DNA of 64,000 nt from Rhodobacteraceae bacterium (ex Bugula neritina AB1). GTDB taxonomy: Bacteria; Pseudomonadota; Alphaproteobacteria; Rhodobacterales; Rhodobacteraceae. The stretch covers positions 123,951-187,950 of the forward strand of contig MDLF01000060.1 of NCBI GenBank assembly GCA_001730095.1. Direction: 5' to 3'. The translations under genes were made by a program, and so were the position numbers. Position 1 is the first letter of the stretch; every line of letters begins with the position of its first letter. This document shows positions 1 to 64,000 of this stretch, piece after piece. The notes beneath the pieces are model-generated. The model saw only the letters and a list, made by a program, of their open reading frames with translations. It did no database searches and was not told the origin of the DNA.

Positions 1-47
1 GACCCTAACCTTGGCAAGGTTATGCTCTACCCCTGAGCTACGCCCGC
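1..47 (-). tRNA. tRNA-Gly(GCC), partial (cut by window edge)
   Basis: The 47 bases are identical to the 5' two-thirds of the complete tRNA-Gly at 2434–2508, including the CTTGCCAAG anticodon loop (anticodon GCC). Its 3' third lies outside the window, so whether this copy is whole cannot be judged. About 60 bp upstream of it (48–112) are also recognisably similar to the upstream region of the second copy. Confidence 0.85.
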
Positions 48-137
48 GCTGCCATTCGATGAGCCGGTGTTTAGGGCTTTCGCAAATCACCTGCAAGAGA
101 AAAAACGTACGCGCGTGCAAGTACCTGTGGATAATCG

Positions 138-292
138 TTATTCTGGTTGTTTCAATAAGGCGGACAGCCGGTTCTGCAAGGTCTCGCAGTCCTTGATCTC
201 GCAGTCCCAGACGGTCAGCAGCCGCCATCCGGCGGCCTGCAATGCACCAGCATTGCAGGCTTGGCATGCCGGGCACGGGTGTGGGCCTTATT
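138..292 (-). pseudogene. vsr (very short patch repair endonuclease) C-terminal remnant
   Basis: On the minus strand the last 45 or so codons before the stop at 138–140 read ALQAAGWRLLTVWDCEIKD and then about 18 more residues. This matches the conserved C-terminus of Vsr mismatch endonucleases, whose usual form is GWRVLxVWEC. Further upstream the matching frame is broken: a segment resembling the preceding helix (NKAHTRARHAK) lies in another frame. No CFWHGH-type core is visible, because that part would have to overlap the restriction gene at 314. Vsr genes commonly accompany C5-cytosine methyltransferases, which fits the adjacent module. I infer a decayed gene fragment; a short intact relative cannot be fully excluded. 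Confidence 0.6.
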
Positions 293-313
293 GGTGCTGT
301 GCTGCTTCGATGG

Positions 314-1216
314 TCAGGGGGACGGCCAATCCACGTGATGCCTGGATTGTTCCACCATGCGGGCATGGTAGGCGCTTTCGATCCGGCAGGAAACAAAAGC
401 GCTGGCAGGGCAGGGTGGCAATTCAAGTGCCTTGATCAGCTGAGCATCCTTCTGGCCTTCCAGCAGCACGATCTGTTCTCGCGCCAGAATGTCGCGGGTG
501 CCATGGCCGCCATCGGCACGGATGCGGCGCATGAAATCTTTTTGCTGTGCAACCGCCTCGACCACGTCACGCGGCACAGGGCGGCGCTGGATCAGCCGGA
601 ACAACCGTGCCATCCGCTCGTTGCCGGTATCGCCGGCAAAGATCTTTTCCACTGCCGCCTCATCTGCCGTGCGCCAGAAATTCGCTGGATAGGGCTGATC
701 CTTGAACAGCCACAGGATATGGCGGAACCCCTCGGCGGAAACGGTGCGTTTGGCGTCCTTGTTCTGGCCCGCTGTCAGATATTCGGGTCGAGCCATGATC
801 AGGCCCAGATAGCAGCGCGCCCGCACCTCATCCGCTGCCACCAGAAGGCAGGCGCAATTCAGCGCCTCGGTCGGGATCATCCAGTTGCTGCCCATGGTGT
901 GCTTGATGTCCACATCCTGGCCCAGAATTTCGGTATCCAGCCGCCCTTTGCGCAAGCGCAACAGCGCCCGCAGCTCAATTTCGACCCGCGTCCCGATATA
1001 GGTCTTTTCGGTCTTCTCCAGCTCTTCATACGCGCGCCGCCCGGTCTTGGGCGTCATGATCACGTCATCGATGCATTGACGCAGCATTTGCGGAACATCG
1101 TATTCCAGCGCCAAGGCGCCGCCTGCACGGGTGCGGATGTCTTCGGCCAGCGGAGAAAGGGTGCCGAAATCCGGATGACCCGGAACAACAAGACTGTCAG
1201 GAAGTTTCTGTTTCAT
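314..1216 (-). CDS. NaeI-like type II restriction endonuclease
   Basis: A 300-residue protein resembling restriction enzyme NaeI (about 317 residues). Residues about 75–170 carry the endonuclease core: GTRVEIELRALLRL (acidic residue near E79), D94, then D103-x-K105 in DVDIKHT. The nine-residue spacing of the two aspartates and the D-x-K match the NaeI active site as I know it. The following WMIPTEALNCACLLVAADE and EYLTAGQNKDAKRTVSAEG stretches also match the family. NaeI cuts GCCGGC and needs a second effector site; the same specificity here is inferred from similarity only. The gene lies 114 bp downstream of a C5-methyltransferase on the same strand, the expected partner. The C-terminus beyond about residue 275 is poorly matched. 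Confidence 0.85.
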   Translation of the reverse strand: MKQKLPDSLVVPGHPDFGTLSPLAEDIRTRAGGALALEYDVPQMLRQCIDDVIMTPKTGRRAYEELEKTEKTYIGTRVEIELRALLRLRKGRLDTEILGQDVDIKHTMGSNWMIPTEALNCACLLVAADEVRARCYLGLIMARPEYLTAGQNKDAKRTVSAEGFRHILWLFKDQPYPANFWRTADEAAVEKIFAGDTGNERMARLFRLIQRRPVPRDVVEAVAQQKDFMRRIRADGGHGTRDILAREQIVLLEGQKDAQLIKALELPPCPASAFVSCRIESAYHARMVEQSRHHVDWPSP

Positions 1217-1330
1217 GACTGATCCAGCCCCGTCGATAGACTGGGTTGCGCCCAGCCCTCACCACAAGGGCGCGTTGCGCACCCGCTTGGGGTCTGGCGC
1301 TTCCCCAGGTTCACAATTGAAGGGGAGGCT

Positions 1331-2290
1331 TTAGGCCCGCACAGCATGCAGTTTAGGCTTGGCAATCGCCGCCTTCAACTCACGCGCCACCGCCTCGGCC
1401 ACCGGCGGCGGGAAGGCATTGCCGACCTGACGGTACGCATTGGTCTTGGCGCCGGTGAAATGCCATTCATCCGGAAACCCCTGAATGCGTGCCACCATCC
1501 GCACCGTGAGGCGCGGCATGTCATTGTGGAACGGATCCGGCGCCTCATAGGCAATGGTCCGTCCTTCCACGCCCAGGGCAGCCCAGGCGCGCCGCGCCCG
1601 GGTCGGCCCCAGATCAGGCCCGCCGTGTTTCTTGGAGCCGCCCACGATGGTCGGTGCGATTTCGTCGGCCTTGGCAGCCCAGTCATCGGCCCCGCGCCAG
1701 CCGCGTTCTTTCATCAGGTCGACCAGCGTCGCCCCCACTGTGGGTGGGTTGTGCGGCAGCGGCTCAGGCCAGTTGAACTGTCCCGCAAACTCCTTGCGTA
1801 GTGCAACAATCGCCACCCGCGGCCGCAGCTGCGGCACGCCGTAGTCGGACGCGTTCAGCAGCCGCCAGTCGGTTTCATAGCCCAGCTTTGACAGTTGCTT
1901 CTTCAGCTTCTCGCGGTAGTCATGGAACACCGCATCCAGGAAACCGCGCACGTTTTCGATCATCACCGCGCGGGGCCGTGTGGCATCCACGATCTCGATC
2001 GCATCATCGAACAGGTTGCGCTCATCCTTTTCGCCCAGCTGCTTGCCGGCAACGGAAAACGGCGGGCAGGGCAGGCCGCCGGCCAGCAGATCGATGCCTT
2101 TGTAATCGCTCGCTACATCCTTGAATTTGCGCACGTCTTCTTCCAGCACGTTCCACTGGGGGCGGTTGTGGCGCAGCGTGGCACAGCAATGCTTGTCGAT
2201 CTCGACCAGCGCCGTGTGGTCAAAGCCCGCCGCCTCGAGACCGAGGGCCTGGCCGCCCGCACCTGCGCATAGTTCTACCGATGTCAGCAT
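1331..2290 (-). CDS. DNA (cytosine-5)-methyltransferase, partner of the NaeI-like enzyme
   Basis: A 319-residue C5-cytosine methyltransferase. In order: motif I ELCAGAGGQALG (residues 6–17, AdoMet binding), motif IV GGLPCPPFSVAG with catalytic Cys75, motif VI MIENVRG (110–116), motif VIII QLRPRVAIVA, a target-recognition region, then motifs IX/X ending in RQVGNAFPPPVAEAVA. The ATG at 2290 was chosen because motif I begins directly after it; the open frame continues upstream without homology. It should protect host DNA from the NaeI-like nuclease downstream. A perfect GTTC-N7-GTTC box sits 23 bp upstream of the start. Function is certain at family level; the recognition site is inferred. Confidence 0.93.
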   Translation of the reverse strand: MLTSVELCAGAGGQALGLEAAGFDHTALVEIDKHCCATLRHNRPQWNVLEEDVRKFKDVASDYKGIDLLAGGLPCPPFSVAGKQLGEKDERNLFDDAIEIVDATRPRAVMIENVRGFLDAVFHDYREKLKKQLSKLGYETDWRLLNASDYGVPQLRPRVAIVALRKEFAGQFNWPEPLPHNPPTVGATLVDLMKERGWRGADDWAAKADEIAPTIVGGSKKHGGPDLGPTRARRAWAALGVEGRTIAYEAPDPFHNDMPRLTVRMVARIQGFPDEWHFTGAKTNAYRQVGNAFPPPVAEAVARELKAAIAKPKLHAVRA

Positions 2291-2312
2291 TCTGCTCTGC
2301 CTGTGTGTTCGC

Positions 2313-2327
2313 GTTCTTGCTCTGTTC
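2313..2327. promoter_or_regulatory. candidate LexA (SOS) box upstream of the methyltransferase
   Basis: The sequence is GTTC, seven bases, GTTC: an exact match to the direct-repeat LexA site of Alphaproteobacteria, 23 bp from the methyltransferase start. A pattern with eight fixed bases is expected about twice by chance in 64 kb counting both strands, so position is the main support. Confidence 0.45.
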
Positions 2328-2356
2328 CTAGGCGGAAAGGTGATTCCGCACAAGGC

Positions 2357-2374
2357 CCCTGCCCGGGGGCAGGG
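2357..2374. repeat. small hairpin upstream of the R-M operon
   Basis: A 7-bp perfect stem (CCCTGCC with GGCAGGG) and a 4-base loop lie between the LexA-type box and the tRNA terminator. Its role is unknown. Confidence 0.35.
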
Positions 2375-2398
2375 TATGCGGAAATCCCCAAAAGCGAA

Positions 2399-2420
2399 AG
2401 GCCGCCCCGAAGGACGGCCT
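2399..2420 (-). terminator. rho-independent terminator of tRNA-Gly
   Basis: Read on the minus strand, AGGCCG and CGGCCT form a stem around a TCCTTCGGGG loop, followed by TTTCGCTTTT. It lies 13 bp after the tRNA 3' end and separates tRNA transcription from the methyltransferase. Confidence 0.7.
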
Positions 2421-2433
2421 GTTCGTTTCCTGA

Positions 2434-2508
2434 TGGAGCGGGCGAGGCGATTCGAACGCCCGACCCTAACCTTGGCAAGGTTATGCTCTACCCCTGAGCT
2501 ACGCCCGC
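2434..2508 (-). tRNA. tRNA-Gly (anticodon GCC)
   Basis: The 75 bases fold as a full tRNA. The acceptor pair GCGGGCG and CGCCCGC is followed by an encoded TCCA end; the D arm contains AGCTCAGGGGTAGAGC; the anticodon arm is AACCTTGCCAAGGTT (anticodon GCC); the T arm contains GTTCGAATC. Its first 47 bases are repeated at 1–47, so two copies bracket the restriction–modification module. Confidence 0.97.
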
Positions 2509-2665
2509 GCTGCCATCCGGTGAACGGTGATTTAGGGCGTCCGCCTGCTGCCTGCAAGAGGAAATCCGGCGCCGGGTGAAAAAAATCTTCGGGGCCTGCG
2601 ACGGAAAGCCAAAGGCCGCGCGTTTCAATTCCGAACAACAAGATATTCCAAGGGAGATTGAAGCA

Positions 2666-2851
2666 ATGCCTTGCAAGGATTACCTGCGGATCGCCAGCCT
2701 GGTCGCTGCGATAACCCTGGGAGCACTGGCGCACGGCGGTCAGCACGCCAGCGCACCGCTTGCCGACAGCTGGGCCGGAGCGGTTGAACAGTTGAGGCCG
2801 GTTCCGGTTGAAACTGCAATCTTGCCGGGCAAGGCGCTCCGCAGCGCCTGA
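2666..2851 (+). CDS. small hypothetical protein, possibly exported
   Basis: A 61-codon frame starting at ATG 2666, preceded by the good ribosome-binding sequence AGGGAG. The N-terminus MPCKDYLRIASLVAAITLGALAHG resembles a short signal peptide or one membrane segment: a positive start, then a hydrophobic stretch. The remaining 37 or so residues have no motif I recognise. It stands alone between the tRNA and the pyc terminator. The start signal and leader-like N-terminus are the only support, so it may not be a real gene. Confidence 0.4.
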   Translation: MPCKDYLRIASLVAAITLGALAHGGQHASAPLADSWAGAVEQLRPVPVETAILPGKALRSA

Positions 2852-2996
2852 CGCCAGGAGGCCCCGTTTTACAGTGCTGGAAACGGCCAAAATTCTGCGA
2901 AAAATCCTGTCACCGACCCGGCGCTGCCCAAGTCCCCCTCCCAAGCCGGAAAGCTGGCAGGAGTTCCAGCAGAAAAGACGCCCGCTTCGGCACAAA

Positions 2997-3034
2997 GAAA
3001 AGGGCGCCCTCCAGCTGGCAGGGCGCCCTTTTTT
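2997..3034 (-). terminator. bidirectional rho-independent terminator after pyc
   Basis: An AGGGCGCCCT arm (3001–3010) pairs with a second AGGGCGCCCT arm (3020–3029). A-rich sequence lies on the left and TTTTTTG on the right, so it can stop transcription from either side. It is 22 bp beyond the pyc stop codon. Confidence 0.85.
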
Positions 3035-3055
3035 GTTCGTTTTGGCGTTTGCCTT

Positions 3056-6000
3056 TTATTCCAGTTCTACAAGCAGATCCTTGGCGTCAATCTGGGCGCC
3101 TGCTGTGACGTGCACGGCTTTCACCACCGCATCGCGCTCGGCGTGGATGCCAGTCTCCATCTTCATCGCTTCGATGGTCAGCAGCATGTCGCCTTCGTGA
3201 ACCTGCTGGCCCACTTGCACGGCGACGCTTGCCACAACACCCGGCATCGGCGCGCCGATGTGGTTTGCGTTGCCAGCTTCCGCCTTCGCGCGCTGCTCGG
3301 TCGAGGCTTTGACCAGGCGGTTCGGCACCCGGATCACCCGAGGCTGGCCGTTCAGCTCAAAGAAGACCTTCACTTCGCCCTTTTCGTCGGTTTCGGAAAT
3401 CGCCTGCAGGCGGATCTCCAGGGTCTTGCCCGGATCGATCTCGGCTGTGATTTCTTCACCCGGCTCCATGCCATAAAAGAATGTGCGGGTCGGCAGGCTG
3501 CGTACCGGTCCGTACTGGCGATGGCGGCCCATGTAGTCTAGGAACACCTTGGGGTACATCAGGTAGCCGTTCAGGTCCTCATCATCGACGGTGAAGCCTT
3601 CCAGCTCTTTTGACAGCTCAGCCCGAACTGCTTCCAGATCCACCGGCTCCAGATGCGCACCGGGGCGCTCCAGGTTCGGGGCTTCGCCTTTCAGCACCTT
3701 GGAGACGATCCCTTCCGGGAAGCCGCCCGGAGGCTGGCCCAGGTTGCCGCGCATCATGTCGACCACCGAGTCCGGGAAGGCCACGTCTGTCTCCGGGCTT
3801 TCCACCTCATCGCGGGTCAGGCCCTGGCTCACCATCATCAGCGCCATGTCGCCGACAACTTTCGACGACGGGGTCACTTTGACGATATCGCCGAACATCT
3901 GGTTCACATCGGCATAGGTCTGCGCCACGTCGGCCCATTTCTCTTCCAGACCCAGCGAGCGCGCCTGCGCCTTCAGGTTGGTGAACTGGCCGCCCGGCAT
4001 TTCGTGCAGGTAAACCTCGGAAGCCGGCGCCGCGAGACCCGATTCAAAGGCCGCATACTGGCTGCGCACCTGCTCCCAATAGCCGGAGATTTCGCGCACG
4101 GCCGCAATGTCGATACCGGTGTCGCGGTCGGTGTTGCGCAAACCCTCGACGATGGAGCCCAGGCAGGGCTGCGACGTGCCCCCCGAGAAGGCGTCCATCG
4201 CTGCATCCACCGCATCTACGCCCGCATCCGCTGCGGCCAGAATGGTGGCGCCCGCAATGCCCGAGGTGTCATGAGTGTGGAAGTGGACCGGCAGGCCGAC
4301 CTCTTCCTTCAGTGCCTTGATCAGCACCCGCGCCGAGGCCGGCTTCAAGAGGCCAGCCATGTCCTTCAGGCCCAGAATATGGGCGCCTGCGGCCTCCATC
4401 TCCTTGGCCATACCGACATAGTATTTCAGGTCGTATTTGGAGCGGTTCGGGTCCAGGATATCGCCGGTATAGCAGACGGTGCCTTCGCAGACCTTGCCGG
4501 ATTCAACAACCGCGTCCATGGCGACACGCATGTTCTCAACCCAGTTCAGCGAGTCAAAGACACGGAACACGTCAACACCGGTCTCTGCTGCCTGGCGCAC
4601 GAATTCCTGCACCACATTGTCCGGATAATTGGTGTAGCCGACGCCGTTAGAGGCGCGCAGCAGCATCTGGGTCATCAGGTTCGGCATCCGCTCGCGCAGG
4701 TCGCGCAGGCGCTGCCAGGGGCATTCCTGCAGGAACCGGTAGGCCACGTCGAATGTCGCGCCGCCCCAGCATTCAACCGAGAACAGCTGGTTCAGGTTCT
4801 GCGCATAGGCCGGAGCCACCTTGATCATGTCGATCGAGCGCATGCGGGTCGCCAGCAGGGACTGGTGGCCGTCGCGCATGGTGGTGTCGGTCAGCAGAAG
4901 CTGGCGCTGCGCCTTCATCCAGTCGGCCACGGCCTGGGCGCCCTTCTGCTCCAAGAGGTTGCGGGTGCCGTAGGGCAGGTTGCCCGGCTCCGCCAGCGGT
5001 GCCCGTGGCTCTTTGAGATCGGCGGCAGGGGCCGCGCGACCCTCGGTCTCCGGATGGCCGTTCACTGAGATGTCGGCGATATAGGTCAGCACCTTGGTGC
5101 CGCGGTCGCGACGGCGCTTGAACTGGAACAGCTCCGGTGTCTCGTCGATGAATTTGGTGGTGTATTCATTCGACAGGAAGGTTGGGTGCTTCAGCAGGTT
5201 CTCGACAAAGGCGATGTTGGTAGAAACGCCGCGCACCCGGAATTCACGCAGCGCGCGGTCCATGCGGGCAATTGCCTTTTCAGGGGTCTGCGCCGAGGCG
5301 GTGACTTTGGTCAGCAGCGAGTCATAATACCGGGTGATCACACCGCCCGCATATGCGGTGCCGCCATCCAGACGGATGCCCATGCCGGTTGCGGAACGAT
5401 AGGCGGTGATGCGGCCGTAGTCGGGGATGAAATTATTGAGCGGATCTTCGGTGGTCACGCGGGTCTGCAGCGCGTGGCCATTAAGGCGGATGTCGCCCTG
5501 GCTGGCCTTGCCGGTGGCTTCGGCAATGGTCTTGCCTTCTGCAATCAGGATCTGCGCCTGCACGATGTCGATGCCGGTAACCTCTTCGGTCACGGTGTGT
5601 TCCACCTGCACCCGCGGGTTCACCTCGATGAAGTAGAACTTGCCGTCGTTCATATCCATCAGGAATTCGACAGTGCCTGCGCATTCATAATTCACATGCT
5701 GGCAGATCTTGCGGCCCAGATCGCAGATCTCGGCGCGCTGTTCTTCGCTCAGATAGGGGGCAGGGGCGCGCTCAACCACTTTCTGGTTACGGCGCTGTAC
5801 TGAGCAGTCACGTTCATACAGGTGATAAATCTCGCCGTGCTTGTCGCCCAGGATCTGCACCTCGACGTGGCGGGCGCGGGTGATCATCTTCTCCAGATAA
5901 CCTTCACCGTTGCCGAATGCGGCTTCCGCCTCGCGGCGGCCCTCCAGCACTTTCTCTTCCAGCTCGGCTTCGCCGTGGATCGGCCGCATGCCGCGGCCGC

Positions 6001-6499
6001 CGCCGCCCCAGGAGGCCTTAAGCATCAAGGGATAGCCGACCTCACCCGCTTCCTTGCGGATCGCGTCCATATTGTCGCCCAGCACTTCGGTTGCCGGAAT
6101 AACCGGCACCCCGGCCTCGATCGCAACCCGGCGGGCACTGGCCTTGTCGCCAAGTGCGCGCATGGTTTCCGCTTTGGGGCCGATAAAGGTGATGCCATTG
6201 CGCGCGCAGGCGTCCACAAAGTCCGGATTCTCCGACAAAAGGCCGTAACCGGGGTGGATCGCATCAGCGCCGCTTTCTTTGGCGACACGGATGATTTCCT
6301 CAATCGACAGATAGGCCGCGACCGGGCCCATGCCTTCGCCGATCCGGTAGGCTTCGTCTGCCTTGAAACGATGCAGGCCGAGCTTATCTTCCTCGGCATA
6401 GACGGCGACGGTGCGCTTGCCCATTTCGTTGGCAGCGCGCATCACGCGGATCGCGATCTCGCCACGGTTGGCAATCAGGATTTTCTTGAAGTCGGTCAT
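3056..6499 (-). CDS. pyc: pyruvate carboxylase
   Basis: A 1147-residue single-chain pyruvate carboxylase, the usual length. The biotin carboxylase domain (residues 1 to about 460) opens with ILIANRGEIAIRVMRAA and has the ATP-grasp loop GGGGRGM and the FIEVNPRVQVEHTVTEE motif. The carboxyltransferase domain starts near 535 with LTDTTMRDGHQSLLATR and includes the metal-site motif PVHFHTHDTSG. The biotinyl domain ends the protein with IEAMKMETG, the biotinylated lysine being near 1113. It makes oxaloacetate from pyruvate, the main anaplerotic step in many Roseobacters. It stands alone, with its own terminator and a 320-bp upstream region. Confidence 0.98.
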   Translation of the reverse strand: MTDFKKILIANRGEIAIRVMRAANEMGKRTVAVYAEEDKLGLHRFKADEAYRIGEGMGPVAAYLSIEEIIRVAKESGADAIHPGYGLLSENPDFVDACARNGITFIGPKAETMRALGDKASARRVAIEAGVPVIPATEVLGDNMDAIRKEAGEVGYPLMLKASWGGGGRGMRPIHGEAELEEKVLEGRREAEAAFGNGEGYLEKMITRARHVEVQILGDKHGEIYHLYERDCSVQRRNQKVVERAPAPYLSEEQRAEICDLGRKICQHVNYECAGTVEFLMDMNDGKFYFIEVNPRVQVEHTVTEEVTGIDIVQAQILIAEGKTIAEATGKASQGDIRLNGHALQTRVTTEDPLNNFIPDYGRITAYRSATGMGIRLDGGTAYAGGVITRYYDSLLTKVTASAQTPEKAIARMDRALREFRVRGVSTNIAFVENLLKHPTFLSNEYTTKFIDETPELFQFKRRRDRGTKVLTYIADISVNGHPETEGRAAPAADLKEPRAPLAEPGNLPYGTRNLLEQKGAQAVADWMKAQRQLLLTDTTMRDGHQSLLATRMRSIDMIKVAPAYAQNLNQLFSVECWGGATFDVAYRFLQECPWQRLRDLRERMPNLMTQMLLRASNGVGYTNYPDNVVQEFVRQAAETGVDVFRVFDSLNWVENMRVAMDAVVESGKVCEGTVCYTGDILDPNRSKYDLKYYVGMAKEMEAAGAHILGLKDMAGLLKPASARVLIKALKEEVGLPVHFHTHDTSGIAGATILAAADAGVDAVDAAMDAFSGGTSQPCLGSIVEGLRNTDRDTGIDIAAVREISGYWEQVRSQYAAFESGLAAPASEVYLHEMPGGQFTNLKAQARSLGLEEKWADVAQTYADVNQMFGDIVKVTPSSKVVGDMALMMVSQGLTRDEVESPETDVAFPDSVVDMMRGNLGQPPGGFPEGIVSKVLKGEAPNLERPGAHLEPVDLEAVRAELSKELEGFTVDDEDLNGYLMYPKVFLDYMGRHRQYGPVRSLPTRTFFYGMEPGEEITAEIDPGKTLEIRLQAISETDEKGEVKVFFELNGQPRVIRVPNRLVKASTEQRAKAEAGNANHIGAPMPGVVASVAVQVGQQVHEGDMLLTIEAMKMETGIHAERDAVVKAVHVTAGAQIDAKDLLVELE

Positions 6500-6821
6500 T
6501 TCACCCTCGGGGTCCGTGCAAGTTGGTGCAGTGTTAGGCGGATATTAGCGGTACGTACAGACGTAGTTCGGGGTATTTCCGGCATGATGGCGCTCGCATG
6601 CGGCCTGTTTTTCCTTCCGGCTCCGTTGTTTTCCTATCGCGGCCACTGATGCCGCCGGCAGCAGGGCAAAAGGCAGAGGCTTGAGAATCCGCTGAAATGT
6701 GCACTCGCAGCACGTTTTTGTAACTATTTTTTCCGCACTGCAGCGAAGGGCGCAGTTTTAAGCGCGTCATTTCGGCGCATTTCAGGGCGTTGTGCCCGAA
6801 ATGCTCCGGTTTGCCGGGCAA
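6500..6821. other. intergenic region upstream of pyc
   Basis: This 322-bp stretch must hold the pyc promoter (minus strand). An AT-rich segment containing TTTTTGTAACTATTTTTTC lies at about 6714–6732. I see no convincing gene, repeat or known operator; the frames present have no homology or ribosome-binding site. Confidence 0.6.
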
Positions 6822-7967
6822 TCAGGAGGTTGTGTGCAGTTGCAGGTTTCGGGCTTCCCCGAGCGTCGAAAGACCCAGCTGCCCCATGTTGGCTTCCAGA
6901 TCCCTGGACAGGATGCTGATCAGATGCTCCGGACCAGCCGTGCCAAGGGCTGCCAGCGCATAATGGAAAGCGCGGCCCAGCATGACAAAGTCTGCCCCAA
7001 GCGCCAATGCCCGCAGAATATCAAGGCCGCCCTCGATGCCGCTGTCAAAGATCACCGGGATATCCACAGCCGCGCGGATTTCCGGCAGCAGGCTGATGGC
7101 AGGCGGGCAGCCGTCAAACTGGCGGCCGCCATGGTTGGACAGCCAGATCGCGTCGGCGCCAGCCTCCTGCAGTCGCCGCGCATCTTCCGCTCTCTGCACG
7201 CCTTTGACGACAAACGGTCCGTCCCAGTTTTGCCGTAGCCATTGCACATAGGTCCAGTCCGGCGAGATGCGCAGCAAATAGCCGATATGCGCAGTTGGCG
7301 GCAGATTGGCCTGTGCGCCGCTGATGTATTTGTCCAGGGTCCGCATATGCGGCAGGCCGCGGCGCGCCATGCCCAGAGCCCAGGCGGGGCGCCGGGCGAT
7401 TTGCGCCGCGATCCGCGGCGTCAGGCGTGGCGGCTGTGTCAGCCCGGACCGCACCTGTCGCTCCCGGCGCGAGGCCACCGGCACGTCCACCGTCAGGATC
7501 AGGGTTTTGAACCCGGCATCCCGCGCCCGCGCCAGCAGATTGGTGCGGATGCCCGCATCCTTTGGCGGGTAGAGCTGGAACCAGGCGTCCTCACCCAGAT
7601 GCGGCGCCAGATCCTCAGGCGACTGGCTGGCTACAGTGGACAGGCAATAGGGAATTCTCGCCGCAGCGGCGGTACGGGCCAGAATGCCCTCGGCATCGGG
7701 CCAGATCAGCCCGGACATGCCGACCGGCGCCACACCAAACGGCCGGGAATAAAGGGTTCCCAGCAAGTTGGCTGACAAGTCCGGCTCCAGCGGGCCATGC
7801 AGCACCGATGGCAGCATGGCGACACTGTCCAACCCGCTGCGGTTTCGCGCCTTGGCAACCTCTGCGCCGGTGCCGCTGTCCAGATACTCCCAGACAAAAT
7901 GCGGCAGCCGCGCTTTGGCGCGGCGTTTCAGGTCTTTCAGTCCGGGGTAGAGCTGATGCAGATCCAT
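6822..7967 (-). CDS. FMN-dependent 2-hydroxy-acid dehydrogenase (L-lactate dehydrogenase type)
   Basis: A 381-residue protein of the FMN-dependent alpha-hydroxy-acid dehydrogenase family (LldD, glycolate and mandelate oxidases). Visible marks are an N-terminal LPHFVWEYLDSGTG, PVGMSGLIWPDAE near the FMN site, WFQLYPPKD, LILTVDVPVASRRERQVRSG, the catalytic and FMN-phosphate segments WLSNHGGRQFDG and IFDSGIEGGLDILRALALGA, and a final MLGRAF. Such enzymes oxidise L-2-hydroxy acids to 2-oxo acids, usually feeding electrons to quinone. The substrate cannot be read from sequence; lactate is only the most common case. The gene follows the GGDEF gene by 81 bp on the same strand and may be co-transcribed with it. 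Confidence 0.9.
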   Translation of the reverse strand: MDLHQLYPGLKDLKRRAKARLPHFVWEYLDSGTGAEVAKARNRSGLDSVAMLPSVLHGPLEPDLSANLLGTLYSRPFGVAPVGMSGLIWPDAEGILARTAAAARIPYCLSTVASQSPEDLAPHLGEDAWFQLYPPKDAGIRTNLLARARDAGFKTLILTVDVPVASRRERQVRSGLTQPPRLTPRIAAQIARRPAWALGMARRGLPHMRTLDKYISGAQANLPPTAHIGYLLRISPDWTYVQWLRQNWDGPFVVKGVQRAEDARRLQEAGADAIWLSNHGGRQFDGCPPAISLLPEIRAAVDIPVIFDSGIEGGLDILRALALGADFVMLGRAFHYALAALGTAGPEHLISILSRDLEANMGQLGLSTLGEARNLQLHTTS

Positions 7968-8048
7968 GTTTGCATTGGTACCGGGACGGGAAAAAACCGC
8001 AAGCGGGAACAGGCTGCGCCGCCGCAGCCCATCTGGGAGGGCAGGCGG

Positions 8049-9836
8049 TCAGCCTGCCGCACGCTGGTCTTGCGGCCCCTGCATCTCGGGCAGGGCGGCT
8101 GGATTGCGTGGTGCCGGGTCAGCGCTTGCGGCGACGCAGACCTGGTTGCGCCCTTTGGCCTTGGCGTCATACAGCGCTTCGTCCGATGCGCGCAGCAGAT
8201 CCTGCGGCATCGTGCCGTGCGCCGGATAATGTGCCACACCCAATGAAATGGTAATCCGCGGCAACGCTTTTTCGCCGTAGCGCACGACCACATCTTCGAC
8301 GGCCTGGCGCACCAGTTCCGCCTTGGTCATCACGTCTTCCTGGCTGGCGTTGGGCACAATCAGGGTGAATTCCTCTCCGCCGGGGCGGCAGGCAACCTGA
8401 TCTCCGTCGCAGGCCTGTTCCAGCACCGAGCCGACCGCGCGCAGCACCATGTCGCCGGCATCATGGCCGTGATTGTCGTTGAACTTCTTGAAGTGATCCA
8501 CATCGATGGAAATAAGGCTCAGTTTGCAGCCCTTGTCCTGGCTGGCATTGATGAATTTGCGCAGGGATTCTGTCATGTGGCGGCGGTTGAACAGCCCGGT
8601 CAGCGGATCGCGCACCGACTGGTCGTGCAGCTGGTCGCGCATCCGTACATTGGCAATCGCCATCGAGATCTGCTCGGCGCACATCTGAGCCAGCTTCTTG
8701 CTGCCGATGAACTCCGGGCAGTCTTCGGTGATGGCGCGAAGGTGCATCAGCCCGACAGTCTCGCCATGGGCCAGAATGGGAAAGCAGTAGTAGCTGCGCC
8801 CGTCATGCGGTTCCGCATGTTCGCAGACAAAGTCGATTTCGGACGCGCCGTATTCGTAGCTCCGGCCGCGTCGCAGCCCCCAGCATTCTTCCGGATGAAT
8901 GTGATCCCGGTGGCTGCCGCCGTTCCAGCTGGAGCAGCCGTCCAGCACATCGCGCGAGTTGGAATAGACATACACACTGCCTTCTGCGGTCGGCAGGATA
9001 TGGGTCATAAAACGGGCAACCATCTCAAAAAGCTCTTCCAGCGAGCGGCTGGACTGCAGCCATTCGTTCAGCTCCCCCAGCAGCTGCACTTCCCGTGCCA
9101 GCCGCAGCTGTTCATCCAGGATCTGACGTTCGTGTTCATTGCGCTGCCGCAGCTGGTTCATGTTGGACCGGTTGGTCTTGAACACAACGTAGACTGCGAC
9201 GGTCATGGCAAACAGCGCAATCGATGTCAGAACAATCAGCGACAGCTGTGCCCGGCGAATGAAAGTGGCCCGCAGTTCGGTAATGTCGGTATAGAAATCG
9301 ATGGCCCCGTCGAATTGGCCATTGTGCATGAGGGGCACATATACCTGTGCCACTTCCCGCGTGATGCTGCTGTCATAGCCATTGCTTTGCAAAGGGAAGC
9401 CATCGACATCATAGGCGGGAATTGCCGTATGCATGTAATAGACTTCGCCGCGTGCAACATGGGTTGAGAAAAACGCATTGGATTCATACTCGCCGATTTC
9501 ATCGCTGCGGGAGGACCAGAAGATTTCACCGCCGCTGGTCAACAGCCGGTAGCGGAACACGTCGGTTTCCTCCGGCAGCAAAGTCAGCACGCGGGCATCA
9601 TGCGGATCAATGCTGCCCTCCTCAAAGGATTCCTCGACATGCGCCATATGCAGAACAACCCGCCGCTGCCAGTGCTGCGCCTGTTTGCGGATATCATCCT
9701 CCAGCATCCGGTCAACAATCGGGGCCGGGACCGCAAAGACAGCCCAGGCCGATGCGGCGGCTGCCACTATCAGAACAAAGATCAGCGACATGCTGCGGAT
9801 TCTTTCCGCCAGGTTTGATCTGAAATCATTTTTCAT
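8049..9836 (-). CDS. membrane-bound GGDEF diguanylate cyclase with extracytoplasmic sensor
   Basis: About 595 residues from the chosen ATG (MKNDFRSN), directly before the first membrane segment (MSLIFVLIVAAAASAWAVFA). A periplasmic domain of about 150 residues, a second membrane segment (LIVLTSIALFAMTVAVYVVF), a short coiled coil (EHERQILDEQLRLAREVQ), a GAF-like region and a C-terminal GGDEF domain follow. The catalytic GGEEF is near residue 486, with DVDHFKKFNDNHGHDAGD before it, so synthesis of c-di-GMP is likely. The inhibitory I-site RxxD is absent: the aligned position reads CDGD. The protein ends in a Pro/Ala/Gln-rich tail. Upstream ATGs at 9860, 9899 and 9929 are alternatives. A CtrA-like half match lies upstream. 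Confidence 0.9.
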   Translation of the reverse strand: MKNDFRSNLAERIRSMSLIFVLIVAAAASAWAVFAVPAPIVDRMLEDDIRKQAQHWQRRVVLHMAHVEESFEEGSIDPHDARVLTLLPEETDVFRYRLLTSGGEIFWSSRSDEIGEYESNAFFSTHVARGEVYYMHTAIPAYDVDGFPLQSNGYDSSITREVAQVYVPLMHNGQFDGAIDFYTDITELRATFIRRAQLSLIVLTSIALFAMTVAVYVVFKTNRSNMNQLRQRNEHERQILDEQLRLAREVQLLGELNEWLQSSRSLEELFEMVARFMTHILPTAEGSVYVYSNSRDVLDGCSSWNGGSHRDHIHPEECWGLRRGRSYEYGASEIDFVCEHAEPHDGRSYYCFPILAHGETVGLMHLRAITEDCPEFIGSKKLAQMCAEQISMAIANVRMRDQLHDQSVRDPLTGLFNRRHMTESLRKFINASQDKGCKLSLISIDVDHFKKFNDNHGHDAGDMVLRAVGSVLEQACDGDQVACRPGGEEFTLIVPNASQEDVMTKAELVRQAVEDVVVRYGEKALPRITISLGVAHYPAHGTMPQDLLRASDEALYDAKAKGRNQVCVAASADPAPRNPAALPEMQGPQDQRAAG

Positions 9837-9913
9837 ACGTGAGTGCCCGCAAAATTGCATGCTGCTGAAGTGGTGCAGCCTTCCGATTGTGTCAGGCATT
9901 GCTTTCTGCACAG

Positions 9914-9928
9914 TTAATCTGGCGTTCA
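9914..9928. promoter_or_regulatory. near-consensus CtrA box upstream of the GGDEF gene
   Basis: TTAA, seven bases, TTCA: one mismatch from the CtrA site TTAA-N7-TTAA. It lies between the divergent GGDEF and helicase genes. This is weak evidence by itself, but CtrA is known to control c-di-GMP enzymes in Roseobacters. Confidence 0.25.
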
Positions 9929-10017
9929 ATCCGGCTTAAGAAACGCGAAAAATGTTAATGTTTCTGCCATTTCCCGCACGTCAGATTGCAACCTGCGCCG
10001 TGCGGTAGTTTTGGCTG

Positions 10018-10032
10018 GAACAGAGTGTGAAC
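10018..10032 (+). promoter_or_regulatory. LexA (SOS) box upstream of uvrD
   Basis: GAAC, seven bases (AGAGTGT), GAAC: a perfect alphaproteobacterial LexA site on the opposite strand, 42 bp before the helicase start. UvrD-type helicases are common SOS genes, so position and function both support it. Confidence 0.8.
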
Positions 10033-10074
10033 GTCCCCTTTCCGCCGCGTATGAATCACGCTAGGATCACGCCC

Positions 10075-12432
10075 ATGAGCAGTTTTGACGAAATGGACGC
10101 CTTTGAGGGCGCATCGCTGTCATCCCGCGCCATGGCGGCGCGGCCGATGCCGTATATGGACTCGCTGAACCCGGCGCAGCGTGAGGCTGTGGAATGTCTT
10201 GATGGCCCGGTGCTGATGCTGGCGGGCGCTGGAACCGGCAAAACCAAGGCGTTGACCACCCGCATCGTGCATCTTCTCAGCACCGGCAGGGCGCGCCCGA
10301 ATGAGATCCTGTCGGTCACCTTCACCAACAAGGCCGCACGCGAGATGAAGGAACGTGTCGGTGGCATGCTCGGCCAGGCGGTGGAAGGCATGCCGTGGCT
10401 CGGCACCTTCCATTCGATCTGCGTCAAGCTGCTGCGCCGCCATGCGGAGCTGGCTGGGCTGAAGTCGAACTTCACCATTCTGGATACGGATGACCAGATC
10501 CGGCTTTTGAAACAGCTGATCAAGGCGGCAGGCATTGATGACAAGCGTTGGCCCGCGCGAATGCTGGCCAATATCATCGACGACTGGAAAAACCGCGCGC
10601 TGGCGCCGGACAAGGTGCCGGTTGCCGATGCCGGTGCCTATAACAGCCGCGGCGCTGAATTCTATGCCCAGTACCAGACCCGCCTGCGCGAGCTGAACGC
10701 GGTCGATTTCGGTGATCTCCTCTTGCATATGGTCACGATTTTCCAGAACCACCCGGATGTGCTGGAGCAGTACCAGCGTTGGTTCCGCTATATCATGGTG
10801 GACGAATATCAGGATACCAATGTCGCCCAGTACCTCTGGCTGCGGCTCCTGGCGGGCGCCCATAAGAATGTCTGCTGCGTCGGCGATGATGACCAGTCGA
10901 TCTATGGCTGGCGCGGCGCCGAGGTTGGCAATATCCTGCGGTTTGAAAAGGATTTTCCCGGCGCCATGGTGGTGCGGCTGGAGCAGAACTACCGCTCTAC
11001 CGGCCATATTCTGGCGGCGGCTTCCAATGTCATCCGCGGCAATGCCGGCCGTCTGGGCAAGGAGCTTTGGACTGATGCCGGAGACGGCGAAAAACTCCGG
11101 CTGATCGGCCACTGGGACGGCGAGGAAGAAGCGCGCTGGATCGGTGAAGAAATTGAAATGATGCAACGCGGCACGCGCGGCCAGGCGCCCATCGGCCTCA
11201 ACAGCATGGCTATTCTTGTGCGTGCCTCGCATCAGATGCGCGCGTTTGAGGACCGTTTCCTGACCATCGGCCTGCCGTACCGGGTGATCGGCGGCCCACG
11301 TTTCTATGAGCGGCTCGAGATCCGCGATGCGATGGCCTATTTCCGCGTCGTGGTCTCGCCGGATGACGATCTGGCGTTCGAACGCATCGTCAACACCCCC
11401 AAACGCGGCCTTGGCGACAAGGCGCAGCAGACCATCCAGGGTATCGCTCGTGAACATGGTATTTCACTGGTCGAAGGCGCCCGGCTGGCGGTGGAAAGCG
11501 GCCAAATCAAAGGCAAGGGCGGCGGCGCCCTGCGCCAGTTGGTCGAAGGCATTGCCCGTTGGGGCCATATGGCAGGCGACGCGGACATCACCCATATGGA
11601 GCTGGCAGAAATCATTCTGGACGAGTCGGGCTACACAACGATGTGGCAGAACGACAAGAATCCGGATTCGCCGGGCCGCCTGGAAAACCTCAAGGAACTG
11701 GTAAAGGCGCTGGAGTCTTTTGAAAACCTGCAGGGCTTCCTCGAACACGTCAGTCTGGTGATGGACAACGACAAACAGGACGCGGACGAGAAGGTCTCAA
11801 TCATGACTCTGCACGCCGCCAAAGGGCTGGAGTTTCCCGCCGTCTTCCTGCCGGGCTGGGAGGACGGGCTGTTTCCCTCGCAGCGCTCGATGGATGAAAG
11901 TGGTCAGAAGGGGCTCGAGGAGGAGCGCCGCCTGGCCTATGTCGGTATCACAAGGGCCGAGGAAATCTGTACCATCTCCTTTGCGGGCAACCGCCGGGTG
12001 TTCGGCCAATGGCAATCACAGCTGCCCTCGCGTTTCATTGATGAACTGCCAGAGGAGCATGTCGAGGTGCTGACGCCACCAGGGCTCTATGGCGGCGGCT
12101 ACGGCGCGGCTGCGCCGGGGGCAGGGCAGGTGAAATCCACCATAGATGAACGAGTGGCGCAGGCCGACGGCTATAACTCGCCGGGCTGGAAACGGATGCA
12201 GGCCCGGGCCGGCCAATTCGGGCTTTCCCAGCCGAAAGAAAGCAAGAACACGGTGATCGATCTCACCGCCACGTCCAGTTTCACCTTGGGGGAGCGGGTG
12301 TTTCACCAGAAATTCGGCTATGGCGCTATCACAGGCATTGAGGGCGACAAGCTGGAAGTGGATTTTGAGAAAGCGGGGCTAAAGAAGGTGGTAGCCCGGT
12401 TTGTCTCAGCACCGGACGACGTTCCTTTCTGA
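10075..12432 (+). CDS. uvrD: UvrD/PcrA-type DNA helicase
   Basis: A 785-residue superfamily 1A 3'-5' helicase. In order: Q motif LNPAQREAVE, Walker A LAGAGTGKTKA, motif Ia FTNKAAREMKERV, motif II MVDEYQDTN, motif III GDDDQSIYGWRGA, motif IV LEQNYRS, motif V MTLHAAKGLEFPAVFLPG and motif VI RRLAYVGITRAEE. A C-terminal FHQKFGYGAITGIEGDKLEVDFEKAG segment matches the RNA-polymerase-binding Tudor-like tail of PcrA/UvrD. It unwinds DNA in nucleotide excision and mismatch repair and clears stalled polymerase. The start at MSSFDEMDAFEG was chosen over the in-frame codons at 10027 and 10051 because AGGATC precedes it and relatives begin there. A LexA box lies upstream. Confidence 0.95.
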   Translation: MSSFDEMDAFEGASLSSRAMAARPMPYMDSLNPAQREAVECLDGPVLMLAGAGTGKTKALTTRIVHLLSTGRARPNEILSVTFTNKAAREMKERVGGMLGQAVEGMPWLGTFHSICVKLLRRHAELAGLKSNFTILDTDDQIRLLKQLIKAAGIDDKRWPARMLANIIDDWKNRALAPDKVPVADAGAYNSRGAEFYAQYQTRLRELNAVDFGDLLLHMVTIFQNHPDVLEQYQRWFRYIMVDEYQDTNVAQYLWLRLLAGAHKNVCCVGDDDQSIYGWRGAEVGNILRFEKDFPGAMVVRLEQNYRSTGHILAAASNVIRGNAGRLGKELWTDAGDGEKLRLIGHWDGEEEARWIGEEIEMMQRGTRGQAPIGLNSMAILVRASHQMRAFEDRFLTIGLPYRVIGGPRFYERLEIRDAMAYFRVVVSPDDDLAFERIVNTPKRGLGDKAQQTIQGIAREHGISLVEGARLAVESGQIKGKGGGALRQLVEGIARWGHMAGDADITHMELAEIILDESGYTTMWQNDKNPDSPGRLENLKELVKALESFENLQGFLEHVSLVMDNDKQDADEKVSIMTLHAAKGLEFPAVFLPGWEDGLFPSQRSMDESGQKGLEEERRLAYVGITRAEEICTISFAGNRRVFGQWQSQLPSRFIDELPEEHVEVLTPPGLYGGGYGAAAPGAGQVKSTIDERVAQADGYNSPGWKRMQARAGQFGLSQPKESKNTVIDLTATSSFTLGERVFHQKFGYGAITGIEGDKLEVDFEKAGLKKVVARFVSAPDDVPF

Positions 12433-13315
12433 ACAGGTCAGTTGCACCGGCAAGGCCGGCGGATCGGATCGCGCAGCGATCCGATCCGGGCGCAGGCGCG
12501 GCGGGCAGCAAAGGGCCGCGCGGCTCTTTCAGCACCAGTGCCGCCAGGATCACCGAGACCGGGATCGACACCTGTCGCACTGCGCTGACCGCAGCGGCCT
12601 CGGCGCCCAATTGGAACACCCGCAGGATCAGCAGATACGACAGGTAGGAAGACAATCCTGCAAACAGGATGCGCCAGGGGTGCTGCGTCCAGCCCCGCAC
12701 CACGCCCAGCAAAGGTGCTGATTGCCCCCTGTCCTCCCAGGCCCGCAAGGCCCCCATGGCCAGCGTCACCAGAAAATAGCTCCAGAACAGGAACGGCGCG
12801 CTGCTGGTGCCTTGCATCGCAGTCGCATCTGAAATCGAATAGGCCGCCGATCCCAGCATCGCCATCCCGGCCATGGCAAAGGCGCGCGGGTCATCCAGCA
12901 GTCGCCCCTTGCCCTTTTGGATCATCAGCCCGGCCCAGATGATCAGCCCCATGCCCAAGAGGGCTGCGACTGAGTAACTCTGCCCCAACATCAGCCAGCT
13001 GAAGCCCGCAATGGCCAAAGGCGAAGAGCGTACAATCGGATAATAGGCCGAGACATTGCCCCGCCGCAGCGCCGACAGCGTGCCGTAGTAATACACCGTC
13101 AGCCCCAGAGCCGAGGCCAGAACCAGCGGCCAGACGTCGGCAGGAAGGGCCGGGTTCTGCCCTGTCAGCGCCATATGAAAGGAGGCAAACACGACCCAGC
13201 TGAGGCACACCCCGGTGTAACAGGACACCGGATGCGCCACGCCCTTTAGCGTCAGGTCTCGCAGCGGATGGGTGGCCGCCGACAGAAGGACCAGCAGGAT
13301 CCAGGAAAACTCCAC
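12329..13315 (-). CDS. EamA/DMT-family transporter with abnormal C-terminus
   Basis: A 328-residue inner-membrane protein with about nine hydrophobic segments in two EamA halves, typical of drug/metabolite transporters; the substrate is unknown. It starts with GTG directly after the TAA of the phosphodiesterase gene, so the two are probably translated together. Up to about residue 265 (ILAALVLKEPRG) it reads as a normal transporter. The last 60 or so residues lack the expected tenth membrane helix, pass through a perfect 13-bp palindrome and run 104 bp antisense into the end of uvrD. I infer a frameshift or rearrangement near 12500–12530 that removed the natural end. Confidence 0.8.
   Translation of the reverse strand: MEFSWILLVLLSAATHPLRDLTLKGVAHPVSCYTGVCLSWVVFASFHMALTGQNPALPADVWPLVLASALGLTVYYYGTLSALRRGNVSAYYPIVRSSPLAIAGFSWLMLGQSYSVAALLGMGLIIWAGLMIQKGKGRLLDDPRAFAMAGMAMLGSAAYSISDATAMQGTSSAPFLFWSYFLVTLAMGALRAWEDRGQSAPLLGVVRGWTQHPWRILFAGLSSYLSYLLILRVFQLGAEAAAVSAVRQVSIPVSVILAALVLKEPRGPLLPAAPAPGSDRCAIRSAGLAGATDLFRKERRPVLRQTGLPPSLAPLSQNPLPACRPQCL
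12460..12488. repeat. perfect inverted repeat between convergent uvrD and transporter genes
   Basis: CGGATCGGATCGC (12460–12472) and its exact complement (12476–12488) flank a 3-base loop. It lies 28 bp after the uvrD stop. No T-run follows on either strand, so it is a REP-like palindrome or an RNA stabiliser rather than a classical terminator. Confidence 0.7.
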
Positions 13316-14104
13316 TTAACGGCCCGCGTCCCGGCCAGGGCGGTCCAGATAGGCGTCGAAATGAACAGTGAGCTGATCATCGCCCACCTGCACCACGCCA
13401 TAGGCCATGGGTTCAATGCTGTATTCCGACCCAGCCCGTTCCGGCACCAGTGGGATCTGGTGGTTGGTGCTGGGCAGCGAGGTGAAACTGTAACCGCGCC
13501 AGTTCACATAGGTCATCCGGTGGATGTGGCCAAAGAAGATGTGGCGGATGTTCCGCCCCTTCCTGAGCGCCGTGTGAAACGCCTCTGGATTGCGCAGTTT
13601 GATGTCGTCCACATAGGGCAGGTCGATGTCAAACGGCGGATGATGCAGGAACAGGAACACCGGCGCATTCCCTGCGGCCTCCAGCTCCGTCTCCAGCCAG
13701 GCCAGCCGTTCTGTGCACAGTTCTCCATCATGCACATCCGGCCCGCCGGTCAGCGTATCCAGGAACAGGAACTTCGCGCCGCCCGCCGCATGGCTGTGCT
13801 GCACATAGCTGCCGCTGCTGCGCGGATGATCCGAAAAGACCTGCAGAAAATTCTCCCGCACGTCGTGATTTCCCAACATCAGGAAGGTCGGCAGCGGAAA
13901 GGCTGCCAATTGCTCCTGCAACCAGCCATAGGCTGCCGGATCGCCCTCATCTGCCAGATCGCCGGAAATCACGCAGAATTCCGCATCCCGGTGCCATGCC
14001 GCAATATCGGCCAGTACCCGCGTCAGGTTCGCCGCCGGATCGCCGCCGTTCAGTGGCACGCCCGGTGCCATCAGGTGAATATCTGTAAGGTGGATGAATT
14101 TCAT
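13316..14104 (-). CDS. metallophosphoesterase, 3',5'-cyclic-nucleotide phosphodiesterase-like (CpdA type)
   Basis: A 262-residue calcineurin-like phosphoesterase. The five metal-binding blocks appear in order: FIHLTDIHL, VISGDLADEG, MLGNHDVREN, FLFLHHPPF and FFGHIHRMTYVNWRG. The block pattern and length match the CpdA/Icc class, which hydrolyses cAMP or related phosphodiesters, but substrates vary widely in this family. The ATG at 14104 places FIHLTDIHL at residues 3–11, as in relatives; the longer frame upstream has no homology. It is directly followed on the same strand by the transporter gene. Confidence 0.85.
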   Translation of the reverse strand: MKFIHLTDIHLMAPGVPLNGGDPAANLTRVLADIAAWHRDAEFCVISGDLADEGDPAAYGWLQEQLAAFPLPTFLMLGNHDVRENFLQVFSDHPRSSGSYVQHSHAAGGAKFLFLDTLTGGPDVHDGELCTERLAWLETELEAAGNAPVFLFLHHPPFDIDLPYVDDIKLRNPEAFHTALRKGRNIRHIFFGHIHRMTYVNWRGYSFTSLPSTNHQIPLVPERAGSEYSIEPMAYGVVQVGDDQLTVHFDAYLDRPGRDAGR

Positions 14105-14228
14105 GGCGCGGCCCCGCAAATCACTGCTGTTTTTGTCGGTAATCAAACCAGCAGAAGCCGCCGAGCGATAGCAGGAAAACGTCAGCCTCCGGGTCCTTGC
14201 ACGGCAATATGCAGCGCCAAAACAAGAA

Positions 14229-14264
14229 ACGGCGGCGCCCAGGGAGGAGGAGGGGCGCCGCCGT
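14229..14264 (-). ncRNA. CcsR-like 'cuckoo' stem-loop 4, probably also the terminator
   Basis: A perfect 12-bp stem (ACGGCGGCGCCC, 14229–14240, with 14253–14264) has a 12-base loop reading CTCCTCCTCCCT on the minus strand. It is the most distal of four such units downstream of the DUF1127 gene. The minus strand continues with TTTCTTGTTTTGG, which makes this unit a likely terminator as well. Confidence 0.85.
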
Positions 14265-14273
14265 TCTGTCAAA

Positions 14274-14304
14274 CACCGGGACTAAGGGAGGAGGAGACCC
14301 GGTG
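14274..14304 (-). ncRNA. CcsR-like 'cuckoo' stem-loop 3
   Basis: A 7-bp stem (CACCGGG with CCCGGTG) has a 17-base loop containing CTCCTCCTCCCTT on the minus strand. A small extra hairpin (around CCGGCTTTTGGCCGG, about 14312–14327) lies between this unit and unit 2. Confidence 0.8.
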
Positions 14305-14334
14305 AGTCAAACCCGGCTTTTGGCCGGTATAGGG

Positions 14335-14370
14335 TGCGGCGGCATCAGGGAGGAGGAGGATGCCGCCGCA
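14335..14370 (-). ncRNA. CcsR-like 'cuckoo' stem-loop 2
   Basis: A perfect 12-bp stem (TGCGGCGGCATC, 14335–14346, with 14359–14370) has a 12-base loop CTCCTCCTCCCT on the minus strand. The stem differs in sequence from the other units while the loop is identical, which is the signature of this RNA family. Confidence 0.85.
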
Positions 14371-14375
14371 GAAGA

Positions 14376-14409
14376 CAGGCTCTTCTAAGGGAGGAGGAGA
14401 AGGAGCCTG
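14376..14409 (-). ncRNA. CcsR-like 'cuckoo' stem-loop 1
   Basis: A stem CAGGCTC (14376–14382) pairs with GAGCCTG (14403–14409), extended by imperfect pairs, around a loop with CTCCTCCTCCCTT on the minus strand. It is the first unit, starting 8 bp after the DUF1127 stop codon. In Rhodobacter sphaeroides such units are cut from the DUF1127 mRNA as CcsR1–CcsR4. Confidence 0.8.
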
Positions 14410-14417
14410 ATCTCTAT

Positions 14418-14627
14418 TCAGTTGTTCTCATATGCCGCCTGATAGGCGACGCGCTTGATTTCGGACCGGTTCAGGCCCAGGTCGGCCAGGTCGCGGGCGG
14501 TCAGTGCAGACAGCTCGTTGACGGTCTGGCGGTACAGCCGGTAGCGGACGAATTTGACCAGCAGCGCATCCAGGAAGCCCACCGGGGATGCAATGTTCAC
14601 CGCGGAGATCTGTTGTGCTGCAGCCAT
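14418..14627 (-). CDS. DUF1127 small protein, CcaF1-like
   Basis: A 69-residue DUF1127 protein. The domain covers residues about 28–62 (KFVRYRLYRQTVNELSALTA, then RDLADLGLNRSEIKRVAYQA), a basic two-helix unit. In Rhodobacter sphaeroides the equivalent protein CcaF1 binds RNA and acts in maturation of the CcsR sRNAs encoded in its own 3' UTR. Four CcsR-like stem-loops follow this gene in the same way, so the same role is inferred. The start has the ribosome-binding sequence AAGGAAT. In Rhodobacter the operon depends on alternative heat-shock sigma factors RpoHI/RpoHII; regulation here is inferred by analogy. Confidence 0.92.
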   Translation of the reverse strand: MAAAQQISAVNIASPVGFLDALLVKFVRYRLYRQTVNELSALTARDLADLGLNRSEIKRVAYQAAYENN

Positions 14628-14688
14628 TTGTCTATTCCTTCGTCTTGCCGTCTCGTCCTGCGCCGCTTTGGCGCTTGCTTGAGGAGTA

Positions 14689-14715
14689 ATTTAGGCGAAT
14701 GCTGCAGATGCACAA
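14689..14715 (-). promoter_or_regulatory. candidate promoter of the DUF1127–CcsR operon
   Basis: On the minus strand TTGTGC (14710–14715) and CTAAAT (14689–14694) are spaced by 15 bases, about 62 bp before the DUF1127 start. The match to RpoH-type promoters is loose; position is the main argument. Confidence 0.25.
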
Positions 14716-14984
14716 TCCCGGTCTTCGTCATTGCCGCTATGCAGCATTTGCATGGGTGCGTATCTTGTATCTGTTTGGAAAGGGGCGATATTTTCGGCGT
14801 TCTCTTAAGTATCTGTAAACCTGTTGCGGGTGCCGCTGCGTCAAGTGCGCGGCGTGAGGCTTCAGGGTTGGGCGCCGGGCAAACGGTCTGACCCGCGCAC
14901 CATGCGCAGCAATCGCGCTTGGCGGGTTCCAAGCCGGCGGAATGACACATATATATCGGCCGGAATTCACGCAGGAGAGCAGCC

Positions 14985-16049
14985 ATGGGTGTCACCCCGG
15001 AACAGATACATACAGTGCTGGAGCGGCTGGCGCTGCCGGACGGCGGCACTCTGGTGTCGCGCGACATGCTGCGGGCGCTGCGCATCGAAGGCAGCAAGGT
15101 GAGCTTTGTGATCGAAGCGCCAAGCCCTGAAATTGCCAAGCTGATGGAGCCGCTGCGCAAAGCCGCCGAAGCCGCCGTCCTGTCGCTGGAGGGCGTTGAA
15201 ACTGTCTCTGCTGCGCTGACTGCCCATGCCGCCCAGCAGCCGGCCCCCAGCCTCAAGGTGGGCGGCCATCCGAAACCGCAGGCGGAGCCGCTGAAACCTG
15301 CAGGCGTCAAGCGCATTCTGGCCGTTGGTTCGGGCAAGGGCGGGGTGGGCAAGTCCACTGTGTCGTCAAACCTCGCAGTGGCGCTGGCGAAACAGGGGCG
15401 CAAGGTCGGCCTGCTGGACGCCGACATCTACGGCCCGTCCCAGCCTCGCATGATGGGCGCCAAGGGCCGCCCTGCCAGCCCGGACGGCAAGATCATCGAA
15501 CCGTTGCATGCCCATGGCGTTACCCTGATGTCGATCGGTTTTATGGTCGATGATGCCAAGGCCGTGGTCTGGCGCGGCCCGATGCTGATGGGGGCGCTGC
15601 AGCAGATGCTGGGGCAGGTGAGCTGGGGGGAGCTGGATGTGCTGATCGTCGACCTGCCGCCCGGCACCGGTGATGTGCAATTGACGCTTTGCACCAAGGC
15701 GGAGCTTTCCGGCGCTATCGTCGTCTCCACTCCGCAGGACGTGGCGCTGCTGGATGCCCGCAAGGCGCTGGACATGTTCAACACGCTGAAAACCCCGGTG
15801 CTGGGATTGATCGAGAACATGTCCTTCTTCACCTGCCCGGACTGCGGCGGGGAGCATCACATTTTCGGCCATGGCGGCGTCGCGGCTGAGGCTGAAACAT
15901 TGGGCCTGCCGCTATTGGGGGCGCTGCCGATTGATCTGGACACCCGGCTGGCCGGCGACAGCGGCACACCCATTGCGGCGGGGGAGGGGCCGATGGCCCG
16001 GGCCTATGCCCGTATCGCAGAGGGGCTGATTGGCGGCGGCATGGCCTGA
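14985..16049 (+). CDS. mrp: Mrp/ApbC iron–sulfur cluster carrier ATPase
   Basis: A 354-residue Mrp/NBP35-family P-loop protein that carries and transfers [4Fe-4S] clusters. An N-terminal MIP18-like (DUF59) domain spans about 1–75. The ATPase starts near 107 with the deviant Walker A VGSGKGGVGKSTVSSNLA. DADIYGPSQPRM, DLPPGTGDVQLT and the cluster-binding CxxC in FFTCPDCGGEHHIFG follow. The start is preceded by CAGGAGAG. It is divergent from the DUF1127–CcsR operon and ends at a strong terminator. Confidence 0.97.
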   Translation: MGVTPEQIHTVLERLALPDGGTLVSRDMLRALRIEGSKVSFVIEAPSPEIAKLMEPLRKAAEAAVLSLEGVETVSAALTAHAAQQPAPSLKVGGHPKPQAEPLKPAGVKRILAVGSGKGGVGKSTVSSNLAVALAKQGRKVGLLDADIYGPSQPRMMGAKGRPASPDGKIIEPLHAHGVTLMSIGFMVDDAKAVVWRGPMLMGALQQMLGQVSWGELDVLIVDLPPGTGDVQLTLCTKAELSGAIVVSTPQDVALLDARKALDMFNTLKTPVLGLIENMSFFTCPDCGGEHHIFGHGGVAAEAETLGLPLLGALPIDLDTRLAGDSGTPIAAGEGPMARAYARIAEGLIGGGMA

Positions 16050-16081
16050 GGCAGTCAGCTGCCCGCCAGCCCGGATGTTTG

Positions 16082-16114
16082 AAAAGGCCCGCTGCCACGG
16101 CGGGCCTTTTGTTT
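16082..16114 (+). terminator. rho-independent terminator of mrp
   Basis: AAAAGGCCCGC and GCGGGCCTTTT pair around a short loop, and the T-run TTTTGTTTT follows on the plus strand. It begins 33 bp after the mrp stop. Confidence 0.9.
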
Positions 16115-16149
16115 TCGGTTTGGGCGCAGACGGGATTGCCCGGCCGGAA

Positions 16150-16273
16150 TGGGAACACATGGCACATGCTATGCCGTATGGGATTTGGCGGGACGGCTGG
16201 GACTGCATGGGTCGGCTGGGAATTCGCGGGACCGGTGGGAAATCATGGGCGCCATGGGATTTTATGGCCTGCC
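16150..16273 (+). repeat. degenerate 19-bp tandem repeat array with TGGG every 9–10 bp
   Basis: TGGG, CGGG or TGG tetramers start at 16150, 16160, 16179, 16189, 16198, 16208, 16217, 16227, 16236, 16246, 16255 and 16265. Spacing alternates 10 and 9 bp, with one member missing near 16170. The clearest 19-bp units begin at 16179, 16198, 16217, 16236 and 16255, for example TGGGAATTCGCGGGACCGG. The spacers are not conserved, and 19 is not a multiple of three, so this is not a coding repeat. It lies between the mrp terminator and mraZ. MraZ is known to bind direct TGGGN repeats spaced about 10 bp, so a binding array is one reading. Confidence 0.6.
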
Positions 16274-16411
16274 TCCCGAAATTCACCCCTTGCAGTTGCG
16301 AATCGCAGTGTGCTGAAACGCTGAAGTGCGAGGTTTTCGCATTTCCGGATGCAGTTGAGGGGGAACGTAAGGGGAACTTGATTGAGGTCTACTGTCAGGC
16401 AGATGGAATCG

Positions 16412-16431
16412 CGGGAAAATATGGGAAAAAA
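16412..16431 (+). promoter_or_regulatory. candidate MraZ box
   Basis: CGGGAAAATATGGGAAAAAA contains two YGGGA repeats exactly 10 bp apart with AT-rich spacers, the described form of MraZ operators that autoregulate dcw clusters. It is about 450 bp upstream of mraZ, which implies a long leader if it marks the promoter. Confidence 0.45.
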
Positions 16432-16827
16432 ATCTCCCCTGCAACCTGTGTCTATATCTGGTGTGTAGCTGCAGTTTCTCCGCTAATTGTTCTGATTTTG
16501 CCTTCTTTTGGTCACGAATCTCAGGCCGATCTGTGGAATCTCTGTCAAGGATTCGACTGTGTCTCGCAGAAAACTGTTGCGTGCCCATCAATTCCCATAG
16601 TATCCCTTCTACATCGAATGAGACGAGGGACGGGGCACCAAACGACCCCAAGCCAAACTAAAAGAGCAGGTTTCATACAGGCCTTCGCTTTCATCGAACA
16701 AAGAGATCCGGCGCGCGGGCGAGCAGACATCCCCCCAGGTGGCGCGCGCAGTCGGACATCCCGCAAAGCGGGTCAAGGTGGCGGGTTGATCAGTGGCAGC
16801 AGATCAGCCCGCCCCTTTACATTCTGG

Positions 16828-16865
16828 GGGACGGTTTAACGCGAGGGACGCGCGGAAAAGGGACG
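16828..16865 (+). repeat. three GGGACG direct repeats before mraZ
   Basis: GGGACG occurs at 16828, 16845 and 16860, spaced 17 and 15 bp; the last overlaps the mraZ ribosome-binding site. They may be degenerate MraZ contacts or chance in GC-rich DNA; the spacing does not fit the 10-bp rule. Confidence 0.25.
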
Positions 16866-16870
16866 GTAAC

Positions 16871-17374
16871 TTGGGCCGCAGGTTCAGAGGTGAAAGCCAC
16901 CACAAGGTGGACAGCAAGGGGCGGGTGTCGATACCGGCCTCCTTTCGCCGTGTGCTGGAGGCCGCTGATCCCAACTGGCAGTCCGGTCAGAACCCCGAAC
17001 TGGTGATCGTCTATGGCGACCAGCGCCGCAATTTCCTGGAATGCTATACGATCGAGGCGATCGAAGAGGTCGACGCCAAGATCGACCAGCTCCCGCGCGG
17101 CTCGATGCAGCGCAAGATGCTGCAGCGGATGTTCCACGGTCAGTCCTTTCCGACCAATGTCGACGAGACCGGCCGTCTGGTGCTGCCCGCCAAGCTGCGC
17201 CAGAAAATCGACCTCGATGCCGAAGCCTTCTTTATTGCCGCGGGCGACACCTTCCAGATATGGAAGCCGGAAACCTACGAGGAAGAGGAGCTGGCCAAGG
17301 CCGAAGAGTGGCTGGACGACCTGCCCGACGACTTCGATCCAATGGAATTCCTAGACGGCGCCGGGGGCGCTTAA
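16871..17374 (+). CDS. mraZ: MraZ, transcriptional regulator of the dcw cluster
   Basis: A 167-residue MraZ protein with two SpoVT/AbrB-like DNA-binding halves: HHKVDSKGRVSIPASFR near the N-terminus and NVDETGRLVLPAKLRQKI in the middle, followed by an acidic C-terminal tail. MraZ forms rings and binds direct TGGGN repeats to control its own cluster. I chose the TTG at 16871 because AGGGACGG precedes it and MGRRFRGE is the usual N-terminus; the frame upstream has no homology. rsmH follows after 3 bp. Confidence 0.93.
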   Translation: MGRRFRGESHHKVDSKGRVSIPASFRRVLEAADPNWQSGQNPELVIVYGDQRRNFLECYTIEAIEEVDAKIDQLPRGSMQRKMLQRMFHGQSFPTNVDETGRLVLPAKLRQKIDLDAEAFFIAAGDTFQIWKPETYEEEELAKAEEWLDDLPDDFDPMEFLDGAGGA

Positions 17375-17377
17375 GAC

Positions 17378-18370
17378 ATGACCCAGGACCAAACAGCTGC
17401 CAATGGTCCCCATATTCCCGTTCTTCTCCGTCCGTTGCTTGCGGCCGTGGCCCCGGTCGCGGGGTGCTGGCTGGATGGCACCTTCGGCGCCGGTGGTTAC
17501 ACCCGCGGCTTGCTGGAAGCGGGCGCAGATCAGGTCACCGGCGTTGACCGCGACCCGCTGGCCTTTGAGCTCGCCAAACCCTGGGCAGGGGCGTTCGGCG
17601 ACCGCCTGATCCTGCAGCCTGGCGTGTTTTCCCGCATGGATGAATATGCGCAAGACCTCGATGGCGTGGTTCTGGACCTTGGCGTTTCCTCGATGCAGCT
17701 GGATCTGGCCGAACGCGGCTTTTCCTTCATGAGGGATGGCCCGCTGGACATGCGGATGTCCCAGTCCGGCCCGTCGGCTGCCGACCTGATTGCTGAACTG
17801 ACAGAAGCGCAGATCGCCGACATTCTGTTCCACTACGGTGAAGAACGCGCCAGCCGCCGCATTGCCAAGGCAATCGTCAAGGAACGTGCGCTGGAGCCGA
17901 TCAGCACCACCCTGCGCCTGGCCAAAATCATTGAAAGCTGCCTGCCACGTCCCAAGCCCGGTCAGTCGCACCCGGCGACCCGCAGCTTTCAGGGGCTGCG
18001 CATTGCCGTAAATGCCGAATATGATGAATTGTTCGAGGGGCTCTTGGCTGCCGAGCGCGCGCTGAAACCGGGCGGTCTGCTGGCTGTTGTGACCTTCCAT
18101 TCGGTCGAGGACCGCATGGTCAAACGCTTCTTCCAGCACCGTGCGGGCAAGACTGGTCGCGCCAACCGCTATGCGCCCGAACAGGTTGAAACCCCGTCGC
18201 AATTCGAACTGGTCACCCGCAAGGCTGTTGGCCCGGATGATCAGGAACTGGCTGAAAACCCGCGCTCCCGCTCCGCCCGTCTGCGGGTCGGGCGCCGCAC
18301 CGATGCGGAGCCGGGGCCGATTTCAGCCAAGGACCTTGGAATGCCGCAGCTGCAAGAGGCGCGCAAGTGA
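17378..18370 (+). CDS. rsmH: 16S rRNA (cytosine1402-N4)-methyltransferase RsmH (MraW)
   Basis: A 330-residue AdoMet-dependent enzyme that methylates N4 of C1402 in 16S rRNA. Visible are [10 protein letters not shown] at the start, the AdoMet loop [46 protein letters not shown], the LDMRM segment and [19 protein letters not shown] plus [14 protein letters not shown] towards the end. It is the second gene of the dcw cluster, 3 bp after mraZ, and its last codons overlap the GTG of ftsL by 4 bp. Confidence 0.97.
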
Positions 18371-18717
18371 AGACACTGCTGTATATCGCAACATGCCTTG
18401 CCGTTTTTGGTCTGGCGTTCTGGGCCTACCGTGAAAACTATGCCACCCAGCAGGTGCTGAAGGAAACCCGCCAGCTGCAGCGCGAAATCGGCGCTGCGCA
18501 GGTGCGACTTAGCGTGCTGCGCGCCGAATGGGCCTATCTTAACCGCCCGCAGCGCCTGCGCGAACTGGCCGAGATCAACTTTGACAGCCTGGGTCTCCTG
18601 CCGCTGCGCCCGGATCAGTTCGGGCGGGTGGATGAGGTCTCTTATCCCGCCCCCCCCGAACTGGAAATCACCAACGACGTTGAGGTTTCCGGACTGAACG
18701 TGAGGACACAGCCATGA
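18367..18717 (+). CDS. ftsL: cell division protein FtsL
   Basis: A 116-residue bitopic protein: a very short cytoplasmic start, one membrane segment ([17 protein letters not shown]), then a periplasmic coiled coil (about residues 28–60, [19 protein letters not shown]). The form, length and position between rsmH and ftsI identify it. FtsL joins FtsB and FtsQ in the divisome and activates FtsW/FtsI. It starts with GTG inside the rsmH stop (GTGA) and its stop overlaps the ftsI start (ATGA), so translation is coupled on both sides. Confidence 0.9.
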
Positions 18718-20498
18718 TCCGCACGCCGCTTCGCCCGCTGGCCCGTATCCTGCATGCCCGTGCTACCGGTGAAAACCCGGATGTGATCGAAGAGGAAAAC
18801 ATCAGCCTGCGCCATCAGGAAATGCAGGTGCAGGCCCGTCAACGCTCCGAGGGGCGGCTTTTGGTGCTGGGTGTGTTCTTTGTCTGCGCTTTTGGTGCGA
18901 TTACCGCCCGAATGGGCATGACGGCGGTTTCCGAGCCTGCCGAACCCGTGGCCAGCGCTGCGGGCAGCATCATCGCCGCACAGCGTGCCGATATCGTCGA
19001 CCGCAACGGCAGCCTGCTGGCAACCAACTTTGAAACCCACTCCCTTTATGCCCAGCCGCCGCAGATGATCGACCCCGTAGGGGCCGCCGGGAAGCTGGTG
19101 GAGATTTTTCCGGACCTGGAGCTTGAACAGCTCATCAAGGATTTCACCGGCAAGCGCAAGTTTCTGTGGGTAAAGAAGAAAATCAGTCCTGAGCAGCTCC
19201 AGGCCGTGCATGACATCGGCGATCCCGGACTGTTGTTCGGCCCCCGTGAAATGCGTCTTTATCCCAATGGCAGCCTTGCGGCGCATGTGCTGGGTGGTGC
19301 CGGTTTCGGCAAAGAGGGCGTGAATGCAGCCGAAGTGATCGGCGTTGCCGGCGTTGAGCGCCAGTTCGACGATTACCTGCGCGACCCGGCCAACGCAGGC
19401 AAACCGCTGCAGTTGTCGCTGGACCTGACCGTGCAGGCCGCCGCCGAGCAGGTGCTTTACGGCGGCATGAAGCTGATGAACGCCAAGGGCGCCACCTCGA
19501 TCCTGATGGATGCCCACACGGGCGAGGTGATTTCGGTGGTGTCTTTCCCGGACTTCGATCCCAACGACCGGCCGCGCCCGCCGACCTCGGGCTTTGATCC
19601 GTCGGCCAGCCCGCTGTTCAACCGCGCGGTGCAGGGGGTCTATGAGCTCGGCTCCACCTTCAAGATCTTTACCGCGGCGCAGGCCATGGATCTGGGGCTG
19701 GTCACCGCCGATACCGTGATCGACACCCGCGGGCCGTTGCGCTGGGGCCGCTTTGCGATCCGCGATTTCCGCAACTACGGCAACGAAATGTCGGTAACTA
19801 AAATTATCGTCAAATCTTCCAACATCGGCACCGCGCGGCTGGCGCAGCAGATCGGGGTGGAACGGCAGAAAAGCTTCCTGGACACCATGGGCATGCTGGA
19901 GCCGACACCGTTTGAAATCTCCGAAGCTGCGGGCGGCAAGCCGCTGCTGCCGCCGAACTGGTCAGAGTTGTCAGCGATGACCATCTCTTATGGTCACGGT
20001 ATTTCCACCACGCCGATGCATCTGGCGGCAGGCTATGCTGCGGTTGCAAATGGCGGTCGCTACGTTGCGCCGACGATTCTGAAACAGAAAGGCCCGCAGC
20101 TGGGCGAGCGGGTGATGAGCGAGGCCTCTGCCGCCGCCGCGCGCACCATGCTGCGCAAGGTGGTCAGCGAAGGCACCGCATCCTTTGCTGAGGTCGAGGG
20201 CTATCAGGTGGGCGGCAAGACCGGCACCGCAGATAAACCCAAACCCCGTGGCGGCTACTATGATGACAAGGTGATCGCCACTTTTGCCTCTATTTTCCCG
20301 GCACATGACCCGAAATACGTGCTGATTGTGACGCTGGATGAACCTTCCATCATCGCCCACGGCGAGGAACGCCGGACCGCAGGCTGGACAGCCACTCCGG
20401 TGGCGGCTGAAATGATCGGGCGCGTGGCCCCATTGCTGGGGCTGCGGCCGCAAGTTGAACCCGCAGAGGTGACTGGTATAACCCTCACCTCGAACTGA
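18714..20498 (+). CDS. ftsI: penicillin-binding protein 3 (FtsI), septal transpeptidase
   Basis: A 594-residue class B penicillin-binding protein that cross-links septal peptidoglycan. A membrane anchor (LLVLGVFFVCAFGAITARMG, near 45–65) precedes the pedestal domain (IIAAQRADIVDRNGSLLATN). The transpeptidase motifs appear in order: SxxK in ELGSTFKIF (catalytic Ser), SSN in IVKSSNIGTARLA and KTG in VGGKTGTADK. It overlaps ftsL by 4 bp and lies 18 bp before murE. Confidence 0.97.
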   Translation: MIRTPLRPLARILHARATGENPDVIEEENISLRHQEMQVQARQRSEGRLLVLGVFFVCAFGAITARMGMTAVSEPAEPVASAAGSIIAAQRADIVDRNGSLLATNFETHSLYAQPPQMIDPVGAAGKLVEIFPDLELEQLIKDFTGKRKFLWVKKKISPEQLQAVHDIGDPGLLFGPREMRLYPNGSLAAHVLGGAGFGKEGVNAAEVIGVAGVERQFDDYLRDPANAGKPLQLSLDLTVQAAAEQVLYGGMKLMNAKGATSILMDAHTGEVISVVSFPDFDPNDRPRPPTSGFDPSASPLFNRAVQGVYELGSTFKIFTAAQAMDLGLVTADTVIDTRGPLRWGRFAIRDFRNYGNEMSVTKIIVKSSNIGTARLAQQIGVERQKSFLDTMGMLEPTPFEISEAAGGKPLLPPNWSELSAMTISYGHGISTTPMHLAAGYAAVANGGRYVAPTILKQKGPQLGERVMSEASAAAARTMLRKVVSEGTASFAEVEGYQVGGKTGTADKPKPRGGYYDDKVIATFASIFPAHDPKYVLIVTLDEPSIIAHGEERRTAGWTATPVAAEMIGRVAPLLGLRPQVEPAEVTGITLTSN

Positions 20499-20516
20499 CA
20501 CAGGTAAAGGGCCGCC

Positions 20517-22022
20517 ATGAGCAGCAGCAGCAGATCAGACCAGCCCCAGAACCAATTGAGACTGGGCCAATTGGGGCTGACGGCCCGTGGCGGTGCCGAC
20601 CCGCAGATCAGCGGTCTGGCGGTGGACAGCCGCGAGGTGCGCGAGGGCTTCCTGTTTGCCGCCTTGCCGGGCAGCCAGGTCCATGGCGCCAAATTCGTTC
20701 CCGGTGCGTTGGAGAAAGGCGCCTCTGCCATTCTGACAGATGCTGCCGGGGCCGACATCGCTGCAACGGTTCTTGGCGAAAGCCATGCGGCGCTGGTGGT
20801 GGTCGAGGACCCGCGCCAGGCGCTGGCCTATGCCGCTGCGCTGTGGTTTGGCGGCCAGCCGCAGACCGTGGTGGCGGTCACCGGCACCAACGGCAAGACC
20901 TCAGTTGCGACCTTCGTGCGCCAGATCTGGGCTGAGCTGGGCTATGAAGCCGTGAACATGGGCACAACCGGCATCGAAGGCGCCTGGGCCTATCCGCTGG
21001 CGCATACCACGCCGGAACCCATCACCCTGCATCGCGCCCTGGCTGCTGCGGCACATGCGGGTGTCACCCATGCGGCGATGGAGGCTTCCTCGCATGGGCT
21101 GGACCAGCGCCGTCTGGACGGGGTGCAGCTGGCGGCGGCAGGCTTCACCAATTTCACTCAGGATCATCTGGATTACCACGAAACGTTTGAGGCCTATTTC
21201 GCGGCCAAGGCAGGTCTGTTCCGCCGGGTGCTGCCGGATGAAGGCGTCGCTGTCATCAACATGAACGACCCGCGCGGTGCCGAGATGCGGGCGGTCGCCG
21301 CTGCCCGCGGGCAGGAGGTGATTTCCGTGGGCCGGGGTCTTGGCGACCTGAACCTTCAGGGGATGCGTTATGATGGTACCGGTCAGGATGTGCGGTTCTC
21401 CTGGCATGACAAGCCATATCAGCTGCGTCTCAATCTGATCGGCGGCTTTCAGGCGGAAAATGTTCTGCTGGCCTGTGGGCTGGTGATTGCCGGCGGAGAG
21501 GATCCGGAACGGGTGTTCGAAACCCTGCCGCATCTGACCACCGTGCGCGGCCGGATGCAGCTGGCGGCGTCGCGTGACAATGGGTCTGCCGTATTTGTCG
21601 ACTACGCGCACACCCCCGACGCCGTGGCCAGCGCCATCAAGGCACTGCGCCCGCATGTGCTGGGGCGGCTGATTGCCATTGTCGGTGCGGGCGGCGACCG
21701 CGACACTACCAAGCGGCCTCTGATGGGGCAGGCGGCGCATGACAATGCCGATGTGGTGATCGTCACCGACGACAACCCCCGTAGTGAAGACCCTGCCATC
21801 ATCCGCGCGGCGGTCAAGGGTGGCGCGCCGGATTGTATCGAGATTGGCGACCGCGCCGAGGCGATCCTGCGCGGTGCTGACATGCTGCAGGCGGGCGATG
21901 CGCTGATTGTCTGCGGCAAGGGGCATGAAACCGGCCAGACCGTGGGTGATCAGATCTTGCCCTTTGATGATGTGGAACAGGCCAGCATCGCCGTGGCAGC
22001 ATTGGACGGGAGGCTCGCATGA
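20517..22022 (+). CDS. murE: UDP-MurNAc-L-Ala-D-Glu:meso-diaminopimelate ligase
   Basis: A 501-residue Mur ligase. The ATP site VAVTGTNGKTSVATFVRQ, TTGIEG, MEASSHGLDQRRLDG and the C-terminal VDYAHTPDAV and DDNPRSEDP motifs are present. The DNPR motif marks ligases that add meso-diaminopimelate as third residue, as expected in Gram-negative bacteria. A single serine-rich start (MSSSSRSDQ) follows the ribosome-binding sequence AAAGGGCC. The stop overlaps the murF start (ATGA). Confidence 0.97.
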   Translation: MSSSSRSDQPQNQLRLGQLGLTARGGADPQISGLAVDSREVREGFLFAALPGSQVHGAKFVPGALEKGASAILTDAAGADIAATVLGESHAALVVVEDPRQALAYAAALWFGGQPQTVVAVTGTNGKTSVATFVRQIWAELGYEAVNMGTTGIEGAWAYPLAHTTPEPITLHRALAAAAHAGVTHAAMEASSHGLDQRRLDGVQLAAAGFTNFTQDHLDYHETFEAYFAAKAGLFRRVLPDEGVAVINMNDPRGAEMRAVAAARGQEVISVGRGLGDLNLQGMRYDGTGQDVRFSWHDKPYQLRLNLIGGFQAENVLLACGLVIAGGEDPERVFETLPHLTTVRGRMQLAASRDNGSAVFVDYAHTPDAVASAIKALRPHVLGRLIAIVGAGGDRDTTKRPLMGQAAHDNADVVIVTDDNPRSEDPAIIRAAVKGGAPDCIEIGDRAEAILRGADMLQAGDALIVCGKGHETGQTVGDQILPFDDVEQASIAVAALDGRLA

Positions 22023-23419
22023 CCCTTTGGACTGCGGCAGAGGCCGCCGCCGCAACTGGCGGCAGGGTGCAGGGAAACTGGGCTGTCACCGGCATGTCCA
22101 TCGACACCCGCACGATTGAAACGGGTGACATGTTTGTGGCGCTGAAGGCTGCCCGCGACGGTCATGACTTTGTGGCGCAGGCCTTGGAGAAGGGCGCAGG
22201 CGCGGCGCTGGTCTCCCGCATTCCGGATGGGATGCCTGCGGATGCGCCGCTTTTGGTCGTCGATGATGTGCAGGCGGGGCTGGAGGCTTTGGCCTGGGAA
22301 TCGCGGGCACGCAGCCAGGCCAGGGTCGTTGCGGTTACTGGCTCGGTCGGCAAGACCTCGACCAAGGAAATGCTGGCGCGGATGTTGTCGGACCAGGGCC
22401 GCACCCATGCAGCTGTTGCCAGCTACAACAACCATTGGGGTGTGCCGCTGACATTGGCGCGGATGCCGCGCGATGCGGAATTTGCGGTGATCGAGATCGG
22501 CATGAACCACCCCGGCGAAATCGCCCCGCTGGCAAAACAGGCACGCCCGCATGTGGCGATGGTGACGACGGTTGCCGCGGTTCACCTGGAGGCGTTTGAC
22601 AACGTCGAAGGCATTGCCCGAGAAAAAGCCGCGATCATGGAGGGGCTGGAGCCGGGCGGCGTCGCGGTGCTGAACGCCGATATTGCGGAGGCTCATGTGC
22701 TGCGGGATGTGGCTGCAGAGCTGGGCGCAACCACCCGCTGGTTTGGCGAGACCGCAGCGGATTACAAACTGCATTCCGCCGGCATCGAGGGCGAAGAAAC
22801 CGTTGCCCGCGCCACCGCCAATGGCGGCGAGATAGAACTGCATATTCAATCCCTTGGCGCGCATTTTGCAATGAATGCCTTGGGCGCTCTGGCCTGTATC
22901 GAGGCCTTGGGCGCTGACCCGGTCAAGGCAGCCCAAAGCCTTGCGCTGTGGTCGCCGGTCAAGGGGCGTGGAGTGCGCGAAACGATCCGGCTGGAGAGCG
23001 GGGAGCTCACCCTGCTGGACGACAGCTACAACGCCAATCCGACCTCGATGGCTGCGGCGCTGGCAGTGCTGGCGGCAACGCCTGGGCAGGGGCGGCGGAT
23101 TGCCTATGTCGGCGACATGAAGGAGCTTGGCCCGCAGGAGGTCCAGCTGCACGCCGGACTTGCGACGTTGGACGCGGTGCAGGGCATCGATAAAATCCAC
23201 TGTATCGGCCCGCTGATGCAGGCGCTGCATGAGGCTTTGCCGGAGGCAAAACGCGGCGGCTGGTATGCAACCAGCGCGGAGGCAGTGCCGGGGCTGGCGG
23301 GCGAAATCTGGGGTGGCGACATCGTGCTGGCCAAGGGCTCGCTCAGCATGGCTTTGGCCAAGATCGTTGACGGCATCCGCGAAATGGGTCAATCCGGCTC
23401 CAAATCAGAAAACACCTAG
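22019..23419 (+). CDS. murF: UDP-MurNAc-tripeptide:D-alanyl-D-alanine ligase
   Basis: A 466-residue Mur ligase that adds D-Ala-D-Ala to the tripeptide precursor. It has [18 protein letters not shown] (ATP loop), [29 protein letters not shown] and [17 protein letters not shown], which are specific to MurF. The start overlaps the murE stop by 4 bp; mraY follows after 20 bp. Confidence 0.97.
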
Positions 23420-23439
23420 AAGATCGGGGGAAGAGCAAA

Positions 23440-24522
23440 ATGCTCTATTGGCTGACCGCTTTGTCGGACGGAGGGGACTTTTTCAACCTCTTCCGCTATA
23501 TCACCTTCCGCGCAGGCGGCGCCTTCATGACCGCGCTGATCTTTGGCTTCCTGTTCGGCAGACCGCTGATCAACGTGCTGCGCAAACGCCAGGGCAAAGG
23601 CCAGCCGATCCGCGATGACGGGCCAGAGGGGCATTTCTCCAAGGCGGGCACGCCCACCATGGGGGGCTTGCTGATCGTCGGGGCGCTGCTGACCGCGACA
23701 CTGATGTGGGCGCGTTGGGACAATCCCTTTGTCTGGCTGGTGCTGTTTGTGACCATGGCTTACGGGCTCATCGGTTTTGCCGATGACTATGCCAAGGTCT
23801 CCAAGCAGAACACCAAAGGCGTGCCGGGCAAGGTGCGGCTGGCGCTGGGCGTGCTGATTGCGGTCATCGCCTCGGTCTGGGCCGCAGCCTACCACCCGGA
23901 ACCGCTGCAGCACCAGCTGGCGCTGCCGGTGTTCAAGGATACTCTGATCAACCTCGGCCTGTTCTACGTGCCGTTCTCGATCTGCGTCATCGTCGGTGCG
24001 GCCAATGCGGTCAACCTAACGGACGGGCTGGATGGTCTTGCCATTATGCCGTCGATGATTGCGGCAGGCACCCTGGGCGTGATTGCCTATGCAGTGGGTC
24101 GGGTCGACTTTACCGAATATCTGGATGTGCATTATGTGCCCGGCACGGGTGAGATCCTGATTTTCTGCGCCGCATTGTTCGGCGCAGGGCTGGGGTTCCT
24201 GTGGTATAACGCGCCACCCGCGGCGGTGTTCATGGGCGACACCGGCTCGCTCGCCCTTGGCGGCGCACTGGGCGCCATTGCGGTGGCCACCAAGCACGAG
24301 CTGGTGCTGGCCATTGTCGGCGGGCTTTTTGTGGTTGAGGCATTGTCGGTGATCATCCAGGTTCTATATTTCAAACGCACCGGGCGGCGGGTGTTCCTGA
24401 TGGCGCCGATCCATCACCACTATGAGAAAAAAGGCTGGGCCGAGCCGCAGATCGTGATCCGGTTCTGGATCATCTCGCTGATCCTGGCGATGATTGGTCT
24501 GGCGACTTTGAAAGTGCGGTAA
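23440..24522 (+). CDS. mraY: phospho-MurNAc-pentapeptide transferase MraY
   Basis: A 360-residue polytopic membrane enzyme with about ten helices that makes lipid I on undecaprenyl phosphate. Family markers are [21 protein letters not shown] (catalytic Asp pair), [28 protein letters not shown] and [16 protein letters not shown] good ribosome-binding site (GGGGAAGAG) precedes the ATG. It is the last gene of the first tight dcw block: a terminator follows within 65 bp. Confidence 0.98.
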
Positions 24523-24584
24523 GACACGCCGCTGTGCCGCCGCGCCGTCTTTGCGGCGGGGTGGTTTGAGGTCTTCTTTTATGG

Positions 24585-24621
24585 AACCGCCCGGGGCTGC
24601 AGCTGCGGGCGGTTTGTCTTT
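24585..24621 (+). terminator. rho-independent terminator after mraY, inside the dcw cluster
   Basis: AACCGCCCG (24585–24593) pairs with CGGGCGGTT (24606–24614), followed by TTTGTCTTT. This suggests that mraZ–mraY form one transcript and that murD has its own promoter or depends on read-through. Confidence 0.7.
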
Positions 24622-24865
24622 GAAAGAAGAAGGCGGCGCCGCCGGAGGGGCGGAGCGTCGGATGACCCTTGCCAAGGGGGCATGCCCGTCTGTCGGCCTA
24701 TGCGGGCCCGCCCTGCACCTGCTGAAGAGGTGGTCCGAGGGGGCCGGTCTCCTGGTATTTTCGTTGCAACGGTTGGACCGTAACCCGGCGGGATGAAGAT
24801 GTGATGAGGGCGGCGTTCGCAGGGTGCGCAACAGGCGCGATGAGGGGGTGGCTCCCGCCAATTTC

Positions 24866-24882
24866 GGCAGGCTAAGCCTGCC
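24866..24882. repeat. REP-like palindrome GGCAGGC…GCCTGCC
   Basis: A 7-bp perfect stem with loop TAA. The same arms occur as GGCAGGC-N5-GCCTGCC at 8040–8058, across the stop codon of the GGDEF gene, so this may be a dispersed family. Confidence 0.45.
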
Positions 24883-24900
24883 TGTAAATTGTTGGGCGCG

Positions 24901-24922
24901 GCACGGGCCCTGCGGCCCGTGC
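24901..24922. repeat. strong hairpin upstream of murD
   Basis: GCACGGGCC, loop CTGC, GGCCCGTGC: a perfect 9-bp GC-rich stem 75 bp before murD. There is no T-run after it. Confidence 0.55.
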
Positions 24923-24996
24923 GGGCGGCGCTTGAAGGCGGGGGGGCTCCTGTGCAAAGTGCCTCTGGAACTGGTTTTGAAAGATGAGGGCAGGCA

Positions 24997-26412
24997 ATGA
25001 TCCCGGTCAAAGGATATGAGAGCGCGAAGGTCGCTGTGCTGGGGCTGGGGCGCTCAGGCTTGACGACGGCGCGCAGCCTTCGTGAAGGCGGGGCCGAGGC
25101 CCTTTGCTGGGATGACAATCCGGCGGCGCGGGAGGCGGCAGAGGCGGAAGGCTTTGCCTGCCGCGATCTGCATAAGGGCGGCGCCTTTGACGATGTGGCT
25201 GCCCTGATCACTTCGCCCGGCATTCCGCATCTTTACCCGAAACCCAATCCGGTGATCCGGGCAGCAATGGAGGCGGGCGTGCCGGTGGACAACGACATCG
25301 GGCTGTTTTTCCGCTCCTTTGCCGATGCTGAATGGCAGATGCATGACCAACCGCCGCGGGTGGTGGCGGTGACGGGCTCCAACGGCAAATCGACCACGGT
25401 GGCGCTGCTGCACCACATCCTGCAGGAGGCAGGCCGCGAGAGCCAGCTGGCGGGCAACATCGGTCGCGGGGTGCTGGGCATTGATCCGCCGGGCAATGGC
25501 GGCGTGGTGGTGCTGGAGCTGTCGAGCTATCAGACCGAACTTGCCCGCGCGCTGACCCCGGATGTGGCGGTGTTCACCAACCTGTCGTCCGATCATTTGG
25601 ACCGGCATGGCGGCATGGGCGGCTATTTTGCGGCCAAGCGGCGGCTGTTTGCCGAGGGCGGGCCGGACCGGGCGGTCATTGGCATCGACGAGGACGAGGG
25701 GCTGTTCCTGGCGGGCCAGCTGTCCGAAGGGCAGGGTGACGACCGGGTGATCCGGATTTCCGCTGCGCGTAAATTGACCGGGCCGGGCTGGCAGGTGTTT
25801 GCCAAGAAAGGGTTTCTGAGCGAGTACCGCAAGGGGCGGCAGGCGGCCTCAATCGATCTGCGCGAAATGATGGGCCTGCCCGGCGCACACAACCACCAGA
25901 ACGCTTGCGCGGCCTATGCGGCGGCGCGCACGCTGGGGCTGGCGCCGCGGCTGATCGGCGAGGCGATGGCCACATTCCCCGGCCTGCCGCACCGCAGCCA
26001 GACCATCGCCGAGGCGAATGGGGTGCGCTATGTGAATGACAGCAAGGCCACCAATCTGGACAGTGCGGTGAAAGCGCTGAGCGCCTTCAAAAACATCCGC
26101 TGGATCTGCGGCGGACTGGAGAAGGACGGCGGGCTGGACGCGCTGCAGGGGCAGACTGGCAATGTCGCCAAAGCCTATGTGATTGGCCGCGAGGCAGCGG
26201 GCTTTGCGCTGCAGCTGGATGTCGAGGCAGAGGTTTGCACCACCATGGCCGCAGCGGTGGAACGGGCCATGGCAGAGGCAGGGGCTGGCGACACTGTGCT
26301 GCTGGCGCCGGCGGCGGCAAGCTTTGACCAATATGACAATTTCGAACAGCGCGGCGATGATTTCACGGCGGAGGTGAAAAAGCGGCTGGGACAGGCCGGC
26401 AGGGTGGATTGA
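24997..26412 (+). CDS. murD: UDP-MurNAc-L-alanine:D-glutamate ligase
   Basis: A 471-residue Mur ligase that adds D-glutamate to UDP-MurNAc-L-Ala. Visible are [18 protein letters not shown] at the N-terminal nucleotide fold, [62 protein letters not shown] and [20 protein letters not shown]. The start is preceded by GAGGGCAGG. Codon use is GC-richer than in the preceding genes. A small thiamine-binding-type gene follows after 4 bp, so the usual murD–ftsW junction is broken here. Confidence 0.97.
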
Positions 26413-26416
26413 AGCA

Positions 26417-26758
26417 ATGAGCACGGCAGCCCAGGGAAAAAACACGGTGATGCTGGCCTTTCAGGTCATTCCACGGCTACGTGAAGGCAATAATTTCGAA
26501 GTGGTGGATCAGGCGATTGCGGTCGTGAAAGCCTCTGGCGTGCCGTTTCAGGTGGGAGCGATGGAAACCACCATGAAGGGAGAACTGGACCAGCTGCTGG
26601 AGATTGTGAAGCAGGCCGAGAAGGCCTGTTTGGACGCCGGTTCAGTGGAGGTGATCACCAATATCAAGATCCACACCACCACGCCGGACGCGCATGACAC
26701 CTTCTGCACCTATACCCGTGGGATGACGCCGAACAACAAAGTCTTCGTTGAGGGTTAG
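26417..26758 (+). CDS. thiamine-binding (MTH1187/UPF0045, YkoF-like) family protein
   Basis: A 113-residue protein of the MTH1187/UPF0045 family (ferredoxin-like fold). Family features are an early VIPRLREGNNFEVVDQAIAV, SGVPFQVGAMETTMKGELDQ, a helix with VKQAEKACLDAG and a strand VEVITNIKIHT. Some members bind thiamine or related pyrimidines; the actual ligand here is unknown. The gene starts 4 bp after the murD stop with only a weak ribosome-binding site, so it is probably translated from the murD transcript. A role in the cell wall is not suggested by the family. Confidence 0.8.
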   Translation: MSTAAQGKNTVMLAFQVIPRLREGNNFEVVDQAIAVVKASGVPFQVGAMETTMKGELDQLLEIVKQAEKACLDAGSVEVITNIKIHTTTPDAHDTFCTYTRGMTPNNKVFVEG

Positions 26759-26868
26759 GGGGAGGAGGGGCTTCTGGGCCCACCCAAGCGGAAAACCCGC
26801 CTCTGATCCGCCTGCGCATGATCCGTGCCTGCCAGAGCTGCCAGCCGCGCCCAAGTGAAACAGCGGTA

Positions 26869-26886
26869 TCCGCCCTTGCGGGCGGA
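26869..26886. terminator. hairpin between convergent genes
   Basis: TCCGCCC, loop TTGC, GGGCGGA. It lies between the convergent thiamine-binding-type gene and the flavoprotein gene. With no T-run, termination is only a guess. Confidence 0.35.
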
Positions 26887-26975
26887 GCCTCCGCGATTTC
26901 CCTTGACCCCGCCCGCCATCCCCGGCTGTCTCTCCTCAGGCGAAGGCGGCTCCGAAGCGGAACGTTCCCGGGAAA

Positions 26976-28157
26976 TCAGCCCGTGGCGGCGATGGCGGTG
27001 CCTGCGGCGTGGCCGGAGGCCCAGGCCCATTGGAAATTGTAACCGCCAAGCCAGCCGGTCACATCCACTGCTTCGCCGATGGCGTAAAGGCCGGGGGCGG
27101 CCTTGGCTTCCATGGTTTTGGAGGACAGGCTGTCAGTGCTGATGCCGCCAAGGGTGACCTCGGCGGTGCGGTAGCCCTCGGTGCCGGCGGGCAGCAGGCG
27201 CCAGGTTTGCAGGGCATCGCATAAGCCTTGCAGCGCGGCGTCGGACTGATCGGCCAGGCGGCCCTTGAGGTCGAGCTGGGGTTTCAGGAAGTCCACCAGC
27301 TTGGCAGGCAGGTGGCGCGCCAGCTCGGTGGTCAGGTCGCGGCGGCCTTCGGCCTGGCGCTGATCCCGCAAGAGATCAAAAAGCGGCGTGTCCGGGATCA
27401 GGTTCACCGTGATCTCTTCGCCTTCCCGCCAATAGGAGGACAGCTGCAGAACGGATGGGCCGGAGAGGCCGCGATGAGTGAACAGCAGTGCCTCGTCGAA
27501 TGTGGCGCGTTCGTTCCTGAGACGCGCGGGCAGAGCGGTTCCGGCCAGCGGCTGAAACCGACCATCGGGGAAGGTGAAAGGCACGAGAGCTGCGCGGGTT
27601 TCTGTTACATCCAGGCCGAACTGGCGGGCAAGGTCATAAGCGATGCCGGTGGCGCCCATCTTGGGGATGGATTTGCCGCCGGTCGCCAGCACCAGGTTGC
27701 GACAGGAGACGGTCTGCGGCTTGCCTTCTCGCAAAAGCTGGACGATGAAACCGTCGGCGGTCTGCTCAACACGTTCCAGAGAACTGTGCAGCCAGAGGTC
27801 CGCCCCGGCCTGCTGCATCTCCTGTACCAGCATGGCGATGATCTGCTTGGACGAGCCGTCGCAGAACAGCTGGCCCAGGGTTTTTTCGTGCCAGGCGATG
27901 CCGTGGCGGTCCACCAGTTCGATGAAATCCCACTGGGTGTAGCGCGCCAGCGCCGATTTGCAGAAATGCGGATTGGCCGACAGGTAGTTCTTGGCCTCTG
28001 TATACATGTTGGTGAAGTTGCAGCGGCCGCCGCCGGAGATGCGGATCTTCTCGCCCGGCGCCTTGGCGTGGTCGATCACCAAAGTGCTGCCGCCCGCATG
28101 GCGCGCGCACATCATGCCGGCCGCGCCGGCGCCGAGAATCAGAGTGTTTACCTGCAT
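26976..28157 (-). CDS. BaiN/HI0933-family FAD-dependent oxidoreductase
   Basis: A 393-residue flavoprotein of the HI0933/YhiN/BaiN family. It has NTLILGAGAAGMMCARHAG (FAD dinucleotide fold), KIRISGGGRCNFTNMY, the LVLATGGKSIPKMGATGIAY segment and a C-terminal AVDVTGWLGGYNFQWAWASG, all typical. The reaction is not known for most members. The ATG at 28157 was chosen because the FAD motif starts seven residues later; the open frame upstream of it has no homology. It is transcribed against the dcw direction, within the region that separates murD from ftsW. Confidence 0.88.
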   Translation of the reverse strand: MQVNTLILGAGAAGMMCARHAGGSTLVIDHAKAPGEKIRISGGGRCNFTNMYTEAKNYLSANPHFCKSALARYTQWDFIELVDRHGIAWHEKTLGQLFCDGSSKQIIAMLVQEMQQAGADLWLHSSLERVEQTADGFIVQLLREGKPQTVSCRNLVLATGGKSIPKMGATGIAYDLARQFGLDVTETRAALVPFTFPDGRFQPLAGTALPARLRNERATFDEALLFTHRGLSGPSVLQLSSYWREGEEITVNLIPDTPLFDLLRDQRQAEGRRDLTTELARHLPAKLVDFLKPQLDLKGRLADQSDAALQGLCDALQTWRLLPAGTEGYRTAEVTLGGISTDSLSSKTMEAKAAPGLYAIGEAVDVTGWLGGYNFQWAWASGHAAGTAIAATG

Positions 28158-28407
28158 AGGCGCATCGACCACGGAACGGATGGTGGCGCAAGAGGAAGTG
28201 CCGGTGATGGGGGCCGAAGTAACGTCTGTGGCTGCTTGGATGGGTGTGTCGGGTGGGGGCTTTGCTGGAGTGGAGGTGATGGCATGCTTTGAGGCCGACT
28301 TGTACCTTGGCTTCTTTCGCTGCCAGAGATCGCAGCCCCAGAGAGGCCGCGCGGGCATCAGCTTTGCTGCCGCGGGGCAGCGGAAAGTGCAGTTGTTCGC
28401 CGCCAGG
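28158..28407. other. spacer between flippase and flavoprotein genes
   Basis: 250 bp without a supported gene or clear signal. It may carry the flavoprotein promoter on the minus strand. Confidence 0.4.
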
Positions 28408-29766
28408 TCAATGCGAGAATAGCGTTGCAACCCTGTCCCAATGCGCCGCGCAGGCCACCGCCGCGCAAGCGAGGCCCAGCAGGGTGAAACCAATGTCCTG
28501 AACAGGATCGAAGACGCTGAATTTCAGGGAAAAATATAGCCGTAGCGGATAGCTGAGCAAGGCCGCCAGACCCAAGGACAAAATGGCACCCGAGATACCC
28601 AGGGCTGGGATGCCGACAAATAGCAGGCCGGTTTGGAATAGGGCTGTTGTGCCGGCGATGAAGAACATGCCCCTTGTCTCACCCGCCCCCATAAGAGCAA
28701 CGTTGATGGTGTTGAGGGTCACCAGGGGGACCAGGGACAGACTATAGAGCGTGATGATCGGTCCGGCGGCAGAATACCGAGAATCGTAGAGCAGGTCGAC
28801 AAGGGTTGGGCCCGCAAAGGCAAGCAGGATCACAAGCATCAGCAGGCTTGCGGCGATAAGGCGGCGCGCGCGGAACAGGGTGATGCGATTGGCGGCGCTC
28901 TCGGTTGGGGGCTTCATTCTGTAGAGAGGGAAGACGACCTTTTGTTGCAGGGCGTTGGACAGAAGGACGGGGATGCTCCCGAGGAAGTAGCCGATACTGT
29001 AGACCCCCAGCGCTTCCAGCGGCAGAAAGATGCCAAGGATCGCGCGATCCCCCTGCAAGAGTACAGCGCCTGCGGCGGTGCTGAGGAAAATCCATTTGCC
29101 AAAATGGAAAATCTGCCAGAAGGCGTCGCGTTCCAGCAAAAACCGGTTTCTCAGGCCAGGCAAGAAGACGTGGTATGCGATGGTCTGCAGCGTGCTTGAG
29201 AACACGTTGCTGATGACCAGGGCCCAGACGGACTGCAGTTGCCAGGCCAGGAACGCGGTAAAGGTCAGTGAGATGATCTGAGAGCCGAGTGTGATCTGGG
29301 TAAACCGGCCCATAGCGAGGTAACGGTTCGCGGTGTGGATGGCGGTTGGCTCGAAGCCCTGGATCACCAGGGTCAGGCCCACCACCGGGAGGATATCCGC
29401 AAGCAAGGGCGCATCGTACAGGGCAGCAATGGGCTGGGCCAAGGCCAGCGTCAACAGCCACAGGAGCAATCCTCTGACCACCTGAACCGTCCATGCGGTG
29501 TTGAGGAACGCAGGATCATTGCCGCGCGCATTCTGGATGATCGACGGTCGCACACCAGTGTCGGAAAACAGCATCAGGCAGGTGGTGACAACGGTCACCA
29601 GCGCCATCAAGCCAAAGGCCTCGGGGAAGAGCAGGCGCGTCAGGACCAGATTGGACAGGAGGCGCAACGCCTGGCTGCCACCAAATTCGGCAAAGCTCCA
29701 GATTGCGCTGCGGCCAGCACGAGCACCAACACCATCACCGGTCAATATCGAGCGAATTTTATTCAT
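28408..29766 (-). CDS. oligosaccharide flippase (Wzx-like, MOP superfamily)
   Basis: A 452-residue integral membrane protein with about 12–14 hydrophobic segments. The opening (GRSAIWSFAEFGGSQALRLL, then SNLVLTRLLFPEAFGLMALV) is characteristic of polysaccharide-biosynthesis flippases of the Wzx/MATE-like superfamily, here close to those used for exopolysaccharide export. It would move a lipid-linked sugar across the inner membrane; the substrate is unknown. The ATG at 29766 (MNKIRSILTG) was preferred over upstream frame. No glycosyltransferase is nearby; the divergent neighbour is a sulfotransferase, so the pair may be the residue of a surface-glycan island. Confidence 0.85.
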   Translation of the reverse strand: MNKIRSILTGDGVGARAGRSAIWSFAEFGGSQALRLLSNLVLTRLLFPEAFGLMALVTVVTTCLMLFSDTGVRPSIIQNARGNDPAFLNTAWTVQVVRGLLLWLLTLALAQPIAALYDAPLLADILPVVGLTLVIQGFEPTAIHTANRYLAMGRFTQITLGSQIISLTFTAFLAWQLQSVWALVISNVFSSTLQTIAYHVFLPGLRNRFLLERDAFWQIFHFGKWIFLSTAAGAVLLQGDRAILGIFLPLEALGVYSIGYFLGSIPVLLSNALQQKVVFPLYRMKPPTESAANRITLFRARRLIAASLLMLVILLAFAGPTLVDLLYDSRYSAAGPIITLYSLSLVPLVTLNTINVALMGAGETRGMFFIAGTTALFQTGLLFVGIPALGISGAILSLGLAALLSYPLRLYFSLKFSVFDPVQDIGFTLLGLACAAVACAAHWDRVATLFSH

Positions 29767-30197
29767 GCACCTCAGGGTCTCGCAGGGCTGCGCGTTAATG
29801 GCATGATCTACCAAGCAACGTCAAACGCGCGCATCCCCTCGACCCGCAAAGTCAGCTTGACCGCTGCAAGTCTCACGCCAGCCGCAGTTGATGGTGCTGA
29901 CCGCACCTGACATCAGAGCGAACAGCACCGCCATCATGGCGCAAGATCCTACCGGTCTTCAGAATAGAAACCGTTACCTCCTGTCGGCTGAGAGGAGAGT
30001 GGGAATGTCATCTGCGCCTTGTGGGAAAGGGAAAGTCGCGGGTTCGTTTCTGTCTACCAGGAGAGGCGCAAAGTTCAGCCGGGACGCAGCAGAGAAGCCT
30101 GGCAATTGGCAGGGCCGACTGGGCCGTGGCTTTACTTTCAAAGGGCAAGAGTTCACAAGAAACAAGAACTTCAGGTCAAACCGCCGAGGCGTTGGTC
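29767..30197. other. divergent spacer between flippase and sulfotransferase
   Basis: About 430 bp without a recognisable gene. Composition drops from GC-rich to roughly balanced across it. It presumably holds both divergent promoters. Frames on the plus strand extend the sulfotransferase upstream but show no homology. Confidence 0.4.
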
Positions 30198-31103
30198 GTG
30201 CGCAAAAACTACTTGATTATGCTGGGTGCCCCCAAATGCGGCACAAGCAGTTTGTCCGCTTGGTTGGGTCTGCAGCCCTATGCCGCCTTGGCCCGGCAAA
30301 AGGAAACACTGTACTTCACCGATTTTGCTGATCTCGATTGGAGTGGCCCAGGAGCGGATTTCCTGGAAGGTAGACCACAGAGTGTCGGGGCATTTTTTGA
30401 CGAGTACAGTGAAAATCCAGAAGCTGAGTTGAGAATTGAAGCATCTACCGACAATTTGTCCTGTCCGGCTGCGGTGGAAAACATTGCCCGATTTGTTGAC
30501 CGAGACGATGTGGGTGAGTTTTGGTTGGTCGCGGTTTTGCGAGACCCAATTGAAAGAATAGTTTCAGAATACGAACACACCCTGCGCTTGGGGTGGCAGA
30601 CCGATAGTCTGCTTGACTCATTGAAGCTTGAAAAGGAGCGGAAAGACAAAGGCTATCATCCGCTTTTTCGACATATTGAGCGGTCTCACTATTTCACGCA
30701 GATCGGAAGATACAAAGAGATATTCGGGGATCGTCTGACCGTATTGGATTTCCACCGTATCCGAGAGGATGCCGAGCGCAAAAAGCTACTGGGCTGGATG
30801 GGATATGCCGATGAGGTTGAAGGGGAATTGCAACATGACAATAAGCGGCATGTCGTGAAACGACCTCAGGCCGTACAATTTCTCAAGAATGAGCGGTTGT
30901 TGGATTTGGGGCGAAGAGTTTTTCCCAAAAGAATGCGCCCTGCTCTCAGAAATTTGTTAACGGGACGGGAAGTCGGACGATATCAGGCGCGCGAGAGCGA
31001 GATCGATTTTATCCTGGCTGCAATGAGAGATGAAATTGCCGCATGTGTCGAGGCACATGAAATACCAACTGACAATTGGACTGTACCCATGAGGTGCTCA
31101 TAG
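30198..31103 (+). CDS. sulfotransferase family protein
   Basis: About 301 residues from the GTG at 30198, although the true start is uncertain. The 5'-phosphosulfate loop MLGAPKCGTSSLSAWLG follows the start directly and the 3'-phosphate motif LVAVLRDPIERIVSEYEH is near residue 115, both typical of PAPS-dependent sulfotransferases. They would sulfate a carbohydrate or other acceptor. By hand count a sample of the gene (30421–30480) is 48% GC, well below the 60–65% of dcw genes, and codon use differs accordingly, which points to recent transfer. It is divergent from a flippase and abuts an IS5-type transposase remnant that shares its last bases. Confidence 0.8.
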   Translation: MRKNYLIMLGAPKCGTSSLSAWLGLQPYAALARQKETLYFTDFADLDWSGPGADFLEGRPQSVGAFFDEYSENPEAELRIEASTDNLSCPAAVENIARFVDRDDVGEFWLVAVLRDPIERIVSEYEHTLRLGWQTDSLLDSLKLEKERKDKGYHPLFRHIERSHYFTQIGRYKEIFGDRLTVLDFHRIREDAERKKLLGWMGYADEVEGELQHDNKRHVVKRPQAVQFLKNERLLDLGRRVFPKRMRPALRNLLTGREVGRYQARESEIDFILAAMRDEIAACVEAHEIPTDNWTVPMRCS

Positions 31104-31345
31104 GGTCAGGCCGCATAGCCCGTAAATGATGAGGGCGATCTTTAAGATTACTGCGAAGAAGACCTATGGGCATCTGTCGTTTCGGGTGGCGACACGCTGC
31201 CAATCTTTCAATCGACCGAACATGATCTCGCGCCACTGCCTGCCAGTGCATTGCACAGCAATGTCACAAGAGGCACGGTAACGCCGTTTGTGTCTGCGCT
31301 TGTCGTATCTTGCGAAACTTTGGCGTTGTTTCCGGTCGGGTGGGC
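31098..31345 (-). pseudogene. IS5-family (IS427-like) transposase, C-terminal remnant
   Basis: The minus strand reads RYDKRRHKRRYR, then MFGRLKDWQRVATRNDRCP, a stop codon, and VFFAVILKIALIIYGL. These are the well-known end motifs of IS5/IS427 transposases, which usually read IMFGRLKDWRRVATRYDRCP followed by FFSAIALAA. An in-frame TAG and divergent stretches show that it is dead. The N-terminal catalytic part is missing. The remnant touches the 3' end of the sulfotransferase gene. Confidence 0.8.
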
Positions 31346-31399
31346 ATTGTTGCAGACACCTCCCGTTAGCGCTTCAGAACAAATTTCATAGGGTTGGAC

Positions 31400-31665
31400 A
31401 GATGGTATGGGCAAGCCAAACCTGCCCGCTCCTGCACGACAATCCGGTCCACCTACCACGTTGCGCTTTGCAAGTGCGGGTCATTGCTGATCTGACTGGA
31501 CAAGGAGACGGCCTGGTATGCGCCGTATGTGGGCCGCCCTGGGCACCGGCCGGTGTTCTCGAATGCGGCGATCCAGTTTTACCCATCGATCAGGGTGCTG
31601 TTCAGGCCGCCGCTCAGACAGGTCGGCGGGATGCAGTGTGGCCGGAACCTGAAGGGAAGGGCAGA
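31400..31665 (+). pseudogene. IS5-family (IS903-like) transposase, N-terminal remnant
   Basis: The plus strand reads YHVALCKCGSLLI, a TGA where the family has Trp, LDKETAWYAPYVGRPGHRP, then VFSNAAIQFYPSIRVLFRPP and LRQVGG. This corresponds to the start of IS5/IS903-type transposases (GSLLIWLD, then SDAAIQxCLTIKVLF and LRQTTG). It has the opposite orientation to the remnant at 31098–31345 and covers the other end of the protein, so at least two elements or a rearranged one were here. Confidence 0.75.
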
Positions 31666-31963
31666 GTCCGCCTCAAGACGCCTTTCAGCGACAAGGGCAG
31701 GTGTGGTGCCAATCAGAGAGCTGTCTGCTGCCCGGCCAGATGTTCTGGCGGTCGCGGCGGTTTGCTGTTTGTACTGCTGGCGGGAAAGCCTGTCAGCGGG
31801 CTCCAACAGCAGCAGCTTCCTGCCTGTCAAGCCAGCCGGGTGGCCCAGCGGTGGTTTTCCGCCGAACTGTGTTCTTTTTCTGGCGCCGCAGCTCACGTTT
31901 CGTTACAGTTTCCGGGAGACCCCAAAAATGGGGCGGAGCGAGGCATATAGTGGCGGTATTCCC
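31666..31963. other. decayed region before ftsW
   Basis: About 300 bp with no gene. It probably continues the IS remnant and then holds the ftsW upstream signals. CCCCAAAAATGGGG at 31920–31933 is a small palindrome just before the ftsW start. No promoter could be assigned. Confidence 0.4.
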
Positions 31964-33130
31964 ATGACTGAGATGGTCTATGGCGCGGTTCCCGTGCAGG
32001 CTGGTGAACCGATTCTTCCTAAGTGGTGGCGGACGCTGGATAAATGGACGATGTCCTGTATCCTGATGCTGTTTGTGATCGGGCTTTTGCTGGGGCTTGC
32101 GGCCTCGGTGCCGCTGGCGGAGAGGAACGGGTTTGGCAATTTTCACTATGTGCAGCGGCAGGCGGTTTTTGGCCTGACGGCGCTGGCGGCGATGCTGGTG
32201 ACCTCTGTCATGTCGCCGACCCTGGTGCGGCGGCTGGCGGTTTTGGGCTTTGCCTTGGCCTTTGTTGCGCTGGCGTTCCTGCCGATTTTCGGCACCGATT
32301 TCGGCAAGGGGGCTGTGCGCTGGTATTCCCTGGGGTTTGCCTCGCTGCAGCCGTCTGAATTCCTGAAGCCAGGCTTTGTCATTGTGGCGGCCTGGATGAT
32401 TGCCGCCAGCCAGCAGATCAATGGCCCGCCGGGCACGCTGATGTCTTTTGCGCTGTGCATGATGGTCGTGATGATGCTGGTTTTGCAGCCGGACTTCGGC
32501 CAGGCGAGCCTGATCCTGTTCGGCTGGGGGGTGATGTATTTTGTGGCCGGTGCACCGATGCTGTTGCTGGTGTGCATGGCCGCGGTGGTCGTGATGGGTG
32601 GGGTCTTTGCCTACAACAGTTCAGAGCATTTTGCCCGCCGCATTGACGGTTTTCTGAGCCCGGATGTCGATCCGACCACGCAGTTGGGATATGCCACCAA
32701 CGCGATCCGCGAGGGCGGATTGTTTGGCGTCGGTGTCGGTGAGGGGCAGGTGAAATGGTCGCTGCCGGATGCCCATACGGACTTTATCGTCGCTGTTGCC
32801 GCAGAGGAATACGGGCTGGTTCTGGTGGCGGTTTTGATTGCGCTTTATGCGCTGATTGTTGTGCGCTCGCTGTTCCGGCTGATGCGCGAACGAGACACTT
32901 TCATTCGCCTGGCAGGCACCGGCCTTGTGTGCATGTTTGGCGTTCAGGCGATGATCAACATGGGGGTTGCGGTGCGGCTTTTGCCGGCCAAAGGCATGAC
33001 TTTGCCGTTTGTCAGCTATGGCGGATCCTCGCTGATTGCCACGGGCATCGCAGTGGGTATGCTGCTGGCCTTTACCCGGACGCGCCCGCAGGGCGGGATT
33101 GCCGATTACCTGAACGGCCGCGGCCGCTGA
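31964..33130 (+). CDS. ftsW: septal peptidoglycan polymerase FtsW (SEDS family)
   Basis: A 388-residue protein with ten membrane segments that polymerises lipid II at the septum with FtsI. Typical SEDS elements are [35 protein letters not shown] (the essential loop Asp), the large periplasmic loop with [18 protein letters not shown], and the ending [18 protein letters not shown]. The start [10 protein letters not shown] was chosen because relatives begin at the WWRTLDKWT segment shortly after; the longer frame upstream is IS debris. It opens the second dcw block after the insertion and must have its own promoter or depend on read-through. Confidence 0.97.
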
Positions 33131-33156
33131 CGAGAATAGAGAAGAGGCCAGCTGCG

Positions 33157-34248
33157 ATGGCACAGAAAATGCTCTTGATGGCTGCCGGGGGAACCGGCGG
33201 CCATATGTTTCCTGCACAAGCCTTGGCAGAGATGATGCTGGCCCGCGGCTGGCGGGTGAAGCTGTCGACTGACGCACGCGGGGCGCGCTATACGGCGTCT
33301 TTTCCGAGCGCAGTCGAGATTTCGCAGGTTTCCTCTGCCACTTTTGCCCGCGGCGGGCTGCTGGCCAAGGCGCTGGTGGCACCGAAGATCGCAGGCGGCG
33401 TTTTGTCGATGATGATGCAGATGCGCCGTGACCGCCCCGATGCGGTGATCGGCTTTGGCGGCTACCCGTCGATCCCGGCGCTGGGGGCGGCGATGCTGCT
33501 GAAGCTGCCGCGGATGATCCATGAGCAGAACGGGGTGCTGGGCCGGGTGAACCAGATCTTTGCCGCCCGCGTCGCTGGCGTGGCCTGCGGCACCTGGCCA
33601 ACCGCGCTGCCAGAAGGTGTTGCGCATGAACATGTGGGCAACCCGGTGCGCAGCGCCGTGATGGAGCGGGCCGGAGCCGGCTATATTCCGCCGGGCGATT
33701 ATCCGATGTCACTGCTGGTGATGGGCGGCAGCCAGGGCGCGCGCATCCTGTCGGATGTGGTTCCCGCCGCCGTGGCTGCACTGCCGGAAGAGATCCGCAA
33801 GCATCTGCGGGTGTCGCATCAGGCACGGGCCGAGGATCTGGACCGGGTCAATGCCTTTTACGCTGAACATGGCATCAATGCAGATGTGCAGACCTTCTTT
33901 ACCGACGTACCAAGCCGCATGTCGGAGGCGCAGCTGGTGATCTCGCGGTCCGGGGCTTCGTCGGTGGCAGATATCTCGGTGATCGGGCGGCCGTCGATCC
34001 TGATCCCCTATGCTGCTGCTGCGGGTGATCACCAGACCGCCAACGCCCGCGGGCTGGTTGATGCCAATGCCACTGTGATGATCCCGGAAAGCGCCCTTGA
34101 TATCCCGGCGCTGACAGAGCATATGGGCGCAATTCTGAGTAACCCGCAGGCTGCCACGCAGATGTCAGCTGCTGCGCTGAGCGCCGGGGTTCCCGATGCC
34201 GCCGAACGTCTGGCAGCACTGGTGGAACAGCTGGCCGAGGAAGGATAA
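33157..34248 (+). CDS. murG: UDP-GlcNAc:lipid I N-acetylglucosaminyltransferase
   Basis: A 363-residue GT28 enzyme that adds GlcNAc to lipid I, giving lipid II. It has [19 protein letters not shown] at the N-terminus, [42 protein letters not shown] and the donor-site [19 protein letters not shown], and ends the site with [11 protein letters not shown]. The ATG at 33157 follows AGAAGAGGCC. ftsW is 26 bp upstream and murC 4 bp downstream. Confidence 0.97.
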
Positions 34249-34252
34249 CGTC

Positions 34253-35650
34253 ATGAACCCTGCAACCAAACTGCCCGGTGATGTCGGCCCGATCCATTTT
34301 GTGGGTATCGGAGGCATCGGCATGTCGGGCATCGCCGAGGTGCTTTTGAACCTTGGCTATGTGGTGCAGGGGTCGGACCTGAAATCCTCAAAGATCACCC
34401 AGCGTCTGGAAGAGCTGGGCGCGCGCATCTTTGTGGGTCATAAGGCGGAAAACCTGGAAGAGGCCGCGGTTGTGGTGATCTCCTCGGCGATCAAACCGGG
34501 CAATCCGGAACTGGATGAGGCCCGTTTGCGTGGCCTGCCGGTGGTACGCCGCGCTGATATGCTGGCTGAACTCATGCGGCTGAAATCCAACGTCGCCATT
34601 GCCGGCACCCACGGCAAGACCACCACCACCACCATGATGGCAGAGCTGATGGTGGCCGGCGGCTTTGACCCGACCATCATCAATGGCGGTATCATTCACG
34701 CCTATGGCTCCAATGCGCGGATGGGGCAGGGCGAATGGATGGTGGTCGAGGCGGACGAAAGCGACGGCTCCTTCAACCGGCTGCCCGCGACCATTGCCGT
34801 TGTCACCAATATTGACCCTGAGCATATGGAACACTGGGGCGACTTCGACACGCTGCGCGACGGTTTTTTGGAGTTTGTCTCTAATATCCCCTTCTATGGC
34901 ATCGCGGTCTGCTGCACTGATCACCCCGAGGTTCAGGCGCTGATCGGGCGGATCTCTGATCGCCGTGTCGTGACCTATGGGTTCAACGCCCAGGCTGACG
35001 TGCGGGCGGTGAACCTGACATACAAAGCGGGCGTTGCCCATTTCGATGTACATCTGCAGGCCGAGGACCGGGTGATCGAGGGGTGCACCCTGCCGATGCC
35101 GGGGGATCACAATGTTTCAAACGCGCTGTCGGCAGTCGCCGTGGCGCGGCATTTGGGCATGAACAGCACAGAAATTCGCACTGCCCTGGCGGCCTTCGGC
35201 GGGGTGAACCGCCGCTTCACCAAAGTGGGCGAAGTGGACGGCATCACCATCATTGACGATTACGGCCACCACCCGGTGGAAATTGCTGCGGTGCTAAAGG
35301 CAGCCCGCCAGGCCAGCGAAGGCCGGGTCATTGCGGTGCATCAGCCGCACCGATACTCGCGCCTGTCAAATCTGTTCGAGGATTTCTGCGCCTGTTTCAA
35401 CGAGGCCGACGTGGTGGCAATTGCCGAGGTTTTTGCCGCCGGCGAAGACCCGATTGAGGGCGCCAGCCGTGATGATCTGGTCGAGGGGCTCATCCGCCAC
35501 GGCCACCGCCACGCCCGCGCCATCCTGAATGAAGATGATCTAGAGCGCCTGGTGCGCGAGCAGGCGCGGCCCGGCGACATGGTGGTCTGCCTTGGTGCCG
35601 GCACCATCAGCACCTGGGCCAACGGCCTGCCGGACCGGCTGCGTGGCTAG
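34253..35650 (+). CDS. murC: UDP-N-acetylmuramate:L-alanine ligase
   Basis: A 465-residue Mur ligase, the first amino-acid-adding enzyme of the pathway. Features are [20 protein letters not shown], the ATP loop [48 protein letters not shown] and [16 protein letters not shown] plus [11 protein letters not shown]. The ATG was placed at 34253 just after the murG stop; the longer frame overlaps murG without homology. The small membrane protein gene starts at the murC stop itself. Confidence 0.97.
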
Positions 35651-35896
35651 ATGTTGATCCTCGCGCCAGTTGACTTGCTATTTGTTGGCGCCTGTTTCGG
35701 CGTTTTGCCGGGGTGGCTGTCGGCTGTGTTGCTGCTGTTTTCTGGCAGTCTGATGTGCCGATACCGGGGTTCAAATTCGGTGGATTGGGCGACCTTCCGG
35801 TCTTCTGTGGTCTTTGGGGCGCCTCTGGGCATGCTGACACGGTTGGCTGATTGCTTTCCTGGGGCTTGGGCCAAGGGCGGAAAGGTGGAGCAATGA
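35651..35896 (+). CDS. small membrane protein between murC and DUF2484 gene
   Basis: An 81-residue hydrophobic protein whose ATG follows the murC stop codon with no gap and whose stop overlaps the next ATG (ATGA, 35893–35896). Two membrane segments are likely (LLFVGACFGVLPGWLSAVLL and VVFGAPLGMLTRLADCF). I do not recognise the family. The tight coupling on both sides within an essential operon argues that it is translated; its function is unknown. Confidence 0.6.
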   Translation: MLILAPVDLLFVGACFGVLPGWLSAVLLLFSGSLMCRYRGSNSVDWATFRSSVVFGAPLGMLTRLADCFPGAWAKGGKVEQ

Positions 35897-36141
35897 CGCT
35901 GTCGCTGACCCTTGCGGCTGTCTGGGCGCTGGCAGCCAATATGTTGGCGATCATACCCAGCCGCGACAATCACTGGCGGCGGGCCTATGTGCTGATTGCG
36001 CTGGGTATTCCGCTCTTGGGATATGTCACCTATGAGAACGGGCCGTGGTGGGGGCTGGCGGTGCTGTTGGCGGGCCTGTCGGTGCTGCGCTGGCCGGTCA
36101 TATATCTGGGCCGCTGGATCCGCCGCAGCGTCCGGCGGTGA
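35893..36141 (+). CDS. DUF2484 family membrane protein
   Basis: An 82-residue protein with three hydrophobic segments (SLTLAAVWALAANMLAIIP, YVLIALGIPLLGYVTYE and WWGLAVLLAGLSVLRWPVIY). It matches the DUF2484 pattern, a family I know from Rhodobacteraceae, typically located between murC and murB. Function is unknown; location suggests a helper of wall synthesis or division. The ribosome-binding sequence GGTGGAG precedes the start and the gene overlaps its upstream neighbour by 4 bp. Confidence 0.75.
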   Translation: MTLSLTLAAVWALAANMLAIIPSRDNHWRRAYVLIALGIPLLGYVTYENGPWWGLAVLLAGLSVLRWPVIYLGRWIRRSVRR

Positions 36142-36260
36142 AAGCAACAATTGCAGCTAAAGTGTTAACGGGATGTTCCGAAAGGCAGGCTATGGTGGCT
36201 GCCTGACTTTTGTGTAACCTGTTTGATGTCGGTAAGTTTTCCCGACAGTGGAGGTCGGCA

Positions 36261-36599
36261 ATGTTCGCCGTTTCTGCAGTATGGCTGGCCTTTGGCCTGA
36301 TGTGGCTGTTTGGCTTTTACGCTCTCGCCCGTTTCCGTCGGCATAGGCTGGCGGCGGTGGCGGCAGCGGGATGGCTGGCCGCGATGATCTGGCTAGAGCA
36401 GAAGCAATGTTATACGGGGCATATGCATGATTTCCGAGAAGTCGCGTTGTCCCTTTATTTCCGCGGCCATCTTGTTTACGGACTATTCGCGTTCATTGGA
36501 TGGAACTTGGGGCGGAAGCGGCGATGGCGGCGCAAGATCAAGCTATACTTCCGGCGGTGCGTGGCCGCCTTGTCAGGCAGAAGCCGCTTGCGGAACTGA
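36261..36599 (+). CDS. small membrane protein overlapping the start of murB
   Basis: A 112-residue protein starting at ATG 36261 after the good ribosome-binding sequence GGAGGT. It has an N-terminal hydrophobic segment ([20 protein letters not shown]), a second one ([16 protein letters not shown]), a possible third ([16 protein letters not shown]) and a very basic C-terminus rich in Arg and Lys. The last 76–100 bp overlap murB in another frame. It is not a family I recognise, but the start signal, the hydrophobic pattern and the operon position support it. Confidence 0.6.
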
Positions 36600-37465
36600 C
36601 CTGGCTGCGGGTCGGCGGCCCGGCTGACTATCTGTTCCAGCCGGCGGATATTCATGACTTGGCAGATTTCCTGCGCCAGTTGGACCCGGCTGTGCCGGTG
36701 TTCCCGATGGGGGTTGGTTCCAATCTGATCGTGCGCGATGGTGGCATGCGGGCCGTGGTGATCCGCCTGGGCCGTGGGTTCAACAGCATCGAAACAGATG
36801 GCGAAACTGTCACTGCCGGCGCTGCGGCGCTGGATGCGCATGTGGCAAGGAAAGCAGCAGATGCGGGGATCGACCTCACGTTTCTGCGCACCATTCCCGG
36901 CTCCATCGGCGGTGCCGTGCGGATGAACGCGGGCTGCTATGGCAGCTACACTGCCGATGTGTTCGTGTCGGCCACGATCGTCACCCGCGATGGCAAGATC
37001 CGGGAGATCACCGCAGAAGAGCTTCAGTTCCAGTATCGTCAGACCGCGTTTCCCGCAGGGGCAGTGCTGGTTTCTGCCACTCTGCGAGGGCCCATGGGCG
37101 ATCCGGCAGAGCTGCACGCGCGGATGGAGGCGCAGCTGAAAAAGCGGGATGAAACCCAGCCGGTGCGCGACCGCTCAGCCGGATCCACGTTCCGAAACCC
37201 GGCCGGGTTCTCTTCGACGGGGCGCGCTGATGATGTGCATGATCTCAAGGCTTGGAAAGTGATCGACAACGCCGGCATGCGCGGCGCACAGCGCGGCGGC
37301 GCCCAGATGAGCGGAAAACATTCCAACTTCCTGATCAATACGGGTGGCGCAACTGCCGCAGATTTGGAGGGGCTGGGTGAAGACGTGCGGAAAAAGGTTT
37401 ACGAAGATTCCGGCATAACGCTAGAGTGGGAAATCATGCGGATAGGTGATCCGCTTCCCGAATAG
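36524..37465 (+). CDS. murB: UDP-N-acetylenolpyruvoylglucosamine reductase
   Basis: About 313 residues; it reduces UDP-GlcNAc-enolpyruvate to UDP-MurNAc with FAD and NADPH. Visible are [58 protein letters not shown], the catalytic serine segment [15 protein letters not shown] and [17 protein letters not shown]. The ATG at 36524 is preceded by GGGGCGGAAG; the ATG at 36500 in the same frame is an alternative. Both lie inside the preceding small membrane protein gene, an unusually long overlap for this cluster. Confidence 0.95.
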
Positions 37466-37756
37466 CTGGAAAATCTGAATGCTGACAATGGCTTTTGTGC
37501 CGCAGCCTGAGGTGATTCCATGGCCTTTTCGAGAGGCGGGCAGCGGCTCTAGGTAAACATGGTAAAGGCATCATTAACGGCCCGGTAAGAATTTGGGCGT
37601 TAGGGTGCCGAAGAGGCGGCAAGGATTTGCCGATGCAAAGGGCGCAAAGCCTGCAGTAACAAGCCAGGGCAGCCTGGCACATATAGATAAAGCGGGTCTG
37701 TTGCAGGCTCCAAAAATCAGGGGCGCAAAGCCCCGTGCATATTGAGGCGTTTTGTG
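37466..37756 (+). promoter_or_regulatory. murB–ddl spacer, probable promoter region of ddl-ftsQ-ftsA
   Basis: A 290-bp gap in an otherwise tight cluster. It contains one GANTC methylation site (GATTC, 37514–37518), a CtrA-like half site (ATTAACG near 37575) and an 11-bp direct repeat GGCGCAAAGCC at 37641 and 37722. A cell-cycle-controlled promoter is plausible but not demonstrated; no gene is visible. Confidence 0.4.
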
Positions 37757-38677
37757 GTGAGTAAGTCGAGCAGGGCACTCCCGAAAGTCGCGGTGCTGAT
37801 GGGCGGACCGTCAGCCGAACGCGAAGTATCGCTGTCCAGCGGCCGTGAATGCGCGGCGGCGCTGCGCGGTGAGGGGTTTGAAGTCGTTGAGGTGGATGCG
37901 GGCGCTGACCTGCACGCACGGCTTTTGGACATCAAGCCGGATGTGGCGTTCAACGCGCTGCATGGGCGCTGGGGTGAGGATGGCTGCGTTCAGGGCGTGC
38001 TGGAATGGCTGCAGCTTCCCTATACCCATTCCGGGGTTCTGGCCTCGGCGCTGGCAATGGACAAACAGCGCTCCAAGGAGGTTTACCGCTCTGCTGGGCT
38101 GCCGGTGGCCAAGAGCGGCCTGTTTGCCAGGGACGACGTAAGTACAGGCCACGTGATGGCGCCGCCCTATGTGGTGAAGCCCAACAACGAAGGCTCCAGC
38201 GTTGGTATCTACATCGTGCAGGAGGCGGCCAACGGTCCACCGCAGCTGGCACAGGAAATGCCTGCGGAAGTGATGGTCGAGGCCTATGCGCCGGGCCGCG
38301 AACTGACCACCACGGTTGTTGGGGACAAGGCGCTGACGGTGACAGAAATCCTGACTGACGGCTGGTATGACTATGATGCAAAATACAAACCCGGCGGTTC
38401 GCGACATGTGCTGCCCGCGGATCTGCCGCAAGAGATCTTCAACCTGTGTCTGGAGTATGCGCTGACGGCGCATGACGCGCTTGGCTGCCGCGGTGTCAGC
38501 CGCACAGATTTCCGCTGGGACGAGGCGCGCGGCGCCCACGGGCTGGTGCTGCTGGAGACCAACACCCAGCCTGGCATGACGCCGACATCGCTGGTGCCGG
38601 AGCAGGCTGAATACTGCGGCATGTCGTTTGGGCAGCTCTGTGCCTGGATGGTGGAGGACGCGTCATGCATCCGCTGA
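37757..38677 (+). CDS. ddl: D-alanine:D-alanine ligase
   Basis: About 306 residues; it makes the D-Ala-D-Ala used by MurF. The ATP-grasp features are [31 protein letters not shown], the glycine/serine loop [29 protein letters not shown] and the metal-site [18 protein letters not shown]. The GTG at 37757 was chosen for its distance from GAGG at 37744; GTG 37754 and TTG 37742 are in-frame alternatives. The stop lies 13 bp inside ftsQ. Confidence 0.95.
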
Positions 38678-39558
38678 CGGGCTGGTTTCGCAAGCCACAG
38701 GAGGAGCGCTTTGACCCTGCGCCCTCGCGGCTGAAGTACAGGTTGCAGCGCTGGATGCTGACGCCGGGCATTCGTTTCGGCCTGCGTTTTGGGGTTCCGT
38801 TCTGTCTGGTCTTTGCAGCCGGCAGCGCCTATTTGGCCGATGAGGCGCGGCGCGGCGCACTGGTGGGGCTGTATTTGGAGGCCCGAGCGGCGATCCAGGA
38901 ACGGCCGGAGTTCATGGTCAAGGTGATGGCAGTGGACGGCGCTGGCACCAGCGTGGCGCAGGATATCCGCGAAGTGGTGCCGCTGGAATTTCCGGTCAGC
39001 TCTTTTGATCTGGATCTGGAGCAGATCCGGGATGTGATCACCGGATTGGATCCGGTCAAGACCGCTAGCGTCAGAATTCGTCCCGGCGGTATCCTGCAGG
39101 TGGATGTCGAGGAGCGCCAGCCGGCGTTGATATGGCGCAGCCGCGAAGGTTTGGCGCTGCTGGACGAAAATGGCATTCACGTTGCCGAACTGGGGCGCCG
39201 CAGCCTGCACCCGGACCTGCCACTGATCGCCGGCAAGGGAGCAGAGGCACATGCGGCTGAAGCACTGCGGCTGTTTGCGGCGGCCAAGCCGCTGGGGCCG
39301 CGGCTGCGCGGGCTGGTTCGGATCGGCGAACGGCGCTGGGACGTGGTGCTGGACCGCGAGCAGCGGATCCTGCTGCCTGTAGGTAATCCGGTGCGGGCAC
39401 TGGAGCGTGTTCTGGCAGTCAGTGAAGTGCAGGATTTGCTGGAACGTGATGTGACGGCGGTGGATATGCGCCTGGCTGGGCGCCCCACCGTTCGGATGAC
39501 CGAAAACTCAGTGGAAAACTGGTGGCGGATCCGGCAGTTGAACGGGGGCGGGCAGTAA
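38665..39558 (+). CDS. ftsQ: cell division protein FtsQ
   Basis: A 297-residue bitopic protein. A cytoplasmic start is followed by a membrane segment ([20 protein letters not shown]), a POTRA domain (about residues 85–155, containing [20 protein letters not shown] and [13 protein letters not shown]) and an FtsQ/DivIB beta domain. It joins FtsB and FtsL in the divisome. The ATG overlaps the ddl end by 13 bp and ftsA follows after 1 bp. Confidence 0.95.
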
Positions 39559-39559
39559 T

Positions 39560-40894
39560 ATGACAGATCTTTATCAATCGCAGCGGGCGATGCGGCAGAT
39601 GCGGCGTCAGGCAATGCAGCGCGGCGTGGTCGCCATTCTGGACGTGGGCAGTTCCAAGATTGCCTGCCTTGTGCTGCGGTTCGACGGCACCGGGCGTCTC
39701 AGCGAGGATGGCTCCATCGGCGCACTTGCAGGCCAGTCGGGTTTTCGGGTGATCGGTGCCGCCACCACCCGTTCGCGCGGGGTGCAGTTCGGCGAAATCA
39801 ACGCCATGCAGGAGACTGAGCGCGCCATCCGTACTGCGGTGCAGGCGGCGCAAAAGATGGCAGAGGTGCGGGTGGACCATGTGATCGCCTGTTTCTCCGG
39901 TGCCAATCCGCGTTCTTATGGGCTGGATGCAAAGCTGGACCTTGAGGGGCAGGTGGTCTCCGAGCATGAGGTGGCGCAGGTGTTGGCCTCCTGCGAAGTG
40001 CCGGAATATGGCGCGGGGCGCGAGGTGCTGCATGCGCAGCCGGTGAATTTTGCACTCGACAACCGTTCCGGCCTGGGCGATCCGCGTGGCCAGATGGGGC
40101 AGACGCTGGCGGTGGATATGCACATGCTGACAGTGGATGCCATCGCGGTGCAAAACCTGGTGCGTTGCATACAGCGCTGCGACCTGGAGCTGGCGGGGAT
40201 TGCGTCTTCGGCCTATGCGTCCGGCTTCTCGGCGCTGGTTGAAGATGAACAGGAACTGGGCGCGGCCTGTATCGACATGGGCGGTGGCTCCACCTCTATC
40301 TCGGTCTTCATGAAGAAACACATGATCTATGCTGACGCGGTGCGTCTGGGCGGCGATCACATCACCAGCGACATTTCGATGGGGCTGGGCATTCCCATGG
40401 CCAACGCTGAGCGGATCAAGACATTTAATGGCGGGGTGCATGCCACTGGCGCCGATGACCGCGAGATCATCGATATTGGCGGCGATACCGGCGACTGGGA
40501 GCATGACCGGCGCACTGTCAGCCGGGCTGAGCTGATCGGTATCATGCGCCCCCGGGTCGAGGAGATTCTGGAAGAGGTGCGGGCGCGGCTGGATGCGGCC
40601 GGGTTCGAATATCTGCCAAGTCAGCAGATCGTGCTGACCGGCGGGTCGAGCCAGATCATGGGGCTGGACGGGCTGGCAAGCCGCATTCTGGGGCAGCAAG
40701 TGCGCCTGGGCCGCCCGTTGCGGGTCCATGGCCTGCCGCAGTCGGCAACTGGGCCAGGCTTTGCGTCGGCTGTCGGGCTGTGCCTGTTTGCCGCCCATCC
40801 GCAGGATGAGTGGTGGGATTTTGAGATGCCCGCAGGCCGCCATCCAGCTGGCACACTGGGTCGTGCCGTGCGCTGGTTCCGCGACAACTGGTAG
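39560..40894 (+). CDS. ftsA: cell division protein FtsA
   Basis: A 444-residue actin-like ATPase that tethers FtsZ filaments to the membrane. It has VVAILDVGSSKIACLVLRFD (phosphate 1 loop), the 1C insertion, AACIDMGGGSTSISVFMKK (phosphate 2), LTGGSSQIMGLDGLASRIL, and a C-terminal amphipathic helix with Trp and Arg (GRAVRWFRDNW), the usual membrane-targeting end. A long N-terminus (MTDLYQSQRAMRQMRRQAMQ) is common in Rhodobacteraceae. A terminator-like hairpin follows. Confidence 0.96.
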   Translation: MTDLYQSQRAMRQMRRQAMQRGVVAILDVGSSKIACLVLRFDGTGRLSEDGSIGALAGQSGFRVIGAATTRSRGVQFGEINAMQETERAIRTAVQAAQKMAEVRVDHVIACFSGANPRSYGLDAKLDLEGQVVSEHEVAQVLASCEVPEYGAGREVLHAQPVNFALDNRSGLGDPRGQMGQTLAVDMHMLTVDAIAVQNLVRCIQRCDLELAGIASSAYASGFSALVEDEQELGAACIDMGGGSTSISVFMKKHMIYADAVRLGGDHITSDISMGLGIPMANAERIKTFNGGVHATGADDREIIDIGGDTGDWEHDRRTVSRAELIGIMRPRVEEILEEVRARLDAAGFEYLPSQQIVLTGGSSQIMGLDGLASRILGQQVRLGRPLRVHGLPQSATGPGFASAVGLCLFAAHPQDEWWDFEMPAGRHPAGTLGRAVRWFRDNW

Positions 40895-41278
40895 GCGCCC
40901 GTACCCCTGCAGATCGGTTCAGCCGGAACGGGCAAAGAAGGCGTGACAGTGCCCCTTTGACCCGTTAGGTTGTCATTAACGTCCGCGGCAAACGCGGCGA
41001 TTCAGCAGGCCGAGCAGTGGCCAGCCAGACCTTGGAAACGACCTCCTCCGCAAAGCGTTTTTGCGGCTGGAGAGGTTTTGTTGTGTGTGGCTTGTGCTCT
41101 TTCCCCAATATCTGCTAGGGACGGCGAAATACCGCGGTTTTAGCCTTAGAATGAGGCCTTATTTTGTGGAGCCTCGTGCTTTTTAGGATGACGGAGCCCA
41201 CACTGCGCGGTAGATTATGGTGAATAAGACAGGAAAAAGCCCTTTGCGGGAAGGGCCGGTAACACAGGCGGTATGAGC
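40895..41278 (+). promoter_or_regulatory. ftsA–ftsZ spacer, probable ftsZ promoter region
   Basis: A 384-bp gap containing an ftsA terminator candidate at 41041–41084, a GANTC site (GATTC, 40999–41003) and one TTAACG CtrA-like half site (about 40976). It ends with AGGCGG eight bases before the chosen ftsZ start. Separate transcription of ftsZ is likely; exact promoter elements are not assigned. Confidence 0.5.
41041..41084 (+). terminator. terminator candidate after ftsA
   Basis: CCTC and CCGCAAA arms pair imperfectly with TTTGCGG and GAGG, followed by TTTTGTTGT. The hairpin lies about 145 bp after the ftsA stop. Confidence 0.6.
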
Positions 41279-42994
41279 ATGACGTTGAACCTTTCAATGC
41301 CCGGTAATGAAGAGTTGAAACCAAAGATCACCGTGTTTGGTGTCGGCGGTGCCGGCGGCAATGCCGTCAACAACATGATCGCCAAGGAACTGGATGGCGT
41401 CGAGTTTGTCGTGGCCAATACCGACGCGCAGGCGCTGCAGCAGAGCGCTGCCAAAAGCCGGGTTCAGCTGGGCATCAAAGTGACCGAAGGCCTGGGCGCC
41501 GGCGCCCGCCCGCAGGTGGGTTCCGCTGCCGCTGAGGAAAGCATCGAGCAGATTGTCGATCACCTGGCGGGCGCGCATATGTGCTTTATCACCGCAGGCA
41601 TGGGCGGTGGCACCGGCACCGGCGCCGCGCCGATCATCGCGCAGGCAGCACGTGAACTTGGCGTGCTGACCGTTGGCGTTGTTACCAAGCCGTTCCAGTT
41701 TGAAGGTCTGAAGCGGATGCGTCAGGCTGAGGCTGGTGTCGAAAGCCTGCAAAAGGTGGTCGACACGCTGATCATCATCCCGAACCAGAACCTGTTCCGC
41801 CTCGCCAATGAGAAAACCACCTTCTCCGAGGCGTTCTCGATGGCGGATGACGTGCTGTATCAGGGCGTCAAAGGTGTGACCGATCTGATGGTCCGCCCCG
41901 GCCTGATCAACCTCGACTTTGCCGACGTCCGTGCCGTCATGGACGAGATGGGCAAGGCGATGATGGGGACTGGCGAGGGCGAAGGCGAGGACCGCGCGGT
42001 CCAGGCTGCCGAGAAGGCGATCGCCAACCCGCTGCTGGACGAAATCAGCCTCAAGGGTGCCAAAGGTGTGCTGATCAACATCACCGGCAGCCACGATCTG
42101 ACATTGTTCGAACTGGACGAGGCCGCCAACCGCATCCGCGAGGAAGTGGACCCGGATGCGAATATCATTGTCGGCTCGACCCTGGATACCGGCATGGAAG
42201 GCAAGATGCGCGTGTCTGTTGTGGCCACCGGTATCGACGCAACCGATGTGAACACCGATATGCCGGTGCCGCGCCGCCCGATGTCCGCCCCGCTGCGCCA
42301 GACCGTCAGTGTTGAGGAAAGCCGTGCAGTGCCGCTGGAGCTGAATACTCCTGTTCAGCAGCCCGCAGCGGCTGAAGCGGCCCCGGCCCCGACGCCAGCT
42401 CTGGCCGAAGAAGCACCGGCTGCATTGGAAGAGCCGTCGCTGTTTGCTGAAATGAATGTGCAGCAGGTCGCTGAGCAGGATCTGATGGAAGATGTTGTCG
42501 AAGCCGTGGAGCCAGCGGCCGACGACGGCTTGCCGCCCCCTGCCTATCAGCCGCAAGTGCCGGAATTCCGCCCGCAAATGGATGCCGAAGAGACCCCGCA
42601 AGCGGCTTTTGTTGCACCCAAGGCTCCGGCGCCGGGCACGCCGTCACCGCAGGCCTTGGAGCGTCTGCAAGCAGCGGCCCAGCGGGTGCAGCAGCCACAG
42701 CAGCAGGCCTCGCATGCCGTGCGCCCGGCAGCCTCGGCCGCACAGGCGCAACAGCAGCAGCAGGCGCAGCAGCAACCCGAAGGGCAGCGCCGTTTCGGTC
42801 TCAACTCGCTGATCCACCGGATGACCGGCAGCAATGACGCCCCGGCCGCTCGTCAGCAGCCGCAGGCAGTTCGCCAGCAGCCCGCGATGCAGGCTCAGGC
42901 GCCCGCGGCCCAGCCGCAGCAAGCAGAACAGCAGGCGGATCCGGATCAGGAACGTATCGAAATTCCGGCATTTCTGCGCCGCCAGGCCAACTGA
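41279..42994 (+). CDS. ftsZ: cell division GTPase FtsZ
   Basis: A 571-residue tubulin-like GTPase that forms the Z ring. The core (1 to about 320) has [18 protein letters not shown], the signature [14 protein letters not shown] and the T7 loop [18 protein letters not shown]. An unusually long C-terminal linker of about 235 residues, rich in Gln, Ala and Pro, precedes the conserved end peptide [12 protein letters not shown] that binds FtsA. I chose the ATG at 41279 over 41273 because AGGCGG lies eight bases before it. The gene has its own upstream region and terminator. Confidence 0.98.
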
Positions 42995-43014
42995 CGCTTC
43001 ACATCTAACCTTTC

Positions 43015-43040
43015 AAAAGCCGCCCTTGGGGCGGCTTTTT
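43015..43040 (+). terminator. rho-independent terminator of ftsZ
   Basis: AAAGCCGCCC and GGGCGGCTTT pair around a short loop, followed by TTTCTATTTC, 20 bp after the ftsZ stop. Confidence 0.9.
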
Positions 43041-43195
43041 CTATTTCAAAATCAGTTTGTTACCTGCATCTGAGCGGTGATTTGCCGACTTGTTACATCC
43101 ATGTTTCAATCCGTTACAAAGATTGAGTTGTGCCTTTTTCAGCAAAACCTTAACTCTCGTCCACAACACGGCCCCGAGTAGCCGGAAACAGTGGA

Positions 43196-44143
43196 ATGAG
43201 GCGCAACGTGCAGAATACGCTCAAGGCATCGGTGGCTTTCGAAGGGGTCGGCCTGCATTCCGGCAAGCCCGCACGCATGGTTCTGCTTCCGGCACCAGCC
43301 GGGCATGGCATTGTGTTCAAGCGCACCGATATCGCCCTGGGCAACACTCTGGTTCCGGCGCAGTGGGATCTGGTCGACCGCAGCCCGCTTTGCACCCGCC
43401 TGTTCAACGCCTCTGGCGTGAGCGTTTCTACAGTTGAGCACATCATGGCAGCCCTGGCAGGCTGCGGCGTTCATAATGCGCTGATCGAGATTGACGGCCC
43501 GGAAGTGCCGATTGTGGACGGTTCCTCGGCGCCGTTCGTGCGCGGCATCATGCAACATGGCGTGCAGCGTCAGGGCGTGCCGATCACGGCGTTCCAAGTG
43601 CTGAAGCCTGTCACGGTTGAACGGGACGGCGCCCGCGCCACCCTGCTGCCCAGCGACCGGCTGACCATCGAATTCCATATCGACTTTGCCGAGGCCGCCA
43701 TTGGCCGGCAGAGCAAGGTTCTGGACATGCGCAATGGCAGCTTCGCGCGTGAATTGTGCGACAGTCGCACCTTCTGCCGTCAGGCGGATGTCGAAACCAT
43801 GCAGGCCAACGGCCTCGCACTGGGTGGCAAACCCGGCGAGAACGCTGTTGTGTTTGACGGGGAACGGGTGGAGAGCGGCGCTGGACTGCGCCACTCGGAT
43901 GAGCCTGTGCGCCACAAGATGTTGGATGCGCTGGGGGATCTGGCGCTGGCCGGGGGGCCGGTCTTGGGGCGTTATGTTGGCGAGCGCGCGGGGCATGCGC
44001 TGACCAACACACTGCTGCGCGCCCTGTTTGCGCAGCCGGATGCGGTCCGGGCCGTTGCCTGCGATGCAGCGATGACCGCACAGCTGCCGGGGCAAGGGCT
44101 GATCTGGTCGGAGATCCCGGCCGAGCAGCGCCGCGTGGCATAA
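43196..44143 (+). CDS. lpxC: UDP-3-O-acyl-N-acetylglucosamine deacetylase LpxC
   Basis: A 315-residue zinc enzyme for the committed step of lipid A synthesis. Visible are TLKASVAFEGVGLHSGKPAR, the zinc ligand histidine in STVEHIMAALAGCGVHNALI, GPEVPIVDGSSAPFV, SRTFCRQADVETM, and the second zinc site HKMLDALGDLALAG with the general-base histidine in GERAGHALTN. It follows ftsZ as in many dcw clusters, but with terminators on both sides, so it is probably a separate unit. Confidence 0.97.
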   Translation: MRRNVQNTLKASVAFEGVGLHSGKPARMVLLPAPAGHGIVFKRTDIALGNTLVPAQWDLVDRSPLCTRLFNASGVSVSTVEHIMAALAGCGVHNALIEIDGPEVPIVDGSSAPFVRGIMQHGVQRQGVPITAFQVLKPVTVERDGARATLLPSDRLTIEFHIDFAEAAIGRQSKVLDMRNGSFARELCDSRTFCRQADVETMQANGLALGGKPGENAVVFDGERVESGAGLRHSDEPVRHKMLDALGDLALAGGPVLGRYVGERAGHALTNTLLRALFAQPDAVRAVACDAAMTAQLPGQGLIWSEIPAEQRRVA

Positions 44144-44174
44144 GGCAGAAGACCTGAAACGAGGGGCAGACCGG

Positions 44175-44204
44175 CCCGGGGCGTGACTATGCCCCGGGTC
44201 TTTT
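44175..44204 (+). terminator. rho-independent terminator of lpxC
   Basis: CCCGGGGC (44175–44182) pairs with GCCCCGGG (44191–44198), followed by TCTTTT, 32 bp after the lpxC stop. Confidence 0.85.
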
Positions 44205-44371
44205 CACATGGCCGCGCGTCCAGAAGCAAAGGGCGGACTTGACCACCGCCGGCTTTCTCTGCCATGTGAACGGTGAAGTGGCAAAAGGCGTTTTGTGCGC
44301 CATTTTAATATGCTAGAGACGGCATAACCGGGGCGCACACCCGTAAGGCAATGACGGTGAGGTTAGGCATT

Positions 44372-45220
44372 ATGAACGGCATCAGGGCGGGAGCCAAAAC
44401 CCTCGGCGCAGTTCTTTTGATGGCGGCTCTTGCGGGCTGCGGCGGCGACGGCGGCGCGGTAAAGCGCGGCGAGTCGGTTGAGGCCTTTTCCCCGGATCAT
44501 ATCTATGAGCGCGGTGAGTTCGAACTGGCCAACCGGCGCCCCAAGGACGCAATTTACTATTTCTCTGAAATCGAACGTCTGTACCCATATTCCGAATGGG
44601 CCAAACAGTCGGTGATTATGCAGGCCTTTGCCTACCACCAGTCCAAAGACTACGAAAACAGCCGGGCGGCGGCGCAGCGGTTCATCGATTTCTATCCGGC
44701 GGATGAAGATGCCGCCTATGCCCAGTATCTGCTGGCGCTGAGCTATTACGATCAGATCGACGAAGTGGGCCGCGACCAGGGGCTGACCTTCCAGGCGCTG
44801 CAGGCGCTGCGCACCGTGATCGAGGTCTACCCGGACAGCGAATACGCCAACTCTGCGATCCTGAAGTTCGACCTGGCCTTTAACCATCTGGCTGGCAAAG
44901 AGATGGAGATCGGCCGCTACTATCTGCGCCGTGGCCATTATACGTCAGCGATCAACCGGTTCCGGGTGGTGGTGGAGGATTTCCAGACCACCAGCCACAC
45001 GCCAGAGGCGCTGCATCGTCTGGTCGAGTCTTATCTGTCACTGGGTCTGTCAGCTGAGGCGCAAACCGCGGCAGCCATTCTGGGCCACAACTTCCAATCC
45101 ACCGAATGGTATGAAGACAGCTACAAGCTTCTGACCGCAAACGGGCTCAAACCCAAGGACCGCGGCAATAACTGGCTGAGCCAGATCTACCGCCAGACCA
45201 TCAAAGGGCGGTGGCTGTAA
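44372..45220 (+). CDS. bamD: outer-membrane assembly lipoprotein BamD
   Basis: A 282-residue lipoprotein of the BAM complex, which inserts beta-barrel proteins. The signal peptide ends in a lipobox (MAALAGC), with Cys near residue 23. The rest consists of TPR-like helices typical of BamD/ComL: FELANRRPKDAIYYFSEIER, YPYSEWAKQSVIMQAFAYHQ and YYLRRGHYTSAINRFRVVVE. The ATG at 44372 was chosen because GAGGTTAGG precedes it; the ATG at 44351 is an alternative. recN follows after 27 bp, a common pairing. Confidence 0.96.
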   Translation: MNGIRAGAKTLGAVLLMAALAGCGGDGGAVKRGESVEAFSPDHIYERGEFELANRRPKDAIYYFSEIERLYPYSEWAKQSVIMQAFAYHQSKDYENSRAAAQRFIDFYPADEDAAYAQYLLALSYYDQIDEVGRDQGLTFQALQALRTVIEVYPDSEYANSAILKFDLAFNHLAGKEMEIGRYYLRRGHYTSAINRFRVVVEDFQTTSHTPEALHRLVESYLSLGLSAEAQTAAAILGHNFQSTEWYEDSYKLLTANGLKPKDRGNNWLSQIYRQTIKGRWL

Positions 45221-45247
45221 GGGCCGCCGCAGCACGGGGGCGGGGCA

Positions 45248-46897
45248 ATGCTGCGCGCGCTTGATATCCGGGATATCCTGATCATTGATCATCTGGAGCT
45301 GAATTTTCAGCCCGGACTGAATGTGCTGACTGGTGAAACCGGGGCTGGTAAATCCATTCTGCTGGACTCTCTGGGATTTGTGCTGGGCTGGCGCGGACGT
45401 GCGGAACTGGTGCGTCAGGGGGCCAAACAGGGCGAGGTTCTGGCGGAGTTCGAACTGGATGCAGATCACCCCGCCCATGCAGTTCTGGAAGAGGCCGGCC
45501 TGCCAGGCGGCGAGGAGTTGATCCTGCGGCGGGTGAACACCGCCGAGGGGCGCAAGACCGCCTGGGTCAATGACCGACGCTGTTCGGGCGAGGTATTGCG
45601 GGCGCTTTCGGAGACGCTGGTGGAACTGCATGGGCAGCATGACGACCGTGGACTGCTTAACCCGCGGGGCCACATGGCGCTGCTGGATCAATATGCCGGT
45701 GTCCAGGGCTTGCAGACAGAGGTGCGCGCGGCCTGGGCTGCCACTGCCAAGGCCCGCAAGCAGGTTCAAGCCTCCCGGTTAGCGCTTGATGCTGTCCGGG
45801 CCGAGGAGGAATTCCTGCGCCACGCCGTGGGCGAGCTGGACAAGCTGGACCCGCAGCCGGGTGAGGATGAGGCGCTGGACACCCGCCGCCGCCAGATGCA
45901 AGCGGCTGAGCGTATTCGCGGTGATGTTGCCCGTGCTCTGGCCCTGCTGAGCGAAGGTGCCGAAGGTGCCATGGGAGAGGCGCAGCGCTGGCTGGAGGGC
46001 GTTGCGGGCCAGGAGGACGATACCGGGCTGGACGAGCCGCTGGCGGCCTTGTCCCGCGCGATGATTGAACTGGGAGATGCCCAGGACGGTGTCGAGCGGG
46101 TGCTGGGCACATTGGAATTCAACCCGGGCGAGCTGGAAGACTGCGAGGAGCGCCTCTTTGCCATCCGTGCCCTGGCGCGCAAGCACGATGTCCTGCCGGA
46201 TGAGCTGGGAGAATATGCCGAAACCCTGCGCAGCAAGCTAGCTGACCTGGATGCAGGGGACAAGAACCTTGCGGAGCAGGAGGCAGTGCTGAAAGCGGCC
46301 GAGGCTGCCTATTCCGAGGCCGCCAAGCAGCTGGGAGCTGTGCGGCGGCAGGCAGCGGCGGCACTGGACAAAGCCGTGATGGCAGAGCTTGCACCGCTCA
46401 AGATGGAGCGGGCGGTGTTTGAAACCCGCATCACCACAGCAGAGCCGGGGCCAGACGGCACCGATGCGGTCGCCTTTACGGTGGCCACAAACCCCGGAGC
46501 ACCTGCGGGTGCGCTGAACAAGATTGCTTCGGGCGGCGAGCTGAGCCGGTTCCTGCTGGCGCTCAAGGTTTGTTTGCGGGGCGAGGATTCCAGCAAGACG
46601 CTGATATTCGATGAGATTGACCGTGGGGTTGGCGGTGCAACAGCGGACGCTGTTGGACGCCGGCTGCGTAGCCTTGCGGGCAGCGGCCAGGTGCTGGTGG
46701 TGACCCATTCGCCGCAGGTGGCAGCCCTTGGCGGTCACCACTGGCAGGTGCGCAAGCAAGTTGTGGATGGTATGACACTGTCGCAGGTGGTGCCGCTGGC
46801 CGCGTCCGAGAGGGTGGACGAGCTTGCCCGGATGGTTTCGGGTGATACGATCACGGAAGAGGCCCGGGCTGCTGCCCGTGCGCTGCTGGCTGGCTGA
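45248..46897 (+). CDS. recN: DNA repair protein RecN
   Basis: A 549-residue SMC-like ATPase acting early in double-strand-break repair. The N-terminus has MLRALDIRDILIIDHLELNF and the Walker A LTGETGAGKSILLDSL; a coiled-coil centre follows. The C-terminus has the signature GGELSRFLLALKV and Walker B LIFDEIDRGVGGATADAVG. A start after the BamD stop has GGGGGCGGGG as possible ribosome-binding sequence. I found no LexA box directly upstream, unlike recN in some bacteria. Confidence 0.96.
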   Translation: MLRALDIRDILIIDHLELNFQPGLNVLTGETGAGKSILLDSLGFVLGWRGRAELVRQGAKQGEVLAEFELDADHPAHAVLEEAGLPGGEELILRRVNTAEGRKTAWVNDRRCSGEVLRALSETLVELHGQHDDRGLLNPRGHMALLDQYAGVQGLQTEVRAAWAATAKARKQVQASRLALDAVRAEEEFLRHAVGELDKLDPQPGEDEALDTRRRQMQAAERIRGDVARALALLSEGAEGAMGEAQRWLEGVAGQEDDTGLDEPLAALSRAMIELGDAQDGVERVLGTLEFNPGELEDCEERLFAIRALARKHDVLPDELGEYAETLRSKLADLDAGDKNLAEQEAVLKAAEAAYSEAAKQLGAVRRQAAAALDKAVMAELAPLKMERAVFETRITTAEPGPDGTDAVAFTVATNPGAPAGALNKIASGGELSRFLLALKVCLRGEDSSKTLIFDEIDRGVGGATADAVGRRLRSLAGSGQVLVVTHSPQVAALGGHHWQVRKQVVDGMTLSQVVPLAASERVDELARMVSGDTITEEARAAARALLAG

Positions 46898-46992
46898 CCT
46901 GCTGGACATTTAGTCAGGGTGCGGGTGAGGGTTCTTTAACCAGGCTGTGGCAGCAAGGGGTTGCAGAATAAAGAAAGACCCGCTGACAGGTT

Positions 46993-48675
46993 ATGGTGCA
47001 AGAAATACGTTCGTCCCTTTCCACAATGTTCCTGCAATGGCTAGCTGGCCTGAAAGATATCTGGCGGGTACTGCGTCATCGTGGCCCCAGCCAGTTTCAA
47101 TTCTGGCTGATTGCGCTGCTGATCGGTATCGCCGCGGGCTTTGCCGCATTGTTTTTCCGCAAGGGGATTGCCGCACTGCAGGCCTGGATCTATGGCACGC
47201 CGGACCTCGATTACCTGCACTCCCACGTGCAAGCGTTGCCATGGTACGTGCTGGTGGCCATTGCGGCTGGGGGCGGTCTGGTGGTGGGGCTGATCCTTGA
47301 CCGGTTTACTTCCGACGCCCGTGTGCGTTCTGTTGCCGATGTGATCGAAGGTGCTGCGCTGCATGACGGCAGGGTCGAGCACAAGGAAGGGCTGGCCTCG
47401 GCACTGGCATCATTTATCACCCTGTCCACTGGCGGCTCTACCGGGCGGGAGGGGCCTGTGGTGCATCTGGCAGGGGTGATTTCAACCTGGGTCAGCAACC
47501 GGATCAATGCCGATGGCATAACCGGGCGTGACCTGCTGGGCTGCGCTGTGGCAGCCGGCGTTTCAGCCAGCTTTAACGCGCCGATCGCAGGCGCGCTGTT
47601 TGCGATGGAAGTGGTGCTGCGGCACTTCTCGGTCAATGCCTTTGCGCCGATTGTAGTGGCCTCAGTTGCGGGTACGGTGATCAACCGGCTGGAATATGGT
47701 GACGTGACAGAATTTACTCTGAACACGCCCGGCGCGCTGCAATTTTATGTGGAACTGCCGGCATTCCTGATCCTCGGCCTGATTTGCGGGCTGGTGGCGG
47801 TGGCGCAGATGCGGGCAATCTTTTTGGCCGACAAGATTGGCAACGCTGTGCAGCAGCGCCTGTCCCTGCCGCGCTGGCTACGTCCGGCGGTGTCCGGGGC
47901 CATGCTGGGTGTGATCGCCGTTTGGTTCCCGCATATAATCGGCGTGGGCTATGAAACCACTGTACTGGCGCTCACGGGAGGGCTGCTGCTGGGGCAAGCG
48001 GTGGTGTTCACCGCCGTCAAGACGGCTGCTGTTGCCATCACCATGGGCGGCCGTATGGGGGGCGGGGTGTTCTCGCCTTCGCTGATGATCGGTGCGCTGA
48101 CCGGTCTGGCGTTCGGGCTGATAGCCACATCGGTGCTGCCGGATGTGTCAGGCACCCATACGCTTTATGCTTTTGCGGGCATGGGCGCAGTCGCTGCGGC
48201 GGTGCTTGGGGCGCCGATCTCAACCACGTTGATCGTGTTTGAACTGACTGGCGATTGGCAGATTGGTCTGGCGGTGATGGTGTCGGTCTCCATGTCCACT
48301 GCACTGGCGTCGCGGCTGGTGGACCGGTCTTTTTTCCTGACCCAGCTGGAAAACCGCGGCATTCATTGCGCGGCAGGCCCGCAGGCCTATCTGCTGGGAA
48401 TGATCCGGGCAGGTGCGGTTATGCGGCCGATGGGCGACAGCCGCTGCGCCAGTCTGAAAGACTGCGAAGCACTGGTGGAAGAGGGGCTATGCATCCGTGC
48501 CGCCGCCTCTCTGGAGGCTGCAATGCCGGTGTTTGACCGGGCGGATGCCGCCTTTTTGCCTGTGCTGATGGAAGAGGGCGGCAAGGAGCAGGTCATTGGT
48601 GCATTGTATCATGTGGATGCGTTGAAGGCCTACAATCGCGCGCTGGCAGCCACCGCAGCAGAAGAGCACAGGTAA
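46993..48675 (+). CDS. ClC-family chloride channel or chloride/proton exchanger
   Basis: A 560-residue ClC protein with about ten or more membrane segments. The ion-path motifs are GGSTGREGPVVHLAG (with the gating glutamate), a mid-domain AVAAGVSASFNAPIAGALFA, GRMGGGVFSPSLMIGALTG and VLGAPISTTLIVFELTG. The GSGIP form of the first motif is replaced by GSTG, as in several bacterial ClC proteins. A C-terminal stretch of about 110 residues (from AGAVMRPMGD) resembles a degraded CBS pair. Transported ion and direction cannot be told from sequence. Confidence 0.9.
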   Translation: MVQEIRSSLSTMFLQWLAGLKDIWRVLRHRGPSQFQFWLIALLIGIAAGFAALFFRKGIAALQAWIYGTPDLDYLHSHVQALPWYVLVAIAAGGGLVVGLILDRFTSDARVRSVADVIEGAALHDGRVEHKEGLASALASFITLSTGGSTGREGPVVHLAGVISTWVSNRINADGITGRDLLGCAVAAGVSASFNAPIAGALFAMEVVLRHFSVNAFAPIVVASVAGTVINRLEYGDVTEFTLNTPGALQFYVELPAFLILGLICGLVAVAQMRAIFLADKIGNAVQQRLSLPRWLRPAVSGAMLGVIAVWFPHIIGVGYETTVLALTGGLLLGQAVVFTAVKTAAVAITMGGRMGGGVFSPSLMIGALTGLAFGLIATSVLPDVSGTHTLYAFAGMGAVAAAVLGAPISTTLIVFELTGDWQIGLAVMVSVSMSTALASRLVDRSFFLTQLENRGIHCAAGPQAYLLGMIRAGAVMRPMGDSRCASLKDCEALVEEGLCIRAAASLEAAMPVFDRADAAFLPVLMEEGGKEQVIGALYHVDALKAYNRALAATAAEEHR

Positions 48676-48883
48676 GGCATAACCGCCGTATACGGCTGCC
48701 CCTTTTGGAACCGGAGCGTGCTTAGGGGGAAAATCCGCAAACTTTCCCCGGATATGTGAGATTTTGGATACAGGTTAAGGTTTATTTAATCTGTGGATTG
48801 TTCTGCAGTAAAGTCTGACTCACCATGGCGTGAGGGTAGCGCAAAAAACTCTCACTCGGCAGGCAGCAACGATAGGCGGCAAA

Positions 48884-49075
48884 ATGCGAAACTTCGAAAC
48901 TGGTCCGAAAGAGGCTGGTACGAAACATACGGCGGACGAGCAGGAAAACGAACGGGCAGCGCTGGAAGCGGCAATCAATTACGCAATCCAATGTGCTCGT
49001 GAAGCGGACTTTCTGGGCGCAGGTGACTCTCTGGAGCAGGCCAGGCTGAATCTCAGCCGGGTCGTACTACCCTGA
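48884..49075 (+). CDS. small hypothetical protein
   Basis: A 63-residue protein starting at ATG 48884 after the ribosome-binding sequence AGGCGG. It is largely alpha-helical (ENERAALEAAINYAIQCARE, then DFLGAGDSLEQARLNLSRV) with an amphipathic pattern and no membrane segment. I do not recognise a family. Codon use and start signal support it; it stands alone between ClC and a convergent DUF427 gene. Confidence 0.5.
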   Translation: MRNFETGPKEAGTKHTADEQENERAALEAAINYAIQCAREADFLGAGDSLEQARLNLSRVVLP

Positions 49076-49263
49076 AGTCCCCGGTTCTTGTCCTTGGCCA
49101 GAAACGGATAGAAGTCAGTTACAAAACCACGCTGCTGTTCTGAGCCTGCTCTGCAGAAACACCGGCGCCAGGGCGCCGATGGGTGTAATTTCGGTTTAAC
49201 TTCAGCCCTGCTGGGCGTTTATGCACTTGCAGACATCGATCTTTGTCAGCGCGCAGCTTTGGG

Positions 49264-49605
49264 TCAGACCTGTTCCACTTTGACTGAATCGCTCAGCACA
49301 AAGGCCAAATGCCCCTTGATCTCGGCAACTGCATCTATCGGGGCCTCATAGCTCCAGGCGGCATTTTCAGTCACCGAGGATTTATTGGCGATCGAATAAT
49401 AGGTGGCGTCGCCCTTGTGGGGGCAATGGCTGGTCTTGTCGGTTTTGTCAAAGAACGCCATGGCCAGATCTGCGCGCGGGAAATAGATAACCGGATCAAG
49501 ATCGCCCTCCGACAGCTCCAATGCATTGGCGGTTTCTCCCAATACAGCGCCGCCCGAGCGGACGGTCCAGGTGCCTTCGGCTTTGCGGATACGGATCGTG
49601 GTCAT
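49264..49605 (-). CDS. DUF427 domain protein
   Basis: A 113-residue protein of the DUF427 family, with the conserved pieces RIRKAEGTWTVRSGGAVLGE, DPVIYFPRADLAMAFFDKTD and the typical CPHKGDATYYSI, then AAWSYEAPIDAVAEIKGHLA. The family has a small beta-sandwich fold and no firmly assigned function. The ATG at 49605 is preferred; the ATG five codons upstream is also possible. It lies 60 bp from the end of the aminopeptidase gene on the same strand. Confidence 0.9.
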   Translation of the reverse strand: MTTIRIRKAEGTWTVRSGGAVLGETANALELSEGDLDPVIYFPRADLAMAFFDKTDKTSHCPHKGDATYYSIANKSSVTENAAWSYEAPIDAVAEIKGHLAFVLSDSVKVEQV

Positions 49606-49680
49606 GCGTGTTTTTCCCATTCTCTTCGTTCGTGTCGTCTTTGCTTCTGTCTATGTACCAGCCTAAGTAACAGTGGCGTG

Positions 49681-51471
49681 TCACAAGGGGGTGGTTGCGG
49701 CATCAAGCCACGCTTTTGCGGCGGGGCTGAGCAGCGGAGCGATCTTGTCGGATACTTCCTGATGATAGCTGTTGAGCCAGTCTCTCTCATCAGCTGTCAG
49801 CATGGAGGTCTTCACCAGCCGCCGGTCAACCGGGGCAAAGGTGAGCGTGCGCCAGCACAACATGTCGCGCTCCGGGTCGCTGCTGTCAAGGGCAGGGGCT
49901 GGTTCAACAACCAGCAGGTTCTCGATCCGGATACCGAATGCGCCTTCGCGGTAGTATCCGGGTTCATTGGACAGGATCATGCCGGGTTCCAGCGGCACAT
50001 GGCTGGTGCGGGCCAGCCGCTGCGGACCTTCATGCACGCTGAGATAGGCACCGACGCCGTGACCCAGGCCGTGGTTGAAGTCCTGACCTGCCAGCCACAG
50101 GGGCATGCGGCCGATGCATTCGATGTCGCGGCCTGCCAGCCCCTTGGGCCAGCGCAGGCGGGACATGGCGATCATACCCTGCAGCACGCGGGTAAAAGCG
50201 GCGCGCTCCTCTTCGCCGGGGGTGCCGATGGCAATGGTGCGGGTGATGTCGGTGGTGCCATCCAGATATTGGCCGCCGCTGTCCATCACCAGAAGATGGC
50301 CGTCGTCCAGCTGGGTGTCTGTTTCTTCGGTCACACGGTAGTGCATGACCGCGCCGTTTTCGCCGGTGCCCGCAATGGTTTCAAAGCTGATGTCGCGCAG
50401 AGCGGGATCGGCGCGGCGCAAGGCCTCCAGCTTCTTCACCACATCGATCTCTGAAATGGTGCCGGGCGCCTGGGCATCCAGCCATGCCAGCATTTCCACA
50501 ATGGCGGCACCGTCGCGCAGGTGTGCAGCAGCGCTGCCTTTGATCTCGGCTGGGTTCTTGCGGGCCTTGGGAAGGGCGCAGGGGTCGCCTGCAGGCACCA
50601 TCCGCTCACCCAGCCTGTCTGCCACGATCTGCGGCACGGTGCCGGAATCCGCTGCAACAGAACCGTTCAGGGCTGCGGTGGCCTGGAGAAAGTCGCCGGG
50701 CGCATGGACAGTGACAGAGGCGTCAAAGTGATCCTGCAGCCCTGCAAGCTTTTCCGCTGCCATGAACAGGTCCACCCGCGCATCGTCGTGCAGGATGGCA
50801 AACCCATGCGCCACCGGGTTACGGGCGACGTCGCTGCCGCGAATGTTCAGCAGCCACATGATGCTGTCGGGCAGGGTGATGACGGCTGTGGCCTGGCCTG
50901 CATCGCGCAGGCCTTTGGCCAGCCGCGCGCATTTGTCTGCAGCACTTTCGCCAGCGTAGTCCAGCGGATGTGCGGCAACAGGCTGCATCGGCGGTGCGGG
51001 CTGGTCCTGCCAGATCCGGTCCACCAGGTTTTCGCATTGCACCAAGGTGATGCCGCTGCCCTCAAGTGCCCGGTTCAGGGAGGTGATCTGTCCGGCCGCA
51101 TGCAGCCAGGGATCAAACCCCACCTTGCCGCCGTTCGGGAGCTGTTCTTTCAGCCAATCTGCCAGCTGGACTTCAGGCCAGGGGACTGGTGTGAAGTCTG
51201 GGGCAACCTGCCGCTTTACCTGGGTGCGATAGCGACCATCGATGAAGACGCCGGCAATATCTTGCAAAACCGCACAGAAACCGGCTGAACCGGTAAAGCC
51301 GGTCAGCCAGCTGAGGCGCTCGTCATGCGGCGCCACATATTCGCCCTGATGGGCATCGGCGCGCGGCACCAGGAAGCCGTCGAGAGAGACTGCCGCCAAT
51401 TCCTTGCGCAGAGCCGCCAGCCGGGGCGGCCCCTGTTCCGGGCGGGCAGTCACATCGAAGGTCTGATACAT
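49681..51471 (-). CDS. pepP: Xaa-Pro aminopeptidase (aminopeptidase P, M24B)
   Basis: A 596-residue long-form aminopeptidase P with two creatinase-like N-terminal domains and a C-terminal pita-bread domain. The metal ligands are visible in order: Asp in VMDSGGQYLDGTTDITRTI (two ligands), His in FNHGLGHGVGAYLSVHEGP, Glu in ILSNEPGYYREGAFGIRIEN (two ligands). It removes N-terminal residues preceding proline from peptides. The gene is separate from its neighbours and starts with ATG at 51471. Confidence 0.94.
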   Translation of the reverse strand: MYQTFDVTARPEQGPPRLAALRKELAAVSLDGFLVPRADAHQGEYVAPHDERLSWLTGFTGSAGFCAVLQDIAGVFIDGRYRTQVKRQVAPDFTPVPWPEVQLADWLKEQLPNGGKVGFDPWLHAAGQITSLNRALEGSGITLVQCENLVDRIWQDQPAPPMQPVAAHPLDYAGESAADKCARLAKGLRDAGQATAVITLPDSIMWLLNIRGSDVARNPVAHGFAILHDDARVDLFMAAEKLAGLQDHFDASVTVHAPGDFLQATAALNGSVAADSGTVPQIVADRLGERMVPAGDPCALPKARKNPAEIKGSAAAHLRDGAAIVEMLAWLDAQAPGTISEIDVVKKLEALRRADPALRDISFETIAGTGENGAVMHYRVTEETDTQLDDGHLLVMDSGGQYLDGTTDITRTIAIGTPGEEERAAFTRVLQGMIAMSRLRWPKGLAGRDIECIGRMPLWLAGQDFNHGLGHGVGAYLSVHEGPQRLARTSHVPLEPGMILSNEPGYYREGAFGIRIENLLVVEPAPALDSSDPERDMLCWRTLTFAPVDRRLVKTSMLTADERDWLNSYHQEVSDKIAPLLSPAAKAWLDAATTPL

Positions 51472-51706
51472 CGGCGTCTCTCCAGCTGAAAGTCAGGGCG
51501 GCGGCAGGGAAATCCTATAGGCCACGGCAAGGAAAAGGCGCAGCCCGGGGCGCGCGCCCCTTCTTGTCCCAAATCACCCTGCCGCTGGCAAGGGCGGCGG
51601 GCAAAGGAAACCGCTGGACCTGACGGAACAAGCGGGAAGGCGTGAAGCGGGGAGGCTCCCGCCCGGCCTTGCCGCATCCATGATGCGTCAAGCCCCGTTG
51701 GGCCAA

Positions 51707-51731
51707 GCGCCGGATGCATTGCATCCGGCGC
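51707..51731. repeat. near-perfect 25-bp palindrome
   Basis: GCGCCGGATGCA, one base, TGCATCCGGCGC: 12 paired bases each side of a single central base. It lies about 110 bp beyond the cobT stop. Confidence 0.7.
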
Positions 51732-51733
51732 CG

Positions 51734-51753
51734 CCGCGCGCATCAGCGCGCGG
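51734..51753. repeat. hairpin following the 25-bp palindrome
   Basis: CCGCGCGC, loop ATCA, GCGCGCGG: an 8-bp perfect stem, 2 bp from the preceding palindrome. The pair looks like a REP-type doublet. Confidence 0.65.
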
Positions 51754-51838
51754 CCATGCCCAAGGCAGAGGGCGGCATCTTTGATGCAGACCGAAGGCGC
51801 GGGAGCCTTCCTCTGGTGCTATGGGCGGCGGTAGCCTG

Positions 51839-53716
51839 TCAGCTGGCGCGTTTTATGCCCATGACGCGGGCGCGGGCACGGGGATCGCTGTCAAACAGCG
51901 CGGCCAGTTGCTCGGTCATTGCGCCGGCCAGCTGTTCCACATCCGTGATTGTCACGGCGCGCTCGTAGTAGCGGGTCACATCGTGGCCGATGCCGATCGC
52001 CAGCAGCTCCACCTGCTTGCGCTTCTCGACCATGGCAATCACATCGCGCAGGTGTTTCTCCAGGTAGTTCGCCGGGTTTACCGACAGCGTGGAATCATCC
52101 ACTGGCGCGCCATCAGAGATCACCATCAGGATCTTGCGGGCCTCGCGCCGTGCCACCATCCGGCGGTGCGCCCATTCCAGCGCCTCGCCGTCGATGTTCT
52201 CTTTCAGCAGGCCCTCTTTCATCATCAGGCCAAGGTTGGCACGGGTGCGGCGCATCGGGGCATCGGCACCTTTGTAGATGATGTGGCGCAGGTCGTTGAG
52301 TCGGCCGGGCTGCTGCGGGCGGCCCTCGTTCAGCCAGGCTTCACGTGCGATGCCGCCTTTCCAGGCGCGGGTGGTGAAGCCGAGGATTTCGACCTTCACG
52401 TTGCAGCGCTCCAGCGTGCGGGCCAGAACATCGGCGCAGATTGCGGCGATGGAAATCGGACGGCCGCGCATCGAGCCGGAGTTGTCCAAGAGCAGCGTCA
52501 CCACGGTGTCGCGAAATTCGGTGTCCTTCTCGACTTTGAACGACAGCGGCGTGGTCGGATTGGCGACAACACGGGCGAGGCGGCCAGCGTCCAGAATGCC
52601 TTCCTCGCGGTCGAACTCCCAGGACCGGTTCTGCTGCGCCTGCAGGCGGCGCTGCAGTTTGTTGGCCAGCCGCGATACTGCGCCTTTCAACGGCTCCAGC
52701 TGCTGATCAAGATAGGCGCGCAAACGCTCCAGCTCGGCAGGTTCGGCCAGCTCCTCGGCGTTGATTTCTTCGTCATGGGAATCCTGGAACACCTTGTAGT
52801 CCGGATCGGCGTCCGAGACCGGCGGCGGCGCGGGGGGCTCCTGCGGCGCCTCGCCGTCGGGCATTTCCATGTCTTCGGACAGCTCATCATCGGCCATCTC
52901 GTCCATCGAGACCTGGGCCTGGCTTTCGTCCTGCTGCTGTTCCTGGCTCTGCTCAGGCGAGGCGTCGGCCTGTTCCTCTTCGCTATCGTCCTGGCCGGTG
53001 CTGTCCGGATCGTCCTGTTCTTCGGCGTTGTCTTCGGCCTCATCGCCCGCATCGTCGTCCAGATCGTCCGGGTCATCACCCAGCTGGTCGCCGTAGCCAA
53101 GGTCGGAGATCACCTGCCGTGCCAGTTTGGCAAATGCGGCCTGATCGGCAATCGTCTCGTCCAGATTTTCCAGCGTGCCGCCGGCCTGGGATTCGATAAA
53201 GCCGCGCCACAGCTCCATGATATTGCCTGCACCTTCGGGCAGTTCGCGCCCGGTCGCCAGATGGCGCACCAGGAAGCCCGCGGCAGCGGCCAGCGGCGCC
53301 TCGGAGGAGGATTTCATCTGGTCATAGCCGCGGCGGATCGACTCGTTGCGGATCTTCACGTCGATGTTCGAGGCCGTGCCGGGCATTTGGCGTGCGCCCA
53401 TCGCCTCGCAGCGGGCGGATTCCATCGCCTCATAAAGATCGCGGGCCATCTCACCCTGCGGAACATATTTCGCGTGGGTGGCGTCATCGTGGAACTTGTG
53501 GCGCAGCGCCAGCGCATCCGCGGTGCCACGGGCCAGCAGCACTTCGTCGCGGGTCATCCGTCGGGAGACCTGCGGCAGCCGCATGGTGTCGCCCGACAGG
53601 CCGGAGGGGTCGACCGTGTAGCTGACCGTCAGCTCCGGGTCGTTGGCCATCACCTTGGTGGCCTCAGAGAGGGCCTTTTTGAACGGATCGGCTGGGTTGT
53701 CGTTCTGCTTTTTCAT
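51839..53716 (-). CDS. cobT: aerobic cobaltochelatase subunit CobT
   Basis: A 625-residue subunit of the aerobic cobaltochelatase that inserts Co2+ into hydrogenobyrinic acid a,c-diamide in vitamin B12 synthesis. The N-terminal half is helical; the middle (about residues 215–305) is extremely acidic and Gln-rich; the C-terminal von Willebrand A domain has the metal-site [16 protein letters not shown]. The ATG at 53716 was chosen because [16 protein letters not shown] is the usual beginning and AGGTG precedes it. cobS lies upstream on the same strand; the large subunit gene cobN is not in the window. Confidence 0.95.
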
Positions 53717-53784
53717 GATCGCACCTGGTCCCTTGTGAGCATCCCCCCTCGTTTCGGGAAAGTCCAGTGGGACAGCTGCGGATA

Positions 53785-53870
53785 GGGCAGCGCCCGGCCC
53801 GGCGGGGTGGGAAGCGAAGCGCCCGCCCCGTGGGGGGCGGGACGGGCGCTGCCCGGCCTTCCGGCCGGGC
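53785..53870. repeat. nested hairpin cluster between cobS and cobT
   Basis: GGGCAGCGCCCG (53785–53796) pairs with CGGGCGCTGCCC (53843–53854). Inside it CCCGCCCC (53822–53829) pairs with GGGGCGGG (53834–53841). A separate GCCCGGCC/GGCCGGGC stem (53851–53870) competes with the outer arm. The overlap of alternatives is attenuator-like, but no leader peptide or known riboswitch is seen. Confidence 0.65.
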
Positions 53871-53883
53871 GGCACGTCTCAGA

Positions 53884-54870
53884 TTAGCCCAGCGAAACGC
53901 TCGCAGCGCTTTCTGGCAGCTCTTCGTCAAAGCAGCGCTGGTAGAACTCGGCCACGGTCTGGCGCTCCAGCTCGTCGCATTTGTTCAGGAACGACAGGCG
54001 GAAGGCATAGCCGACGTTGCGGAAGATCTCGGCGTTCTGGGCCCAGTTGATCACGGTCCGCGGCGACATCACGGTCGACAGATCGCCGTTCATAAACGCG
54101 GTGCGCGTCAGGTCGGCAACGGTGACCATCTGGCTGATGGTCTTGCGGCCCTCGGCGGTGTTATAATGCGGCGCCTTGGACAGCACAATCGCGGCCTCAG
54201 CGTCGTGGCTCAGGTAGTTCAGGGTCGAGACCAGCGACCAGCGGTCCATCTGGGCCTGGTTGATCTGCTGGGTGCCATGATAAAGGCCGGTGGTGTCGCC
54301 GAGGCCCACGGTGTTGGCGGTGGCAAACAGGCGGAAGAACGGGTTCGGCGTGATGATCTCATTCTGGTCCAGAAGGGTCAGCTTGCCGTCATGCTCCAGC
54401 ACCCGCTGGATCACGAACATCACATCGGCGCGGCCCGCGTCATATTCGTCGAACACAATCGCAACCGGGTTGCGCAGCGCCCAGGGCAGGATGCCTTCGT
54501 GGAATTCGGTGACCTGCTTGCCGTCGCGCAGTTTGATCGCGTCTTTGCCAATGAGGTCGATCCGGGAAATGTGGCTGTCGAGGTTCACCCGCACCGAAGG
54601 CCAGTTCAGACGCGCCGCGACCTGTTCGATATGGGTCGATTTGCCGGTGCCGTGGTAGCCCTGGATCATCACCCGGCGGTTGTGGCTGAAGCCTGCCAGA
54701 ATGGCCAGCGTGGTTTCCGGATCGAATTTGTAGGTCGGGTCCGTGGCGGGCACCCGGTCAGAGCTCTCAGCGAAGCCCTTGACCGTCATATCGGTGTCGA
54801 TCCCGAACACATCGCGCACCGAAATCGTTTCGGTCGGTTTCGCATTCATGTCTACAAAGCCGTCGGTCAT
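53884..54870 (-). CDS. cobS: aerobic cobaltochelatase subunit CobS
   Basis: A 328-residue AAA+ ATPase of the aerobic cobaltochelatase, acting with CobT as the MgChlI/MgChlD-like pair. It has Walker [17 protein letters not shown], Walker [16 protein letters not shown], and [19 protein letters not shown] as sensor 1, with [18 protein letters not shown] further on. It drives cobalt insertion together with CobN. It is 167 bp upstream of cobT on the same strand; the gap has the hairpin cluster. Confidence 0.96.
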
Positions 54871-55644
54871 CGCAGTCGATCCTTATCCCTCATTCCCTGC
54901 TGTCAGGGGTCAATTCGCGGGATTGGTGCCTGATCTGGCGGCCAAGGGCAAGGGAAAGTCGCGCCGGAATCCAGCTGAAGGGGTGAATGATCTGCAACTG
55001 GACGGGCGAGAGCCTGCCTGTCGGGCAGTTCAGTGCTGTGGGGAGAATTCAAAGCGCCCCCAGCCGGGCAGCAGGGGGCGCGTTTTGCCGGTGATGTCTA
55101 GCTTTTGGGGGGACAGCTGCATCCGGCATGTCTTTGCGTAACCGGTCAGAGCGGCGCCCGTCAAAGAAATAAAAATTCTATCATAAGCGTTCGGCAAAAG
55201 ACCGCTTAGAGAGATTTGATGCCTGACTGGCGCATCCAGAAGCCTGTTCCTATTTCCCAGATTCTGCCTGATGGGCTTTCAGCCTGTCTTTGCAGGAGAT
55301 GAGGGCGTTGGGTCATGTATAGATGTCGCGCAGGATTTCAGACAGATGCGGGTGCTGAACGAAAGAAGGCAGCAGTCTTGTCTTCAGGCGTCACTTGCGC
55401 GGCTGGTGCCTTAGTTATGGTTGTACCGGCTACGTCATGATTTGCCGTCATGCGGTCGGCAGACCCGCTGATCTGGCCGGAATGATTGTTCGCTGCTGAA
55501 CCTGGGCCGGTGCCTGTCCATGGGGCTGCAGGCGCGTCCTTCGTTGGTCTTCAAGGGTAGAATAGCCGTGCAATCCTGGGGCGATCCTGATGAACCGCAA
55601 ATTCACAGGTAACAGTCAGGGGCGAGACCGATAGCCGGTGCCGC
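54871..55644. other. gene-poor region
   Basis: About 770 bp without a supported gene on either strand. One terminator-like hairpin lies at 55054–55085 and an AT-rich segment around AAATAAAAATTCTATC at about 55166–55181. The composition is less GC-rich than the neighbouring genes, suggesting decayed sequence. I looked for a cobalamin riboswitch before cobS and saw none. Confidence 0.5.
55054..55085 (+). terminator. orphan terminator-like hairpin
   Basis: GCGCCCCC (55054–55061) pairs with GGGGGCGC (55074–55081), followed by GTTTTG on the plus strand. No plus-strand gene ends here, so it may remain from a lost gene or transcript. Confidence 0.45.
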
Positions 55645-55671
55645 AAAGAGAAAGGGCGGCCATTGCCGCCC
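55645..55671 (-). terminator. terminator of the J-domain gene
   Basis: On the minus strand GGGCGGC, loop AATG, GCCGCCC is followed by TTTCTCTTT. It lies 25 bp after the stop of the J-domain protein gene. Confidence 0.85.
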
Positions 55672-55696
55672 ATCCTTCCGAAAATCCGCGCTTGGT

Positions 55697-56320
55697 TCAC
55701 TTGAAGCTGCGGCTGTCCTTGATCTGATCCCAGGCCCAGCGGACCTCTTGCAGCTGTTCTTCCTGGCTGCGGTCGCCGCCGTTCATGTCCGGGTGCAGCA
55801 CCTTGATCAGCTTTTTGTAGGACTTGCGGATATCCGCCTTGGACCAATCGTCCTTGGCCTCCAGAATCTCGATGGCGCGGCGTTCGGTGGGCGGCAGGCG
55901 GCGGCCTGTCTTGGCAGCACGGCCCGGATTCTGGGTGGCATTGGCGCCCAGAACCTGATGCGGATCCTCGATGCCCAGCCGGGCCCATGCGCGCGCTTCG
56001 GGGTCGCCCATCGGCTTGGTCTCGCGCTCCCACACTTTGTCCTTGGAGCGCTGCGCGTTCAGTTCGGCCTCGGTTGTGCCTTCGAAGAAATTCCACTGGT
56101 TGTTGTACTCGCGCACATGCTCCTGGCAGAACCAGTAGAAATCATCCAACACATCCGGCGCCTTGGGGGCACGGAATTTGCCGGCTTCCTCGCAGCCGTC
56201 CTTGTCGCACACGCGTTGGGACGTCTCGGAGGCTCCGCTGGCGGCGCGCCGCCCGCGCGGGTTCTTCTTTTTGGCAGAGCGGATAGACATATCGAAGCCA
56301 AAGGGATCGGATTTGCTCAT
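55697..56320 (-). CDS. J-domain (DnaJ-like) protein
   Basis: A 207-residue protein with a C-terminal J domain (about residues 145–205) that contains the KVLHPDMNGGD motif, the HPD tripeptide needed to stimulate Hsp70 ATPase. The N-terminal part has a basic low-complexity segment (RSAKKKNPRGRRAASGA), a pair of cysteines (CDKDGCEEAG) and FYWFCQEHVREYNNQWNFFE. This arrangement is found in Rhodobacteraceae and related proteins, but the client is unknown. The ATG at 56320 follows AAGGTG. bolA is divergent, 107 bp away. Confidence 0.88.
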   Translation of the reverse strand: MSKSDPFGFDMSIRSAKKKNPRGRRAASGASETSQRVCDKDGCEEAGKFRAPKAPDVLDDFYWFCQEHVREYNNQWNFFEGTTEAELNAQRSKDKVWERETKPMGDPEARAWARLGIEDPHQVLGANATQNPGRAAKTGRRLPPTERRAIEILEAKDDWSKADIRKSYKKLIKVLHPDMNGGDRSQEEQLQEVRWAWDQIKDSRSFK

Positions 56321-56426
56321 GGGGCGCACCTTCTAGACGCATCTGTTCGACTCGGAGGCAGCAGTTTAGTCTAAGGGGCGCCAGATTGAAGGGGGCGCAG
56401 ATAAAAAATATGGGGATGAGCGGAAA

Positions 56427-56681
56427 ATGAGCGTGAAGCAGGAAATGGAAGCAGCGTTGCAGGCGGCCTTTGCCCCCTCGGCGCTGGAGGTGGTGAACGA
56501 AAGCTACAAACACGCAGGCCACGCCGGCGATGACGGCTCGGGAGAGAGCCATTTTGCGGTGATGATCCGTGCAGGCGCCTTTCAGGGCATGAACCGGGTG
56601 CAGCAGCACCGTGCCGTGCACAAGGCGCTGGGGGACATCGTGCCGCGAATCCATGCACTGGCGCTGGATATCGGCGCCTGA
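56427..56681 (+). CDS. BolA family protein
   Basis: An 84-residue BolA-like protein with the conserved stretches ALEVVNESYKHAGH and SGESHFAVMIRAGAFQGMN, then RVQQHRAVHKALGDIVPRIH (class II KH-like fold). BolA proteins pair with monothiol glutaredoxins and take part in iron–sulfur handling or envelope stress; which subtype this is cannot be settled from sequence alone. It is divergent from the J-domain gene and convergent with the DUF4177 gene. Confidence 0.93.
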   Translation: MSVKQEMEAALQAAFAPSALEVVNESYKHAGHAGDDGSGESHFAVMIRAGAFQGMNRVQQHRAVHKALGDIVPRIHALALDIGA

Positions 56682-56697
56682 AATTGATTGGGGAGGC

Positions 56698-57195
56698 TCA
56701 GTCCCCCCCGTCACCTTTTTGCGCAGCCCGCTGTTTCAGTGCAGCCGTAATGCCGGAAACCGGGCTCAGTTCCTCGACCCCGTCATCGGCCTGCATCTTG
56801 GCTGCGCCGGGGCCGGGCACCTGCTCCGCTTCCGGCGGCGCTTCCGGATCGCCAGCCGCTGCCGTCAGCCGCGGTGTTTGCGGTTCGCTGTGGCGGAAAT
56901 CGGGGGACGGCGCGGCAGGCTCTTTGCGGCTGGTTTCAGGTTCCGATATGGGCTGGTCCTCGGCAAGTGAACGGCGGAACACCATCACGTTGCGCCAGTT
57001 GGTGGCAGATCCCATCATGCCGGAGCGTTCCTCGCTCGGCAGCAGCTCAGCGCGCTGAAACTCCCAGCCCTCTGCGGCCATCTCATTGAGCAGGATCTCA
57101 ATTGAATTGGCAAAGCGCGCTTCGGGCGTCTTCACCCCTTTGGCCTTGGTGCCTTTGGCCGGGGCGGGGACAACTTTGTATTCATAGGCTGGCAT
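56698..57195 (-). CDS. DUF4177 domain protein with Pro/Glu-rich tail
   Basis: A 165-residue protein. The N-terminal 75 residues match the DUF4177 pattern: MPAYEYKVVPAP, an ILLNEMAAEGWEFQRAELL core, and NVMVFRRSL. The rest is a disordered tail rich in Pro, Glu and Ala. Function is not known for this domain. It overlaps no neighbour; the stop is 16 bp from the bolA end. Confidence 0.8.
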   Translation of the reverse strand: MPAYEYKVVPAPAKGTKAKGVKTPEARFANSIEILLNEMAAEGWEFQRAELLPSEERSGMMGSATNWRNVMVFRRSLAEDQPISEPETSRKEPAAPSPDFRHSEPQTPRLTAAAGDPEAPPEAEQVPGPGAAKMQADDGVEELSPVSGITAALKQRAAQKGDGGD

Positions 57196-57757
57196 GCGGC
57201 TCTCCTGTCTTGACGCGCAGGTTTAGCGGAATAGGGGGGACGGTCAAGGCTGGGGTTCCTGCGAACAGATCCGCGAGTTGCAGGAGATGGGCGGGCGACC
57301 GCCTAATGTCCGCAACAAACCAGTCGAGCAGGTCTTGTGCGGGTCATCGCAATCTGACGGTATCTTGTGGCGGGTCCTGGTGTTGGCCTTGCGCAACGTA
57401 TTGAAATCTATTGCGGGTTGCCCGGCAGGCCATATGCTTTTTGACAATGTCACATGGCGCTGGCAGCGCAATCACCTGTCTTGTGTCAACAAGAGCGCAG
57501 ACCGCGAGGGTGGGGATTTTGATCCCATGTGTTGGATAGCGTGCAACCACGCCGGTCAGTGCCTACATTGATTTGCAAGACGCCAGAGGCATTCTTGGTC
57601 CAAGCTCTTGGCATGTATCGCCAAGCGGCGTCCCGCAGGGGATTTCCATCCCGGCGGTTTCCGTGTGGCCGGAAGATATGGCTAAAGACGCATAGTGAAC
57701 CAGCAGGCTCAAGGCGGGCAATGCCGGTGCGTGCATCGCCTTCCGAGACTGGTCATG
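57196..57757. other. gene-poor region between DUF4177 gene and gatB
   Basis: About 560 bp with no supported gene; the open frames on both strands are short and unlike known proteins. Composition is more AT-rich than in neighbouring genes, suggesting decay or foreign origin. No transposase motif could be recognised. Confidence 0.45.
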
Positions 57758-57759
57758 AA

Positions 57760-57797
57760 TAAAGGGCGCCCGGGTTCTTCCCTTGAGGCGCCCTTTC
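57760..57797 (-). terminator. rho-independent terminator of gatB
   Basis: On the minus strand AAAGGGCGCC pairs with GGCGCCCTTT around a 16-base loop, followed by ATTCATG. It lies 20 bp after the gatB stop codon. Confidence 0.8.
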
Positions 57798-57817
57798 AAA
57801 TTCCATTTCCAGGCAGA

Positions 57818-59422
57818 TCAGTCGCCCAGTTTCTTGGCGACCAGCTCGTTCACCGCCTTGGGGTTGGCCTTGCCGCCGGTGGCCTTCATCACCTGGCCGA
57901 CAAACCAGCCTGCCAGCTTCGGGTTCACTTTGGCTTTTTCCACCTGTGCCGGGTTGGCGGCGATGATCTCGTCCAGGGCGGTTTCAATCGCGCCGGTGTC
58001 GGTCACCTGCTTCATGCCGCGCTCTTCGACGATCTGGGCCGGGTCGCCGCCTGTCGTGTAGACGATTTCAAACAGGTCCTTGGCGATCTTGCCGGAAATC
58101 GCGTCGGATCTAATTAGCTTAATGATGCCAGCGAGTTGTTTAGGCGTCACTGAGCTGTCGGAAATACCTTTGTCATCTTTCTTGAGACGGCCGAACAGTT
58201 CGTTGATGACCCAGTTTGCGGCGGTTTTCCCAACATCTCTGGATTGGACTTTGTCGAACGAACCAACAGGTTTGGATGAGGATGTGGCGTAAACAATAAA
58301 CTCACCGCTGTCATCAAGCGCGTCAATTGCGTTCATTACGACGGTCTCGAAATAGCTCGCGGCTTCCACTTCAGCGGTAAGCACCGATGCGTCATAGTCG
58401 CTGAGACCGAAGTCGCTGATAAAGCGCGCTTTTTTCTGGTCCGGAAGTTCCGGCAGATTGGCGGCGATATCGTCCACCCAGGCCTGCTCGATTTCCAGCG
58501 GCAGCAGATCGGGGTCGGGGAAATAGCGGTAGTCATGCGCTTCTTCCTTGGAGCGCATGGAGCGGGTTTCGCCCTTGTCCGGATCATACAGACGGGTTTC
58601 CTGATCAATCTTGCCGCCAGCTTCGATGATAGCGATCTGGCGGCGGGCCTCGACCTCGATGGCCTGCTGGATGAAGCGCATGGAGTTCATGTTCTTGATC
58701 TCGCAGCGGGTGCCCAAGTGGGAGAAGTCCTGGGTTTCCTGGTATTTCTCATATTGGCCCGGCAGGCAGACCGAGACATTGACGTCGGCGCGCAGGTTGC
58801 CGTTTTGCATGTTGCCGTCGCAGGTGCCCAGATACTGCATGATCTGGCGCAGCTTGGCGATATAGGCTGCCGCTTCTTCTGGCCCACGGATATCGGGGCG
58901 CGAGACGATCTCCATCAGGCAGACGCCGGTGCGGTTCAGGTCGACAAAAGACATGTTTGGGTCCATGTCGTGGATCGATTTGCCTGCGTCCTGCTCCATG
59001 TGGATGCGTTCCACGCGCACGTTGCGCGCAGTGCCGTCGCCCAGCTCCACCAGCACTTCGCCTTCGCCCACGATAGGGTGGTACAGCTGGGAAATCTGGT
59101 AACCCTGCGGCAGGTCGGGGTAGAAGTAATTCTTACGGTCAAAGGCAGACCACAGGTTGATATCAGCCTTCAGGCCCAGGCCAGTGCGCACGGCCTGTTC
59201 AACGCAGTAATCGTTGATCACCGGCAGCATGCCGGGCATCGCCGCGTCCACGAAAGCCACGTTGGAGTTCGGCTCGGCGCCGAAGCGCGTGGAGGCGCCG
59301 GAGAACAGCTTGGCATTGGAACTGACCTGGGCATGCACTTCCATGCCGATGACCAGTTCCCAGTCATGCTTGGCGCCCGCGATCACCTTGGGCTTGGGGA
59401 GTTCATATGTCAGGTCGAGCAT
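57818..59422 (-). CDS. gatB: aspartyl/glutamyl-tRNA amidotransferase subunit B
   Basis: A 534-residue subunit of the GatCAB amidotransferase, which makes Gln-tRNA(Gln) and/or Asn-tRNA(Asn). It has [72 protein letters not shown] and the tail domain [20 protein letters not shown]. The ATG at 59422 was chosen because [14 protein letters not shown] is a plausible start before the conserved core. Within the gene, 58110–58350 is clearly AT-richer than either side, which suggests a recombined segment. gatA and gatC are not in the window. Confidence 0.96.
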
Positions 59423-59694
59423 GGTTTTCCGCCGTATCCGAATGTCTGTATCTGGCAAGCGTTCTAGGCCCGTGCGGGCAGAGGGGCAAGGGGGCAATGA
59501 GGCTTGCACCCGGTTGCAAAAGGCAATCTGGCACAGGCTGCAGGCCCTGGTCGCGCCCGAGCTTCCCCACAGAAGAGGGCATTCGCCCCATTCCAGGTCC
59601 GGGCGCGGTCCGCCGCCGGCAGTGAAACATTTCCTTGGCGGGGTCTTCCGGCAGGGCTAAGAAAGACATCCGAAATCAAGAAGGAGCAGCCGCC

Positions 59695-62073
59695 TTGGAC
59701 ACATCCGCCCGTATCAGTCAGACTATTGCCGGTGAAATCAGCGCCAGCGCACAACAGGTGGGCGCCGCCGTTGCACTGCTGGATGAAGGCGCCACGGTGC
59801 CCTTTGTTGCGCGCTACCGGAAAGAAGCGACCGGGGGGCTGGATGACAGCCAGTTGCGGACACTAGCGGAGCGGCTGGAATACCTGCGCGAGCTGGAAAA
59901 GCGGCGGGCGGCGATCCTGGAATCGGTGAAGTCCCAGGACAAGCTGACTGATAAATTGGCCGCGTCAATTGCCAAGGCAGAGACCAAGGCGCAGCTGGAG
60001 GATATCTATCTGCCCTATAAGCCCAAGCGGCGCACCAAGGCGATGATTGCGCGTGAAAACGGGCTGGAGCCGCTGGCAGAGGCGATTCTGGGCAACCGCG
60101 GTGCCGATCCGGAGAAACTGGCCGAAAGCTATGTCACCGGGGCAGTCGAGACGGCGAAGGATGCGCTGAACGGCGCGCGGGATATTCTGACCGAGCGTTT
60201 GACCGAAAATGCTGAGCTGCTTGGTCGGCTGCGGGAATTTCTGCAGCGCGAGGCGGTGGTCACCGCCAAAGTGATCGAGGGCAAGGAGCAGGAGGGCGCT
60301 AAATTCTCGGATTACTTTGCCCATAATGAACGCTGGGCGGACGTGCCTTCGCACCGGGCGCTGGCGATGCTGCGCGGCTCTAACGAAGGCGTTCTGACGC
60401 TGGACGTTGGCCCCGAGCCGGAAGAAGGCGCGGCACGGGCTGAGGCGATGGTCGCCGCCGTGCTGGGTGCTGGCGGCAATGGGCCGGGGGATACCTGGCT
60501 GCGCAAAGTGGCGGGCTGGGCCTGGCGGGTAAAGCTGAGCCTCTCGATGATGCTGGAACTGATGGGGGATCTGCGCGGCCGTGCGCAGGAGGATGCCATT
60601 CAGGTCTTTGCCCGTAACCTAAAAGACCTGCTCTTTGCAGCGCCAGCCGGTGCGCGGCCGACTCTCGGGCTGGACCCGGGCATTCGCACCGGCGTTAAGG
60701 CGGCAGTGGTTGATGCAACCGGGAAACTGGTGGCCACCGAGACCCTGTACCCGTTTCAGCCCAAGAATGATCTGCGCGGCGCGCAGGTGTCGATTGTGAA
60801 ACTGATCGCCGAACACGGGGTGGAACTGATTGCCATCGGCAACGGCACCGCCAGCCGTGAGACCGAACGGATGGTGGCGGAGGTGTTGAAACATCTGCCG
60901 GCCAAGGTGAAGGCGCCGACCAAGGTTGTGGTGAGCGAGGCGGGTGCCTCGGTTTATTCCGCGTCAGAGCTGGCCGCACGGGAGTTTCCGGATCTGGATG
61001 TCAGTTTGCGCGGAGCGGTGTCGATTGCCCGGCGCCTGCAGGATCCGCTGGCGGAGCTGGTGAAGATCGAACCCAAAAGCATTGGCGTCGGCCAGTATCA
61101 GCATGATGTAGACCAACACAAACTGTCGAAATCTCTGGAGGCGGTGATCGAGGATGTGGTGAACGCGGTGGGGGTTGATCTGAATATGGCGTCCGCCCCG
61201 CTGCTGAGCCATGTTTCGGGCCTTGGCCCCGGTTTGGCAGAGGCGATTGTGGCGCACCGCGACGTGAATGGTGCGTTCAAGTCGCGCAAGGAGCTGCTGA
61301 AAGTGGCGCGGCTGGGGCCGAAAGCCTTTGAGCAATGTGCTGGCTTCCTGCGGATTCGGGATGGCAAAGAGCCGCTGGATGCCTCATCGGTGCATCCCGA
61401 GGCCTATGATGTGGCGCGCAGGGTGGTGGCAGCCTGTGGCCGGGATATCCGCCAGATCATGGGGGATGAAAGCGCTTTGAAGCTCCTGCGGGCAGAGGAT
61501 TTCGTGAGCGACAGTTTCGGCCTGCCCACCGTGCGCGATATCTTTCAGGAACTGGACAAACCGGGCCGCGACCCGCGCCCGTCATTTGTGACCGCGTCTT
61601 TCAAAGACGGGGTGGAGGCGATCACCGACCTGAAACCTGGTATGGTGCTGGAAGGCACGGTGACCAATGTGGCGGCCTTTGGTGCCTTTGTGGACATCGG
61701 CGTGCATCAGGACGGGCTGGTGCATGTGAGCCAGCTGGCTGACCGCTTTGTGAAAGACCCGCATGAGGTGGTGAAAACCGGCCAGGTCGTGAAGGTCACC
61801 GTCACCGAGGTGGACGTGCCGCGCAAGCGGATCGGCCTGACCATGAAGAAGGACGGTGGAGCCTCGGCCAAGGAAGACCGCAACGCGCGTGGGGCATTAA
61901 AGGGCGGGGAGCAGCGTCGCGGCGGCAAGCCCGGCGGGCATCATGGCGGCCAGAAAGGCGGCCACAAAGGCGGTATGAGCAGGATGTCCGCGGGGCCCAA
62001 GGGCGGGCAGGGCCGGGACCAGGGAGCTGGCGCGCTGGGTGCTGCCCTGATGGACGCGTTCAAGAAAAAGTAA
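59695..62073 (+). CDS. tex: Tex-family RNA-binding transcriptional accessory protein
   Basis: A 792-residue Tex protein. In order: a helical N-terminus ([20 protein letters not shown]), the YqgF-like domain starting [18 protein letters not shown], helix-hairpin-helix repeats ([13 protein letters not shown] and [20 protein letters not shown]), and an S1 RNA-binding domain ([20 protein letters not shown]). A tail of about 60 residues is rich in Gly, His, Gln and Lys. The TTG at 59695 was chosen because AAGGAG lies nine bases before it and [14 protein letters not shown] fits the family. It is divergent from gatB. Confidence 0.95.
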
Positions 62074-62078
62074 AGGAG

Positions 62079-62104
62079 CGGGGCCAACGGCCCCGTTACC
62101 GTTT
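62079..62104 (+). terminator. terminator after tex
   Basis: CGGGGCC, loop AAC, GGCCCCG is followed by TTACCGTTTT. It lies 5 bp after the tex stop and at the end of the convergent gene at 62105. Confidence 0.7.
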
Positions 62105-63388
62105 TCAGGCCGGGCTGAACTGCAGACCTTGCTTGGTGAAGGCAATCCGTTGGCCGCTTTGGATTTCATCGCGGAATTGGGCGGCGATGGCTTGCAGCGC
62201 CCCTGCGTGACCCCGTGCGGCAAAGCGGCTGACGCAGCGGATGCGGGCACTGTTGTCAAATCCTTCGGCAGCATGCGCCCAGATCAGCGGGTGCAGTTCG
62301 CTGAGATGGCTGCGGATCAGCCAGTCAGCGGCGCCGGCGATTTTCAGCCGTGGCACGTCAACCTGCAGATCCCGACCCAGCCCCTTGGGCAGGGCAATGG
62401 TGCAATAGGCGGCCAGCAGATTGATCATCTCCTGCGAGGGATTGGCCTGCACGATGTCGCGGAGCCCGTCCAGGAAGAACCGGGTATCGACACGGGCACA
62501 GGCCTGATCATCAATGGTGATGGCATCGAAATAGACCCAGGTGTAGCCGCCAGCACCCCAGGTGGCTTCGGTGCGCGCAGCAGTGCGGCGGGCCTCCAGT
62601 TCCAGTGCCTCATAAGAGCCGGAGGCGCGGGGCAGCATCTGGGTCCCAAGGGTGCGCATGTGACGGTGGTTGTCGGGAGCCAGGTCAATCAAAGCGCTGT
62701 AAGCGTCTGCAACCTGCATAGTGCCGCCTTTGCGGCCGGCATGGAGAGCGCATTGCGCGGCCAGAAGAAACGCGCTGTGCCGGCTGGCCTCTGCAATCGG
62801 GTCCAGCAGGGCTGCGGCGCGGTCGAAATGGGCGGCACAGCGCCGCTGGCTGGACTGCAGGGTTTTCTCGCTGGCGGCACTGCGCCAGGCCCAGCCGATG
62901 TCGATATGGGCCAGCGCCACAAGGGCTGTCAGATACGGATCGTGCCGGTTTTCCGCCCGCAGCGCCTCAAAGGCCATCAGGCCGCGGATCAGGGCGCGAC
63001 TGCGGGCGTTTTGGTCTTCGGAAAGCGCATGCTCGGTTGCGGTAACCACATCGGCACGGGCGCCATAGGCGATGAGATCAGCCAGCGGCAGGCCGCAAGG
63101 GGCAGTGGCGCGGGTTTCATCGGCCTCGCGGATTTGCGAGGAGAGGTCGGACCAGAGCTCCTGCCGGGCCAGGAACTGGCCGCAGTCCTGGGCGTCGATG
63201 CACTCTGGATCACCCTGCGCGCTGCGTATTGGAATTGACAGGCTGTCTTCCAGGTGTCGGGGTAAGGGCTGGTCGGCAGGCACCGGAGCCGGGACTGGTT
63301 TCCAGAACGCGGCGGGCCTGGGCCAGCTGGAGGTCAGGCCGGAAAACCGGGAGAGAAAATCCCGCGCCTGTCGTGACTGTGTGAGCAT
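62105..63388 (-). CDS. hypothetical protein (helical, about 427 aa)
   Basis: A 427-residue soluble protein with no membrane segment. The N-terminal region has QELWSDLSSQIREAD; the centre has regularly spaced Ala-rich helices (TAGLVALAHI-type and AFLLAAQCALHAG) that resemble alpha-solenoid or TPR-like structure, then ATWGAGGYTWVYFDAITIDD and a long C-terminal helical part. I do not recognise the family. It begins at ATG 63388, and codon use is typical of the neighbourhood, so it is likely real. It is convergent with tex. Confidence 0.75.
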   Translation of the reverse strand: MLTQSRQARDFLSRFSGLTSSWPRPAAFWKPVPAPVPADQPLPRHLEDSLSIPIRSAQGDPECIDAQDCGQFLARQELWSDLSSQIREADETRATAPCGLPLADLIAYGARADVVTATEHALSEDQNARSRALIRGLMAFEALRAENRHDPYLTALVALAHIDIGWAWRSAASEKTLQSSQRRCAAHFDRAAALLDPIAEASRHSAFLLAAQCALHAGRKGGTMQVADAYSALIDLAPDNHRHMRTLGTQMLPRASGSYEALELEARRTAARTEATWGAGGYTWVYFDAITIDDQACARVDTRFFLDGLRDIVQANPSQEMINLLAAYCTIALPKGLGRDLQVDVPRLKIAGAADWLIRSHLSELHPLIWAHAAEGFDNSARIRCVSRFAARGHAGALQAIAAQFRDEIQSGQRIAFTKQGLQFSPA

Positions 63389-63548
63389 TTATGCTTCCTG
63401 ATACGTGGCAGCTAATCATTGTTCACAGTCTTGTCAGGCAATGGGGCGCAAAGATGGCGGCACTGAGGAAGTTAACGCACGCTGGCGGGGAATTGCGCCT
63501 GGCGGCCTAAATCTGAACAGGTTCCGGCGGATGCTTGCCGGAAGGGTG

Positions 63549-64000
63549 TCAGAAAGCAGTAAAATGGTGGCGATCAGTGCGGATTTTACGGGTTTGAAAC
63601 GCGGCATTGACCTCTGCGTAAGGTGGAGTGGCCTCCTGCGGTAAGCGGATGCGCTTGCCGCTGTGCAGGATCAGCGTAGTCCGCACAGAAAAGTCCCAGC
63701 GGGTGTCGAACCGGACCCGCTCGATTTCGCGCAGTTCTGCGGAAGCCGTCAGGCCGCCGGAAAACCATTCAATTCGATCGCCGGAAATCTTCAGTCCGGA
63801 GAAAGGGTTGCGGATCAGGTCAAAAAGCGCAGGAAGGACTGGCAGGGCCAGCAGGACAACAATCCAGAGCACGGCGCCGAGCCCCAGCCACAGCACCAGC
63901 AGTCCCGCCAGCCAGCCGCCTGTTGCCAGTATGGTTGCAAGGGAGCGACCCTGGCGGGAGAAGCTGTAGTCCTCCGCCGGAGGTTGAGTTTCAGGCGTTT
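63549..64000 (-). CDS. hypothetical membrane protein, 5' end outside the window
   Basis: The frame stays open to the window edge, so the start is missing and at least 149 residues are visible: PAEDYSFSRQGRSLATILA, then a membrane hairpin (GGWLAGLLVLWLGLGAVLW and IVVLLALPVLPALFDLI), then a soluble part (ISGDRIEWFSGGLTASAELR, VRFDTRWDFSVRTTLILHSG) that looks like a PH-like beta domain. Function is unknown. An internal start near the first membrane segment would give a shorter protein, but the upstream sequence keeps a coding character. Confidence 0.7.
   Translation of the reverse strand, partial: TPETQPPAEDYSFSRQGRSLATILATGGWLAGLLVLWLGLGAVLWIVVLLALPVLPALFDLIRNPFSGLKISGDRIEWFSGGLTASAELREIERVRFDTRWDFSVRTTLILHSGKRIRLPQEATPPYAEVNAAFQTRKIRTDRHHFTAF

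Follow-up and report, generated by a model that had tools for sequence, protein, structure and literature searches.

We recovered a DUF1127 gene and four hairpins behind it, beginning right past its stop codon, on the minus strand of the window, the whole stretch of 64,000 nucleotides that was analyzed (Table 1). The gene is ccaF1-like. A preliminary description had reported this order, and the observation is confirmed by the Pfam match of the gene and by four exact copies of CTCCTCCTCCC on the minus strand (14389-14399, 14348-14358, 14286-14296, and 14242-14252). The plus strand of the window contains no exact copy. The motifs follow each other at 41, 62, and 44 nt. That description contained neither the spacer hairpin nor the conserved promoter block upstream of the gene.

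Table 1. Positions of the features at the DUF1127 locus in window coordinates, in minus-strand order
Feature	Position	Strand	Basis or remark
Promoter dyad CCATGCA-N5-TGCATAG (class ATGCR-N5-YGCAT)	14737..14755	minus	Sequence match
CTGCATAGCGG, PhaR-like site	14734..14744	minus	One mismatch from PhaR site CTGCNNNGCAG; overlaps dyad
-35-type box ATTGTGCATCTGCAGCA	14700..14716	minus	Conserved box
Putative -10 TAAATT	14688..14693	minus	16 nt after TTGTGC; predicted from alignment
DUF1127 gene, CcaF1-like, 69 aa	14418..14627	minus	PF06568, 51.7 bits (cut-off, 23.3)
CcsR-type unit 1 (hairpins 1 and 2)	14331..14419	minus	RF02791, 39.6 bits, genome-wide E 6e-8
Hairpin 1, unit 1	14376..14409	minus	CTCCTCCTCCC loop; outer stem CAGGCTC/GAGCCTG; imperfect
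Hairpin 2, unit 1	14335..14370	minus	Perfect 12-bp stem, 12-nt loop
Spacer hairpin, no motif	14313..14327	minus	CCGGC-CAAAA-GCCGG; between hairpins 2 and 3, separates units
CcsR-type unit 2 (hairpins 3 and 4)	14224..14312	minus	RF02791, 42.2 bits, genome-wide E 1e-8
Hairpin 3, unit 2	14274..14304	minus	CTCCTCCTCCC loop; imperfect
Hairpin 4, unit 2	14227..14266	minus	14 pairs (one G-U), 12-nt loop, then CTTGTTTT

The locus is followed on the same strand (12329-14104) by a cyclic-nucleotide phosphodiesterase-like gene, which scored below the NCBIfam cut-offs, and by an EamA transporter gene. Beside it lie mrp and then an MraZ-like gene (14985-17374), the latter named from its sequence. In R. sphaeroides, UpsM derives from the mraZ 5' UTR. 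The stretch before mraZ in the window may contain its counterpart; no Rfam match in this region reached its gathering score.

The genome (4.67 Mbp) contains eight exact copies of the CTCCTCCTCCC 11-mer, four of them at the locus, and three copies of the backward-read control. The other four copies lack comparable hairpins. When the motif is kept from pairing, they form 2, 2, 4, and 5 uninterrupted pairs, and the best of them has five pairs but a 24-nt loop. The 203-nt hairpin region folds at -94.1 kcal/mol compared with -61.0 for shuffles (SD, 4.3; z = -7.7), and none of 200 shuffles was as stable. The spacer hairpin also forms in the single-sequence fold of the window, and its presence fits the uneven spacing of the motifs. 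Hairpin 4 is a motif hairpin and, with its U-rich tract, likely also an intrinsic terminator. A terminator scan retrieved one site, which lies beyond hairpin 4 (14164-14148, minus strand; shuffles, 1.0). It missed hairpin 4 because the loop exceeds the limit of the scan.

The stems are conserved in structure and not in sequence, as had been claimed, and they contain compensatory changes. In an alignment of 17 loci, which covers 44 pairs, 97.2% of the cells are paired (slid controls, 29 to 46%) and 26 cells are changed on both sides (slid controls, at most 3). A second alignment contained 33 second hairpins (32 distinct), retrieved from the window and from 32 of 51 named loci with a second motif 36 to 43 nt after the first and a nonduplicate sequence. 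Here, 92.6% of cells pair (at most 64.5% in slid controls), 64 cells are changed on both sides (at most 6), and the covariation score was reached by no shuffle. A measure of further pair types gave no excess over shuffles in the 17-locus and 33-hairpin alignments (494 and 479 of 500 shuffles as high, respectively). All 17 loci keep four exact CCTCCTCCC motifs while their stems change. In the 33-row alignment the motif is invariant by construction because the hairpins were found through CCTCCTCCC.

In the 17 loci, hairpin 4 is paired in 99.5% of cells and hairpin 3, the weakest helix, in 91.6%. The outer stem of hairpin 1 has two-sided changes in 2 of its 7 pairs. All five pairs of the spacer hairpin form in 17 of 17 loci with no two-sided change, so covariation is uninformative for it. 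RNAalifold draws the stretch of hairpin 3 otherwise, with long-range pairing; the single-sequence fold and the pair counts favor a separate hairpin over that drawing.

Overlapping open reading frames of 63 and 185 aa are present on the plus strand, and the feature could in principle be small ORFs or GGGAGGAGG sites on that strand. This is extremely improbable given the covariation of the stems and the position of the gene and all motif loops on the minus strand. Among the DUF1127 matches listed, moreover, the motif occurs neither upstream of the gene nor, on the other strand, in the 600 nt downstream of it.

The Rfam model CcsR1 (RF02791) matches the locus twice. Both matches cover the full model (positions 1 to 83), and each extends across two hairpins. 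The next-best match in the whole genome has an E value of 0.019. The identification of CcsR or cuckoo-type hairpins behind a CcaF1-like gene holds. The covariance match to the CcsR family that the preliminary description proposed as a check exists, but both scores are below the gathering score of 65.3. Default annotation misses the locus for this reason, as had been expected; at the gathering level, Rfam gives only tRNAs in the whole window. The threshold seems narrow for this bacterial family. CcsR1 matched 324 of 394 genomes of the family at E ≤ 0.001, and only 17 reached the gathering score. Among 14 control genomes, one (Thermus composti) was matched at E ≤ 0.001 as well; chance may thus account for a few of the 324 matches.

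The two matches also change the number of units. RS0680a of R. sphaeroides has two stem loops with the motif in each (PMC3927594, section 2.7), and CcsR1 to CcsR4 are the former RSs0680a to RSs0680d according to the accessible part of PMC5036791. Four CcsRs are therefore eight hairpins. Since the CcsR1 model covers two hairpins and matches twice, the four hairpins here are two CcsR-type units and not the four tandem CcsR RNAs previously proposed. L109, an R. sphaeroides-like locus, has five hairpin pairs, compared with two here. Window pair 1 scored best with internal pair 3 (93; other internal pairs, 75 to 84; terminal pair, 63), and window pair 2 scored best with the terminal pair (105; others, 63 to 78).

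The ar14 model (RF02344), an anti-Shine-Dalgarno sRNA family, matches hairpins 2 to 4 with 42.3 bits. The hairpins could then belong to that family, with the DUF1127 gene as an unrelated neighbor. We consider this very unlikely. The score is below the gathering score of ar14 itself (58.8), and the spacing of the pairs fits two-hairpin CcsR1 units. In addition, a CcsR1 search that made no use of the protein retrieved 30 loci that were kept, and 28 of these have a DUF1127 gene upstream.

The association of gene and motif extends across the family. A protein search matched 265 of 295 genomes, including that of the window, and 29 of the best 30 loci kept have the motif downstream. All 51 named relative loci have it downstream of a DUF1127 gene, in 1 to 14 copies. 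A strict hairpin test (at least five uninterrupted pairs and a loop no longer than 16 nt) placed 243 of 276 motifs from the named loci in a hairpin and 23 of 276 after the flanks were shuffled. This stricter control was used because the earlier test, with the motif forced unpaired, was lenient. The 225 gaps between motifs in the named loci fall into two classes, of 35 to 48 nt (137 gaps) and 58 to 95 nt (84 gaps). One locus (L027) contains fourteen motif hairpins with repeating spacings of 75 and 38 nt; it looks like a recent tandem duplication of one unit. The retrieved sequence includes an mrp relative in 39 of the 51 named loci and, in the other two sets, in 19 of 30 and 29 of 30 loci. It is divergent in the window, in L109, and in L097, the two relatives in which orientation was inspected.

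The window protein has full-length relatives of 81 to 97% identity in 12 loci (L052 to L063), 11 from named Leisingera and one from a Rhodobacteraceae MAG. Genome G238, from the same genus, contains a 75% match. We assign the window to Leisingera on this basis; the search for named relatives may have excluded records of its own genome. The host genome encodes seven DUF1127 genes, and a motif hairpin is present behind three of the seven. Three further copies are on contigs C18 (L006) and C75 (L010 and L011). The L006 gene and the downstream gene of L010/L011 are each directly followed by a single motif hairpin. Another DUF1127 protein, YjiS, was examined for RNA binding and no evidence was found, and small DUF1127 proteins of A. 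tumefaciens act via PhoR, a defect being complemented by R. sphaeroides CcaF1 (both from the part of PMC12501420 available).

These single hairpins behind paralogues, and the terminator-like tail of hairpin 4, would also suit a purely cis role, in which the hairpins protect the 3' end of the DUF1127 mRNA or terminate it and no trans-acting sRNA is made. Plain terminators need no common loop, and the four exact motifs kept in every one of the 17 loci despite stem change argue against this role. So do the mature CcsR RNAs published for R. sphaeroides, as described in the excerpts available. A purely cis role is unlikely.

The alignment of the loci upstream of the gene contains a conserved promoter block. 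We collected 110 distinct DUF1127 promoters from loci found by the protein or the RNA model. The sample is biased by this selection, by the many close relatives in it, and by the use of some of its members to derive the pattern. It does not include the promoters of L008 and L009 because the DUF1127 profile missed those two of the seven DUF1127 genes in the host genome. The dyad ATGCR-N5-YGCAT is perfect in 97 of the 110 promoters and within one mismatch in 105; the reversed pattern is within one mismatch in none. The box ATTGTGCANNYGCAGCA is present within one mismatch in 96 promoters and reversed in none. The distance from the dyad to the start of ATTGTGCANNYGCAGCA is 19 or 20 bp in 91 of 91 measured cases, which exclude promoters with more than two dyad mismatches or more than three box mismatches.

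The paralogues are a fairer check of the dyad than this sample. In the host genome, one paralogue on C18 and one on C75 are preceded by the dyad with one mismatch, and the second C75 gene by a dyad with two. For the three others of its seven DUF1127 genes, no dyad occurs within two mismatches. Eleven genomes, in counts made by eye, contain 32 sites that deviate from the dyad at no more than one position. Eleven of the 32 (about 0.014 expected) are within about 350 nt upstream of a DUF1127 gene (63 such genes), and of these 11, four are at paralogues. G386, G397, G399, and G400 have no dyad site by a DUF1127 gene. The other 21 sites are elsewhere, with at least one in 10 of the 11 genomes. The backward pattern was absent from 6 of 10 further genomes and was present 4, 1, 4, and 1 times in G361, G396, G398, and G399, respectively. 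The dyad pattern is therefore not specific outside promoters. The only perfect CTATGCR-N5-YGCATAG dyad of the host genome (L136; C74:100825-100843) is away from DUF1127 genes, just past the stop of a LysR-like gene as judged by eye. A plain 15-mer palindrome, TGCTGCATAGCAGCA, was considered as an alternative description. It has three sites in the genome, of which only that of the window is by a DUF1127 gene, and the dyad fits better.

RpoHI/HII promoters contain TTG at -35 and TAT at -12 (PMC10673084, in the portion available). The window contains TTGTGC with TAAATT as its putative -10, and many relatives contain TATnTT or CATGTT. A sigma-70 scan retrieved one site (14819-14790, minus strand; 9 of 12 matches; shuffles, 0.4) and did not detect the conserved box. 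That site could be another start. The cassette is not named in the titles and abstract openings listed from a literature text search. It points to a dimeric regulator. It is quite possible, and we propose it tentatively, that DUF1127-CcsR loci throughout the family have this rigid arrangement of the dyad, the 19- to 20-bp spacing, and ATTGTGCANNYGCAGCA over the -35, with the dyad as the operator of such a regulator. The regulator would act on top of RpoH-type control and coordinate several loci for DUF1127 and anti-Shine-Dalgarno RNA per genome. It would perhaps be LysR-like in geometry or overlap with PhaR.

PhaR of R. sphaeroides binds CTGCNNNGCAG (PMC12542648, excerpt). A perfect site is present in 76 of the 110 promoters and a reversed one in 4; the window site has one mismatch. 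The host genome contains a PhaR gene, and in its phasin promoter two perfect sites lie 30 bp from each other, so the PhaR site rule seems to hold in this genome. The phasin promoter has no dyad within three mismatches, and for this reason PhaR action at the DUF1127-CcsR promoters is no more than possible from the sequence. PhaR as the sole regulator was rejected. The site is present but moved by 8 bp in three loci (L035, L037, and L109), and its center is unlike that of the phasin sites.

Very probably, the locus is a Leisingera operon of the CcaF1-CcsR type, a kind published as the CIN1 locus, and comprises two CcsR-type units. We observed directly the gene, the hairpins, their covariation, the two CcsR1 matches, the shared neighborhood, and the promoter block; a transcript, its processing, stress control, and target blocking would be expected by analogy to relatives. 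A single transcript would begin at the box (14716-14688), pass through the DUF1127 gene, and terminate with hairpin 4. An endonuclease, RNase E if as in R. sphaeroides, would cleave it around the spacer hairpin and so set free two sRNAs, both with two hairpins. The DUF1127 protein would act on their maturation, and the released sRNAs would work with Hfq, again by analogy. The R. sphaeroides operon is described in this way, with one transcript, a cut by RNase E, involvement of CcaF1, and Hfq, in the available parts of PMC10253847, PMC8625941, PMC8307010, and PMC7866481.

The loops present CUCCUCCUCCC, the complement of an extended Shine-Dalgarno sequence, and under stress would mask ribosome-binding sites on selected mRNAs. 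As GGGAGGAGGAG, an extended ribosome-binding site, is the complement of the loop, a block of translation would be its natural mode, which is likewise presumed in PMC3927594 (section 2.7). Several findings count against the operon reading. Its scores are below gathering, and ar14 scores as high as CcsR1. The putative -10 is TAAATT and not the TAT of RpoHI/HII. L109 contains five pairs versus the four CcsRs in print. The measure of further pair types, the sigma-70-like site farther upstream, and the findings on YjiS and the A. tumefaciens proteins also count against it.

The pattern GGGAGGAG-N4-10-ATG retrieved 15 candidate target sites, and its backward control retrieved 2; a strong Shine-Dalgarno site by itself is no proof of targeting. 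One of the 15 is antisense to the CcsR locus itself. Frames at 10 of the 15 were searched against Pfam. Their products include a CO dehydrogenase flavoprotein-type protein (L171), TRAP transporter parts (L172 and L176), and DmsC (L180), and two of the ten (L170 and L181) matched no Pfam family. L171 is suggestive as a CcsR target because an effect of CcsRs on C1 metabolism is described for R. sphaeroides (PMC5036791, in its accessible part). We treat it only as a lead.

With this locus, the range of a known stress sRNA operon grows to include Leisingera, and the hairpin count is corrected to two per CcsR. The locus also indicates that the Rfam cut-off misses CcsR in most of the sampled genomes of the family. 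Since the number of units varies (1 to 14 motifs), it can be tested whether the number of anti-Shine-Dalgarno loops sets the strength of repression. The part most worth pursuing is the common promoter cassette, which is a handle for finding the missing regulator. Were PhaR involved, the state of carbon storage would gate an sRNA that damps translation in general.

The closest known system is the CcaF1-CcsR1-4 operon of R. sphaeroides (RSP_6037 and RSs0680a-d; RF02791). It likewise contains a small DUF1127 gene with paired motif hairpins directly downstream. The R. sphaeroides-like L109 and the window have in common a U-rich tail on the terminal hairpin, an mrp gene in divergent orientation, and the promoter block. 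Read from its ATG, the L109 protein has 71 aa as counted by hand, the length reported for CcaF1 of R. sphaeroides in the source excerpt available. We infer that L109 belongs to R. sphaeroides. The window protein, in contrast, has 69 aa. The window has two hairpin pairs, whereas four CcsR RNAs are published for R. sphaeroides and five pairs (ten hairpins) are present in L109; the four CcsR units of the published operon are thus two here. The window also differs from that operon in its scores below Rfam gathering and in its putative -10.

Alphaproteobacterial ar14 likewise consists of motif hairpins and differs in its match to the window, which is below the gathering score. SmelA075 and SmelA099 of the Rhizobiales, another order, have three or four CCUCCUCCC-loop hairpins with variable stems, as in the window (PMC3927594, section 2.7). 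In contrast to the window locus, the term DUF1127 is absent from the main text of that paper.

Reinkensmeier and Giegerich reportedly described the cuckoo RNA family and the CIN1 locus in 2015. Two to four hairpins, a conserved loop motif, and helices without sequence conservation define this kind of locus, and all are found here. The family also has a short DUF1127 gene nearby, as in the window (PMC10253847 and PMC4504443, in part). In the features compared, which are known here through citing papers, no difference from the window was found. The association of DUF1127 with the motif is already published as CIN1, and the window locus therefore adds to a known kind. It is a conserved locus of that published kind, with the unit count corrected.
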